Shown: positions 1-64,000 of the stretch, piece by piece | How the letters are laid out: each line of letters opens with the position of its first letter | Position numbering within the stretch: position 1 is the first letter of the stretch | NCBI RefSeq assembly: GCF_032118995.1 | Contig: NC_092662.1 | Coordinates: 4,650,001-4,714,000 of the forward strand | Source: Asterias amurensis | Taxonomy: Eukaryota; Echinodermata; Asteroidea; Forcipulatida; Asteriidae | Direction of reading: 5' to 3' | DNA: 64,000 nucleotides | Translations under genes and position numbers: made by a program | The notes under the pieces: model-generated | What the model was told of the DNA's origin: nothing | What the model saw: only the letters and a program-made list of their open reading frames with translations | The model's database searches: none

Positions 1-891
1 GGTTGAATGACTCTGTTACTTTCAAAGTAAACAAAAAACATGTAACAAGTTAACAAACTTTTGCACATGCCATAGACAATGCAGAGAATACAAGGCATGC
101 AAAGTGTTTGGACATAATGGACCCGAGTTACCAGTCATGTCGAGATCCGAACAATACTTAATTTTTAGTTTTTAATTAACTATTGCTTATTGTTTGTGAT
201 TTTGTGTGCGAATACCTCAAATAAAAGCATAAACTTACTCAAATCTGTAACAGCTATTTGATTTTCAAATCTAAATTTTATTGTGTGAAATGAAGATGAC
301 TATGTGAACTGAATACAAACATGGGTCTCAGAAATTCGGCTTGGTCCTTTATGTCATGTCGCGATTATTGTATTCCCTTATTTAGACCTAATTATAAAAA
401 GCAGTAAAACTTTTGGCCATATAAAATCAATCCTCCCGCCAAAATATAATTGGTCTTCAAATAAACATATTTCATTACATAAAAAAGAGGGCTTCCAAGT
501 TTCTTAGATGTTATCTCACAAAGTTTTTTTTTTTAAAGTTTTTTTAAACTTACATTATAAGATATTATCTAAGGAATTTGGAAGCCTGTCTTTTTGTATT
601 TTTATAAGATAATATAAGGTATTGGGAAGCCTGTCTTTTTGTATTTAATGAAATAAGTCTGTAGTTTTAAGCTAGCGCTGTTTGTCAGAGTGGTGCGCCC
701 TCTTGGGACTTTCATTCGAGCGCCAAAGAAATCGTTGGCGCATGCGTATGTATCATCCCTTCGACGCGCCCGTCGACACGTGTGAACGACTGCAAAAAGG
801 GAGCAGAATTTTCCACAAAAATTGTACCTTTTTCTGTGGGCAGAAATAGTTCAAACATGAGCCACCAATGCTTTCAGAACTATAGAGCAGG
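1..891. other. Intergenic, AT-rich; GC-richer patch before a possible first exon
   Basis: No convincing coding exon is seen. A near-repeat of the words around GGAAGCCTGTCTTTTTGTAT occurs at about 580-600 and 625-645. From about 665 to 800 the base composition turns GC-richer, with several CG dinucleotides and GCGC words. This would suit a promoter for the candidate exon that starts at 892, but no TATA box or initiator was recognised. Confidence 0.4.
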
Positions 892-2290
892 ATGTTTCTT
901 CAAAATAGCGGTTCAGAGATCGGTAAGTTTGTAAAATTTTCGGGGAAAATCAGGGAGGGAATTTTTGATAATTCAAACAAAATGCATTTTCGTTTGCCAG
1001 GCCCCAGTGCTTGTAAATGCCATAGCTTGGGAGAAATTGTTTCAATGTTTTATAACTTAAGTATTATTTTAAGATTTGTTGTTGTTTATTATTATTTGTT
1101 TTAAACCTCTCGGACAGTTACATTGACCAGAAGTAGTCCAGGGAAGTTTATAAAAGTTTAAAAACTGTTATCCAGTGTCTTCCACATTGTATCTGACCTC
1201 CAATTTTTGTAGCTTGCCAGACCTGGTCACTTTCTTTTGCTTTTCACTTCATTGACTTTATTTCCCTTTCATAATCCTGCAGAGCAATTTGAGCAGTAGT
1301 TGTAAATACATTTTTGGATTAACAGAGTGAAATCCTGGTCTGCATTATTTATTTTTATTCCCCCTTCTTTCATATCCTAAAAGGGGACAAGTCATTACTC
1401 CCAAATTTTAAACTTTTTAAATCTCTCTTTGCCAAAAAACCCCAAATTTTTCCCTTTTCGAGTGTCATTATAGGTTCTATTTCTTTCAGTTTGGATTCAA
1501 AACATTCTTCAATTGTCTCCCATCAATGATTTTTCTATCCAGTTCATAAACAAATAGCATACCAAGAGTGCCTAAAATGGGCTTGTTTCATAGAATGGCG
1601 GTGGAAATTTTGTGTAAATTAACCAGAAATGCCTCCCCATACTGAAGAATCGTGCACGACCTTGTGCCCCCCCCCCCCTAAAATGTAACCCTAGTTTTTG
1701 TGCAGCAATCCGGGCGAGGTAATATTAATAACACAGGACGTTTGTATTTAATTGGGACGCCATTTGGTGTTTTTTTCATTATGTAAAGAGTATGGCCTAG
1801 TATTATCATGGTGCAGCCAACTTGTTTTCCTTCATTCTTACCAATGTAACCAAACCGAAGCTGGAAGGCAGTGGTGTACGACCCCCTCCCCTAATGGCCC
1901 CCCCCCCCCTCCATTTAAAATCTAACCCTTTGGGATTGGAAATTTCCAGAGTAAACCTTTACATTTGATGTACTTTAATAGGGTGATCAATTTTGATGTT
2001 TCATAAGTCTGGTGCACCCCTGTTTTTGACACTTCTAGTTGCAGTTGGTGAAGATACTTGAGGTATATGTAAAGCTAAAAAAATGAAAATAATAATCATT
2101 ATGTTTCCCATTTTTTTCTCTCTCCACATGTACATCTGGGTAGGAGATCAAGAATCCTGCATCTTGGCTGACGGTGCCTTCAGTGCAGTTTCATCCAGCA
2201 TCAGGGTGGCCAGAGGAGGAAAGCAGAGTGACGTCTCTAGAATTGCAGAGCATGAAATACTGAGAGATCGCCTGGACATATCAGAAGGTT
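892..2290 (+). CDS. Candidate 5' exons of an unrecognised gene
   Basis: Two pieces can be joined in phase. The first begins with ATG at 892 (MFLQNSGSEI) and stops at a good donor, GATCG|GTAAGT, near 922. The second follows a pyrimidine-rich stretch and an AG near 2139 and reads GDQESCILADGAFSAVSSS and onward to about 2290. The joined stretch, about 60 residues, is polar and protein-like, with no signal peptide and no domain that I recognise. The weak point is the exit, AAG|GTTATT, which is a poor donor. No further exons were found downstream. It could be the start of a long gene or a chance open frame; I infer it only from splice phase. Confidence 0.28.
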
Positions 2291-4959
2291 ATTTTGTAAA
2301 ATCAAAACTTTTTAATTTGAACTTTACAATAAAAAAGTGCATCTTAGGCAAATCATAACAGCAGAAATTCTAATTCCCGAAGAGACCAGTATATCTTGAA
2401 GCGATTTCACTTCTGAAAGACTATCCTTCCCCCAACTCATTTAGAGACTGTCATTACATGGTGTTACCGCAAACTCTTCTATATCTTATCTCCACCATGC
2501 AAAGTTTCAAATCCTACTTATCCTTTCCTACTTGGCTGTGTTTGTTACATTACATTTTGATAGCTTCATTCTTGGAAGTACTATATAAGGTACCCACGCA
2601 TCAGGTATAATATTTAAGGTGCTTGAACAAAAAGCAACATTAAAGACACTGGACACTATTGGTAATTGTCAAAGACGATAATCTTCATAGTTGGTGTATC
2701 TCAACATACGCATAAAATAACAAAGCTGTGAAAATTTGAGCTCAAACGCAAGATAAAAATTAAAAGTTGTGTGCTTTCAGATGCTTGATTTCGGGACCTC
2801 AAATTCTAAATCTGAGGTCTCGAAATCAAATACGTGGAAAATTACTTCTTTCTCAAAAACTACATTACTTCAGAGGGAGCCGTTTCTCACATTTTTTTAA
2901 TGGTACCATCAACCTCTCCCCATTACTCATTACCAAGACGGGTTTTATGCTAATAACTATTTTGAGTAGTTACTAATAGTGTCCACTGCCTTTAAGTTTA
3001 ACGGTCTTGTAGATTATTTCGAATTATGAGCCCAATTTAAATATCTAGACTCTGATGAAAATATCACATTTTAATCCACGTTTAGTGAGCTGATGGGGAC
3101 AGCACCAACCCTCGAACACCACCCCTCAGAAATCTGAGAAAAGAATCATGCTTGAATTTTTTCTCAGATTAATATATATTTTGGTGGAAATTATCAAACC
3201 CTTTACTAAAGGAATGTTTCCAAAATGGTTTATATTATCAACAGCTACAGTGCTTCTCACCAAGCAAAAAGAATAGGAAAATTAATTTGTGGACTATTTA
3301 CAAATCTATGACCCTACCTTTAAATTAAAGCAAATACAAACAAATGAGTGCTTCACACATGACATAGTACAATGCACATTATAGTAACGAATCATTTTAT
3401 TCAAGAGACCATTTACTAAATAAATTTCAAATTGTCAGCCCCTCTAAGATCTAGCTATATAATCATAAGCCTAGCCTTAAAGGATAAGGATTTTATACAA
3501 AATCATAATTTTTCTCATACCCACTTATATTGTATTGATACATTGTATTGACATGTGAAAAAAGAAGAAGTTAGGCTTAGAGTGCCCCATGGTGGCGCTC
3601 TTCTGTGTTGTTTCCTGAATTAATTATGGAGTCTTTTGTTTCCATTGGTGGTTGGATATTTGCCAGTTGTAACAAATTCAAAGTAAATGTGTATACACTA
3701 TTCAAATCATTCAAACTTTATGCAGTTTCAATAATTTCATGCTTTTACCGAAATTCCAGAAACAATCTCTTAAAACTGAGATTTTTTGCAAAGAAAACTG
3801 AAAACTGGCAAATTTCACCATCAATTAGAATAAACGAGGGTTAACCAAGGATAGTTAGCTCAATACTTAAAAGAGATCCTTGACACATTTTAAAGCAACA
3901 ATTTAATAAAAACTTTCTATTTGTGAAACTTTCCTGCGACGAGAACTTCCAAAATAACTTTCAGGTAATCACCAAAATGTTTTACTGATAACAAAAATGT
4001 AGTAGTGAATTCGTACAAAACCCCCTTTTTGGAGAACTTTGAAGTTGAAAATGAAAAAAAAGGTTTAAGCATGTCAAAGGGTCTTTAAGTACTGAGCTAA
4101 TACTATACTAATATGTTACTTAAAAATGAGTCAGATGCAATGATACGACAGAATAAGCAAATTTCCAAAATGCTGAATTTATTGTTTCATTTTAAAGGAA
4201 AAACCTTGTATCTTTACACTTTTAATACTTTTTACTTTTTAAAATTTCTTTCCAATAAAGTTCTTTTGATACTACCAAGAATCAGTTTGTTTCCAATCAA
4301 AAACAAAGTCCTTTTTTGAAAAACACTATAAATCTGACTTATTTTAAGTAACATATTACATGTTAAAGTGGAAAAGTTTAAAGGTGTTTTTGTTATTGCT
4401 TTGTTGTGTGACCTATTTCCTCTTTTAATGTCCACTATCTTTCAATCGATCGTCCAAAATTAATTGTCTAAAGTGTCAAGCAACTCGAGTTAAAACTAAA
4501 CTCAATCATTTACTCCATGTTGTTTTAAAAAACATCAACACAGTACAAAAAAAAAGGTCACAGTGGTAGAGCAATAATTTGACAGCTTTAAACTATAAGG
4601 GGCTGCATTGCATAAAGACTGAGATAAAGTCTAATGTTTAGAGTATTGATCTGTACTATTATAAGCCTGTACATAATTGACAAAAAAAGAGTGGTATGTT
4701 TAGGGTGAAATCTAAAAAGGCTTTATATAGTTAAGTTCAATACAACAAACAGTAAACTTCTTCTCTATATATAAGTCTAAAATGCAGTCCCTTTTTATTT
4801 CCATTTTGACAAAATAACCTTGGTTAACCCCCTATCTAAAATGTTGGGATATCACTAAGGGGGGGTAGGGCCAATAATTTCACGCAGTTAATTTCGAATT
4901 GTACAACGGAACGAAAAATTTATTTGGCTGACTTAGTCTATATAAAAAGAGTTATTTTT
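2291..4959. other. Intergenic, no gene seen
   Basis: AT-rich sequence without a credible exon. It contains a full palindromic MITE at 2640-2995 and, at about 2455-2525, a fragment of a dispersed repeat that recurs near 62265-62330 (shared words CATGGTGTTACCGCAAAC and CACCATGCAAAGTTTCAAAT). The short open frames at 3605-3844 and 4113-4319 have random-looking composition and no splice context. Confidence 0.45.
2640..2995. mobile_element. Palindromic MITE, family A (full copy)
   Basis: Ends are inverted copies of each other: TTAAAGACACTGGACACTAT on the left, and AATAGTGTCCACTGCCTTTA(A) on the right. The interior holds a smaller inverted repeat built on CTCAAATTCTAAATCTGAGG. Other copies or parts lie at 29224-29654, 36042-36427, 44244-44633, 26138-26375, about 21443-21722 and about 54360-54495. 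The TTAA at each end suits a TTAA-targeting transposon, but the superfamily is an inference. There is no coding capacity. Confidence 0.85.
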
Positions 4960-7900
4960 AAGGCATTTTTATAAAAAAAAAGCACCACTGAACTGTAGAA
5001 GCAGCAGAGTTGCGCAAACGTGTGTGCCGGTCGGTGTGGCCAACTACTATCTAGAAAGTGAAGCGACTTAATGATCTAAGTATTAATGGAAGGAAAGCAT
5101 TTTATTAAGTTAAATCAAGTTAATGTTTCATTGATAGTATGTTTGACCGAAGTCCTGTCTTACATGATTGACAAACTAAAAAGATTTTTTTTTGTTTAAG
5201 TCCGAAGCCAAAAATTAATTGCAAATTTTGTTTTAAAATCCAAAACAAAAGTCGGAAAGGATTCTTAGTTGCCCGTTAAAATGTTTGATGAATCTGTATC
5301 AAGTGTACCATCGGACGTCTCCCCCTGTTCGGGCAAACACGTCGCTAAGTTCTTGGAGTAAAGTTTGAATTTTGGTTGGAGTGTAAAAGGACGCTTCCAC
5401 TCCCTCACCGATTAAGTCCTGTACCATCAGAATAACGAAGACTTCAACCCAGATGATGATGTGCTGATCAGAGAAACAAGATTCCAACATGGTGGCTGAA
5501 CTTTACAAATTTTGTGATTTTTTGCATTGAGCACCCCCCCCACCCCCCAAAAAAGGAACAAAATCTGCTTGTTCTTTTCAATGATAACAGCATACTCAGG
5601 AATGTATTGGTTTCACTTGAGTTAAGTATTACATGTACCACACTTCACATAAATTTTGATTCACATCAAAATGGGTTTTGAATTTGTTAAAATGTTGTCA
5701 CATTGTCCATGTACATGTGTACAAACAACATGCACAAATTTTGCACAAATTTTAAGTCAAACTTGTAAGTGTGGTTATACATGTCATTCAGATTAGCATC
5801 TTGATTGCGATAAGTTTCATTACAGGAGATATTGTAGATGACATTGGGTTTATGAAGAATAACTAGACAACCTAACACCTGTTTCTATAAACCAAGCCTA
5901 TTAAGAGCCTAAAAATGCCTAACTCTACTAACTACAACAAAGTTCCGAAACCTACGTAATTACGACTTAATGATAAAGTTCTGATAAATCTGCCTACTAA
6001 TCCATGCATAATATTACCTCTAACATTTGATCTCCGAAATTTTGTAGGACTTATTTTTGCACAAAATTAAGTCTAATGTTATTGTCTGAAAATTAAGATT
6101 CTTACTGTGACGGTTAAACAAGTCTAATGTTAACTTCTGAAACTAAGATTCTGAAAAATGGGATGCTGAAACAAGTCTAATGTCAACGTCTGAAACAAAG
6201 ATTCTATCTGTGACGCTGAAACAAGTCTAGCCCTAATGTAAATTCTGAAAACTTGGATACTAACTGTGACGCTAAAACAAACCTAATGTTAACGGCTGAA
6301 AAACTAAGATTCTTACTGTGACGGTTAAACAAGTCTAATATTAACTTCTGAAAACTAAGGTTCTGAAAAATGGGACGCTGAAACAAGTCTAATGTTAACG
6401 TCTGAAACAAAGATTCTAACTGTGACGCTGAAACAATTCTAACAGTGTTTATCAATAAACCAAATCTATAACTACATGTACTTGGTCATGCAGGAAACTA
6501 CTGATTTTGTTATGAAGCCCTTGATCTACATTTTCTAGTGGCCAATGATAGAGAATTTGTGACTTTAATCATAAGGGGCAATGTCGTTCGATTGTTTGCA
6601 TCATACATTACTTCCTAAACTAGTCATCATTTAGACACCTGACTCCTTTTAGAACATGTAGCAGAGCTGAGTAAGATGGTTAACCTAACACCTATTGAAT
6701 TTTAACTAAGTGAAGTACATGTTAGGTACATGTAGTTAATTAAATCTACTGTGGTTTAGTACTAAAAATATGTTTATACAAATCATGCACAACGGCAAGA
6801 TTTGTAAAGCCTGACTCCTTTAAGATGTCCTAATGCAAGATGACCTAATGTCTTGGTCACTTATAGACGTCCAATGGTTTAGCAGTGAAAGGGTTAACTA
6901 GTTAACTAAAACCTATTGAACCTATTGAACTTTTGTGTTGTTTTGCTAATCATGCTCAAAAGCAGGATTTGTGACTTTTAAGTTAAAGGCCAATGTCTAC
7001 TGGCCAGTATCATTTACATCATTTCCTAAAGTGATTGTCGTTAACATTACCTACTATGTACAATCTGTACATGTCCACTCAGACCCATCACAAATGACCT
7101 TATGATCGGTCACTTAAATAGGTCAATAGTTTAGCATCATAGACTGAATAACGCCAACCAGTTAAGCAGAACAGGGGTTCTAACTAGCATGTACATAATG
7201 CACAACAGCAACTGCATGTGTATCACTGACATTAATACGTCTACAACTAGGACCCTAGCTAGGCTATCTAACCACTGTTAACGATTCTAACTCCTGAAGG
7301 AGTTAACACAACCTACTGTGCCTGAGTACTAAATATAAGTACATAATGCATAACAGCAGCTTTCTAAAAAGTGACGTTTTTTCTTCTACAACTAGGACCC
7401 TCTTTACTTCCTACACAATCCCAATGTCATCTTTGATATCTCCTTTTGATACAGTCAAAATTTCTTAACACAAGTGAAACCAATGTAAAAGCCTGAGTAC
7501 CTGAGTGAAATGTGAATAGCCATGTTCAGAATCTCGTTTCTCCGACCCTCGCACCAACATCTGGGTAGAAGTCTCCGTCATCCGTCAAGTTCAGAGGCTC
7601 CTTCAGATCGGAAGAGGATGTCCGGTGTAGAAAAGTTGCTCAAAAAGTAGACCCGTTTACACAGGAACAGTACAGAGAGACGGGTACCAACTTAGGATAA
7701 CAAAATGATCAGGTAAAAAATGTGAAAAAAAAGTGCAATGGTCCTCAGTCCTTGACACTTTCGATACAGGCCCCCAAAGACTTCAACAGGCAACCGAATC
7801 CTTTCTTTCTTAGGTTTTGTTTTTCGTTAGAGATCGGAAAGTTGAAATTAGTTTGTCAATCATGTAAGGTAGGACACCGGTAAGACAGACTACCAGCGCC

Positions 7901-8062
7901 ACATCAACAAGATTTCACTTAATAAAATGCTTACCCAACCATTAACTCTTGGATCATTAGGTCGCCACACATTCCAGATAGTAGTAGGCCACACCAACCG
8001 GCACACACGTTTGCACAACTCTGCTGCTTCTACAGTTCAGTGGTACTTTTTTTTTTATAAAA
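4960..8062. repeat. Decayed inverted duplication, arms about 0.7-0.9 kb
   Basis: The left arm (about 4960-5870) and the reverse complement of the right arm (about 7390-8062) match along most of their length. Shared words include CTGAACTGTAGAAGCAGCAG, AAGCATTTTATTAAGT, TTACATGATTGACAAACTAA and GATGACATTGGG, in the same order. Similarity near the outer end looks like 85-90% by eye and falls inward. The spacer holds short tandem repeats (6068-6441) and more decayed repeats to 7390. It may be a foldback-like element or an inverted genomic duplication. No clear target duplication was found. Confidence 0.7.
6068..6441. repeat. Short tandem repeat, unit about 50 bp
   Basis: The phrases AAGTCTAATGTTAACGTCTG, AAACAAAGATTCTAACTGTG and ACGCTGAAAC recur about seven times with small changes. 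The array sits in the spacer of the surrounding inverted duplication. The 83-residue open frame on the minus strand here is just the repeat read through. Confidence 0.8.
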
Positions 8063-9539
8063 ATGCCTTTTTTTTTTGACAATTGTGTGATTTATACAAT
8101 TGAAACATATTTACATAAATGACAAACAAATCAACATGTGAGTCACTCCTATGTATGTCTCAGTGCCTATTTAAACTTATGGTAAACATTTAAAAAAAAA
8201 ACTGGAAAAAAAAAAACATTGATCAAAAACATTGAATGAATGAAGCTTGAGTAAAATTGGTCTTTGTATAAATTTGTTTTTTGAAACTGATGAACAAAAA
8301 TATTCAATTAACAACTTCAGGAGGCATTAATTAAATAGAACAATAAAGATAAAATCATTTGGAAAATTGAATATCGTTGAAATTTTGTTAATATAAAAAA
8401 GGGCAAATGATGAATTTTCTAGAAGAATCAGGCAATTCCATAAAGAAATCAATGACTTCAGGAGCCACTAATCTCAATACTGACACGAAAAAAATTAGTG
8501 CATTGCTTTTGTTTTATCATTATATTTATTTTATATATTGCTTTTTACAGAGTTTTTGAATAAAAGAAGGAAAAACAACCAATAAAAGAATTGATTCTTA
8601 TGTGCGCAAACTATGGATGTTTTTTGACGTGTCTTTACCATTAAGTGTAAACAGGCTGCAGAGACCAGTAACCTGAAGTTTTCACAGGTTTTCTTTAAAA
8701 GATACTCTTGACTTGGAGAGAGTTAATTAATTTTGTCAACAAGAAAGTTTCTGCCAACTAAAAGCTCACTAAAATAATTTATTTTTTGAACATGAAGAAC
8801 TTGGACTATGATATCTTTGTCCAGAGTGACTCACATGTTGATTTGAAAAATTTAAATTCAATGTAACATCATTAACAATAATAATATAATTTAGTTCAAG
8901 AAATGGTTCAGGATCAATCTTTGGCTTGAAACAAAAATATAAATTTTCTGGATTGCTGCAAAAAAACCAAACCCAAGGATATTTTCAAATGTCATGATAA
9001 AAGACTAACACAGTTTTTGTGTTATTTTTTTTTGTATTGATGCACGTTTTGGAAAAAACCCCATAACTTTTCAAGATGCCCGCGAGTACCCCTACAAATT
9101 TCATAAGATTTCAGTAAAAAGTGAATTAAAAAATATTTGATGACCTTTTAAAAATAAATAAAAATCAAATGTGGATTTCAACCAGTTTGGAATCAGGTAA
9201 TGATTTCTTAATTTGGTTATTTTGTGAAAAGAATTTCAAGAGTTGATTACATTAGAAAATCTTTCTTTATGAGAAATACAACAAACCCCTTGTGAAGATT
9301 TAGTCTGATATGAAATCCTGAACCATTTCTTAAAACAAAATTTGGGATAGATCCAATCATGGAGAAACTGTGTTTTTTTTATTTCCAAATTGCAAATAGA
9401 AGCCATGTTAGTTTTACAGATGCCACAAATGCCATGCAAGTTTTTGTGAGGCATCACTACTCAAAAGGATTGTGGAATAAAGAGTAAGTGACTGCCAGGT
9501 CTGCTGGACACCAGTATTGTTTTACAAAGTTTGTGAACC
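8063..9539. other. Intergenic, nothing recognised
   Basis: Very AT-rich sequence with long A and T runs. No exon, hairpin or repeat with clear borders was seen. Open frames are short and have no splice signals. Confidence 0.4.
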
Positions 9540-11785
9540 CTTGCCTAGCCCCTATTGGAAAGGGTACATGGATTGAGTCGGGTGTTGGCATGCCATCTTG
9601 AAGCCTTGGCTGTTTCAGCGTTAGGCAAGATCTCTAGCTTCTCCCCGAGTGGAAAGGGGACAAGGATTGAGTCTTGGATGGTTTATGTATAACAAGGGCT
9701 GTGAAACCCCTACCCCCAGTTGAAAGGGGTAAATAATTGAGTCAAGTGCTTGGACTGCTTGCCACTACCTCATTCAAGTCTGACTGTTGCAGTGATAGCG
9801 AGACCTCTGCCTACCCCCAGTGGAAAGGGGACAAGGATTGAGTCATGTGCTGGCCACTACCTCATTCAAGTCTGACTGTTGCAGTGATAGCGAGACCTCT
9901 GCCTACCCCCAGTGGAAAGGGGACAAGGATTGAGTCATGTGCTGGCCACTACCTCATTCAAGCCTGGACTGTTTCAGTGATTGCGAGACCTCTGGCCTAC
10001 CCCCAGTGGAAAGGGGACAAGGATTGTGTCATGTGCTGACCACTACCTCATTTAAGCCTCGACTGTTGCAGTGATAGCGAGACCTCTGGCTACCCCCAGT
10101 GGAAAGGGGACAAGGATTGAGTCATGTGCTGGCCACTACCTCATCCGAGCCTCAACTGTTTCAGTGATAGCGAGACCTCTGGCTACACCCCCAATGGAAA
10201 GGGGACAAGGATTGTGTCATGTGCTGGCCACTACCTCATCCAAGCCTTGACTGTATCAGTGTTAGCGAGACCTCTGGCCTACCCCCAGTGGAAAGGGGAC
10301 AAGGATTGAGTCATGTGCTGGCCACAACCTCATTCTAGCCTGGACTGTTTCAGTGATAGCGAGACCTCTGGCCTACCCCCAGTGGAAAGGGGACAAGGAT
10401 TGAGAGTCATGTGCTGGCCACTACCTCATTTAAGCCTAGACTGTTTCTGTGATAGCGAGACCTCTGGCTACCCCCAGTGGAAAGGGGACAAAAATTGAGT
10501 CAAGTGCTGGCCACTACCTCATTCAAGCCTGGACTGTTTCAGTGATAGCGAGACCTCTGGCCTGCCTACCCCCAGTGGAAAGGGGACAAGGATTGAGTAA
10601 AGTGCTGGCCACTACCTCATTCAAGCCTTGACTGTTTCGGTGATAGCAAGACCTCAGGCCTACCCCCAGTGGAAAGGGGACAAGGATTGAGTCATGTGCT
10701 GGCCACTACCTCATCCGAGCCTGGACTGTTTCAGTGATAGCGAGACCTCTGACCTACCCCCAGTGGAAAGGGGACAAGGATTGTGTCATGTGCTGGCCAC
10801 TACCTCATCCAAGCCTCGACTGTATCAGTGTTAGCGAGACCTCTGGCCTACCCCCAGTGGAAAGGGGACAAGGATTGAGTCATGTGCTGGCCACAACCTC
10901 ATTCTAGCCTGGACTGTTTCAGTGATAGCGAGACCTCTGGCCTACCCCCAGTGGAAAGGGGACAAGGATTGAGAGTCATGTGCTGGCCACTACCTCATTT
11001 AAGCCTAGACTGTTTCTGTGATAGCGAGACCTCTGGCCTACCCCCAGTGGAAAGGGGACAAGAATTGAGTCAAGTGCTGGCCACTACCTCATTTAAGCCT
11101 AGACTGTTTCTGTGATAGCGAGACCTCAGGCCTACCCCCAGTGGAAAGGGGACAAGGATTGAGTCATGTGCTGGCCACTACCTCATCCGAGCCTGGACTG
11201 TTTCAGTTATAGCGAGACCTCTGGCCTGCCTACCCCCAGTGGAAAGGGAACAAGGATTGAGTCAAGTGCTGGCCACAACCTCATTCTAGCCTGGACTGTT
11301 TCAGTGACAGCGAGACCTGTGGCCTACCCCCAGTGGAAAGGCGACAAGCATTGAGTCATGTGCTGGCCACTACCTCGTTTAAGCCTGGACTGTTTCAGTG
11401 ACAGCGAGACCTGTGGCCTATCCCCAATGGAAAGGGGTCAAGGATTGAGTCAAGTGCTGACCACTACCTCATTCAAGCCTCGACTGTATCAGTGTTAGCG
11501 AGACCTCTGGCTACCCCCAATGGAAAGGGAACAAGGATTGAGTCATGTACTTGCCACTACCTCATTCAAGCCTGGACTGTTTCAGTGACAGCGAGACCTA
11601 TGGCTACCCCCAGTGGAAAGGGGACAAGGATTGAGTCATGTGCTGGCCACCACCTCATCCAAGCCTGGACTGTTTCAGTGTCAGCGAGACCTCTGGCTAC
11701 CCCCAGTGGAAAGGGGACAAGGATTGCGCCTTGGGCTGACCTTAACCTTACAGCCTTGGCTGTTTAAGTAAGAGTGAAACCCAGT
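9540..11785. repeat. Minisatellite, unit about 93 bp, about 24 copies
   Basis: Every unit carries the words GCTGGCCACTACCTCATTCA, GACTGTTTCAGTGATAGCGA and CCCCCAGTGGAAAGGGGACA. The edge units (9540-9780 and after 11735) are diverged, and the central ones are close to one another. Because 93 is a multiple of three, frames stay open over one or two units and give several false open frames of 60-91 codons. A block of about six units appears twice (see findings). GC content is well above the flanks. Confidence 0.93.
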
Positions 11786-14033
11786 GTCTGATTGATTGTC
11801 TTAATAGTTTAATAAGAAAACATGGTTTGGAACAGCAAGTCCCCAAAAGAAGGGCTCAGACAGAAATATGTGTTGCCTTCTATTTTGTGGGTTCTAACTT
11901 CTAAGTTGGCTCCAAAATGAATATCTACAAGTATGGATCCATCCCTTACAATAACTAAACACAATGCCTGTAAGAACATTCAATGTAAATGAATCACACT
12001 CATTTAAAAAAACTATTATTCTTGGAAGTTGAAAAAAAAAAAAAAAAACCAACACCACCACTGACGTAGAATTGGGTAACTTGTAGAAATTTGACTTCAA
12101 ACCACAGGGTCACAATGTTTGAAATACAGACTCATTTTTAATAATTTTTCAAAAATCAGTTTGGTTTTCAGAACTTTTTGTTTACGTCTATTTGAAAGTA
12201 ATTATTTTGTTGACTCTTGGGTGATCAGTATACATTGAATGTTCTTGCAGTTAATAAAATTAATAACACATTTGTAATAACATTTGAACGGTCTTTACAT
12301 CATGTAGAAATGATCTGATTATAAATTAACGTTTAAGTTTTTGAGAAGGCCGCAAACATCCCTTTTTCGGATTGAAAATTTTTGGCATGATTACAAAAGA
12401 ATATGGGATTTGAAAAAGTTACAAAAAGTTGTATGAATTTTGTTCAAGTTGGTAATAAAAAACAAAGCAAAAAATTGAGAGAATTTTGTTTGAGAATTTG
12501 AACCAAAAAAAGATCAAATCCAGGTGATGTAAATTCCTGTTTATCTTTAAAAAAAGTTTTTAAAAAGGTAATTTTTACGTGATGTTGACTGTTTCCCACA
12601 GGCTGATGGAGACTCTTTACGTGACGTCAGCTCTGTTTCCCACAGGCTGATGGCGATCCCAGGTTGCTGTGAAGTTCATCCATGCAGTCCTACGATCTTG
12701 AGATGTCTACCTGAAATACATAAGAAAAAAGATAACATTATTTAACCAATCATTGCTCTAGCGCCCAGGTCACTTAGCCAATAATAATTCTGTAAAATTT
12801 CCCCAGGCTGCTGTGGAGCTGTAGAGTTCAGGCCTGGAATTACAATTTTTTAAGTGCAAGGTCACTTTGGCCTTCGGGCAGGCTAAACTTTGGAGGGCAC
12901 CAAGACCAGAAGGGCACCAATGTAAAACATTTCAAAATAGAGAAGGCGGGAAGGCCATCAAGATCAACAAGTATCTAGTCAAGTCATTTAGTTATCAAAA
13001 AATTGGCGAGAGGTTTCCCTACGGGTGGTAAACCCATTGAAACAGTTTTTGAATAAGATGTTGATAAATCATATCTTATTCATAGGGCCTAATAGAAAAC
13101 CTAAAGCATTTTGTCAAAAGAAGACGAGTAAAACAATTCTTTTACTAAGGGTTAATGGTTACATAAAAAGTGAAAATGTGAATTATTTACCATGTTGAAT
13201 TGATGTAATTGTTGGCTCGCTGTCTGGCTGCTGAAACATCTTGGCCACGATCCATTGACTGACTAGTTGATTAGCTGGTAAGCTTGGTGGCTGGTATAGT
13301 TAGTTGGCCTGGTTTGTATGATGATCTGTTGACAGGTCACTCGACTCCAGGGTGGACCTCTGGCTGCATTCTTCTGGTTGACTAGCATCAGTTTTGTGGT
13401 GAGTGAGTTCATTGCTGATGGACTGGTGTCGACTTCGACGAGCTTGCTGGAGTTGAGCATATGACTACAGTCTGCTGTTGACGGCCTGCCTGGCCTGAAG
13501 GACCTTAACGGGTTAGCCTTCAGGCTGCGAGTTCACTGCCCATGATTGGTTGACTGGCTGGTATGCCTCACTAAAGTTCAGAGAAATTATGGATAAAGGT
13601 TAAAATGATTATTCAAGCCTGAACATTACTCTCTTCCACAAGCAAAGCTTAGCAGTTGTGGACTTTATAACACAAGGCTCAGCAGACAGGTAGGGAGTTT
13701 TATTTTGCATTGTTTGCTTTGAGGTTTTTGAGCATGTGCAAAGTAAAACTGACCCCAACACAAGTCTCCCCGATGAGCCTAAGAGATCAAAATGACTTCT
13801 TTTCAAATGGAGACTGTGTTCCAATTTGACTACAGTTTAGTGAGTGGGTTTTCTCATGCACTGTGCATGCCAAAAAAGTGCATTGAATTCCTTTAAATTT
13901 TTACTGTTTTACTGCAAATTCTCAGAAGATCAAGTGCATCAGAATTGTGCTAAAAATAATCTACCCAGGTACACACATTGATACCTCACAATGCAATGCC
14001 TCAAGTCCTGTAATATTCTTATTGTACTTACAT
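11786..14033. other. Intergenic or transcribed non-coding sequence with a dispersed repeat
   Basis: No firm gene. At 12600-12660 the phrase TGTTTCCCACAGGCTGATGG occurs twice, 42-43 bp apart, as a small direct duplication. A dispersed repeat at about 12915-13165 recurs, diverged, at about 14605-14835. Shared words are GGTTTCCCTA(T/C)GGGTGGTAAACCCA and a GAATAAGAT...ATCTTATTC hairpin. The stretch 13190-13560 is richer in GC and free of repeats, so it could be part of a transcript. Confidence 0.4.
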
Positions 14034-14537
14034 GTACTTGTAGACTGCATTGATTGTCCGCTCAGCACTTGAGGTCAAGAGGTCAGGTAGGAAGTCACAC
14101 TGATGACCAGTAGATAAATGCTCAATGGGGTTCATGGTTCTGGCGTCTAGAGTGGAGGCTAACCTCTGATGATGTTGAAGAGCCAGAGAATGCAAGACCA
14201 TGGAGAGGCGTAGCTGACCTTCAGAGACGACATCTTGCTTGAGTGTGAAAGATCTTAGAAGAACGCATGGAGAACTCCATGTGGAACTGTTATAAGATCA
14301 ACAGTTGAAGTAGTAGCCAGAAGAATCCATGTGTCGACCTGTGGCTATTGAGAAGCACCCAGTTTGTGTATCTGCTTAAGTTATAGTCTCTCCATACTGA
14401 CATAGCTGGGTCTGTCCGGGCATAGAGGAAGGTGCGGGTCAACAAGAAGGGATGCAATGCAGGCTGTTGGTGAAGACAGTTTCTCACCATTCTCAGTGCT
14501 GACTAGGACTAGTGCTGACCCCTCTGGCAAGATGTAT
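14034..14537 (-). CDS. Candidate 3' coding exons of an unrecognised gene
   Basis: Two open segments with good splice sites lie on the minus strand. The first enters at 14537 after TTTTCATGCAG and reads YILPEGSALVLVSTENGEKL, open for about 50 codons. The second enters at 14286 after CTTATAACAG, is open for about 84 codons (including SEGQLRLSMVLHSLALQ and LPDLLTSSAERTINAVYKY) and ends at an ideal donor, CAT|GTAAGTA, at 14034. Both read like structured, leucine-rich protein. The frames of the two pieces differ, so they need an intron or another exon between them, and I could not fix that phase. I do not recognise the family. No earlier exons were found between 14538 and the transposon. Confidence 0.38.
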
Positions 14538-14604
14538 CTGCATGAAAATAAATAAGTGCATGGTTAAATAATTTGCTTGTTGACAAAATGAATGTCAGAG
14601 CACT

Positions 14605-14835
14605 AAGGCCAAACGTTTCAAAATAAAGAAGGCGTGAAGGCCAATAAGTTATCGAACGGTTCACAAGCTTTATTAAACAAGTAAATTAAAAATTAAAAAA
14701 TTGGCCAGAGGTTTCCCTATGGGTGGTAAACCCAATGAAACAGGTTTTATGAATAAGATATTGATAAATCATATCTTATTCATAAAGAAACCAACTGATT
14801 TTGTCAAAAGAAGACAAGTAAAAAGAAAATTGAGC
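14605..14835. repeat. Dispersed repeat, second copy of 12915-13165
   Basis: Contains GCCAGAGGTTTCCCTATGGG, the hairpin GAATAAGATAT/ATATCTTATTC and TTTTGTCAAAAGAAGAC, in the same order as the copy at 12915-13165. It is in the same orientation as that copy. From 14836 to 15964 nothing further was recognised except a phrase at 14886-14975 (CTAGTGGTTTAAAACCAACG) that recurs near 41618-41665. Confidence 0.6.
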
Positions 14836-15973
14836 AATAATGCGCCTACAAAGTCAAAAAGTGAACCACATGTGTGTCATAAATAAGAGAATCAATGTGT
14901 GTGTGGTGAAGAGGTTTTTAACTAGTGGTTTAAAACCAACGAGGCCTGGTGCTTGATAATTTTACCAAGTCAAGGTATATGTGTTGAATCGGTTTTCAAC
15001 TAGTGGTACATGTTTTTTGGACCAATTTTCAAATCATCACATCTTGACAGACAGAGTCATCATTTAGTAAGCCCTGTTATGAGTCATATATTCCACAAAT
15101 GTAAGGAATAAAATGAGGTATGTTGGAGTAGTATTGGACTTTTTTAAATGGGAGAAATTTGCAATCAAACTACCACGCATTTTGCGACCTTTGAAAACTT
15201 AGCGTTTAAGACATCAAAGGTGGGCTGTAATGGTGACAGTGATGAGACCGATTAAAAGCGGAGCCATTAACAGCGGAGCCATTAACCATTTTAACAGCTC
15301 AACAAGGTGGGCTAACATAACATGCTCTTCATTTCAGTGCACTTCTACATTATTTCTGTCAATACTTTTCAAATGAGGCCGAATAAGATTGAATTTCAGA
15401 AGCCCTTTTGACTAACAGTATTCAAACCGAGGTCACGCATGAAAAATCATGTCTACTCGCGCAGATAAATCACCAAGGAGACTTATTCAATCGAGTGTCT
15501 GTGGGTAGACTATTATTAATATTTTATAAACTATGTTTGAACTGAGGCGAGGGGAACAAAATCATGACAGCCACTACCTTCGGGAACTAAACTGCTCACA
15601 AGAGGAACACTTCAGCTTTGCATTGATATATAACTTATAAAAAGAGAGTAATAAATAATAAAAATATACTTGATTTAAAAAAGTTTCCAACTTTTTGTGA
15701 GCAGCTTATTGACTTTTCTTACACGTGGTCACAAGATTAATTATTTGGGTGGGCATGATTGTTAGAACTTTTAGAAGTAAAAACTTGTGCAACTAAAAAT
15801 GGTATGTGTTACCTATTTTCAGTCACCTATCAACTCCAGATCTTCCAACTTCTATCAACACTGATGACAGCCCCGAATTCTTCATGAAAATTGCAGAAAA
15901 ATGTGTAGTTTTTATCAGTTAGTAAGACTTCTCTTTTAAAAAACTGCGCCATGCCTCTTTGCCTCTGGCGCGC

Positions 15974-16036
15974 GGTGGACACTTATTCTCAAACGTTTGG
16001 GGTTCATTGGTACACACTATTAGTATCCGAAGTAAT
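15974..16036 (+). repeat. Left terminal inverted repeat of the foldback element
   Basis: It pairs with 20749-20811 read on the minus strand. The first 45 bases are identical and the rest differ by a small indel near CACTATTAGTATCCGAAG. It contains CTCAAACGTTTGGGG, the same motif that marks every internal 245-bp unit. Confidence 0.92.
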
Positions 16037-17749
16037 AAGGCTACACTAAACTGGCAGCAACAGTCCTTACACTTCCCACGATTGGCCGTGTACACAACAC
16101 AGCGTATAATGAACACGCACGCTAAGTGCATATAAAGACCCCACTAATATACCCTTCACAGAACCCGTCCTCATAGTAGTTAAACCTCGACGGAATTTCT
16201 TCAAATTTTTAGAATCTATTAATGAAGAATGTAGCTTAATAATTAATATTTTTTCATATTTTTCCTATGTATAGTTGTCAACTTATTCAAAGTTAAAGTC
16301 ATCTCAAACGTTTGGGGCTCATCGATTTCCAAGTACCGCCAATACAGCGTATAGTTAACAGGCACGCTGACTGCATGAAAAGACCCAACTAATATACCCT
16401 TCACAGAACCCGTCCCCAACGTATTTAAACCCCGGTAGAATTTCTTCAAAGTTTTAGAATCTATTAATGAAAAATGTAGCTTAATAATTAATATTTTTTC
16501 ATATTTTTCCTACGTATAGTTGTCAACTAATTCAAAGTTAAAGTCATCTCAAACGTTTGGGGCTCATCGATTTCCTAGTACCGCCAATACAGCGTATAGT
16601 TAACAGGCACGCTGACTGCATGAAAAGACCCCACTAATATACCCTTCACAGAACCCGTCCTCATAGTAATTAAACCTCGACGGAATTTCTTCAAAGTTTT
16701 AGAATCTATTAATGAAGAATGTAGCTTAATAAATAATATTTTTTCATATTTTTCCTATGTATAGTTGTCAACTTATTCAAAGTTAAAGTCATCTCAAACG
16801 TTTGGGGCTCATCGATTTCCAAGTACCGCCAATACAGCGTATAGTTAACAGGCACGCTGACTGCATGAAAAGACCCAACTAATATACCCTTCACAGAACC
16901 CGTCCCCAACGTATTTAAACCCCGGTAGAATTTCTTCAAAGTTTTAGAATCTATTAATGAAAAATGTAGCTTAATAATTAATATTTTTTCATATTTTTCC
17001 TACGTATAGTTGTCAACTAATTCAAAGTTAAAGTCATCTCAAACGTTTGGGGCTCATCGATTTCCTAGTACCGCCAATACAGCGTATAGTTAACAGGCAC
17101 GCTGACTGCATGAAAAGACCCCACTAATATACCCTTCACAGAACCCGTCCTCATAGTAATTAAACCTCGACGGAATTTCTTCAAAGTTTTAGAATCTATT
17201 AATGAAGAATGTAGCTTAATAAATAATATTTTTTCATATTTTTCCTATGTATAATTGTCAACTTATTCAAAGTTAAAGTCATCTCAAACGTTTGGGGCTC
17301 ATCGATTTCCAGTACCGCCAATACAGCGTATAGTCAACACGCACGCTGACTGCAAGAAAAGACCCCGCTATTATACCCTTCACAGAACCCGTCCTCAAAG
17401 TATTTAAACCCCAATAGAATTCCTTCAAAGTTTTAGAATCTATAAATGAAGAATGTAGCTTAATAAATATTATTTTTTCCATATTTTTCCTATGTATAAT
17501 TGTCAACTTATTCAAAGTTAAAGTCATCTCAAACGTTTGGGGCTCATCGATTTCCAAGTACCGCCAACACAGCGTATAGTCAACAAGCACGCTGACTGTA
17601 ATAACAGATCCCACTATTATACCCTTCACAGAACCTATCCTCATAGTATTTAAACCTCGACGGAATTTCTTCAAATTTTTAGAATCTATTGTTGAGGAAT
17701 GTAGCTTAGTATATAATTTTTTTCATTTGGGGCTCATCGATTTCCGTGT
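16037..17749 (-). repeat. Left arm: about 245-bp tandem units
   Basis: CAAACGTTTGGGGCTCATCG recurs at intervals of 244-246 bp from about 16303. Units alternate in two variants, so the true period is a dimer of about 490 bp; 16240-16700 and 16730-17190 look nearly identical. Read on the minus strand, most units stay open for 65-76 codons (MKKFYRGLNTLGTGSVKGI and so on). There is no start or splice context to suggest a gene. Confidence 0.9.
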
Positions 17750-18529
17750 ACACAGGGGGCTATTTTCACTCGTGTCACCTAAGAGCTTCAACTTTCCGAA
17801 AACTTTGACCAGCCGTCTTCAAAAGTTGAAATATCGTCATCGGCCGCAGTAAGCACAAGCATAACACTTATACAGTCGATTCGATATCTTAAAAGCACAT
17901 CATTATTCTGATGGATGAAAACAAAGTGTCAACGCTTGAACAGTCTTTTGTGGGCCAACAAAATGAAAAAGAGAGGAGGATTAACTAATAATGCAGCGTT
18001 CTTACTTTGTATGATTCAATGTATACATTGAAAAAAAAAATGATTAATAAAATATTGAAAAAAGCGTTCACATTATTATTGTTTTTTATTTTGTTTCTAT
18101 TATATTTTATGAAAAATTTCCAGACTTCCACAACATTTTTGGAAACAACTATTTCTTTGAGGGGCTTGTATTGAAATGAACTTCTTAAAAATTAGGCTTA
18201 AGACTAATACAACATTATAAGGTTTTTATATAAATACGAATCCTATATTTTACCTAATGTTTACAGGTAAACAAAAAATAATGGGATGCTTTCAAGATTT
18301 GTTTTCATATGGTGCTAAAACATTTCGTTAAAATAGCTATAGTGTCCGCTAGTCATACGTCCTCCACGAAGGCGGTGTGGACCGTCAAATATTGATAATT
18401 TTAAAATGCAAGCTTACGAAGTTGCAACATTACAGGATTCTCCATTTTCCTTACAGATACCAGTACTTGACAGACGTCTTGGTTTTAGAAGCCATAAAGC
18501 ATCTTTTTCACAAGGTTGCAGTCTTGACG
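17750..18529. other. Unique centre of the foldback element
   Basis: About 780 bp without copies of the arm repeat. It is AT-rich with no long open frame and no recognisable transposase motif. It separates the two inverted arms and would form the loop if the element folded. Confidence 0.7.
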
Positions 18530-20748
18530 TCTCTGACCAGAAATGCAGTCAGCGTGCCTGTTGACTATACGCTGTTTTGCGGTACTTGGAAATCGATGAG
18601 CCCCAAACGTTTGAGATGACTTTAACTTTGAATAAGTTGACAATTATACATAGGAAAAATATGAAAAAATAATATTTATTAAGCTTCATTCTTCATTAAT
18701 AGATTCTAAAACTTTGAAGAAATTCTATTGAGGTTTAAATACTTTGAGGACGGATTCTGTGAAGGGTATAATAGTGGGGTCTTTTCATGCAGTCAGCGTG
18801 CCTGTTGACTATACGCTGTTTTGCGGTACTTGGAAATCGATGAGCCCCAAACGTTTGAGATGACTTTAACTTTGAATAAGTTGACAACTATACATAGGAA
18901 AAATATGAAAAAATATTAATTATTAAGCTACATTCTTCATTAATAGATCCTAGAAATTTAAAAAAATTCTGCCGAGGTTTAAATACTATGAGGACGGGTT
19001 CTGTGAAGAGTATATTAGTGCGGTCTTTTCATGCAGTCAGCGTGCCTGTTAACTATACGCTGTATTGGCGGTACTAGGAAATCGATGAGCCCCAAACGTT
19101 TGAGATGACTTTAACTTTGAATTAGTTGACAACTATACATAGGAAAAATATGAAAAAATATTATTTATTAAGCTACATTCTTCATTGATAGATTCTCCAA
19201 ATTTGAAGAAATTCCATCGAGGTTTAAGTTTTATGAGGATGTGTTCGGTGAAGGGTAAAATAGTGGGGTGTTTTTATGCAGTTAGCGTGCCTGTTAACTA
19301 TACGCTGTATTGGCGGTACTGGGAAATCGATGAGCCCCAAACGTTTGAGATGACTTTAACTTTGAATAAGTTGACAACTATACATAGGAAAAATATGAAA
19401 AAATATTAATTATTAAGCTACATTCTTCATTAATAGATCCTAGAAATTTAAAAAAATTCTGCCGAGGTTTAAATACTATGAGGACGGGTTCTGTGAAGAG
19501 TATATTAGTGCGGTCTTTTCATGCAGTCAGCGTGCCTGTTAACTATACGCTGTATTGGCGGTACTAGGAAATCGATGAGCCCCAAACGTTTGAGATGACT
19601 TTAACTTTGAATTAGTTGACAACTATACATAGGAAAAATATGAAAAAATATTATTTATTAAGCTACATTCTTCATTGATAGATTCTCCAAATTTGAAGAA
19701 ATTCCATCGAGGTTTAAGTTTTATGAGGATGTGTTCGGTGAAGGGTAAAATAGTGGGGTGTTTTTATGCAGTTAGCGTGCCTGTTAACTATACGCTGTAT
19801 TGGCGGTACTGGGAAATCGATGAGCCCCAAACGTTTGAGATGACTTTAACTTTGAATAAGTTGACAACTATACATAGGAAAAATATGAAAAAATATTATT
19901 TATTAAGCTTCATTCCTCAATAAAAGATTCTAAAAATTTGAAGAAATTCTACCGGGGTTTAATTACTCTGAGGATGTGTTCGGTGAAGGGTATAATAGTG
20001 GGGTGTTTTTATGCAGTTAGCGTGCCTGTTAACTATACGCTGTATTGGCGGTACTGGGAAATCGATGAGCCCCAAACGTTTGAGATGACTTTAACTTTGA
20101 ATAAGTTGACAACTGTACATAGGAAAAATATGAAAAAATATTATTTATTAAGCTACATTCTTCATTAATAGATTCTGAACATTTGAAGAAATTATACCGA
20201 GGTTTAAATACTATGAGGACGGGTTTTGTGAAGGGTATAATAGTGGGGATCTGTTCTTGCACCGCGGAGCCGTGCTGGCGCCCTCTACTGGCTGATATGT
20301 GTAACATCGCACTGTGACTGTTGCATGAAAGGCAGACAAATAGGCAGCGCCTAACGACTTGTCATCAAGTCTACTGGCTGATTGACACGCACGAATGTTA
20401 CAGTATTCACTATACGCTGTATTGGCGGTACTTGGAAGTCGATGAGCCCCAAACGTTTGAGATGACTTTAACTTTGAATAAGTTGACAACTATACATAGG
20501 AAAAAGCTGAAAACAGACTATTTATTAAGCTACATTCGTCATTAATACATTCTAAAAATTTGAAGAAATTCCGTCGAGGGTTAAATATTATGAGGTTGGG
20601 TTATGTGAAGGGTAATAGTGGGGTCTGTTCTTGCAGTCAGCGTGCCTGTTGACTACACGCTGTATTCTGACACGGAAATCGATGGGCCCCCAAACGTTTT
20701 AGTTGGGACTAGGTGAAGTTTAGCAATAACACGGGACATGGTCAATAT
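18530..20748 (+). repeat. Right arm: about 245-bp tandem units, inverted to the left arm
   Basis: GAGCCCCAAACGTTTGAGAT recurs at about 245-bp steps from 18598. A dimer of 490 bp is repeated: 18950-19430 and 19440-19920 show no difference that I can see. The rhythm breaks at about 20245-20410, where about 130 bp of foreign sequence (with GCGCCCTCTACTGGCTGA) interrupts a unit. The outermost unit passes into the terminal repeat. Confidence 0.9.
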
Positions 20749-20811
20749 TTCCTTCGGATACTTATTAGTGTGTACCAATGAACCCCAAACGTTTGAGAAT
20801 AAGTGTCCACC
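20749..20811 (-). repeat. Right terminal inverted repeat of the foldback element
   Basis: Reverse complement of 15974-16036, ending GAATAAGTGTCCACC. It is followed at once by the second copy of the 9-bp target duplication. Confidence 0.92.
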
Positions 20812-21163
20812 CTGGCGCGCGCTTATAGAATAGACTGGTAATGTGTTTTGACAGGCTAGTCTAGCTACATAAGTCGTTCAGGTCTCAGACTCATGTGGGG
20901 ATGATAATAAACTTTGTACCAGTCCGTTTTGTATTTTATTCTAGCTGTTTAACTCGTTGAAAAGTTTTAAAACAATCATAGTGCAAACTACAACGGTAAA
21001 AATATCTCCATGCTTTTCAAATTATGTAAGTTTTTATCCATTTTATATAGTTTAAGTGACCACGATACTGTGCAATTAAACAATGCACAGAACACAAAAA
21101 CGATTATGACAACTTTAATGTAGCGCCCTCTAGAGTTGAACAGAGTTGGATGCAAAACAAAAC

Positions 21164-21171
21164 TTACATAA
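21164..21171 (-). promoter_or_regulatory. D-box (TTATGTAA on the minus strand)
   Basis: Exact match to the PAR-bZIP consensus TTAYGTAA. It lies 4 bp from the E-box at 21176. D-boxes drive light induction of zebrafish clock and DNA-repair genes; the role here is inferred from position. Confidence 0.5.
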
Positions 21172-21175
21172 CGTT

Positions 21176-21181
21176 CACGTG
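21176..21181. promoter_or_regulatory. E-box CACGTG
   Basis: Canonical palindromic E-box of the kind bound by CLOCK/BMAL and other bHLH factors. It sits 18 bp before the donor of the probable non-coding exon. A single six-base site can occur by chance; the paired D-box raises its weight. Confidence 0.45.
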
Positions 21182-21442
21182 GATTGCAGAAACTGACAGG
21201 TAAGAGAAGAAAATGATCGTTCTAATGACAAAACGCCTTGTTTTCCTTTTTTAATTGTTAAATTATTGTACATTTGTCTCTTTTATACTTGCACAACCAG
21301 TTTTATTGCGAAGTGGTAGCACCATCATCATTAAAGAGATGAAATTAAAGTGTTGCCTTTTTTGCTTTAGTTTTTTTTTATTTATGAATTTGCTTAATAA
21401 TGCAAGACCAGTGTTCTCACTTATTGTATCCCATCATAACAC

Positions 21443-21722
21443 TAAAATAACAAGCCTGTGAAAATTTTGGCTCAATTGGTCATCGAAGTTGCTAGTTGCG
21501 ATAACGTAACCCTCGGCAGGAGGGTTACGTTATCGCAACTACGAAGTTGCGAGAAAATAATGAAAGAAAAAACACCCTTGTTAGTTGTACGAATTTGTGT
21601 GCTTTCAGATAGGAATTAAAGACTTCTAGCTAGAAAAAAGTAGAAGTAGTCTTTTAATATTTGTGTGAGAAATTACCTCTTTCTCAATAACTACGTTCCT
21701 TCAGAGAGAGCCATTTCTCAGT
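21443..21722. mobile_element. Partial family A MITE with an added hairpin
   Basis: Internal family A words are present (CCTGTGAAAATTTTGGCTCA, GAAAGAAAAAACACCCTTGT, GAGAGCCATTTCTCAG) but the terminal repeats are missing. At 21492-21536 a short near-perfect palindrome (GTTGCGATAACGTAACCCTC and its complement) interrupts the copy. It lies in the probable first intron of the photolyase gene. Confidence 0.65.
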
Positions 21723-21990
21723 AATCTACATCTCTGTTTAGGTATTGCGGAGGTTGATTTTTGCTTGGCTCCCTGAACCTCCACCATCAGGCCGGCTCCT
21801 GGACCTGGGTGTGCTGGCCAGGGTCAATGCGTTATTGCGTTAAAATCGACATATATGCTTAAAGACTCTGTGCCAGTTAATGCAATTTGTGTATTCATGC
21901 ATTTGTTTACTTGCTTTTATAAACCCATCGTTTTAAGATTAACAGTCAAAAATGTTTTTTTGTGATTCCAGGCAACAGTATTAAACATCA

Positions 21991-24900
21991 ATGGCCAAGC
22001 ACCAACGATCTCTTCACTGGTTCCGTAAAGGCCTCCGTCTCCATGACAACCCATCCCTCCTTGCTGCTGTGAAAGGCAGCCAGGAGTTCCGAGCCGTCTT
22101 CATTCTGGACCCATTCTTTGTCAAATCCAGCAACATTGGGATCAACAGATGGCGCTTTCTGATGGAGTCGTTACGAGATCTTGATGATGGGCTTAAACAA
22201 CTTGGAAGCAGGTGATGAGTTTTGTGGGTGAAGGACACACAGAGTTGACTTGATGAGATGGGGGAGGAGGGGAAGGACATGTCATGAAATGACAAAAAAA
22301 CAGATGGGGGTCGTGGAAAAAAAGTAAACTGTTGCTTGGAAGCATAACTTGTTGAATGTCTAGTGTGAGCAACTTGTTTTTTTACAATTTTGCATTTGAT
22401 TTCCTTTGCTGTAGGCTGTACGTTCTAAGAGGACAACCCAGTGAGGTCTTCCCCAAGCTCTTCACCCAATGGAAGGTGACCCGGTTGACCTTTGAGAGTG
22501 ACACCGAGCCCTATGCAGTAAAGAGAGACGACCTCGTCAAGACGATCGCAGAGGAACACGGCGTGGAGATCATTCAGAAAATGTCTCATACTCTTTACCA
22601 CCCGCAGAGGTAAGCACCAGGCACATGAGAAGCCATTTCTGGTGACTGAGGGGTTTCATTATTACAAATTCACCACATAAACTCAACTAAAACTCACAAC
22701 AAACCTAGGCCTGATACAAATGCAACAAGGCAATTGCCTCCATGTCCCCGGTCGTTGCCTTGGTGCCCTTGAAATACTTCAGGGGAATTTTTTCGATATC
22801 CTCGCAGTGTGGCCTTCATGAAGGAGAAAATGCCTTGATGCTCTTGCCTTAAAAAAAAAAAAGAAGCATTCAGGTCTGGAAACTCGTTTCAAACTGGTCC
22901 ACAAACCGAACACGATCTTGCTACAAACCTTCCACAAACTGTATAGAGCAAGGCAAAAAATCAACTCGAAAATTTGGCTAAAGAAACCACAAACCCATTA
23001 CAGCATGTTTCAAACCTGTCAAAAATCCTCAACAAACTGACAAACTCCACAAACCGAACACACTAAAAACTAGACTTCAACGGCTGGGAACCTGGCTAAT
23101 CCCACCTCAAACCCATCCGGATGCCACAAGAAACTTGGTTCAACACATCTCAGACCAAGCCCAGCCCGCCTCAATCCCATTAAAACCCCAGGGTTGCTCT
23201 GAAAAGGAGTCCATGGTTCTTCAAAGCTAATAATTAAATTTGATGTATCCTATTGATGCAGTGTAATTAAAGCGAATGGAGGGACGCCACCTCTGACCTA
23301 TCAACGGCTTCTTACAGTCTTATCGAAGATGACTCCGCCTAAACAGCCTGAACCAGCTCTAAGTCAAGAGTGCATCGGTGGTAAGTTGATTGCAGTAAAA
23401 AACAAATTCTTTTGAAACTACCAAATGCCATCTGGAAACATCACTCCAAAACTCAATCACCCTTATCTATTTTGTTTTCATTTCTCAACTAATATAAACA
23501 CAAGGGAAACAGACTGTGTAAATGTTAAAGCCATTAGACCCTTTCGGTTCAGAAAAAAAATAAAAGTTCACAGATTTACAAATAACTTACAGGGTTAACA
23601 GAAGGCAGTGGTGAAAGACTTATCTTGAAATATTAGTCCATGAAATGCTTTACTTTTCGAGAAAACAGCAAAACAATATAAATTCTCGTTAACGGGAATT
23701 ACGGATTTATTTTTAACACATGTCATGACACGGCGAAACGCGCGGAAACAAGGGTGGGGTTTTCCGTTGTTTTCTCCCGACTCCAATGACCGATTGAGCC
23801 TAAATTTTCACAGGTTTGTTATTTGATAAAGAAGTTGTGATACACGAAGTGTGGGCCTTGGACAACACTGTTTACCGAAAGGGTCCAATGGCTGTAAGTC
23901 AAATTTTTGTTGATCAAAGACAACATGGCAAAATTGGAATTTCAACATGATAAGGACTTTGTAGTGGTAGCTCAGTATTTCTAGTCTCATAATCACAGTA
24001 GGAAGAAATGCTTTGCTGCCACTACAGTGAAAACTCTTTGTATTCTATGATAACTTTTTACAAACACAGAGAACCGAAAAGGAGAAGATACTAACACATT
24101 AATGCCTCTGCATAATACATGTAATTGTTGATATTTTTCACGGAAGTGTGGAAGTAAATGTTTATTTGAATTGAATTTAGTTGAACACAAACTGTCACTC
24201 TTCAATGACACTTAGAATGAATGTTTCATCAGTCACTACATGTAAATCTTTTTTTCTTCCCTGAAATTAATAATTTATTTCTGAACTTTACATTTCTTAC
24301 AACAACCTTTAGGTTGTGCCTTGCCAGTCGGTTCTGATCACGATACTGAATTTGGATTGCCCAGTTTAGAGGAACTGGGCTTGGACCCAAGTAACGCAGG
24401 GCCACACCTTTTCCCAGGCGGGGAAACAGAGGGATTGAGAAGAATGAAAGAACAGCTAGCAAGACAGGTGAGTGTCTCTTTTTTTTTTTTTTTAAATGTT
24501 AATTTGGCAAAAAGTTGGACCAAGCATCTTTTACCAGGGTTGAAAGGGTTGCTGCAGTGATTTTTAAAATAATTTAAACGATTGAACATGACTTTTTAAA
24601 CCTGAAATATTTTTTATCATTTTTAATTAAATGCGCAAGTATTTTAAAAATGGTTTTCAAGAGATAAGGGGAACCCACCCTGCCCCTAAAAGGGGCATAA
24701 ACGTGACGTCATGTGGGGAACCCGAGCCGTTGGGCTCCCTGGCTGTGTGCATATAGAGACGAGTGCACTGTGTGGCCTGGTACCTAGGCGCGTGTAGTTA
24801 GGGACCAGATTCTTTTTGCCGACGATATGTTTGAATTCCTGACGTGACGTCGATGGTAGGGGTGTGGTAACAATCCACAAAAGGGGGGCATGACTTATTC

Positions 24901-27900
24901 GCTAATTACACAAGTGAGATATGTCGAGGAAAAAACAAAACATATTTTTTTGAGGTTCAATACATATATCAGAACTAAATGACAGCAAAATAAACTGTTT
25001 TATTTTAATTCACTGCAGCATCCCCTTAACAATGCTTCTTAATTTGTATGTTTTTCCGCTTTTTAGGATTGGGTGTGTAAGTTTGAGAAGCCAAAGACCG
25101 AACCCAACACCTTAAAGCCTAGTACTACTGTACTGAGTCCTTACCTCAAGTTTGGCTGTGTGTCTGCAAGAGCTTTCTATCACGGCGTTCAAGATGTCTA
25201 CACTCGCAAGGTAATCTTAATCTGTTGAGAGAAAACCAAAAACAGGTTGAGAACTTCTTATGAGGTACACATTTGTACTCATGGGGGAGAGAAGCAATTG
25301 TGATTGTGCCTTGCTCAAGGGTACAAATGTGGCGACTGATCTTGCCAAGATTCTAACCCAAGTTCTGGATTGATGAGACGGTGGTCTACCAACTGAGCTA
25401 TCTAGCCTTATCGTGTTGAAAGTCTGCCTTCTATGTCAATATACCTTTGTTGTGCTAGTCAGAAGTTGAGTGCCATTCAGAAGTCAGTCAACCAGACAAG
25501 CTGACTGGCACCGGGAAGAAAGATATTGACAAAATAGGGACCCACCAACATAAGGGCTAGATGGCTCAGTTGGTAAAGCGCCTGCATGTTTACATGGGGT
25601 TTGCAAGTTCAAATCCAGCTGTTGTCAATGTTTCTTTGTTTAATCCAAAGTTAACTACACATTTTTGAACCTTTTCTTTGTCAGAAGACACACAGCAAGC
25701 CCCCAGTGTCCCTCCACGGACAGCTCCTATGGAGAGAGTTCTACTACATCGCAGCGGCAGGGACACCCAACTTTGATAAGATGGAAGGTAACTCAGTCTG
25801 TCTTCAGGTACCATGGGATACAAATGAAGAGCTACTTCAAGCTTGGAAACAGGTGCGTGGTTAAACCAATATTACTACACCTCACACATATTCACGAGCA
25901 AGAGCCAAAATCTCATTGGTTTTGTGGATTTTACTCCCAAATTAGGAGTGTCATTTTCTAAGCAAAGTTGTGATCTTTTGGCCCAGCATATGTTGCATCC
26001 ACTCTTAGAATAGTAGAATATAATAAAAAGACAAGTTCTCAAAAGAATATAGGCCCTTTTTAAAACCACGGCTTCGGCTTTGGATTCGGCTTCAAAAGTT
26101 ACTTCAAGCTTGGGAATAGGTGAATTGTTGTACAAATAACGAGATAATTGTGCGAGATAATAATGAAAGAAAAATAACCCTTGTCACACGAAGTTGTGTG
26201 CGTTTATGGTTGATTTCGAAACCTCAAGTTCTAAATCTGAGGTCTCAAAATCAAATTCGTGGAAAATTACTCACAATGTTTTATACCACCAACCTCTCCC
26301 CATTACTCAGCACCAAGAAAGGTTTTATGGCAATAATTATTTTGAGTAATTACCAACAGTGTCCACTGCCTTTAAGGAATATGTCTTGTACGTCAATAAA
26401 TAGCTCCACATACCTTGCAGAAAATAACACTGAGCGCTTTGATATGCCCGGGTGTGAAAAAGTGCTGTACAAGAATCGAGTGTAATTTTTATTATTTTAC
26501 CTGACAGGGTCGTACCGGATATCCATTCATCGATGCCATCATGATTCAGCTCAAGCAGGAGGGATGGATCCACCATCTAGCTCGTCACGCTGTCGCTTGC
26601 TTCCTGACCAGGGGAGACCTATGGATCAGCTGGGAGGAGGGGCAAAAGGCAAGTCAGGTTGCAACCCAATTTCAATAATGAAGATGTAAAAGGGGTAACC
26701 CTGTTTCAGCCCTAGGAGTAGGGGGCAACGACCTCTGGAAAACCCCCCCACAATTTTAGCCCACATCTTGAAGTGGCCTTCAGGTTTTGTGTGTCTGGCG
26801 TCTAACATAAAAAAAACTGCTTTGCAAATTTCTATGCTATAAACTTTGCCAGCCTGTAATGTGGCGAGTGCATCCATACTGTACACAGTCAACCCTCCTA
26901 CTGTTTGAACATACAATATTATCCAAAAGGTTTTGAATGATAGATAAACTTTGCCAGCCTGCAAAATGCTATCATGTGGTGAATGCATCTGAATACATAC
27001 TGTCAACCCTCCTACTGTTTGGACATTCAATTTAATCCACTGTCGTTTTAAACGACAGATTAATGTTATCAGCCTGCAACAGTACACAGTCAACCCTCCC
27101 ACTGTCTGACCTTAACATAGAACAAAACTTTCAAATATTTCCGGTAATGAAAACCAACATTCTGTTAAGTAATTTCAAACACATCGCCTCATTGGTCTGG
27201 AGCCACTACACACTTAACTTTCAACCAATTAGATCAGCTTTTCCATTTGGTAGTGCAGTATACAACTCATCAAATTCTAAATAAACCATAACCTCATTGG
27301 CTGAGAGTTGACCCCGGTGTGTACTCCTGTCTGATCACCAGGTGTTTGATAAGTGGTTGTTGGATGCTGACTGGAGTCTGAATGCAGGAAACTGGATGTG
27401 GTTGTCGGCCAGTGCTTTCTTCCATCAGTATTTCAGAGTCTACAGCCCCATCGCCTTCGGGAAGAAAACAGATAAGAATGGCGATTACATCAGGTAAACT
27501 TGCTATTCCTCTTTAAGATCATATCAGGTAGGGTGTCGTGGCCGAGCGGATAAGAGCATTAAGCTGAAGCTCTGGTGCTTCTGTTCGAATCCCGGTCGTG
27601 ACACTTGTGTCCCAGAGTAAGACACTTTACTGTAATTGCTTCTCTCCACCCAGGGGTAAATGGGTGCCTGTGAGGGCAGAGATGGTTCTTGTGATTGATT
27701 TAGCCAAGTAGCGCATAATGTTGCACCTGTAGGCTGCATACTCCCCACAAGGGAGCTGAGATGGTTTAAGGAGTGAATTAAGGTCCAGTGACAAGAGGTA
27801 ATAATGTGAAGTGCTTTGGGCTGCCCTCCGGGTGTGAAAAGCGCTATATAACAATGGGTTATTATTGCTGTTCTTAAGGATCTACTGGCTGCCTGTGAGG

Positions 27901-29016
27901 CAAATACTCAAGTACAAGGTGTACTATCCCTGGTTTATAACATGAGAACCAACCACACACCTGTATACTTGTCAGATCTACACGCTAACCGGGGGAGTTA
28001 AAACAAGAAAGTTCAAAGAATGTTAAAACAATTCCTAATGAACAGGGATGATATTGTGGTACAGCGCTTTAATCTAGCTGAGAAGATACTTTAATCAATT
28101 TTTTAGTGAGAATATGATTGCAAACTTGACCATCTTCCAATTTGACATTTCTATAACAAACCACATTTCTCCTGCATCACAGTTTTTGGAAACGTTAACG
28201 AAAACAATTTAGTTTATAGAATAACCATTTACCAATACGAGCCAAGACTGATGGGCGTATTGTGAGGATGATCTGATGATAGTGAAATGCATCGTCTCTA
28301 AAACTAAAGGGTGAACGTACTTTCACTTTTTGTTAATCTTATTTTAACAGAAAATATCTTCCAGTTCTGAAGAAGATGCCCACCCAGTACATCTACGAGC
28401 CGTGGACAGCGCCTCGCAGTGTACAAGAGAAAGCTGGGTGCCTCGTGGGAACAGACTACCCAAGACCAATCGTTGTTCACAGCGACGTCATGAAGAGAAA
28501 TATGGCCAGAATGAAACAAGCGAGGGCGACAAAATACGGGGACAAGAATAATGCTGACACAACGAAAGAGGCGGGGACAGATAAAAAGAAAGACGGTAAG
28601 CTCATAAAGTTCTAGTCTTACATTTGTGACAGACCGGTTTTGCGTCCATAAATTGTTTTAGGGGTACATTAAGAGATATCAGCCAAAACACATTTTTATA
28701 AAATAAATTCTGGTGTGCATATTATTGTGGAAATTGTTGTAGTAGATTTTCCAGGATTGGACATTTTAAAATATAACAAAGAACAACTTTTTTATAATTT
28801 CAAAGAGGAACCTTATTTTTACAATTTGTGGCCCACGATCCTCTTGTTGTATTTTAGGGAACTTGTTTGCTTGCCAATGTCACCTTGAATGTGACTGGGA
28901 GAGAAATTAAAATATCATTCTTCAATTTGTTTTCAGGGAGCAAAAAGAGAAAGACCAAAGACACAGACAAGACATCCACTTCCAAGAAATCCAAGACGTT
29001 GACAGATTTCTACTAG
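21991..29016 (+). CDS. PHR6-4: (6-4) photolyase, ten coding exons, 539 aa
   Basis: Flavin enzyme that uses light to repair (6-4) pyrimidine photoproducts in nuclear DNA. Coding exons: 21991-22211, 22415-22609, 23262-23380, 24313-24467, 25067-25210, 25685-25852, 26508-26648, 27342-27493, 28351-28595, 28937-29016; all phases join. The antenna-like N-terminal domain opens [14 protein letters not shown]; the FAD domain has [43 protein letters not shown] (His357 and His361 match the catalytic pair of the family) and [14 protein letters not shown]. These agree with animal (6-4) photolyases rather than clock CRYs. Intron 7 uses a GC donor. The basic tail (SKKRKTK at 515-521) ends KTLTDFY, like a PCNA-binding box. 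The start codon is the first ATG after a good acceptor. Introns carry MITEs and SINEs. Confidence 0.95.
23525..23897. mobile_element. Palindromic MITE, family B (full copy), photolyase intron 3
   Basis: Termini are inverted: TTAAAGCCATTAGACCCTTT on the left, and AAAGGGTCCAATGGCTGTAA on the right. The interior includes CACAGATTTACAAATAACTT and AAATGCTTTACTTTT. A second, right-truncated copy lies at about 30553-30840. There is no coding capacity. Confidence 0.8.
25260..25640. mobile_element. tRNA-derived SINE fragments in opposite orientations, photolyase intron 5
   Basis: At 25555-25625 on + there is a tRNA-like head with an A-box-like word (TGGCTCAGTTGG) and a B-box-like word (AGTTCAAATCC). 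At about 25365-25405 the related word CCAACTGAGCTATCTAGCC lies in the other orientation, as the head of a second copy on the minus strand. The clover-leaf is imperfect, so neither is called as a working tRNA gene. Confidence 0.6.
26138..26375. mobile_element. Family A MITE, left-truncated, photolyase intron 6
   Basis: It keeps the right end (TAATTACCAACAGTGTCCAC and TGCCTTTAA) and the inner CTCAAGTTCTAAATCTGAGG word but lacks the left terminal repeat. Confidence 0.75.
26840..27110. repeat. Tandem repeat, about three copies, photolyase intron 7
   Basis: The words AAACTTTGCCAGCCTG, GTGCATCC and AGTCAACCCTCCTACTGTTT recur at roughly 100-120 bp steps. Related words on the other strand (AGTAGGAGGGTTGAC) flank the hAT-like element in GOLGA2 at about 52400 and 54110, so the family is dispersed. 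Confidence 0.65.
27528..27870 (+). mobile_element. tRNA-derived SINE, near full length, photolyase intron 8
   Basis: The head carries an A-box (TGGCCGAGCGG near 27539) and a B-box (GTTCGAATCCC near 27583). Bases GTGTC and GACAC at its borders could form part of an acceptor stem, so it resembles a Leu/Ser-type tRNA ancestor. The body reads GCTGCATACTCCCCACAAGG and the tail reads GTGCTTTGGGCTGCCC then GCGCTATATAACAATGGG. Related body or tail pieces occur at about 48430-48560 and 45450-45545 in GOLGA2 introns. Confidence 0.8.
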
Positions 29017-29223
29017 ACGCAGTCAGGGAAGAGAAATGCCCTGCTTTACTTGGGCATGTTGAAAATGCTCTATGGACATCGCCTTACCTTGCTTGTGTGA
29101 CTTCATTTTTCTGTTCATGTGTGTAATGTATTGCTTTATGCCATATCAACAGCATGATAAGCTCAACGTTCTGACTTCTGAGGTCTCCTTTTTTTAGGAA
29201 CTTTTCCTATAAATGGACTTATT

Positions 29224-29654
29224 TTAAGACACTGGATACTATTGGTAATTGCTCAAAGTATGTGTAAGCATACAAACTTACTTGTTAGCGATCAATAGAG
29301 AGATGTTTGTAGTAAAAAAAACATTTTGAGTAACGGCCATCTCTGAAGTGAGTAAGTGACGCTGTTTTCGGGAAAGAAGTTATTCCTCACTAAAATATTT
29401 GAATTTGATTTTGAGACCTCATAATTTCATTTTGAGACCTCAGAATTTAATTTTGAGGTCTTGAAACCAAGCATCTGAAAGCACACAACTTTGTGTGACA
29501 AGGGTATTTTTCCCTTTATTATTATCGCACAACTTCAACGACCAATTCAGTGTCAAATTTTCACAGGTTTGTTATTTTGTTCATAATTACGTTGAAGTAC
29601 ACCATTTGAGAAGAGTGGTATTTGACAATTACCAATAGTGTCCAGTGTCTGTAA
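29224..29654. mobile_element. Palindromic MITE, family A, just after the photolyase stop
   Basis: Left end TTAAGACACTGGATACTATT, right end ATTACCAATAGTGTCCAGTG. It starts about 208 bp past the photolyase stop codon, so the 3' UTR is short or includes part of this element. No AATAAA was seen between the stop and the element. Confidence 0.8.
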
Positions 29655-31276
29655 GGCTTTGAGCAGCACTATGTGGCAGCAGACATATCAGGTTATTTTT
29701 TCGTTGTTAGAGATTTTCTGAGATTTTCTTTGTCCATTGTACAAAACACATAATTTTTTAACTGTCTGCATGCTTTCCTAGTTATATACATAATATTTTC
29801 CTCAGGGTATTTTTACTTAAGTTATTTATAAGAGTAGTTTTCTAACAAATACGTCTGTAATAAAACAAATACGTCTGAGTAGTATCAGTGGCAAAGCAGA
29901 AAAAAAGAAAAGAATGATGGGCGGGTGATATCGAATGAAGAGAGGAAAGTTTGGAATGACAGGAGTTTGAAATACCCCATAATATCTCCAGCTCTGTATG
30001 CACATTTTTTTAAACATACTCTGAGGTGTGCATTTTTCACACACTTAAAACATTATTTATAAGTACTCAGGAATTAGGAGCCTGCAACGTTTCAGAGAAC
30101 TGAAACATTTACAGAAAAGTTAAAAGATGTTTTAAAAAGAGAGTCATCACACTCGGTTTTTAATGGCCTCTTGAAACCTTGCAAAGTCGTTGCCTTGCGA
30201 TAAAGATCCTCACCTTTGGCTCTGTCCTCATGATCGTACGCTACGACCCTGTCAGTCTAACATGTAAATGGTAGTTTAAGACCTTATCGTCATCATTTTA
30301 TTTAATCAATATAAACCACGAGGGAAACTGACTGGGTAACTTGTTTAATGATTTAATATAAGGGGTTGAACAAAGATTTGACTAGAGTGAGATTCGACCC
30401 AACGACCTCCGGATTAATGTGGCCGGCCCTCTACAAACTGAACTATCTAGCCCTGGCTCATAGAGCGTCGGCACGTTATTCCTGAGGTCGTTGGTTCGAA
30501 TCCCACTCTAGTCAACTCTTTCTTCAACCCCTAAAAATTATTTTATTTTCTGATTAAGTCCATTGGACACTTTCGCAACAGAAAAAAAAAAGTTCACAGA
30601 TTTACAAATAACTTACAGGGTTTACAGAAGGTAATGGTGAAAGACTTCTCTTGAAATATTATTCCATGAAATGCTTTACTTTTTGAGGAAACATTGAAAC
30701 AATTATAAATTCTCGATTTCGAGAATTACATATTTTTTAAAACACATATGTCATGACATGACGAAACATGTGGGAACAAGGGTGGGTTTTCCCGTTATTT
30801 TCTCCTGACTCCGATAACCAATTGAACCAAAAAGCACGTGCTGATACAGAAATGCTTAGATATGTGGTTGGAATGTTAAACCTGTATTATTTTAAGAAAA
30901 ATTGTTGGTTCATCTTTTCCCCATACTATTTGTTGTATTTTGTGCAAGTACTTTTTTTTATTTTTTAGTAGGCCTATGTTATTTATTTAAAGGATTTTGA
31001 TACTGTTTGTAACAGAAAACAAAAAGACCACAGATTAAAATTAAACTTACACAGTTTGAAGATAATGATAGTAGAAAGTTTACTTTAAAATATTACTTAA
31101 TGAGGTGCGGCGGTTTTGAGAAATGAGTAGTTCTGCATTTTAATCAAATTTTGTTGCAGAAATATTTAGATATGTGGTTAGAATGTTAAAACTGTATTAT
31201 TTCAAGAAAAATTGTCAGTTCATCTTTTTCCCATATTTTTTGTGGTAATTTGGTGCAAGTAATTATTTTATTTTTA
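29655..31276. other. Intergenic with SINE and MITE fragments
   Basis: At about 30360-30535 two tRNA-like heads lie in opposite orientations (words CAAACTGAACTATCTAGCCC and GTTGGTTCGAATCCCACTC). A right-truncated family B MITE follows at about 30553-30840, and a diverged relative at about 30985-31245. No gene was recognised. Confidence 0.55.
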
Positions 31277-31854
31277 GGGATAACTTTTCGTATGGCGCTA
31301 CCACTTTTTCACTCATTTTTTACAAAAAAAGGTATATCTCATTGAGGTAAATTAGATATTATATTATTTCATATCGAATGAAATGTGGTGGTGCTATACG
31401 GTTACTTTTCCTTTTTTAGTAGTAGGCCTATGTATTTTACTATCAACAGCTCATGTTACCAAAAGTGGACAAATTTTCGTTTGGCGCCACCACTTTTTCA
31501 TTCGATATGAAATAATATTGTATCTAATTTACCTCAATGAGATATCCCTTTTTGTAAAAATGAGTGGAAAAAAGTGGTGGCGCCATACGGAGAGTTATCC
31601 CCAAAAGTTGTTACGCTAACAAGTATCTTGAGTATTTACCAATAGTGTCCAGTGCTTTTAAAGCTTCATATGAATGTACGTAGGGTGAAGATGCATATCA
31701 CATTTTTTTGCGCACCCCCCCCCCCCCCCCCACAAAGGAAAACTTACCGTATGGTGCCACCACTTCTTCACTAATTAAAAAAAATTAAGGGATATCTCAT
31801 TCAGGTAAATTAGAGACATTATTTCATATCGAATGAAAAGGTGGTGCCATATAG
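31277..31854. mobile_element. Cluster of three hairpin MITEs
   Basis: Units lie at 31289-31400, 31479-31589 and 31748-31854. Each begins near CGTATGGCGC(T/C)ACCACTT and ends with its complement around GTGGTG(G)C(T/C)ATACG, so each is palindromic. The second unit is in reverse orientation to the first, and the pair is bracketed by GGGATAAC at 31277 and GTTATCCC at about 31594-31601. A run of 17-18 C lies between units two and three, near 31714-31731. Confidence 0.75.
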
Positions 31855-32214
31855 AAACTTAAAAAAAATTTAAAATTACAAGGGGTATACGTTTAGTCCA
31901 GCAATTTTGACAAATTTGGGCTATTGGAAAACATGCATCCTCATGCAAGAATTACCCCCTTAAAACCATTCTGATCAACCTCAAACTTTAACCAAACATA
32001 AACTACAAGTTGTTACTACTCAATACTTGTCAATATTTGATAAAAAGTTGTGTATTAAAGAGTAATATGCGGAACAAATCTCACCTGACTCTGCATCAGT
32101 CTTGTCCATGTGCTCTCAAGATTAAGCATCACTCTCAAATGTATAAGGTCATAGGGCAAAGTTCATGAAGTTTAGGGGTTAGTGGTCAAGACAGTCAGAC
32201 CTATTATGACACAA

Positions 32215-33300
32215 GTACAAATTTGAAAAAATGGACAAGTACACAAGCCTTGTACACATTTTCAGTCAAATTTGATAATTACACCAGCAACCAATTTTCA
32301 GCAAAAATTTGATAAAAACACAAGGCTATACACCTTTTCAGCAAACATTTGATAAAAACAAGGATATACACATTTTCAGCCAAAATTTGATAAAAACACA
32401 AGGCCTTGTAGACTTATTCAGCTAAAATTTGATAAAAACACAAAACTATAGCCTTGTAGACTTTTTCAGCCAAAATTTGAAAAAAACCCACAAGGCTATA
32501 GCCATGTAGACCTTTTTTCAGCACAAATTTGATAAAAACACAAGGCTATTAATAAGCCTTGTAGACTTTTTCAGCCACAACTTGATAAAAAACACAAGCC
32601 TATAGCCTTGTAGACTTTTTCAGCCAAAATTTTATAGAAACACAAGGCTATAGCCACGTAGATTTTTTTTTCAGCCAAAATTTAAAGAACAAAAAAAGGC
32701 TATAGCCTTGTAAACTTTTTTTCAGCCAAAATTTGTTAAAAACACAAGGCCTTGTAGACTTTTTCAGCTAAAATTTGATAAAAACCTTGTAGACTTGTTC
32801 AGCAAAAATTCGATAGAAACACAAGTCTATAGCCTTGTAGACTTTTTCAGCTACAATTTGATAAAAACACAAGGCTAAAGCCATGTAGATTTTTTTTCAG
32901 CCAAAATTTAAAGAACAAAAAAAGGCTATAGCCTTGTAAACTTTTTCAGCCAAAATTTGATAGAAACCTTGTGGACTTACTCGGCCAAAATTCGATAAAA
33001 ACACAAGACTTGTAGACTTTTTTAGCCAAAATTTCATAAAAACACAAGGCTATGGCATTGTAGTTTTCTTTCAGCCAAAGTTAATTTGAAAAAACACAAG
33101 GCCCTTGTAGACTTTTTCAGGCAAAATTTGAAAAAAACACAAGGCTTATAGCCTTGTAGACCTTTTCAGCCAAAATCTGATAAAAACACAAGGGCATAGC
33201 ATTGTAGCCAAAATCTGTTAAAAACACAAGGCTTGTACACATGTTCAGGCAAAATTGGACAGGTATGCAAGGTATCATCCTTGTACACATTTTTAGCCAA
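32215..33300. repeat. Tandem repeat, unit about 50-55 bp, about 20 copies
   Basis: The words CCTTGTAGACTTTTTCAGCC, AAAATTTGATAAAAACACAA and GGCTATAG recur with variable spacing. Copies differ by small indels and by presence or absence of the CTATAG word. Several A-rich and T-rich words on the same strand could pair with each other. No gene was found around it. Confidence 0.88.
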
Positions 33301-34552
33301 AATGTGTACACGAAGGCTCTACAAAAATTTAATATCAGGCTCAAGGGTCTACGATTGCAAGTCATTGCGTCCGATATCCAGAAATAGCTACAGGCCAACT
33401 CAACCTCTGGGAACCCACAAATGGAGTAGCCTCTTAAAGGTAGGCAGACACTAACCTACGTGGACTAGTGCCATTATGTTACTGAGCTAACCTCTGTCAG
33501 CTGAGATCAGGACAGTCGTGGGAGATCGTGATATGTGGCGTGCCATTTGTCGCAATCTGACGATACACATGTATACAAATTTCACATCCAGTGGTCAGGG
33601 TTCGGCTTTGCCATGAAGTTGGGCAGAAAAGTGTCATAAGTTTATCTGAAGTTGGGCGGAGAAGTGTCATCAATCCATGGAACCCCTCTCTAATATTTTC
33701 TTTACAATCCATTAAAGAAATCATAGAACAACTCAGGAAATAACAATACAAACTTTCAAATTCTTCTTTAAATTAAACTTCTGCTGTTAGCTTTTATTTT
33801 TGTACAAGTTAACCTATATTATTAAAGTGGAATTTATTTAGTTTCAAGTTTCTTGGCAATAATTAATAATTTACAATGAAAGAAAATATGTACAGAAATA
33901 ATTGTTTGGATATTTTGTTCTTGAAAATATATCACACAATTTTGTTAGCCTTTTGTAATACCACCAACATTTATCACTCTGCCACCAACTTGGTCATGGC
34001 CTCGGAGTGTAGCAGTGATATCGAATACTGATTTTTATCACAGCAAAAAGGGAACCAGACTACTTTCCCTTCCAGCCTCGGTTTGGAAACAATGATTAGA
34101 GTTTAGAAAAAACAAAATGGCTGAACCATGACGAGGTCCATTGTTAAAAGTCGCTTCCACTATTGGGGTTTTCTCCAAACTTTGGTTTAGGCTGAAGCTC
34201 CAGGCTTTGTTTGCTATTTAAATGCTGTGCAAAATACAGGCCAGAGCTGGAGCCTAACCTTAGGTTTGGAAAATGCCCTTAAAAAAAAAGGCTTGTCTTA
34301 ACAGCCTGGTGACCAATCACAGCCAAGTTGAAACCATGGCTGTACGATTCAATCAAAATGGCTGCAAAACGTTGGAATGTATACGGTATTATCAATTATA
34401 AAAAGTGGCATGAGTCTAAAATGTACATAATTATGTTTAACTGAGCTCATTTTAACCACTAATTGATTGATTTCTAACCTAGATGTAACCATTATACCTT
34501 AATGCTTACATTAACCTTATCGCCAATACTTGGAACACACACAATAGGCTTG
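33301..34552. other. Intergenic, nothing recognised
   Basis: Mixed-composition sequence without exon-like frames or bordered repeats. The open frames at 33233-33454 and 33497-33751 run out of the preceding repeat or are of random composition. Confidence 0.4.
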
Positions 34553-34633
34553 GAATGAGGTGCATGCTGGTCTAGCTATAAGTCAACTAGTGATCAAGTT
34601 TGATCGCTAGCTAGACCAGCATGCACCTCATTC
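34553..34633. repeat. 81-bp hairpin with about 26-bp perfect arms
   Basis: GAATGAGGTGCATGCTGGTC at the left pairs with GACCAGCATGCACCTCATTC at the right; the arms extend through TAGCTA. The loop of about 29 bases holds a further small palindrome (GATCAAGTTTGATC). It could be a tiny MITE or a microRNA-like precursor. Confidence 0.8.
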
Positions 34634-36041
34634 AACAGTTACACTTGCGTAATGGGTATTTGCGAACAAGTCTATTCTGTTTTCAAAAGGTCAAAACAGT
34701 GCCCCCATGATGAGGTCAAAGGAAGACCTCACATGTTTTTGGGTGGTGCATAAACGCACATGCTTTTCCATTGTGTACCTCGGTCGATGGTGATGTCTGG
34801 TAGGTCTTAAGAATACAATTAACTATTAATACAGCTAACCCTCACAACAAAAAAACAAACAAATATAATAAAGAAATATAAATTTTTTGTTTCAGTTTGT
34901 ACACATTTATACTTAATTTTAACGGGGGAAAATGTGAATTTTGAGTAACCTGATACATGTAGATTTATGAGTTAAGAAAAAAGTTTGGTGTAAGCACGTT
35001 TTGCGTGAGACGAGAAAATAACCTGATAGATTTATGAGTTAATAAAAGGGTAGCGACAAGTTCTTCAACGTACGTTTAAAGCCGGCAGGGTCGGCGGCTG
35101 TGTGATAAAGGCCCGAGCCGAAAGCGAGGTCCTTTAAGTTTATCGCACGGCAACGACCCTGCAAGGTTTTAAACGGACGTTGAAGAACGAGTCACTTCTC
35201 ATTTATTCCCATTCATAAATGCCCTTTTGTTAAAAACATAAACAAATACAGTTATAGACACTTTAACAATTGAAAATTCAATGGGTTGTGTGTTGTGTGT
35301 ACTCGCGTGCGCTTAGATAACGCGCTGATAGCTATGATTTGCGCGTTCCTCATGATAATCTTGGGCGCCCGACACGCGGAAGCCAGCTCAGTGTGCATAA
35401 ACAGAGCTCCAGTGTGCATTAACAAAAGGTTTATGCACACCCACATGACGCGCTCTCCACCAATAGGAGTAGAGACACTGTCTGGGGTATTTTTGAATAC
35501 TTCCTAAAACTCCTTTCACTATTGTATTTCACTTTTATTTAACTTCTGATAATTGTTCACTTTTATAGACCCCTTCTTTTTCCACTGGCACATTCTGTGC
35601 AAACACCACATAAAAAAACCAAACAAATAAAACGGACTGACTTAGAGCCAAGCTGACTTTTCTTCTAGTATTTCTACTTTTCGATATACATAGTCTTTTA
35701 ATTTTATTTTTAAATAATTACAATCACAAAATAAAACAAAAGAGAAGAACCAGTGGTTTGACAACGCGCAGTGTCATCATGATGCTCTGATCATCTTCAG
35801 GTGTTCTAACGAAGATCAGAGCATAATACCCCAAAATGTTGACTTGTCAAACTACTGGTTCTTTTAGAACCACTCCTTCTTAAAGATTTTACACATTATG
35901 TCACCGTCACCGTCAACCTCACCTAGGCCCAAAATAATAAAGCTGCTTGACCACAAAATGTAGCTAAACAAAATTCGATATTCTTACCAGAATAAATTTA
36001 CCAACAAAAATAGCATACTTTCTAGTAGAAGCTATACTTGC
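34634..36041. other. Intergenic with hairpin repeat at 35060-35188
   Basis: At 35060-35188 a 129-bp inverted repeat begins GTTCTTCAACGTACGTTTAA and ends in its near-complement; the middle is GC-rich and includes CAGGGTCG and CGACCCTG. At about 35390-35480 there is a repeat phrase (TTTATGCACACCCACATGAC and CCAATAGGA) that recurs near 41835-41875. At 35750-35870 the phrase CCAGTGGTTTGACAACGCGC belongs to another dispersed family. Confidence 0.6.
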
Positions 36042-36427
36042 TTAAAGACAGTGGACACTATTGGTAATTGTCAAAAACCAGTCTTCTCACTTGGTGTATC
36101 TCAACATATACATAAAATAACAAACCTGTGAAAATTTGAGCTCAATCGGTCGTCGAAGTTGCGAGATAATAATGAAAGAAAAAACACCCTTGTCACAAGA
36201 AGTTGTGTGCTTTTAGATGGTTGATGTCATGACCTCAAATTCTAAACTCGAGGTCTCGAAATCAAATTCGTGGAAAAATACTTCTTTCTCGAAAACTATG
36301 TCACTTCAGAGGGAGCCGTTTCTCTCAATGTTTTATACCATCAACCTCTCCCTATTACTCATTACCAAGTAAAGTTTTATGCTAATAATTATTTTGAGTA
36401 ATTACCAATAGTGTCCACTGCCTTTAA
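36042..36427. mobile_element. Palindromic MITE, family A (full copy)
   Basis: Left end TTAAAGACAGTGGACACTAT, right end AATAGTGTCCACTGCCTTTA(A). The inner CTCAAATTCTAAACTCGAGG word is present. This is the best preserved copy in the window. Confidence 0.88.
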
Positions 36428-36846
36428 AGCAGCTTTATAAAATTGAGCCCAAATTGTACTCACATCATGCAAAGTTTTAAATCCTACTTTGAAAAATGTT
36501 AACCGATTTGAATGAGTTTAATGTGGAAATTACAACCTAATTTACCTTTTACCATTCATCCCCCGTAGATAATTCCCTTTGTGCTCTTCCTTAAGACACA
36601 CACACACTCGTTGATCACACAGAAATTTCAGTTGACTTCTTCGCCTAAGGCACTTCATGTAAATAACTCTTGCTCGCTGTGGAAAGAAAACAACAACTCA
36701 CAAGTTGTGCGGAAGGACATCCTGCCAAGCACTGTGCTACAGGAGAAGAACAAAATTCTTCTGCGTCGCCTCCAGAGACAAACTCTTGGGTAAGAACCCG
36801 CATGTAAGTACAATGTAGGGCTTGACTTGCTGCTTTTGGCCCAATG

Positions 36847-37066
36847 CAGGGGGGGGGGGGAATCCTGTGAGACAAACGTTCACCTCAGCTCCCTCCAAAG
36901 AGTAATTCTGCTGAAGCCTACTTAGGCAGAGCACAGTTTTAGTGACAATGGCGACAGTGCAGGGGGGGGGGAATCCTGTGAGACAAACGTTCACCTCAGC
37001 TCCCTCCAAAGAGTAATTCTGCTGAAGCTTACTTAGGCAGAGCACAGTTTTAGTGACAATGGCGAC
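36847..37066. repeat. Tandem duplication, unit about 113 bp
   Basis: Two adjacent copies run from a G-run (10-11 G) through AATCCTGTGAGACAAACGTT, CAGCTCCCTCCAAAGAGTAA and GTTTTAGTGACAATGGCGAC. They differ by very few bases, so the duplication is young. G-run length differs between copies. Confidence 0.88.
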
Positions 37067-37379
37067 AGGAAACGTCTACTAGCGTTAGCGTCATAGTAAA
37101 CAGAGCCATTAAATTGGACTGTTGTCATTTGAGATAACATTGAAGATTAAAAGATAACTCCTATGAATTTTAATGGTCTTTTCCATCCCAAATGTTCTTG
37201 TTGGTTGGAATCATAATAGTCTAAGTAGATCGCAACACCAAGTAAAAGCCTCTACCAATTGTCAGACTTTTCTAGACATCCGTTTCATAGGATTGCAAAA
37301 AAAGAAAGAGTTCAGCAGAAATATCGCCGAAGAACAAAAATCTGAGACTGATCTGTTCCGTTGATTATGTGGTGACATT

Positions 37380-37852
37380 TCGACCTCCTCCATGCTGACG
37401 TGGTTACAAGACCAATAACCTCACATATCCAGCAATGGTTTAAATGATCCACAAAGCGTCAGATGATGTTTTCATAAAATGCCACCACATCAATCAAGTC
37501 TGTGGATATACATCAATTATAAATCCACAAATGGTTCAAATGATCCACAAATCCACAAGTTGTTTTCATAAATGCCATATCAATTGAGTATGCAGATACA
37601 TCACACATCCACCAATGGTTGAAATCATCCACACATACTCCACTTCAGCAAACTCCACATTGAGAAAGGTTTCCCAATCAGTGTCAGACATCCACACAAA
37701 GTTCACACGCTAACAGGTATGGATGTGTGGATGTAACTTAACATTCACAAGTAGTCCAAATCAGCCATTCCACTTCAGCGACTCCAAGTTGAGAAAGCTT
37801 TCCCAATCAATGTCAGACATCCACATGTAGTTCAATGGTGTGGATATCAGAA
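37380..37852 (-). other. Probable 3' UTR of GOLGA2 with an irregular short repeat
   Basis: The sequence directly follows the GOLGA2 stop on the minus strand. Words such as ATCCACAA(A)TGGTT and AAATGATCCACAAA recur irregularly from about 37400 to 37660, and TTTCCCAATCA(G/A)TGTCAGACATCCACA occurs twice (about 37670 and 37800). No polyadenylation signal was confirmed. Confidence 0.4.
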
Positions 37853-40800
37853 TCAAACATCCACAAGAGTTCCACTACAGCATTTACACGGTGCAAAGTC
37901 CCGGTCAAGAATTGTCCCCCGATCGATAATGTGGGATCCTCCGATTTGCTCCAAGAGCTCCATGATCTGATGGGCCGTGTGGTCCGTCGTGGCGGGCACC
38001 GTGTTGTTTTGTGGTGAGTTGTCATCCATGGCGGTTTGGTAGTGCTCACCGATTGTCACCTCCTCACAGCTGTCGTCACTGCTACTGGACGGCCAATCGT
38101 CACTCTCATCTTGGGAAAGAAAGAAACGTAGTTGTTTATTATAAGCATTGAGTTAAAAAAAAAAATAAAAAAAAAAATGGCTTCTAGTGTGCAAATCTGT
38201 CACTCAGTCATGCTTAATGTGTACAGTCTTTTCCTGCAAAGGCATGTGGGACTACGTTTGAATTATGAATTATGAGACCACACTCTGGTAAGCATAAATA
38301 AGCTGTGCTAAACTCCTTTTTCAATTCAATTCAATTCAATTCAAACATGACTCGCAGTTAAAAAACTGAATTGCACATGTCAACATCATAATATGTTTAA
38401 ACAATTACATCAAGTAGAAGTTAACAAAGAAAATTACATCAAATAAAAATTATTATTATATATACATTGGCAAAAATACATTGGTAAAAAAAACCAGTAG
38501 GCACAATTATTATATATACACACATAACTATATTAAAAGGTATTTAACAGACTGACGATTTGAGGAATTGCACTTTGTTTGTAGCGAACTGTTTTACATC
38601 TTTTTGTGCTAAGAAGCTCAATAAAATTGGCCCAGATTACTAAATGTGTCCCCTCCATAACAAAAATATCATAAAACACCCACCTTCAAAACTGGTACTG
38701 TCCACACTGCCACTGAGTTTCTGTTGCTTTCTATGGCTGTGATGTCCATTTGGGTGTTTACCAAACGGTGAGCGGGGGGAGTTGTTGACAAGGTTAGCCC
38801 CTCCAGGGAAGGACGGTGAGCCAAGGTAGGATGGTAACTGGTGAGGTTCTTCTCTTGGATGAGTTGCATCATGAGATTCTGAAGCTGGTTCAACTTTTGC
38901 TGGAACGGAACCGAACAAACAATATGTAACAACTCAGTTTGAGGTAACACTATTCTTTTCCTAGTTCTTTTTTACAGAATTCTAAAAAGTGGGTTCGAAT
39001 CCCAGCCGAGTAATATGCCTGTGACATTTGTTCACAGGACTCGGGAAAGTACTGAGTATAGAGTGCTGACATACATCGGTGTATGGGTAACAACCAAAAC
39101 TAATATTGATGTACTTTGCTGTGAAGATTTGCAACTTAAGAAGCACAGCAGTTCTTTACAGAACTAAAAGCCGGTTCATACTTCCTGCCAATGCGAATGC
39201 AAAGCAAATTTGACGTCACAACCTTCCTTTCGCAGCGATATTCGCAAGTGAGCTGAACAAAGTTGAACTGCTGCAAAAAATTCGTTGCGAAATTGTCACG
39301 TCAACATTCGTATCGCATTCACATTCGCAGGAAGTATGAACCGGGCTTTAATAGTCGCCCGCATTCCGAAATCTACATTTCTAATAAGAAATGGGGGATA
39401 TAAAATCCACATACCTGCATTCATCTTTATCTTTGGCCAGTGTTGCGACGAAGCGTTCTCTCTCATCTTGTCTCCTCTTCATCATATCTCGCTGGCTGTG
39501 GTAAAGACTGATGTACTCTCCTGAACAATCAAATCAAACCATTTAATGAGACTCAACATCAATAATAACATCTACTTAAATATTTAATAGATGCTAATAT
39601 CGTTGTGTCAGTGAAACAAGGTCAGAGAACGATTCTGAAATAAAGGTTGTATCTTGCGCAAACAAGCCCCGCCCACTGCTCCTACTGACCTATGGTTTCT
39701 GTTTCACCAGAGAGCTGGAGGTTGATGTGCTCTAGGTCTTGACACCTCTCACTAAGGTCAGCCTTTTCTCTCATGACGGCAGCGAAGCGGTCTTGCAGCA
39801 TATCCATCGCCGTCTGTAATGTCTCAAAATGCTCCTTGGAGACAAACTGGACTTCTTGAAGAACTGCTGGCTCTGCACAAACAACAACAAAACTTATTTA
39901 TAATGATCAACTGTCTTGCTTGGATTCTGTATTTTTATTGGTTGGGAATAAGTATGTCACATGATATGAAAATCAAATCAGGAAAATCAAAAGGAGACTA
40001 TAATAACACCATCATCATCCTCCTCTTGATCCCTCAGGTGGGGGGGGGGGGGGAGGACGACGTAGAGCCGCCCCACCAATGCATTCTGCTGCTGATTGCA
40101 ACAGCTGCCCGACCAGGGACTCACTATAATAACACTTGTTCTTATATTCTACAGCCCTACAACCAAATGCACTACCACATGGATCCATGGTACCACAGGG
40201 CCTACGTGTAACTGCACTGTGGTGCATGAGTGTTTACATGACCTCACTGACTAGTAATAATAATATAAGTTATCACACAAGCGCGAGTGGAATACGGAAA
40301 AATATAACGCTTCTGCGTCCCATATCCAGCGAGGCCGAAGGCCGAGTTGGATATGGGACGCAGACGCGCTATATTTTCCGTATTTCCACGAGCGCGCGTG
40401 TGATAACGTATTTATCTTCAAGCAAACTTGGCGCGTGACATAGAACACACAAGACGCATGGTGGTGATATTAGCCGTGCAATATAGGTTTTTATCACCAC
40501 TCCATTCTGCCAATCTGATTGGATGATAAGCGCGTACTTGAAGATAAACGTATTTATAAGACACCTTTTCCAAGGGCTTCAAAGCGCCAATCATTTTACT
40601 GCAAGTCGAGTGGGACGATGATTTTGAAATTATGAGACCGAATCCTTACCACACCATGTAATGGTTTACATGGTGCTACAGCGCATACAGCAGCCACAGC
40701 CAGGAACACTGGGGCGAACCCCCTCCTCTTTTCGACAAGTGCACACACTGGGTTCTTTTACATGCGTTCTTTTACATGCGTTACACAACACATGGGACCA

Positions 40801-43800
40801 ACGGCTTTGTCTTGCTTAAGTACACAAGTGTCACGGCTGGTAATTCGAACCCACACTCTGCTGATCAAAAACACCAGAGTTTGAACTCGGTGCTCTTAAG
40901 CGCAGTTCTATCCAAGAGATACATAAGTATACAAGGTGTTCAAATGCATTCAGTGTCATTCATAACGACTGATCGACCCCCACCAAAATTTGCAGAGTTA
41001 TTTCAAACACTTCTTACAAAAAATAAAGAGGCTTGTGGTTCAGCAAATTCTGACCCGTGACCTCCAGGTGACCTATGACCTATGTACCTTGACCCTGCTG
41101 CATGCGTATATCATCCATCTGAGCTAGGAGGACGTGATGTTGAGCTTGCTGCTCGTGGAATGATGTCGTTAGTTGGTCCCTTTCCATCTCAAGTTGTCTG
41201 ATGGCGGCAGACAACGAGTCCACCTGAAAGGAAAAAGATGATTTGATAATGAGGACACAAGTGTCTAGACTGGGACCCAAACCCACACTCTGCTGATCAG
41301 AAACATCAGAGGTAGGGTATGGCACGTAGATCGAGTGACATCATTCAGTAGCGTTGGCAGTTTAAGAGCAGACACTTATTGTTCAGTTATGGGTTCACCC
41401 GTAGCCTTGTCAGTTACAGAGTTGTGAAGGGAGAAATGGGTTCATGGTGGGCTCTGGTGGATTCTGACTTTTCTAAAAACACTATTTAGCGGCTGGGAAG
41501 AGGGTCAGTGTAAGGTCAGTTTGCGGGTTAGGCTTACCATGTCATCTCTAGCCAGAACCCGACCAGCCTATTCAGTGTTATTAATAAGGGAATCAATGTG
41601 TGATGAAGAGGTTTTCAACTAGTGGTTTAAACCCAACGAGGCTTGGTTCTTGATAATTTTACCGAGACGAAACAACTCCTTATAAGGGAATGCTGTGCAC
41701 GCCACGCGTAATGTGGCACAACTGTCCCGGTCGTTGCTCTCGACTAATAGGAATGAAGAAACTCTCTTATAAGCACAGGTGCAGCTTGCATGTCATGCCT
41801 CTGTTTCAACACTTTTTACTGGTCATAAACAAAAGTTTATACACACCCATGTGACGCGCTCTCACCAATAGGAATAGCCAAACTGTCCGAGGTATTTATG
41901 AATGGCCGGTAATTCATGACCAGTCTAGAACATAACACAGACGGAGTGGAGAACGTTTGTGTAGGACATGTTTGAGGTCAGTCTTACCATATCATCTCTA
42001 GCCACTACCTGACCATCCTCTGTAGTGATGTTTACGGAGGCTGTTGTCGACTCCGGCCGGTAGCTCTCCAAGTTGGCAATTCTCACCCTCAGCTGACTGT
42101 TCTCTTCTGCCAAATCTCGTAGTCTCATCTTGATAAATCAGAGAAAGCACAAATTAGATATTTTTCAGAATTGGGTAGACTTCTCTACTACCACAGAGTA
42201 GATTTTCGGAATTCGGAATCGTCTCGATTGTAAAAAAAGAGAATTGTCCTGCTTTTTTACTGCTACCTGGGCGGAAGGTAGGAAATCGGCCAATACTACT
42301 ATTTACGTTAAGTGGAACGAGGGGACTTCTTAATATTAACTTCACTGTTTCTGAGTGAGTTATTAGAAGAGAAGTCTTCTATAAAAAACTATTCCGCGGT
42401 AGGTAGTTACTGTAGAATATGTAGCAAGACAAATTTACATGAGAAAACAATCTACCTGACAAGTGTCACCGCAAACCAAATATACATTGCTACCCCACCA
42501 TGCAGTGCTTCAAATCCCAAGTACAAATTTTGCTGTTACACTAACTCTACACCGACTGCTTCTCCACGTCATCCGGTCATCCTATACAAAGATACATTTA
42601 TCTAGTTATTACTCTTACCTGTGAAGCAGTCAGGTCTTTGTTTAGTGTTTCATGTACATGACTCTGTGCTTCGTAGTGTTGTACCCTGTCTGCCATGGTT
42701 GCTTGCTGCATTAATTGCTTGTTCAATGTGTAACTCTGGGTCTTCAGCACATCACACTCACTCTCCTTGGAATGTAACTACATAACGAAGAAAAAAAAAA
42801 ACCCAAAACAAGCAATCAATAAATATTTTCACCACTTACATGCAGAGGGAGCTGAATACATTTGTAAGAGTGTCAAATTTGCATCGGGGATAAAGAATAT
42901 TTATATAGGATTTGAGACATTGCATGGTGAGGTATCAATGTATATTTGGTTTGCGGTAACACCATGTGTGTATCTACTTGCCAGGTAGAGTTGTTCAATA
43001 GAGAACTGTCTTGCTTTATTCTACTGCCGCGGAGTAGAAAATCGGAGGTACGGGAGACTTCTCAGTTCTGAAAAGAACTGTCCTGCTTTTTAACTATTAC
43101 CAGGGCGGATGGTATAGAAATAGACTGGACTACTACTTTAGCTTATAGGATCGTAATTAACTGTACTGCCGCGGAGTCAGTTCTGAATTGGTCTCAACGT
43201 TTCGACTAGCTTGCTCTAGTCATCGTCAGGAGTCCATCCGCCCTGGTAATAGTTAAAAAGCAGGACAGTTCTTTTCAGAACTGAGAAGTCTTCCTAACAC
43301 CCGAACAATCTACTCTGCGGTAGTAGAATTAAACAAGACAGTTCTCTAAGAACAAACTCTACCTGGCAAGTAGATACACACATGGTGTTACCGCAAAGCT
43401 AATATACATTATTACATTGTTCTGTTGATCTACTAACATCTTTATATCTCGCACACTGAAGGACCTGTATATCAACATTGCATTTATAACCAAGTTGGAT
43501 TGTAAATTTGAAATAGTTGAAGTGAGATATGACATTCGTGCAAGAACACAGCAATTTTTATTTAACCAAGGTTCAAATTTTTAAAAAAGTTAATCAATTT
43601 ATCTGTCCAGTGAAGCACCCATTATCAGAACTACTTTTTTCACAACAATTACTTTACTGCAAAGCCAAGATAAATTTGTTGGCTGTTTGGTGTTAAGCAG
43701 AGAAGTGACACAACAAGGCAAGTTTGTTGTGAATTGACCCCTTGAAATCGGCTCTATGTAACTTGGCCCAGATAAGCACTGTTCACTGTTCACTTAAAGT

Positions 43801-46800
43801 GCTATGGAGTCCTACAGGAAACAAGAAGATCTTTCTTACCTGTTGTCGGACTTCTCTGAGTTCGTCCTCCTGCTGACCCAGCCTGTTTGCCAACTCCTGG
43901 CTGACGTGCTGCTCCGACTTCAGGCCTGATAACATCTCCATATTATCATTGGTCTGAGACGGAAAAGAAGGTGGTAAAAGAAAAACAATCATGCTTAGAC
44001 ATAGTTGAATTTTACAACTTTATAAAATTGACAATAAAAGGACCCAAGCAGATCCAACCAAAATGACACTCTATAAAAGCAGCTTTATGAATTTGGCTTA
44101 GAGCTCGACGCCAATGCTTTTTAACAGCTTAGCCATGACACGCCACAAGAGGTCTCTCACTACGCGCAGGGCCCAATTCAATAGATCTGCTTTAGCCACA
44201 AGAGTAGCTTTAACACAACAACCTTATGCTTACCAGAGTAAGGTTAAAGGCAGTGGAGACCATTGGTAATTACTCAAAATATTTATTAGCATAAATCCCT
44301 TACTTGGTAACAAGTAATGGGGAGAGGTCGGTAGTATAAAACATTGTGAGAATTGGCTCCCTCCGAAGTGGAGTAGTTTTCGAGAAAAAAACACACATTT
44401 CCACGATTTTGATTTTGAGACCTCAGATTTAGAATTTGAGGTCTCGAAATCAAGCATCTGAATGCACATAACTTCGCCTGACAAGGGTGTTTTTTTCTTT
44501 CCTTATTATCTCGCAACTTCGACGATCGATTGAGCTCAAATTTTCACAAGATTGGTATTTGATGCATATGTTGAGATACACCAAGTGAGATTACTGGTCT
44601 TCGACAATTACCAATAGTGTCCAGTGTCTTTAACAGCCAAAATGTACAATTTGTGACTGGTATCCCGCTCATTTCTGATATGCAAACATTTTTTGAGCAA
44701 AATATTCTGCTTGAGCATCTCTATGAAATTGGGCCCTGGCATATAAGAACTAGAGGGCGCACTGACCTATAAAATGCGAGCCGGCATGCGCGCAGGCAGC
44801 CATTTTCTAAGTAGACAAAACAGGCATTGCTTAGCGTGTGTTTGTGCAGCCATTTTCTAAGTTGAAAAAAAAAACCAGCATCACGTAGCGTTCAATAAAC
44901 ACAAACTCTAACGTGTGTTTTATATTGCAGTCCCGTCGCGTTTGTGCAACTAGCATCACCAGTGCACCCTCTAGTTTTTATATATAACTCTATGTGCCCT
45001 GATCTCACCATTTTGACGTAAGCAGCTTGCAGCTCCTCCAGCTGTAGTTTCAGCGTCTTATTCTGAGCTAGGGCTCGGCTGATGGTGGCCTTATCTCCCT
45101 GGATGCTCTCTAAGAGTCTCCCTCTGTCTGTGCTGTCCTCTTCAAGACGTGCTAGCTGACGTTCCAACTCCTCGATCCGGTCCTCCTTCTCCTGGTAGAG
45201 GCGGCTGAGCTGGGAATTATCACTCACCTAAGAAAATTACAAGGGAAAAAAGTATAAAACCGACCATCTATTGTAATTTTAACTTTTCAACTTTTCAGTG
45301 CATAGAGTATTTTAGTTTCAGATCCTTTCGTTGTTCGTAGTGTTTTTAATGGTTACATTTAGGTAACAGCTGGTCTGGCCTAATTTTCAAATTACTTGTT
45401 TTGGGCTTTAAATGGGGAATATATAAGTTTTTTGTTTTCTTGTAATGCTTTTCATTTTACTCTTAAGCGCTTTGAGGAATGCCATTTCATATTGCGCTGT
45501 ATAATTACTGTTTAATTATTACTATTATTATTATTATTATTATTGTTTTTGGCCCTTGTCTGAAAGCTAAGTTATTGACAGAAAACTACCCACCTGTTGT
45601 TGATATTGCCCATGTATTGTCTGCCTCTCCGCTTCAAGCTGTTCAATCCTCACTTGGAGTTTCTCAACCTCTTCCTTGTTAACGAGATCTCCTCGCTCTG
45701 ACTCTGCAGCTGTGGATGTGGAAAAAATGAACACGTCAAAACAGTTTAAAAACAAGAAACAAAGTGAAGTAGGTACTCCTCCAGTTTCTTCCAAAGTACT
45801 GCCTTCTCACAGAGTAGGTGCATTGACATTGAACTGCTTGGTTCATTTAACTTAATGTATTAGCACTTAATCTGCATGGGGCAGTAGCCAGCACTTCTGG
45901 GCCCAATTGCATAGAGCTGCTTAAGCACAAAATTTCGCTTAAGCAAAGAAATCCTTGCTTAGTAAAATCAGTATACCGGCCAAGACTCCACTCAATTGTT
46001 ATGCTAAGTAAACAACGGCTAAATATCAGTCACAAGCAATGTATATGGCATGACATTTTGGTCAGTAAAATGTGTAAAATAAGCGAGCTATTTTCGTGCT
46101 TAAGCATTTTGTTTTGCTTAAGCAGCTCTATGAAATTGGCCCCTGGTTTGTTCATGGTCCAATTAAGTCCACTGTTTGGAAAAGGAATTACATGGATATA
46201 ACAGGTGTTAGTTGGCAAATAAGAAGGATGTTTCATATTAGTCTTTTTGTTTGCATGGAGCTTTCCCATAATGCTATTCTGAAATGAAATCAAGTCCTAG
46301 GCTTGGGTTTTAGAAACTCACCTTTTGCACTTTCCATTGCTGTGATTTCTTGCCGAAGATCGGCCAGATTTTGAATAAGTGTTTCCTTTTCTTCTGATTG
46401 GGATATAATCTGATATAGAAATGAAACAAAGAATGTTAAGTCAAATGGGTCTCTCAAGAAATTGGGATATCTGGACTCTGAAGACGTGACTTGCATACGT
46501 GGGCAAGAGCCACAAATTATGGATCACCTCCTGAGATGGCCCCTACTGGAGCAAGAATGCAGAACTGAGGATCTTGTAGAGTACAATGATATTGCTTGGA
46601 TCTGTGTTCAGTTATGGCTGAAACACAACATCTAGTGTGTGGACACAATAAGAAGAAGTCACACGTAAACAACAAAGTTTATCGTCAACCTGATTTTCTG
46701 TACAAAATACCCATCTTTGCAAAACCAAGTCAATACCCCCTAACCGTTGCGGTACCCACTGCCAAAACATAGGATTCGAACTGCCTCTAGCTGCCGGGCA

Positions 46801-46954
46801 ACCTCGGTAGTCTAGTTGGTAAGACACTGCTCTAGAATTGCAAGGGTCGTGGGTTCGAATCCCACCCGAGTAACATGCCTGTGATATTTTTTCACAGGAC
46901 TCGGGAAAGTACTGAGTATACAGTGCTAACACACATCGGTGTATGGGTAAAAAC

Positions 46955-46988
<34 letters not shown>

Positions 46989-47234
46989 AAATTAATATTC
47001 TTTATCCCCGATGCAAATTTAACATCTATTATATCGTTGCGGTACCCGCTGCCAAAACATAGGATTCGAACTGCCTCTAGCTGCCGGGCAACCTCGGTAG
47101 TCTAGTTGGTAAGACACTGCTCTAGAATTGCAAGGGTCGTGGGTTCGAATCCCACCCGAGTAACATGCCTGTGATATTTTTTCACAGGACTCGGGAAAGT
47201 ACTGAGTATACAGTGCTAACACACATCGGTGTAT

Positions 47235-47275
<41 letters not shown>

Positions 47276-47531
47276 AAATTAATATTCTTTATCCCCGATG
47301 CAAATTTAACATCTATTATATCGTTGCGGTACCCGCTGCCAAAACATAGGATTCGAACTGCCTCTAGCTGCCGGGCAACCTCGGTAGTCTAGTTGGTAAG
47401 ACACTGCTCTAGAATTGCAAGGGTCGTGGGTTCGAATCCCACCCGAGTAACATGCCTGTGATATTTTTTCACAGGACTTGGGAAAGTACTGAGTATACAG
47501 TGCTAACACACATCGGTGTATGGGTAAAAAC

Positions 47532-47575
<44 letters not shown>

Positions 47576-48099
47576 TTCTTTATCCCCGATGCAAATTTAA
47601 CATCTATTATATCGTTGCGGTACCCGCTGCCAAAACATAGGATTCGAACTGCCTCTAGCTGCCGGGCAACCTCGGTAGTCTAGTTGGTAAGACACTGCTC
47701 TAGAATTGCAAGGGTCGTGGGTTCGAATCCCACCCGAGTAACATGCCTGTGATATTTTTTCACAGGACTCGGGAAAGTACTGAGTATACAGTGCTAACAC
47801 ACATCGGTGTATGGGTAAAAACCAAAAAAAAAAAAAAAAAAAAATTAATATTCTTTATCCCCGATGCAAATTTAACATCTATTATATCGTTGCGGTACCC
47901 GCTGCCAAAACATAGGATTCGAACTGCCTCTAGCTGCCGGGCAACCTTGGTAGTCTAGTTGGTAAGACACTGCTCTAGAATTGCAAGGGTCGTGGGTTCG
48001 AATCCCACCCGAGTAACATGCCTGTGATATAGCTTTTCACAGGACTCGGGAAAGTACTGAGTATACAGTGCTAACACACATCGGTGTATGGGTAAAAAC

Positions 48100-48136
<37 letters not shown>

Positions 48137-51100
48137 TTCTTTATCCCCGATGCAAATTTAACATCTATTATACAAGTCAATACCCTAAACTCTGTTTGGT
48201 ACTCATTGTCTAGCATATAGAGTCCTGTATGGAATCCATCACAGCCTATAATGAAGACTTGATTCAAATTTTACAAGGCTATATGATAAAGAACTGGGAT
48301 ACCTGTAGGGCAAGTTCTTGGGCCTGTTTCTGATAATGCTCAGTGTGTTGTTGAAACTGCTGTGCGAGCTGCTCCCTCTCTGCAGTCAGCTTGTGGAATG
48401 ATTCGTTATACTGTCAAGATAAAGTATATCAAATTGTTAAATGGGTGCCTGCAAGGGAGGGTAGAGGTTGATATTGGGTTTGAAAAAGCCTTTGGAGTGT
48501 CACGGCAGCCCGAGGCTGTATACTCCCCAGGGAGCTGAGAAAGATTGCAGAAATGTTATTGGCCCTATGACCAGGGCCCAATGTCAGAAAGCCTGTATGC
48601 ACAAACACATGCTTAAAGAATGCTTGGGTTGATCTTGGGTTGGACGGCAGCCTGGAGGCTATATACTTCACAGGGAGTAACAGTAAAGAAATGTTATTGG
48701 CACATTGACCAGCAGCCTTTTTCACAAAACGCTAGAATTAATCCTATCTCGAGTTAGGATGGGTAACTCGTCCTAAATTTGAATGGGTTTAATGCATCCT
48801 AACGTCTACGGATACAGAACTTAACTTATCATAAGTCCTATGACTGATCCTAAGTTAGGAAGAGTTTGGTGAAATCAACGGCTGGCTACTTATGTAAAGC
48901 GTTGTGGTAAGTTGTTCAACAGTTATTACCAGAGTATGTCCCAACCTTAAATGGAGATCTCAGGTTCTTTTTAAACTTGGGTAAATTTTCTCTGCATGAT
49001 TTAGACAGAAACCTTTGACAACTGACCTGGGCTAATTTACTCTCAAGATTGGCTTTCTCCTCCTGTGTTTTTAGCAAGGCATTATGGGTATCCTGTTGAG
49101 TCCCCTGATTGGATAGTTGATTGGCACGGAGCTCGGCTGCATTCAGACGATCGTTTAAATCCTGCGCAAAATGTTGAAGCTGCGAGTACTCAGAGGTCTG
49201 GACATTCGGAGAAAACAAATTTTGTTTTACTAGGAGGAAATTATTGTTACAAACGCTGTATAGATTGTGATAGTTTGTCATGGTCTAGAGCGTCGAACTT
49301 AAGTTCTGACAGGTTCAAATCCTGGTTCATGGGCAAGAGACTTAACTACAGGTGCTTCTCATCGCCCAGGAGTAAATAGCGACATAGCGTGTCATGGCAG
49401 AGTGGTCTAGAGCATCACACTATATTATGATAATTGGGTCATCAAAGTGTGAGTTTGAATCTTGATCTTGACACAAATTAAGTAAAGAAGAGAAAACATA
49501 CCTTTGTTTTGAGTTGGCTGCTAGTCTCCGAGTTCCGCTGCGTTAGTTCCTCATTAGCTTTTCTGCACAAAGGATGAAAGTAAAATGAAATGTTAACAAA
49601 TAATTCCCATTTTCAATGTAAGCTCAATGGATAATTGTGCAGCTGTTCCTCAGTGGCTACACTGTTTGTTTTGTTAATTAATTGTTTCAATTTTAATTAC
49701 ATTTTTGAGTGGCTTGGTTGACAGCAGAAGCAAAGCACAACACAAACTTACTGTAACTTATAAACGTCTAACTTGAGGGCGTCCTTGTCTTTATCGAGCA
49801 CAGCACTGGTCTGTAAAAAATAAAAACATGAATAAGGCAGCATTAAAAATGAGACAAAACTAGAACTTCCCAAATTGACTAACCAATGTCACTTCAACCT
49901 TAAAGGAACACGTTGCCTTGGATCGGTCGAGTTGGTCTTCGAAAAGGATTTGTAACCATTTGTCATAAAATGCATATGATTAGAAAGATATTTTAAAAGT
50001 AGAATATAATGATCCACATAAGTATCACTCGAAATTGCATGGTTTTCCTTTGACCTCGTCGACTAACACTGTCGGCCATTTATGGGAGTCAAATTTTGGA
50101 CTCCCATAAATGGCCGACCGTGTTGGTCCCCAAAGTAAAAGGAAAACCACGCAATTTCGGGGCATATTTGTGTTGATCACTGTATTCTATTTTTAAAATA
50201 TCTTTCTAACCATATGCATTTTACAACAAATGGTTACACACGCTTTTCATAGACCAACTCAACCGATCCAAGGCAACGTGTTCCTTTAAACTGCCATACA
50301 GCCAGGGGTCACACCCAAGTTTCGATACAACTGGGGAAGCGGTATCACAGGAGATGCGACTTCACATTTCAAATTTCAGGTGATAAACCTTAAGGGAAAC
50401 TAAAATTCACCCTATTCCTTAGGTGTAGGGTCAGTCCTTACCTTTTTAAATTGTTGACTTGATGATGTTGCACTAGCTAGAGATCGCTCTAGCTCGGCGA
50501 CTCTTTGTCGTGACGCTTGAAGTCGACTAGATAAATTGTCTGCTTCCGCTGAAATACAAAATGGAAAATGGAAAATTACTAAAACACCTGAAGTCCAGCG
50601 GAGCAACCCTAGAAAAAAACCACAAATACAGGGGGTTCCAAAAAATCCTGGCTCCTCAGTAAGCCAAACAAGGTAACAGTTTGAAAACTAGGTGAAGCAA
50701 TGCTACTGACCTGCTCTCTGTTTGAGACTCTGTTGACTTTGAGACACGGAGGTCTGGAGGTCAGTCTTCTCCGATACGAGGATTCCGATGGTCTGAATGT
50801 GGACCTGTAACTGCTCCTTGAGGGCACTCTGCTCTTTAAATAATCGCTGATCTGATTCTCTTCGTTCCTAATAACGAAAATTATTTCAATGGAAAATATT
50901 TGTGTATAAGCATTGTGCCACCCAAGATATTTTTTACAGAAAAGTGCCATTTTAAATCTTGCTCAGACTTTGCTAAACGCACATAATAATAACATTATAC
51001 AGTTTTCATAATTATGGGTGTGTCAAAGTGGTCATTATTTTACCTTTTGGAGCTGATCTTGTAATCTCTCACAGTGACTTCTCTGAAAACAAAAAATAGT

Positions 51101-54100
51101 TGTGATAAAAACTGGAAAATCAAAGCACAGTGAATGTTGGATAACCTTTCTGCTAGAACGAGAACAGCCAAACTAATATAATGGGTGCGTTCGTTTAGCT
51201 TCCCTGGGTCGACCCCGGTGTGTGACGTTTCTTTTTCCCAGGACGAACGTGTGCAGATAATTACCCACGTTCGTCCTGGAAAAAAAACACGCCACACACC
51301 GGGGATGACCCAGGGAAGATAAACGAACGCACCCAATGTACTTGTTATATAGCGCAATATCCAGGGATTAGATTCTGAAATTTTTTGAAAAAGACTGAAA
51401 TTTGTCACGTCGCGGGAGGGGGAGGTGAACACACGGGACCTATAACTTAAGTCAAACAAATTTTTGGTTGCCTGCATAGAGACTTACCAGTTCCTCATTG
51501 TGTAAGTGAAGTTCTTTATTAGACTGGACATGCTCATCTAGATTAGCTGCTAACTCCTGATTCCTTGTCTGAAAATGTTAAAAAAACGAAAAAATAAAAG
51601 TAAAAACATGAACAGACTGGTCACTGGACTGCATGCCTGAGGCCATTGGTTATAGCATTGGGCCACTAACTTAACACTCATGAATTCACAAGTAACGTGT
51701 TTTTATACAAATGTTGAGCTTCAGTCTGATAAATCTCTTTCAATAGTGTTAAGTATTGAGGAATACTTACACATCATAAAAACAAGAAGAAAAAAAACCT
51801 ATGACATGCCAGAATGTGGAATGTTTGTTTTGCCTGGTAACCTTATTCTGGTTAGCAAAAAATCTTTTGTGCTTTCAAAACTATTTTTTTGCAGCTTTAC
51901 AAAATTTGTTCCAGGTTGTTATTTTGGCATTTGACTGTGTAATTTTTAAAAATTTCCTTCTGTGTATTGGTGTTTTTTTACCAACTGTAACCACTGTGCA
52001 ATTCAGCCTTCGGGCTACAATATGGTGTGAATAAACCAATAATAACAATATTTTACCTTACAACAATGTTCTTACCTCTAGTTGGTTAAATCCTGATCTA
52101 TTACCGGCATCAACTGATGAATCATTACCATCTCCATTTAAGAAGTCAGACTTGAAAATAGATACAAGACAAAAACGGAGTAGATGTCAGATAACAGTGG
52201 TCAGAAAATTGACTGTGTACAATGTGTGCATTCACCACATGAAAGTCATGCATGTTTAGTTATGAAATCATAAATGCTTTTACCACATTGTTTTTATTAA
52301 AGGCTGGCACAGTTATACAAATTCAAAACCACGGTGGATGATAATAATAAAAAAACAATTGGAATGGTTATATATAATAAAAACATATTGAATGGTCACA
52401 TAGTAGGAGGGTTGACATTGTACTGTGATGACGGATTCACCACATGCAATTATATTATTGCAGGCTGGAATAGTTTTCTACTAACGTCCGTCGATATATC
52501 GAAAATACTCAAAAACTCGATATTTTTTTGACATCGAAATCGCCGATGTCACTTTTATAATCATATCATATCGGATTTTCGATATATCGAAAAATTTCGA
52601 TGTTTTGAAAAATTCGATGTTCCTAAATGATATCGAAAATACCAAAAGAGTGTCTGATAATTTAAAAGAAATCTGTGTTTGAGTATTAGAAAAGCCGTCG
52701 TCGTTATGTAATTTCATCATTTTGAGTTGCTCTATTAAATAAAATACGTTTTACAACCAAGTATGTCTGCTTGTTCTTTGTGTTTTCGCCATCAGCCGCT
52801 GGCCCGTCGCAGAAGTTCACAACTCCGCGGCGAGCGCACGGTAAAACCTCACAAGAAACCACCGCTGGTTTGCAAAAATACCCCGCAAAAACTTCCCCGA
52901 ATCAACAAGACATAACAAAACAAGGAAGAAAACAATCTTACGTTATACAGTAAAATAATCTTTCTATCAATCCAAGGTATCATAATGGCGTCATTTTGGT
53001 CAAATAAAGCCTACACGTTGTTGTTTTCGTAAACAAGCTTACACTTCCGAGGAACTATATGCTTCGCAGACCACGCTGTCGGCGGCTATTGCGTGCGTAC
53101 CAGCGAAGACTTTGCTGTTGTACGGTTTAAGCGTGCACACCAGCGTGTGTGGTTATTGCGATTCGGGGGGAAAACCCGTTTGCCCAAGCATGCACAGACA
53201 TGTGCAGTCTTTTTTCAAGGCGGTATCGCGTGATGCACTGCGTTATTTCGACAATAGAGGGCTTTCTCGCATTCAATTTTAATGCCTTTACTATAGACTG
53301 CTAAGTGCTACGAGCCTTTATTGGAGACTATGTGACTGCATCATGCTGCTTGCGTTGTATATTGTGAGCGCGGAGTGGTAGGTCTGTGTTTTGCGGGACT
53401 TTCTCGTGATTTTTTTGGATGATTATCTCAACCATTTTCAACCGTAAAGGTAGTGTAACATACCAGCGGACATTTATTATGTATCTAACAATATTGCCGT
53501 GAATTGTCGTTATTTTGAAGGGCATTAGACTCTCAAAAAGTTTAGTAACTAATTCATTTAGTGTTGACAAAGTTTGAAGCGCCGCGCTCCCCTAACACAC
53601 TTCACTCTCCACAACAGCGGGCCTGTCCACCAATTTTTTTTTCCACATCCTACCGAAGATCTCAACTCAAAGCCGCCCGCCCGCGTGCCCGTCGGACAAC
53701 TTGATTGACACTTATACTCAATGCATAGGCAACTGACACCTTAATGTCGGCGGGTCACGCAACTCACAAAGGCTCTGTGTCATTTTGAGACGGTCAATCA
53801 TGGCCAATCACGAATCGAGAATTGTGGTGAGCGTTCACCGATTGGCCAAGCCAGCGATAGCGGTGATCATACTTTGTTGTAAAACCAAAAAAATCGGGGC
53901 GCGGGACTACGCAATTTGAGATTTTTCAACTACAAACATGAGTATACCAAGTGCTGTTTTTAGGCTTCATCTTGCGCGCGGGAAATACTCGATATATCGA
54001 GTATACTCGATATTTAATTTTCGATATATCGGTTATGGGAAAAAACCGATAACGACGGACGTTATTTTCTACCATTCAAAACCACAGTGGATGATACAGT

Positions 54101-56245
54101 TAGTCAGACAGTAGGAGGGTTGACTATTGACTTACCTCAGAGACGAGCCCATTGACTTGCATGGACAGCTGCCGTAAACTCTCAGTGGAAGACAAAGATC
54201 TGACGTAAAAGAAGAAACAAACAGTCATAGAGTTACAATCCATTAAGTCAAAGTCACCTAAAAAATTATGAGGAGAGTTAAAATCCACTCTCCTTAAATT
54301 ATTAAAATTGATTTTTTCTTTGCACTCCTCTGAACCACAAAAGCATACAAATTTTTGCAAAAAGTCGTTTTGCTTTCTTTATTATCTTGATACTTCGATG
54401 ACCAATTGAGCAAAACTGTTCAGAGATTTATTATTTAATGCATGTTGGGATACACCAGGTGAGAATGACTGGTCTTTGACGATATTACCAAACCTACCCC
54501 AGAGGCTATCTAATCAAATGTTGTGCGTTTTTGTATGCATATTTGGCCAAGTAAAAAAAGAATCATGTTTAGCGTCCCCGCGCCCGCTTCCTTTTTAGAG
54601 GCCACCTCCTCCCTTTTGTCTTTTTTATGATTAAAAAAAAAAATTAAGTGTGTTATTTTTTTTAATGGAAAAAAGGGATGTATTTTAACGGTCTCATCAA
54701 GAAAATACTTTACTTTAAAAATGTGTCGGACAGTAATTAAAAAAAAGGGTCCTCTTCCTTCCTTTTTTCTAAATCTTGAAAATAAAAAAACATAAATAAA
54801 AAGCCCCTCCTCCTTCCTTTTATTTTAAAACCCGGATAGGGAGAACCATGTGTTATACTACCTACCTTGCATCAGTAGACTTGAAAGATGCTGGACTGTT
54901 TGACTGATAACTATTATTGAGCTGGAGAAAATACAGAAACAATATACAATTACAACTATTTAAATTTGTATTCAAGATTTTGTCATAACCAATTAAATTA
55001 TTGAACAACAGTTGAACAACTGGAGTAAGGATGGGTTCATGCAATGATTGATAAAATTAAATTTTAGCTCAAAGGATAAACATTTTTATGAAATTTAAAA
55101 ATCCGCTTAAGAATTTACTATACAAGCCAGGATGGTGTTTTTATGAATCAGACGTGCTTGAATTTGTTCAATAGGTCTGCAAAGAGTTGGTGTCTTTGTC
55201 ACAAAAAATGTATCCTTGATTGTGGCTGTACGTAAATGGCTTTGCTCTCTCAAAGATGAAGTTCCGGACTGACATTGGCACGGAAATTCCTACATTATTA
55301 TTTTTGAAATACTTACTCTGTTCACAGGACTTGGGTGATCTGAATTTCTTGTATGAGCATTTTGCTGATTACTATTATGAGATGGGTTGTCAGAGGCAAA
55401 GGGGTTCCTCCGTCCCTCCTGGCTGGGTAACCCACCGCTGGGTGGAGTGGGTGCTGACTGGGTACTGGGTTGGCTGTTTGTCTTAGGGGTGGACGGCGTA
55501 GAATTTGAGGGATCGATTCTTCTGTTCTTGGTGGGAACGGGAGAGTTTGAAGGAGTCTTTTTCTGTTGGAATCTTTGTAGCTGGTGGAGAAAACAGTAAA
55601 ACAGTTCACGACCCGGAACCAGTTTTGATCACTATGTTATTCTTTAATATATTTATTTATTTAATTTATGTATTTGTTTACTTTTGTTTAGCCTTTCAAC
55701 ATTAAATATTGAAGTTTAACAACAACAAACATTTCTAATTTTATTAATAATAAAATAGGCCCTCAACTCAATTCTGTAAACGTCCCTGTAAACTAGTTAA
55801 TTAACACTTTACTTCCCCTTTTAAAAATGTTACCCTCGCTTTGAACACTTAACATTAAATAAACACACATAATACAAAATACACATTTTCATGAAACAAT
55901 TTCACCACGATCCCCATGGGATGAGTGAGACATACGGCATGTGACGTGGAACCTATTGCACCGTACACACAGACACCGGTAGTTCTGTCATTTAGTGAAC
56001 ACACGGTACGGGTAATTTTGCACCGTGACCATCCCACTCTTTTTCACCCCCTTAGTTTAGGTGTTTACTTACAGACGTTTCAAATTGCACACAGAACTAA
56101 AAATTAGTTCAAATACTACCCAAAGACTTGGCAATATACAACTCTTTAAATTGTCACAAAATGTATTCGGAAAGTGAAAATAAAGAACAAAAACTACCTT
56201 TTTTCTAGCAGCGGCCAGCTTCTTTTCACGATTTTCATCCGCCAT
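37853..56245 (-). CDS. GOLGA2: Golgin subfamily A member 2 (GM130), 24 coding exons, about 992 aa
   Basis: Long coiled-coil tether of the cis-Golgi that binds p115 at its N-terminus and GRASP65 at its C-terminus. Exons from the start: 56198-56245, 55317-55580, 54866-54921, 54136-54199, 52076-52150, 51488-51568, 51044-51082, 50711-50867, 50442-50548, 49752-49810, 49502-49562, 49027-49197, 48303-48410, 46322-46409, 45594-45709, 45009-45227, 43840-43953, 42619-42777, 41988-42128, 41088-41223, 39690-39872, 39415-39520, 38684-38853 or 38899, 37853-38109. Phases agree through exon 22. Family marks: [92 protein letters not shown]. The length is close to human (1002 aa). The N-terminal Cdk1-type site is Thr25-Pro here. 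Exon 23 has a frame conflict, described in the findings; the last four residues are LVDV. Confidence 0.94.
38986..39110 (+). mobile_element. SINE fragment (3' part), GOLGA2 intron
   Basis: It starts near the B-box (GGGTTCGAATCCCAGCCGAG) and runs through GGACTCGGGAAAGTACTGAG to CATCGGTGTATGGGTAACAA. This is the same family as the array at 46726-48186 but a single, diverged copy that lacks the A-box head. Confidence 0.75.
40269..40407. repeat. 139-bp hairpin repeat, GOLGA2 intron
   Basis: Near-perfect palindrome from GTTATCACAC to GTGTGATAAC, with arms containing CGTCCCATATCCA and its complement. Outside it, words around TCTTCAAGCAAACTTGGCGC (about 40418) and GCGCGTACTTGAAGATAAAC (about 40530) form a second inverted pair, so two palindromic elements may be joined or nested. 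Confidence 0.75.
41537..41570 (-). pseudogene. Fragment resembling the 3' end of GOLGA2 exon 19 and its donor
   Basis: CTTACCATGTCATCTCTAGC here matches CTTACCATATCATCTCTAGC at exon 19 (41983 on), including the donor. The likeness continues for about 12 more bases and then fades. The rest of the exon is not present, so it is a decayed partial duplicate about 450 bp away. Confidence 0.5.
42935..43408. repeat. Long imperfect palindrome, GOLGA2 intron 17
   Basis: The outer arms pair GTAACACCATGTGTGTATCT with AGATACACACATGGTGTTAC, and continue through CTACTTGCCAGGTAGAGTT and AGAACTGTCTTG. Inner arms pair AAGAACTGTCCTGCTTTTTA with its complement. The centre carries AACGTTTCGACTAGCTTGCT followed by CTAGTCATCGTCAG, a stem-loop motif. 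Related pieces lie at 42160-42600 and near 62165-62330. Confidence 0.75.
44169..44736. mobile_element. GGGCCC-ended MITE (family D) split by a family A MITE
   Basis: The outer element runs from GGGCCCAATTCAATAGATCT to CTATGAAATTGGGCCC. Inside it, 44244-44633 is a full family A MITE with TTAAAGGCAGTGGAGACCAT and ATAGTGTCCAGTGTCTTTAA ends. The outer element resumes with CAGCCAAAATGTAC, matching uninterrupted relatives at 57659-57900 and 45899-46144. Family A was therefore active after this family D copy landed. Confidence 0.82.
45899..46144. mobile_element. GGGCCC-ended palindromic MITE (family D), GOLGA2 intron 14
   Basis: It starts GGGCCCAATTGCATAGAGCT and ends AGCAGCTCTATGAAATTGGC. Subterminal words CTTAAGCA repeat in both arms. 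No target duplication was confirmed. Confidence 0.8.
46726..48186 (+). mobile_element. Five-copy tandem array of a tRNA-derived SINE, GOLGA2 intron 13
   Basis: Copies start near 46745, 47035, 47322, 47613 and 47888. Each has an A-box-like word (TAGTCTAGTTGG), a perfect B-box (GGTTCGAATCC), the body GGACTCGGGAAAGTACTGAG, the end CATCGGTGTATGGGTAA, an A-tract of about 20-47, then TTAATATTCTTTATCCCCGA. Copies are almost identical apart from A-tract length. CAAGTCAATACCC stands at both outer edges (46726 and 48173), as if the array has a single target duplication. The open frames here are the repeat read through, not genes. Confidence 0.88.
48420..49026. repeat. SINE body fragments in GOLGA2 intron 12
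   Basis: At about 48430-48560 there is a SINE body related to 27528-27870 (AAATGGGTGCCTGC, GGCTGTATACTCCCCAGGGA). At about 48640-48710 a second, shorter relative follows. From 48735 to 48885 the words TCCTAACGTC and ATCCTAAGTTAGGA suggest another decayed palindromic repeat. Confidence 0.5.
49900..50289. mobile_element. Full-length palindromic MITE (family C), GOLGA2 intron 9
   Basis: 390 bp that read as one long hairpin: TTAAAGGAACACGTTGCCTT at the left and its exact complement at the right. The centre is AAATTTTGGACTCCCATAAA, inside the pair GGCCATTTATGGGAGTC/GACTCCCATAAATGGCC. The arms differ at scattered positions, so they are not freshly formed. Confidence 0.9.
51182..51335. mobile_element. 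154-bp hairpin MITE, GOLGA2 intron 6
   Basis: It runs from TGGGTGCGTTCGTTTAGCTT to GATAAACGAACGCACCCA. The arms include CCCTGGGTC and CCCCGGTGTGTG with their complements, and the inner part pairs CCAGGACGAACGTG with CACGTTCGTCCTGG. There is no coding capacity. Confidence 0.88.
52474..54072. mobile_element. hAT-like non-autonomous DNA transposon, GOLGA2 intron 4
   Basis: The element is 52482-54064 (1583 bp). It starts TAACGTCCGTCGATATATCG and ends with the complement CGACGGACGTTA, and subterminal CGATATATCG words occur at both ends. TTTTCTAC flanks both ends (52474-52481 and 54065-54072), an 8-bp target duplication. The 8-bp size and TAACG start fit the hAT superfamily. The interior is GC-richer around 53040-53230 and 53600-53780, and no transposase domain was recognised in the short frames such as 52771-52953. 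Confidence 0.85.
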
Positions 56246-57658
56246 CTTTGAAACGTAACAAACAGACTCTTCAGCTACTAGAATTTTACAAATTAGTTTC
56301 CTTAGCACTCGACGACTGTTTTATGACTACCAATGGAGTATTTTAATGTCTGTTATGACATTAATAATCAACAAGTTGGATATCTTTTGATTTTTCCTTG
56401 CAAAAAAAGAAATAATCATTTAAAATAATAAGTTATATTTTCCTAAATCAATTACACTTCAACGACAACCTTGTCAAAAACTAAATTTAATAATAAAACA
56501 GTCGTCGAAAGCCAAATAGTTAACACCCAAGTGGTATGGGAAAGAAGACACGTCTGCAAATAATGTATTAGCTTTTTGTACACGATCAAGGTGAACAACT
56601 TATGGTGCAGAAAGCGAAATATTTTCAAAATATAAAATTCGGGAGCCAGTTTTTTTAATCTTAAGCAAGCACAAACATTATCGTAGAAAAACAAATGTAT
56701 GTAAATGCTTCCTCGGTATAGGCAGACAAATTTAATTCTCACACCATCTCACTGATCCCACCCGGACTACAAAAAAGGAGGAAGGTGGGTCCATGAAGTT
56801 TGTGACTTCATAACTTTTCGTCTCAAACATTATTCATTCCTTTTGCCTTGATTGTAGCTCCTCATCAACGATTCGTTTTCAAAATAATTTTAGAAACAAT
56901 GATATAATATTGCCTGAAGAAAAATCTTTTCAAAAGTTAAAATGATGACTGTCGCGGATGGCCGGGTTATGGGGCGGGGTTCGATCAAGCACACTCTCAA
57001 GTAAATTAATGAGTACACTTTGAATAGAGTTAAATTAGTATCAGATGATTAATTTGTTTATTCATTTATTTATTTATGTGCATTTCTTCATTTTGCTTTA
57101 TTTGCAACTGTACAATAAGAAGGAAACAGTGTAGCTAGAAAATAAACCAAACAATGATAAACAAAATCATAATACTCTACACAGCGTGTTCGTACTCTCA
57201 ACAATCTTATAAAACAATGCGAGCCCTGAAAACAATTAACAAAAACCTTACTTAGGTTAATTGAGTGTAGTCTAATACGAGAGAAAAATGTATTCCAGTC
57301 TTCTTTTCCAACACTCCCTTTACACGTGATCTTGACAAGAAATGAGTCTTACTTCCTTATTGAAGCTATACAAGAGGCAAAACCATCACGCGTTTTCTTG
57401 TATGATAGAGAACATAAACAAAACCAGTGCAACTATAATATTAAACTTGAATTATAAAAATAAATCCAACATTTTGTTTAAGTACGTCATCATAGGTCCT
57501 AGTTGATGAAGGAGACACCAGCTAGTCTAGTAACGCGACTACTAATGATATACGGATCTGAAGCGCGGTGCGAATGTGCTTACTTGATAAACATCTCGCC
57601 CGTGCGTCCGTGTGAACCTAAAATATATAATACCGCCACAATGTTATGGAGTAGTCCA
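56246..57658. other. GOLGA2 upstream region
   Basis: The GOLGA2 ATG (56243-56245) sits in AAAGATGGCGG, a good metazoan start context. The likely 5' UTR and promoter lie just to the right, but no TATA box or initiator was identified. The rest is AT-rich with no exon. Confidence 0.4.
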
Positions 57659-57900
57659 GGGCCCAATTTCATAGAGCTGCTAAGCACAACAATTTGCTTG
57701 AAATTTCTGCCTCGATAAAAACAGGTTTACCAGCCAAAATGTCCACATGATTTTCAAGATGAGCAAACAACAGCTGAATACCAGTAACATTAACAACCAA
57801 TTTGCAACAAATTAAAATTTGGTTGGTAATCCTGTTTTTATCAAGGAAGAAATTTCATGCTAAGCGAATTGTTGTGCTTAGCAACTCTAAATTGAACCCT
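57659..57900. mobile_element. GGGCCC-ended palindromic MITE (family D)
   Basis: It begins GGGCCCAATTTCATAGAGCT and ends GCAACTCTAAATTGAACCCT. The inner arms pair ATCGAGGCAGAAATTTCAAG-type sequence on the left with its complement on the right. This is an uninterrupted copy, useful for proving the nesting at 44169-44736. Confidence 0.82.
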
Positions 57901-60900
57901 GTATGCCTGCGCTACAGCTAGCAACTGCTAGCCTATTCGAAGTCCTTGCAACAAATGGGGGGGGGGGGGGGCTACGGATATTATGACCATATTGCATTTA
58001 TGACCATGTGGCCAGATATCAAAAACCTGTTCAGCAGAATTGCTTATTAACGTTACCGGATCAATAAACGACGTAACCAGTCAAGGGACAGTGTCCAATA
58101 CAGTTGCCGGGCAACCTTTGTGTGCTCGTCCGTCAAAATAAAAAATACAATATTTTACTTCATAGGTCAATGCATTACCGTTTTAGGTACCTTGTGCACT
58201 TGGGCAATAGACGCCATAGCAACGCAAAATCACAGCAAAGGCATCTCCTTTTGAATATCTGTAACTTGAATCAGACAGTATTTTTAACTCCACGGTACGC
58301 CTAAAATGTTGTAGCGTTTTATTAATCTCATTTAGCCCAAACTGGCGCTCTTGCCCTAAATTGTATCTGCAAAGCCCACAACCCCCCCATTATAACCCAG
58401 GGACTTCCTTCCCGTCAAGCATTAGGAGCAGAGGAAGTCTGCACAACGAGATAACGCGCCGTCACAAACTGTAGATAGAACAAAAGTGGGACCGGAAAAA
58501 AAAATCCGAGATAAACAACTAAACGTTTATATAATTATTTCGCGAACGATGACAAGTCTATGATCAAGTGTACTTGTTGCGCGCGCCTTAGCATATAACG
58601 ACAATGAACTTGAGCTTATTGTTCTCATCACTGATCATATAGCTTTGTGACCATACTGCAATCAAACGTTTATTTTGCGCGAAATACTTTCTTTGTCTTT
58701 GTAGACATTTTCAGCGCTCTTGCTATACGTCGAGATATAAATAACTCTTTTTTGTCGATTACCCGATCAATGTCAAGCGACCAACACTTGAAATCTCACG
58801 ATCTAGGCTACTATTTGGATTTACAATGCATACAAATGTTATTTTGGCGATCTGACCCAGCCCAAGTCCGATACTTATATCAATATAGGACCTAACCCGC
58901 CCAAATCCCACCCAAACACTTTTAAAATGCAACGGTCATCGCTTTTCAGACGCACCCACACGACTAGACTGTTTTCAGCAGAATTACGATGGCAAATACG
59001 CCTCCAGCAGCATCGATTTTTGTTGTTTTGGTAAGAAAATTGTGATTTTTATAGAGCGCTGGTTATAATCAATGCAGTGTATAGTAAATGCAACAGATGG
59101 TTGGGCATTGGATTTGTATGAATATTTATATATGGGACTAATAATGAATAATGCATTATTATAATATATCACATGGTTGGCGTAGTTTTAGAGGGCGGTG
59201 ACCACGCAGCGGGACAGGGCATGGGGCCGAAGGAGGAGTACATGCAGCGTGCCCGGGCACCCAACACCGCCAATGAAGAAAAAAAAACAAAAAAACTAAC
59301 CCACTTGATTCATCATGTGCATTTTGGGAACTTGTTTTTAACATAAAATAAAGTGTCTCTCGCGCGCAAAAATCACTTTGTTTACTAATAATTATCGAAA
59401 ACCAGATTCACGCGCTCGCTTATCCAGGCAAAGGGGATTTCCTAATGACCCATTAAACCCCGCCCATTCTATCTAAATCCCGCCCATTTTATATGAATAT
59501 TCATTACTGTGCCGTCTTATCAATGACGGAACATCATTTTCTAATTAGCATTGCAACTTAGCTTTATGATAACTAAGTTGACTGTCGTTTAAATCGGGCA
59601 TTTTATATTTTCAACACCCGATTTGTTTTAGCCCCCCCTCTCTTTATGTAAACACAATATTTAATTGTTTTCTCTCCATTTTCTACCCTGTCATTTTGAC
59701 TGGTAGGCAAAGAAATATAAATCCATAACTTATCTACTTCTTGAGCAAATGGAAAACAAACTCAAACTTATCCAACTTACAACACGCAAATTAGTGAACA
59801 GAACAATGCAACTTACAAAAATAGTTCAAAATATATTGTAAAAAAACTGCCTCTGTAGCCATACAAAAACAATGTATGTTACAAATATAATCATTCTGGA
59901 AACCATTATAATATCATTATACAGTGCAAACTTGTAACCACAAGGCCACAAATTCACGAAGCCGGTAAGCAGTCAATGTTGCTTAGCATAAAAAACACCT
60001 GCTTAGCAGAAAGTGGTTACCATTCACCTTTAGGACTGATGACCAACTTTTCGTAATCTGCTAAGCAACATTTTGTGTTTAGCAGCTTTATAAAATTTGA
60101 CAATCTCAATCCAAGAATGCACTAGGTGTAGCAAATGAATACACTTGATCAATCATGGTATTTGAACAACTTAACTGCATTCAAACTATTTTTTGGGGAC
60201 AATCTCTTTTCTAAAACACACCCCATGCATTGGTGCCAAATCACTTTTTGTAGCATAAATATCAAACTGGGAGACAAGACACCAGACTTGATTCCTAACA
60301 ATAGCCTTTGATTATCTTTAGTCTGGGCCCCTTTAAAAGTATTCAAAATAGGAGACCAAAAGGTGGTCTTGTTGAAGTTTTGGAAAAATTTTGGAAATTT
60401 TCTGATGAGAATTGTTGCTAATTGTCGCCATCATCATTATCAATCAGGCTATTATTGAATAATTCAAGGGAAAAGTGACATCATCCATGTTATGAAAAAC
60501 CTCAACTACCTCTGGCCATTGACATTTTCCCTACGGTTCTTTCCCAAATCAATATTTTGTGGTTCTGATATGTTCAAACTCTCTGATACATTTCTGGTCA
60601 AAAGGCAAATGCAATCATAATTAACTTGATTAGAAACCAATTTGGCATACAACTGAACTTCAGTTCAATATACCAGGGCCCGATTTCATGGCTCTGCTTA
60701 CCACAGAATCACCTTTTTGTGCTTATTGTGCAAGCACTGAATTTCTGCGCTAGCTGTGTAAGCGATGAATGCCTAGCAAGGTGGAGTACGCACGTGCACA
60801 AGAAAAACCCCATTCTAACCCTTAAAATACGCTTGACATAAGTGTAGAATTCCCTCTTTCCATAAGCACAGATTCCATTTTTATGGTTAAGCAGAGCCAT

Positions 60901-61861
60901 GAAAAGATTTCTGTGTCAATAGAGGACACTGTTCACAATGCCCAGAACCATTTTATAAAGAGATTTTACCGTAAAATGTTACTATTTTTTGTATCAGGCA
61001 GTCGTTGATTATTAAAACCTCAGACTGAAAATCCCCCATGGTCTAAAATTGTAGACAATAATTACATGTGAACACTGCCCTCTATAAATATAGACAAAGC
61101 TATTTTTCCCCCCGTCTATAAAATATCCAGAGAGGCCAAATGACTTTGAAAGATTGATATAGTTTAGTTCTTATTTCTATATTAGAAGTTCTTGGGCGCA
61201 GTTTTTTCCATGGAAAACGGAGTAAAAAAACAAAACAAAAAAAACAAGTAGATGGAAAAAGAACTCCAAAATGTAGAAGTATGGTTGCAACAGTTATTGT
61301 TACTGTTATTAGTCCATGATTTGTCAAGTACTACGGTACTTCTCTGTATGTCACATTTGAAGATAAGAAATTCTCTTGTGGGTTTTCGAAGTTTGATCAC
61401 AGCAGGCATTCGGAACAGCTGTCTCTCTACGGAAGTCCCTCAATTGGCAATGAAGATTCCAGTTAGCAAACCATCACCACACGATTCTGACAATCTGTGG
61501 AATCTAGGCGTTCTTAGTAGTCGCAGGCTGAGCAGGGAATTCACAAATACGAGAAGGGGGGAATTTACTGGTTAGCACCTAAAGTTTAAACTGACGCAAA
61601 AACTGGATTTGGTACAGTACCCAGAAGTGCTCAGTGTGGATTCCTATGGCATGTGGTTAATAGGAACCAGCCTACTTTGACACAGAGCCTCAGTTGGAGT
61701 ACCAAAGATTCTATCCTCTGCAATAAGGAAGACACATCTGAACTTTGACAGCGCCTCAATTGGTTTTCACTGACTGGATGTCATCTGCATGGGCATCTAA
61801 TTGTGTATGTGGTTTTGCATCATTTGCATTCCTTCTGTAGGATTCTCCAATGTTCAAAAGC
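57901..61861. other. Intergenic with MITE remnants; right part probably the 3' UTR of PPP1R10
   Basis: No gene was recognised. Decayed family D-like palindromes lie at about 59950-60103 (GCTTAGCA words) and 60676-60904 (from GGGCCCGATTTCATGGCTCT to AGCAGAGCCATGAAA). A G-run of about 13 lies near 57957-57970. The 107-codon open frame on + at 61252-61575 has no splice or family support and is antisense to the probable PPP1R10 3' UTR. Confidence 0.45.
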
Positions 61862-64000
61862 TCATTCCGTTAACGGCGGTCCATTTACCCCCGGGTGGTA
61901 GAACTGGCAATTCACGGCCCTCTCACAGCCTCTAGGGGTCATGAAATGTCTGCAGACGGGCCGGGTAGAAAAACTCATTCCTGAGGGAGGGAAGGAAACA
62001 ACAGTGAAGTTTGAGGGTGTTGTTGAAAGGATCTTTCAAGTGGTGCTTTAAGTTAGAAAATAGGGGATCAAAATTTGCTCGTCTCGTGGACAATTCATCC
62101 ATATATACAGGAGGGGCTCTATGCATGTGTCTCAGTCACTAATGTTTTTTGTATAAATATATCAACAGCTTTCTCCAGAAGACAATCAGAGCATACTGAT
62201 CGAAACGTCGAGTTGAAACCAATGGTTCTTTTCAGAACCACCCCAACTCATCGAGAGATTTTCATTACATGGTGTTACCGCAAACTTTTCCATATCGTAT
62301 TCCCACCATGCAAAGTTTCAAATCCTATTTAGTTATCAAGGTGTTTTCACAAGAAAGTCTCATCCATCTATGTTTAGCGAGGTGACAGCGGGTAACACCA
62401 ACCACATCTCTGGCCGCAGCATGGTGAACGGACACCAACTCTCAGAAATCTAAGAACTGATTCACGCAGGAACCTGAGAAACAATTCATGCATGAATCGT
62501 TTCACAGATTCAACTGTTTTGATTGATTTCTAATGAACGAGGGATATTAAAACGAAATTAATTCACAGGATGCTTACTATTATAACCCTTTTTAAGACAA
62601 GCCTTGGGATAGAAATAACTAAAAATGCACTGAATAAAATATTGTTTAAAAGAAGTTGAGCACAATACCTCCTCCTCCCCTTCCTCGTCCACGTCCCCGT
62701 GGGCCTGCACCCCTGGGAGGACCTCTGGGTGGGCCCCTTGGACCCATGTCTGGTCCACCCGGTCCTGGAAACCGATGGGGTCCATTAGGGAATTGAGGTC
62801 CGTTATAGAACCCTCTGCCTGGTCCTGATAAAAAGAGAAAAATAGATAATATTAGTCTTATTATTTTCCTGCCCTGTGTCAATGGACCAATTAACTCCAT
62901 TAATAATAACATTCGTAAAACACTTTTTAAAAGGAAAAAAGCACTGATCAAAGAGAGAATTCATCGGGTAAAAGCAAGATGGCTAATGGGAAAAATCAAT
63001 GTACTATGGGAGTCTAGTACTTATTCGAACAGTAAGACCCAATATAGAGCGGAAGTTTGTTTCCTTCATGCGTTATCACAATGTTAACCAAAATGCTCGC
63101 AAAAATGCTTGAATACGCCCGAGACTTGCATGGTCTATTGTCGACATATTGAGTTTGCTCCATTTTCAAACTGAATTGAATATAATTGTGTCAAGCGGCG
63201 AAGAAAAGAGAAAACCCTTACCTGGAAACGGAGGTCGAACTCCACCACGACCCCTCATGGGGCCAGGACCATGGCCTGGGGGAGGGCCTCTTGGGCCCCA
63301 TCCTTCTGGGCCAAAGTTGGGTCCATCTGGACCAAAGTTGGGCCCATCTGGGCCAAAGCTGGGCCCATCTGGGCCAAAGTTGGGCCCATCTGGACCAAAG
63401 TTGGGCCCATCTGGACCAAAGTTGGGCCCCTCCGGGCCGAAGTTGGGCCCCTCTGGGCCGAAGTTGGGCCCACCTGCATGGTTGGGCTGTGGAGGACCAT
63501 GCAAAGACCCTGTGGATTAAGAACATTAGAGAGTGTTATTTCATCAGACCAAATAAACAATTGTTCACTTTTATGTAAAAGTTTCTGCAAAATAAATACA
63601 CTGTTTGAGTAGGCACACTGTTATGAGAGGACGGGGTGTGGATTTCATACCTGGTAGTTGGCTCTTGAACGGTTCCAGCATATCTCTGAGTTTATTCGTC
63701 AGTTCATCCTGGGACGGCTGGGCCTCACCGGGCTGATTACCCTACAAAAACAAACAAAATTGCGAATACTTAAATAATAATTTTTTTTTTTTTGCTAAAG
63801 CGCCTTTTCCCGAGATACACAGCGCAGAAGAAACTCAATAATTGAAGAGGTAGTTGTTAAGTTCTTTCTGAACTAAGAAATGGGGATTCAATTCCTGAGA
63901 GGAAGTTGTGGCAGATCATTCATGGCCCGACGCTAAAATCAATGGTCTTGGGCCTGCGGTCCAGTGTTATTATTGAACCCTGGATAAGTTAAGTTCTTAC
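61862..64000 (-). CDS. PPP1R10: PPP1R10 (PNUTS), C-terminal exons, runs off the window
   Basis: Nuclear PP1 regulatory subunit that works in transcription termination and chromatin complexes. Four exons are visible, in gene order: 63651-63741, 63222-63509, 62669-62824, 61862-61980; phases agree. The first reads [19 protein letters not shown]. The next two are Gly/Pro/Arg-rich, with a GPNFGPE/D heptapeptide repeat, then an RGG-type stretch ([11 protein letters not shown]). The last holds [20 protein letters not shown], a CCCH zinc finger of spacing C-x8-C-x5-C-x3-H, followed by [10 protein letters not shown] and the stop; this tail is the hallmark of PNUTS. The N-terminal TFIIS-like domain and the PP1-binding motif lie outside. 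The window ends in GTTCTTAC, which reads as a donor GTAAGAAC, so the next exon probably starts at the edge. Confidence 0.9.
63305..63472 (-). repeat. 21-bp coding tandem repeat in PPP1R10, eight units
   Basis: Eight in-frame units encode GPNFGPE or GPNFGPD, with one GPSFGPD. Third-position changes occur between units while the peptide is kept. Because the period is a multiple of three and lacks stops, four other reading frames stay open too and produce false open frames of 100-130 codons. Confidence 0.95.

Follow-up and report, generated by a model that had tools for sequence, protein, structure and literature searches.

The window, the 64,000-nucleotide stretch of Asterias amurensis DNA analysed here, contains a 4,838-bp foldback element (15974–20811, read directly from the sequence and measured), which we interpret as a non-autonomous MULE foldback copy moved by the transposase of a giant family member on contig 22 or of a close relative of that giant. 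We put the probability of this reading at roughly 0.88. A preliminary description had recognised a foldback transposon with inverted arms of ~245-bp units and a perfect 9-bp target duplication, and measurement of the element bore this out (Table 1). The range first given, 15965–20820, did locate the element while taking in the duplication itself, and the identical termini and unique centre both stand, at 46 bp rather than 45 bp and at 781 bp rather than 780 bp. The window copy has no open reading frame as long as 150 aa between its ends, and the catalytic exon of the contig-22 copy finds no match in it. In the mechanism we propose, the MULE transposase from the giant or its close relative would recognise the shared ends, and the element would have been inserted by a 9-bp staggered cut. 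The palindrome-centred motif of the unit (CAAACGTTTG plus GGGG), also present in the terminus, would probably serve as an extra, putative transposase binding site. Unit number may shift, often by several units at a time, via unequal exchange or slippage during replication, and arms may swap sequence between elements.

Table 1. Features of the foldback element and its target site, in window positions.
Feature	Positions	Strand	Basis
9-bp target-site duplication, left copy CTGGCGCGC	15965–15973	+	9/9 match with right copy
Foldback element, non-autonomous copy	15974–20811	+	ends fixed by terminus common to 13 other copies
Terminal inverted repeat, left, 46 identical bp; CAAACGTTTGGGG inside at 15990	15974–16019	+	sequence comparison
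Left outer module; first-to-second motif spacing 315 bp, same in 14/14 copies	15974–16304	+	
Left arm: 245-bp unit array, 6.7 copies	16095–17726	+	
Centre, 781 bp, unrepeated elsewhere in element	17760–18540	+	
Right arm: inverted 245-bp unit array, 7.0 copies	18543–20261	-	
Right outer module; motif spacings from end 95 and 241	20250–20811	-	
Terminal inverted repeat, right, 46 identical bp	20766–20811	-	sequence comparison
9-bp target-site duplication, right copy CTGGCGCGC	20812–20820	+	sequence

A genome search for the terminus, flanking duplications and a longer MULE-encoding relative had been set beforehand, and it returned 14 two-ended copies on 8 contigs of the 491.5-Mb genome, the contig-22 giant included. 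With up to 3 mismatches allowed, the 29-bp terminus was found at 32 places in the genome, 27 of them within the 14 copies, and a reversed-pattern control gave 0. We did not count the incomplete, one-ended fragments on contigs 1, 20 and 6 (the last near 11.5–11.7 Mb). The 9-bp duplication is exact in 10/14 copies, one of these being uninformative because it is poly-C, and matches at 8/9 in 3/14; it is absent from the contig-21 copy, the flanks of which match at 4/9. With both flanks taken from one locus, 9 of 13 copies show a 9/9 duplication, while 156 left/right flank pairs from different loci set the chance level at an average of 2.3/9 (maximum 8). The window centre is 98–100% identical in 10 other copies, is matched by an eleventh over 721 of its 781 bp, split into two pieces, and is 87–89% identical in the two remaining copies. 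Recent insertion of the window element is supported. Nine short relatives of 284 bp, on contigs 6, 7, 8, 13, 14 and 16, were first read as a family of small elements, a reading we rejected; in the three of the nine that were inspected, the right end of the element sits within a different repeat. A fifteenth terminus pair, on contig 7 (9,579 bp), was not counted; its flanks are AAGATGTAC and ATTGATCTC, and its two sides contain three motifs and one motif, respectively.

Paralogous empty sites were identified for two copies. When the flanks of one contig-3 copy are joined, all 40 matches scored, out of 2,457 candidates, are copies of a dispersed repeat that continue through the junction, at 93–97%. 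For the contig-17 copy, the joined flanks find many satellite monomers that span the junction, at 91–96% among the matches listed (39 of 2,578 candidates scored); this duplication and empty site are weaker than the contig-3 case because the 9 bp recur in each satellite monomer. Thirteen copies had usable flanks, and the poly-C copy was excluded from the empty-site search altogether. Six of the 13, on contig 3 (12.27 and 12.80 Mb), contig 15 (9.09 Mb), contig 2 (13.2 Mb), contig 12 and contig 22, were covered by the contig-17 search alone, in which one satellite accounted for the matches listed. No allele lacking the window copy turned up in the one haploid assembly, where the joined flanks of that copy match their own two halves only.

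The arrays of the window copy hold a period of 245 bp with 92% matches on the left and 90% on the right, and 1,385 bp of the inverted arms pair at 92%, a complementarity from which a single strand of the element would be predicted to fold back on itself. Allowing up to 1 mismatch, CAAACGTTTGGGG is present 7 times on the left side of the element and, inverted, 10 times on the right. The 490-bp dimers had been described as almost unmutated, and at the best registers each differs from the next dimer by only 0–1/490 in the left arm and 0–2/490 in the right, the difference climbing to >100 at other registers. Furthermore, 55% of 227 units have their nearest neighbour within their own copy and arm, compared with 9% (maximum 15%) in 300 label shuffles. 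The dimer identity and these neighbours together support the recent amplification or exchange of arm units that had been suggested. The 12 young copies have nearly identical centres and arms differing in unit number; in two copies with identical 781-bp centres, the motif counts are 7/10 and 11/12.

When 233 units were cut at an anchor other than the motif, the 32 bp leading up to the motif were the best conserved of the unit, at 0.998 where the mean was 0.947. Since units homogenise each other, this conservation is not independent evidence of selection on the motif. Cutting at the motif itself gave 0.925 for the 16 bp beside it and 0.946 for the rest, i.e., no better conservation, and this version was dropped because it is biased by its own anchor.

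It had also been proposed that the arms may have grown through inward copying of the terminus, and on this point our results disagree. Terminus and unit do share a 21-bp stretch matching at 20/21, with an alignment score of 19 where 200 shuffles reached 15 at most, but the local alignment ends beyond those 21 bp. The outermost spacing is constant on the left (315 bp in all copies) and nearly so on the right (95 bp in 13/14), yet the left arm holds anywhere from 4 to 26 motifs across copies, the variation in unit number lying inside the arms, and near-identical units recur at periods that differ between arms. Because the outer spacings are constant, we reject inward copying as a continuing process and consider growth of the arms by this route very unlikely; a one-time origin of the unit from the terminal motif may have occurred.

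The contig-22 copy is 35.1 kb long, with about 25 units per arm, the same termini as the window copy and a perfect 9-bp duplication of its own. Within about 9,303,000–9,312,000 of that contig it contains a 564-aa open frame in five pieces, separated by four predicted GT-AG introns and free of stops, for which splice sites were picked by eye to preserve the frame and the first piece starts at an upstream stop rather than at a known exon start. Pfam matches to this frame are MULE (PF10551, E 1.2e-10, over the cut-off), ZSWIM1-3 RNaseH-like (1.7e-9) and SWIM (3.5e-6). In MULE transposases the catalytic triad is acidic, and a C-x2-H lies between its second D and its E; LLDATYN, MSDF, CAFH and NGLERQH, stretches picked out by eye once the frame was spliced, fit this pattern. 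No second instance of the catalytic exon was found genome-wide, four other matches being 34–64% identical. Phantom-type MULEs have a FLYWCH finger on the N-terminal side of the MULE domain; one candidate ORF for this region matched ALS2CR8 alone (E 0.049, under the cut-off). Dispersed repeat makes up at least about 2 kb of the interior, of which 8 kb was searched. Judging from the sequence, the contig-22 copy is probably autonomous, with a predicted transposase gene, and with its MULE domain and SWIM finger it makes the Mutator-like enzyme in trans of the preliminary description probable. Compared to the window copy its centre is 12–13% diverged and inverted and its arms are about 5–9% diverged, so the giant is probably not the direct source; no autonomous copy closer to the window copy was found in the genome.

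Alternatively, the transposase of another superfamily could mobilise the family, as in Galileo (P superfamily), leaving the contig-22 MULE gene as a passenger. Foldback plans are described as arising in different superfamilies (PMC3573991, PMC4079207), but 13/14 copies carry 9-bp duplications when one mismatch is allowed; target duplications of MULEs are 8–11 bp, most often 9, and the size seen here is a usual one for them (PMC6446971). In addition, the only transposase found inside a copy is a MULE, within the perfect 9-bp duplication on contig 22, by a frame-by-frame scan of the interior of this copy, and we regard mobilisation by another superfamily as highly improbable. Long tandem units are difficult to assemble, and this favours reading the structures as inverted satellite arrays or an assembly artefact with no transposon at all. 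Such a reading is scarcely credible with the same termini in different flanks at 14 copies, all but one duplicated as above, with paralogous empty sites for two copies and, if this genome is the published one, with an assembly built from HiFi and Hi-C (PMC10625585).

The window family consists of MULE foldback elements, a known kind, and it is the size of the giant partner that is unusual. The foldback plan is shared with Drosophila FB and sea urchin TU; the unit lengths of both, and the duplication length of TU, differ from those of the sea star family. None of the papers listed by open-access literature searches for echinoderm foldback elements described one from a sea star. Tm1, a MULE/foldback family of Meloidogyne, is described with composite foldback arms, mostly 9-bp duplications, and both non-autonomous copies and copies encoding a MULE-type transposase, as here (PMC3169594). 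Its arm repeat is ~14 bp as opposed to ~245 bp, its transposase is Phantom-type whereas the N-terminus is undefined here, and unlike Tm1 the sea star transposase copy is 35 kb with a split frame (PMC3169594). At 35.1 kb, the giant lies beyond the 1.4–10.0 kb of 322 surveyed MULEs, a set drawn from arthropods only (PMC13359780). Tetris of Drosophila virilis is similar in its foldback plan, ~220-bp tandem arm units, variation in unit number, stretch shared by terminus and unit (37-bp in Tetris) and 8–10-bp duplications, and its units are also reported to form satellite arrays (PMC4079207). Its authors reported finding no transposase copy (PMC4079207), whereas a transposase-encoding copy was found here; some foldback families, Tetris among them, are known solely from enzyme-less copies. 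Galileo of Drosophila has long repetitive arms, which in one subfamily include tandem repeats of ~210 bp; its account discusses chimeric copies and the repeats are proposed as secondary binding sites, but its transposase is of the P superfamily (PMC3573991). With a probably autonomous giant and 12 young copies in one genome, the role of repeated arm units becomes testable, as does the speed of array change relative to point mutation.

Some copies are mosaic. The ends of the 5.7-kb contig-12 copy differ from those of the contig-22 giant at 3/360 and 1/560 positions, and the ends of the window copy differ from the giant's at 22/360 and 55/583. The contig-12 copy has the ends and outer units of the giant, but the inner units and centre of the family, and from its sequence it looks as if arms exchange between elements. 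It is possible, although we consider it doubtful, that the unit arrays act as exchange platforms through which non-autonomous copies gain the outer ends of the active autonomous element while keeping their own centre, the contig-12 copy being one such event. If true, this would keep the family tuned to the current transposase. One contig-3 copy has the reverse arrangement, with giant-like units in the middle of the arm and its own ends, suggesting that exchange need not favour the ends.

The element in the window, a young and non-autonomous member of the MULE foldback class, has CTGGCGCGC on either side as a 9 bp target-site duplication, and its arms pair in inverted orientation across 1,385 bp at 92%. 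The 490 bp dimers reported in the preliminary description are real, differing at 0–2 positions per 490 bp in the best registers. What is noteworthy is the size of its partner on contig 22 and the mosaic structure of a copy on contig 12; the element otherwise belongs to the known class of MULE foldback elements.

Locations of the foldback element, its largest relative and other features mentioned in the text
Feature	Location	Details
Foldback element	window 15974-20811	4,838 bp; 46 identical terminal bp
Left arm	window 16095-17726	array of 245-bp unit
Right arm	window 18543-20261	array of 245-bp unit
Giant copy	contig 22, 9,294,779-9,329,902	9-bp duplication GTAACTCTT, 9/9
752-aa frame (L055)	contig 15, 189700-192700	near 0.19 Mb
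tRNA-like array	window 46745-48172	five tandem ~287-bp units
Tandem array	window 9756-11726	94-bp unit, about 21 copies, 90% matches
Short tandem repeat	window 36851-37068	111-bp unit x2, 99% matches
COX1-like frames	contig 5, 658874-660214 and 675294-676634	two frames

Searching the 491,506,623-base assembly (23 contigs) with the terminus found 14 two-ended copies of 2,878 to 35,124 bp: one each on contigs 6, 12, 17, 21 and 22, two each on contigs 2 and 15 (the window copy being one of the latter), and five on contig 3. A 29 bp terminus allowing up to 3 mismatches had 32 genomic matches (27 within the 14 copies and 5 outside) compared to 0 for the reversed control; the contig-2 copy at 13.2 Mb has one end too diverged for this limit. 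The 9 bp duplication is exact in 10/14 copies, one of these being an uninformative poly-C, has one mismatch in 3/14, and matches at 4/9 positions in the contig-21 copy. Both ends of the 13.2-Mb copy are apparently of the left type, and its centre is inverted relative to the young copies. Five left-end fragments of the family lie on contig 6 at about 11.499–11.683 Mb, spaced about 42–52 kb apart as if within a larger repeated segment. A right-end piece of ~284 bp, about 90% identical, occurs at nine loci (L038–L046) on contigs 6, 7, 8, 13, 14 and 16, and at the three loci read (L038, L041 and L044) it sits inside a repeat other than this element.

Empty sites were sought for the contig-3 copy at 23.38 Mb, the contig-17 copy, the window copy and four others, out of 13 copies with usable flanks. 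The 23.38-Mb copy is inserted in a dispersed repeat, of which 40/40 scored members align with its joined flanks, through the junction, at 93–97%. The contig-17 copy is inserted in a satellite, and many monomers match its joined flanks (duplication present once) across the junction, at 91–96% among the matches listed; this is the weaker case since the 9 bp recur in every satellite monomer. Both empty sites are paralogous rather than allelic. For the window copy and the four others, the joined flanks matched just the halves at their own locus in this one assembly, and an empty site was not found.

The giant copy on contig 22 carries 26 left and 25 right motifs (the short core common to the terminus and each arm unit) around a 23 kb interior, in which five pieces joined over four GT-AG introns give a 564-aa frame with no stop, on the strand opposite to the left-to-right orientation of the copy. 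Pfam matches to this frame are MULE (E 1.2e-10), ZSWIM1-3 RNaseH-like (1.7e-9) and SWIM (3.5e-6). Splice sites were picked by eye; at one acceptor the initial AG shifted the frame and an AG two bases away was used, and the first piece begins at an upstream stop, leaving the N-terminal exon undefined. Independent support for the five-piece join comes from a 752-aa frame on contig 15 with Pfam matches to ALS2CR8, ZSWIM1-3 RNaseH-like and SWIM: the two align at 30% over 365 residues, a stretch that spans the joins. The contig-15 frame could be part of a transposon or of a transposon-derived host gene. Genome-wide, the catalytic exon of the giant was found at this one site; the four further matches are 34–64% identical. 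Dispersed repeats present elsewhere account for at least some 2 kb of the 8 kb of interior searched (40 of 3,841 candidates were scored), and some of the giant's length is thus nested sequence. The giant is probably an autonomous relative of the window copy within the same genome.

Over the terminal 75 bp, 2/75 positions on the left and 0/75 on the right distinguish the giant from the window copy. Their outer modules differ at 22/360 and 55/583 positions and their centres, inverted in the giant, by 12–13%, which makes the giant probably a relative and not the parent of the window copy. The contig-12 copy bridges the two: its ends differ from those of the giant at only 3/360 and 1/560 positions, while in its centre it is 99% identical to the window copy. 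Fourteen of its arm units were scored: nine best match the giant at 0.992–1.0, one ties at 0.98, and the four others, all inner units, are closest to contig-3 copies, a mosaic such as exchange within arms would give. Plain replacement of the ends is disfavoured, because in the 17.17-Mb copy on contig 3 many mid-arm units are giant-like (0.96–0.99) but the ends remain its own (differing from the giant's at 23/361 and 47/578 positions).

Arm length varies around a nearly constant centre. The window and contig-17 copies have identical 781 bp centres with 7/10 and 11/12 motifs (left/right), and across 12 copies, leaving out the giant and the 13.2-Mb contig-2 copy, centres are 98–100% like that of the window copy (one in two pieces), with left arms holding 4 to 16 motifs and right arms 4 to 19. 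Among 17 arms holding at least 6 units, the best within-arm period at lags of 1 to 5 units differed from arm to arm (1, 2, 3, 4 or 5), and in the contig-17 left arm lag 6 beats all of these. For 55% of 227 units the nearest unit lies in the same arm of the same copy, compared to a shuffled mean of 9% and maximum of 15%; with the giant removed the value is 51% of 181 units, compared to 8% when shuffled. It had been proposed that the arms grew by inward copying of the terminus, but the constant outer spacings (315 bp on the left in 14/14 copies, 95 bp on the right in 13/14) speak against this; the third right spacing varies among copies from 358 to 525 bp. The data fit unequal exchange or slippage within the arms and do not fit growth from the terminus.

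The stretch common to terminus and unit is 21 bp long (20/21 identical), and the motif core CAAACGTTTG is a perfect palindrome. In 233 units cut at an alternative anchor, the best conserved 32 bp lead into the motif (0.998 compared to a mean of 0.947). Extra transposase binding sites have been proposed for the repeats of Galileo and Tetris (PMC3573991, PMC4079207), and the arm-unit motif is likely a site of this kind as well. Conservation by itself is no proof of function, since arm units homogenise one another.

Elsewhere in the window, each ~287 bp unit of the tRNA-like array holds a tRNA-like gene that ARAGORN assigns to tRNA-Ser (anticodon aga), making this a tandem array of either tRNA or tRNA-derived sequences. 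The 94 bp array lies within the 2 kb of highest GC content in the window, and the 111 bp repeat has a G run at its start. The two COX1-like frames on contig 5, a chromosome-sized contig, look like nuclear insertions of mitochondrial DNA; a COX1 gene is also present on contig 23.
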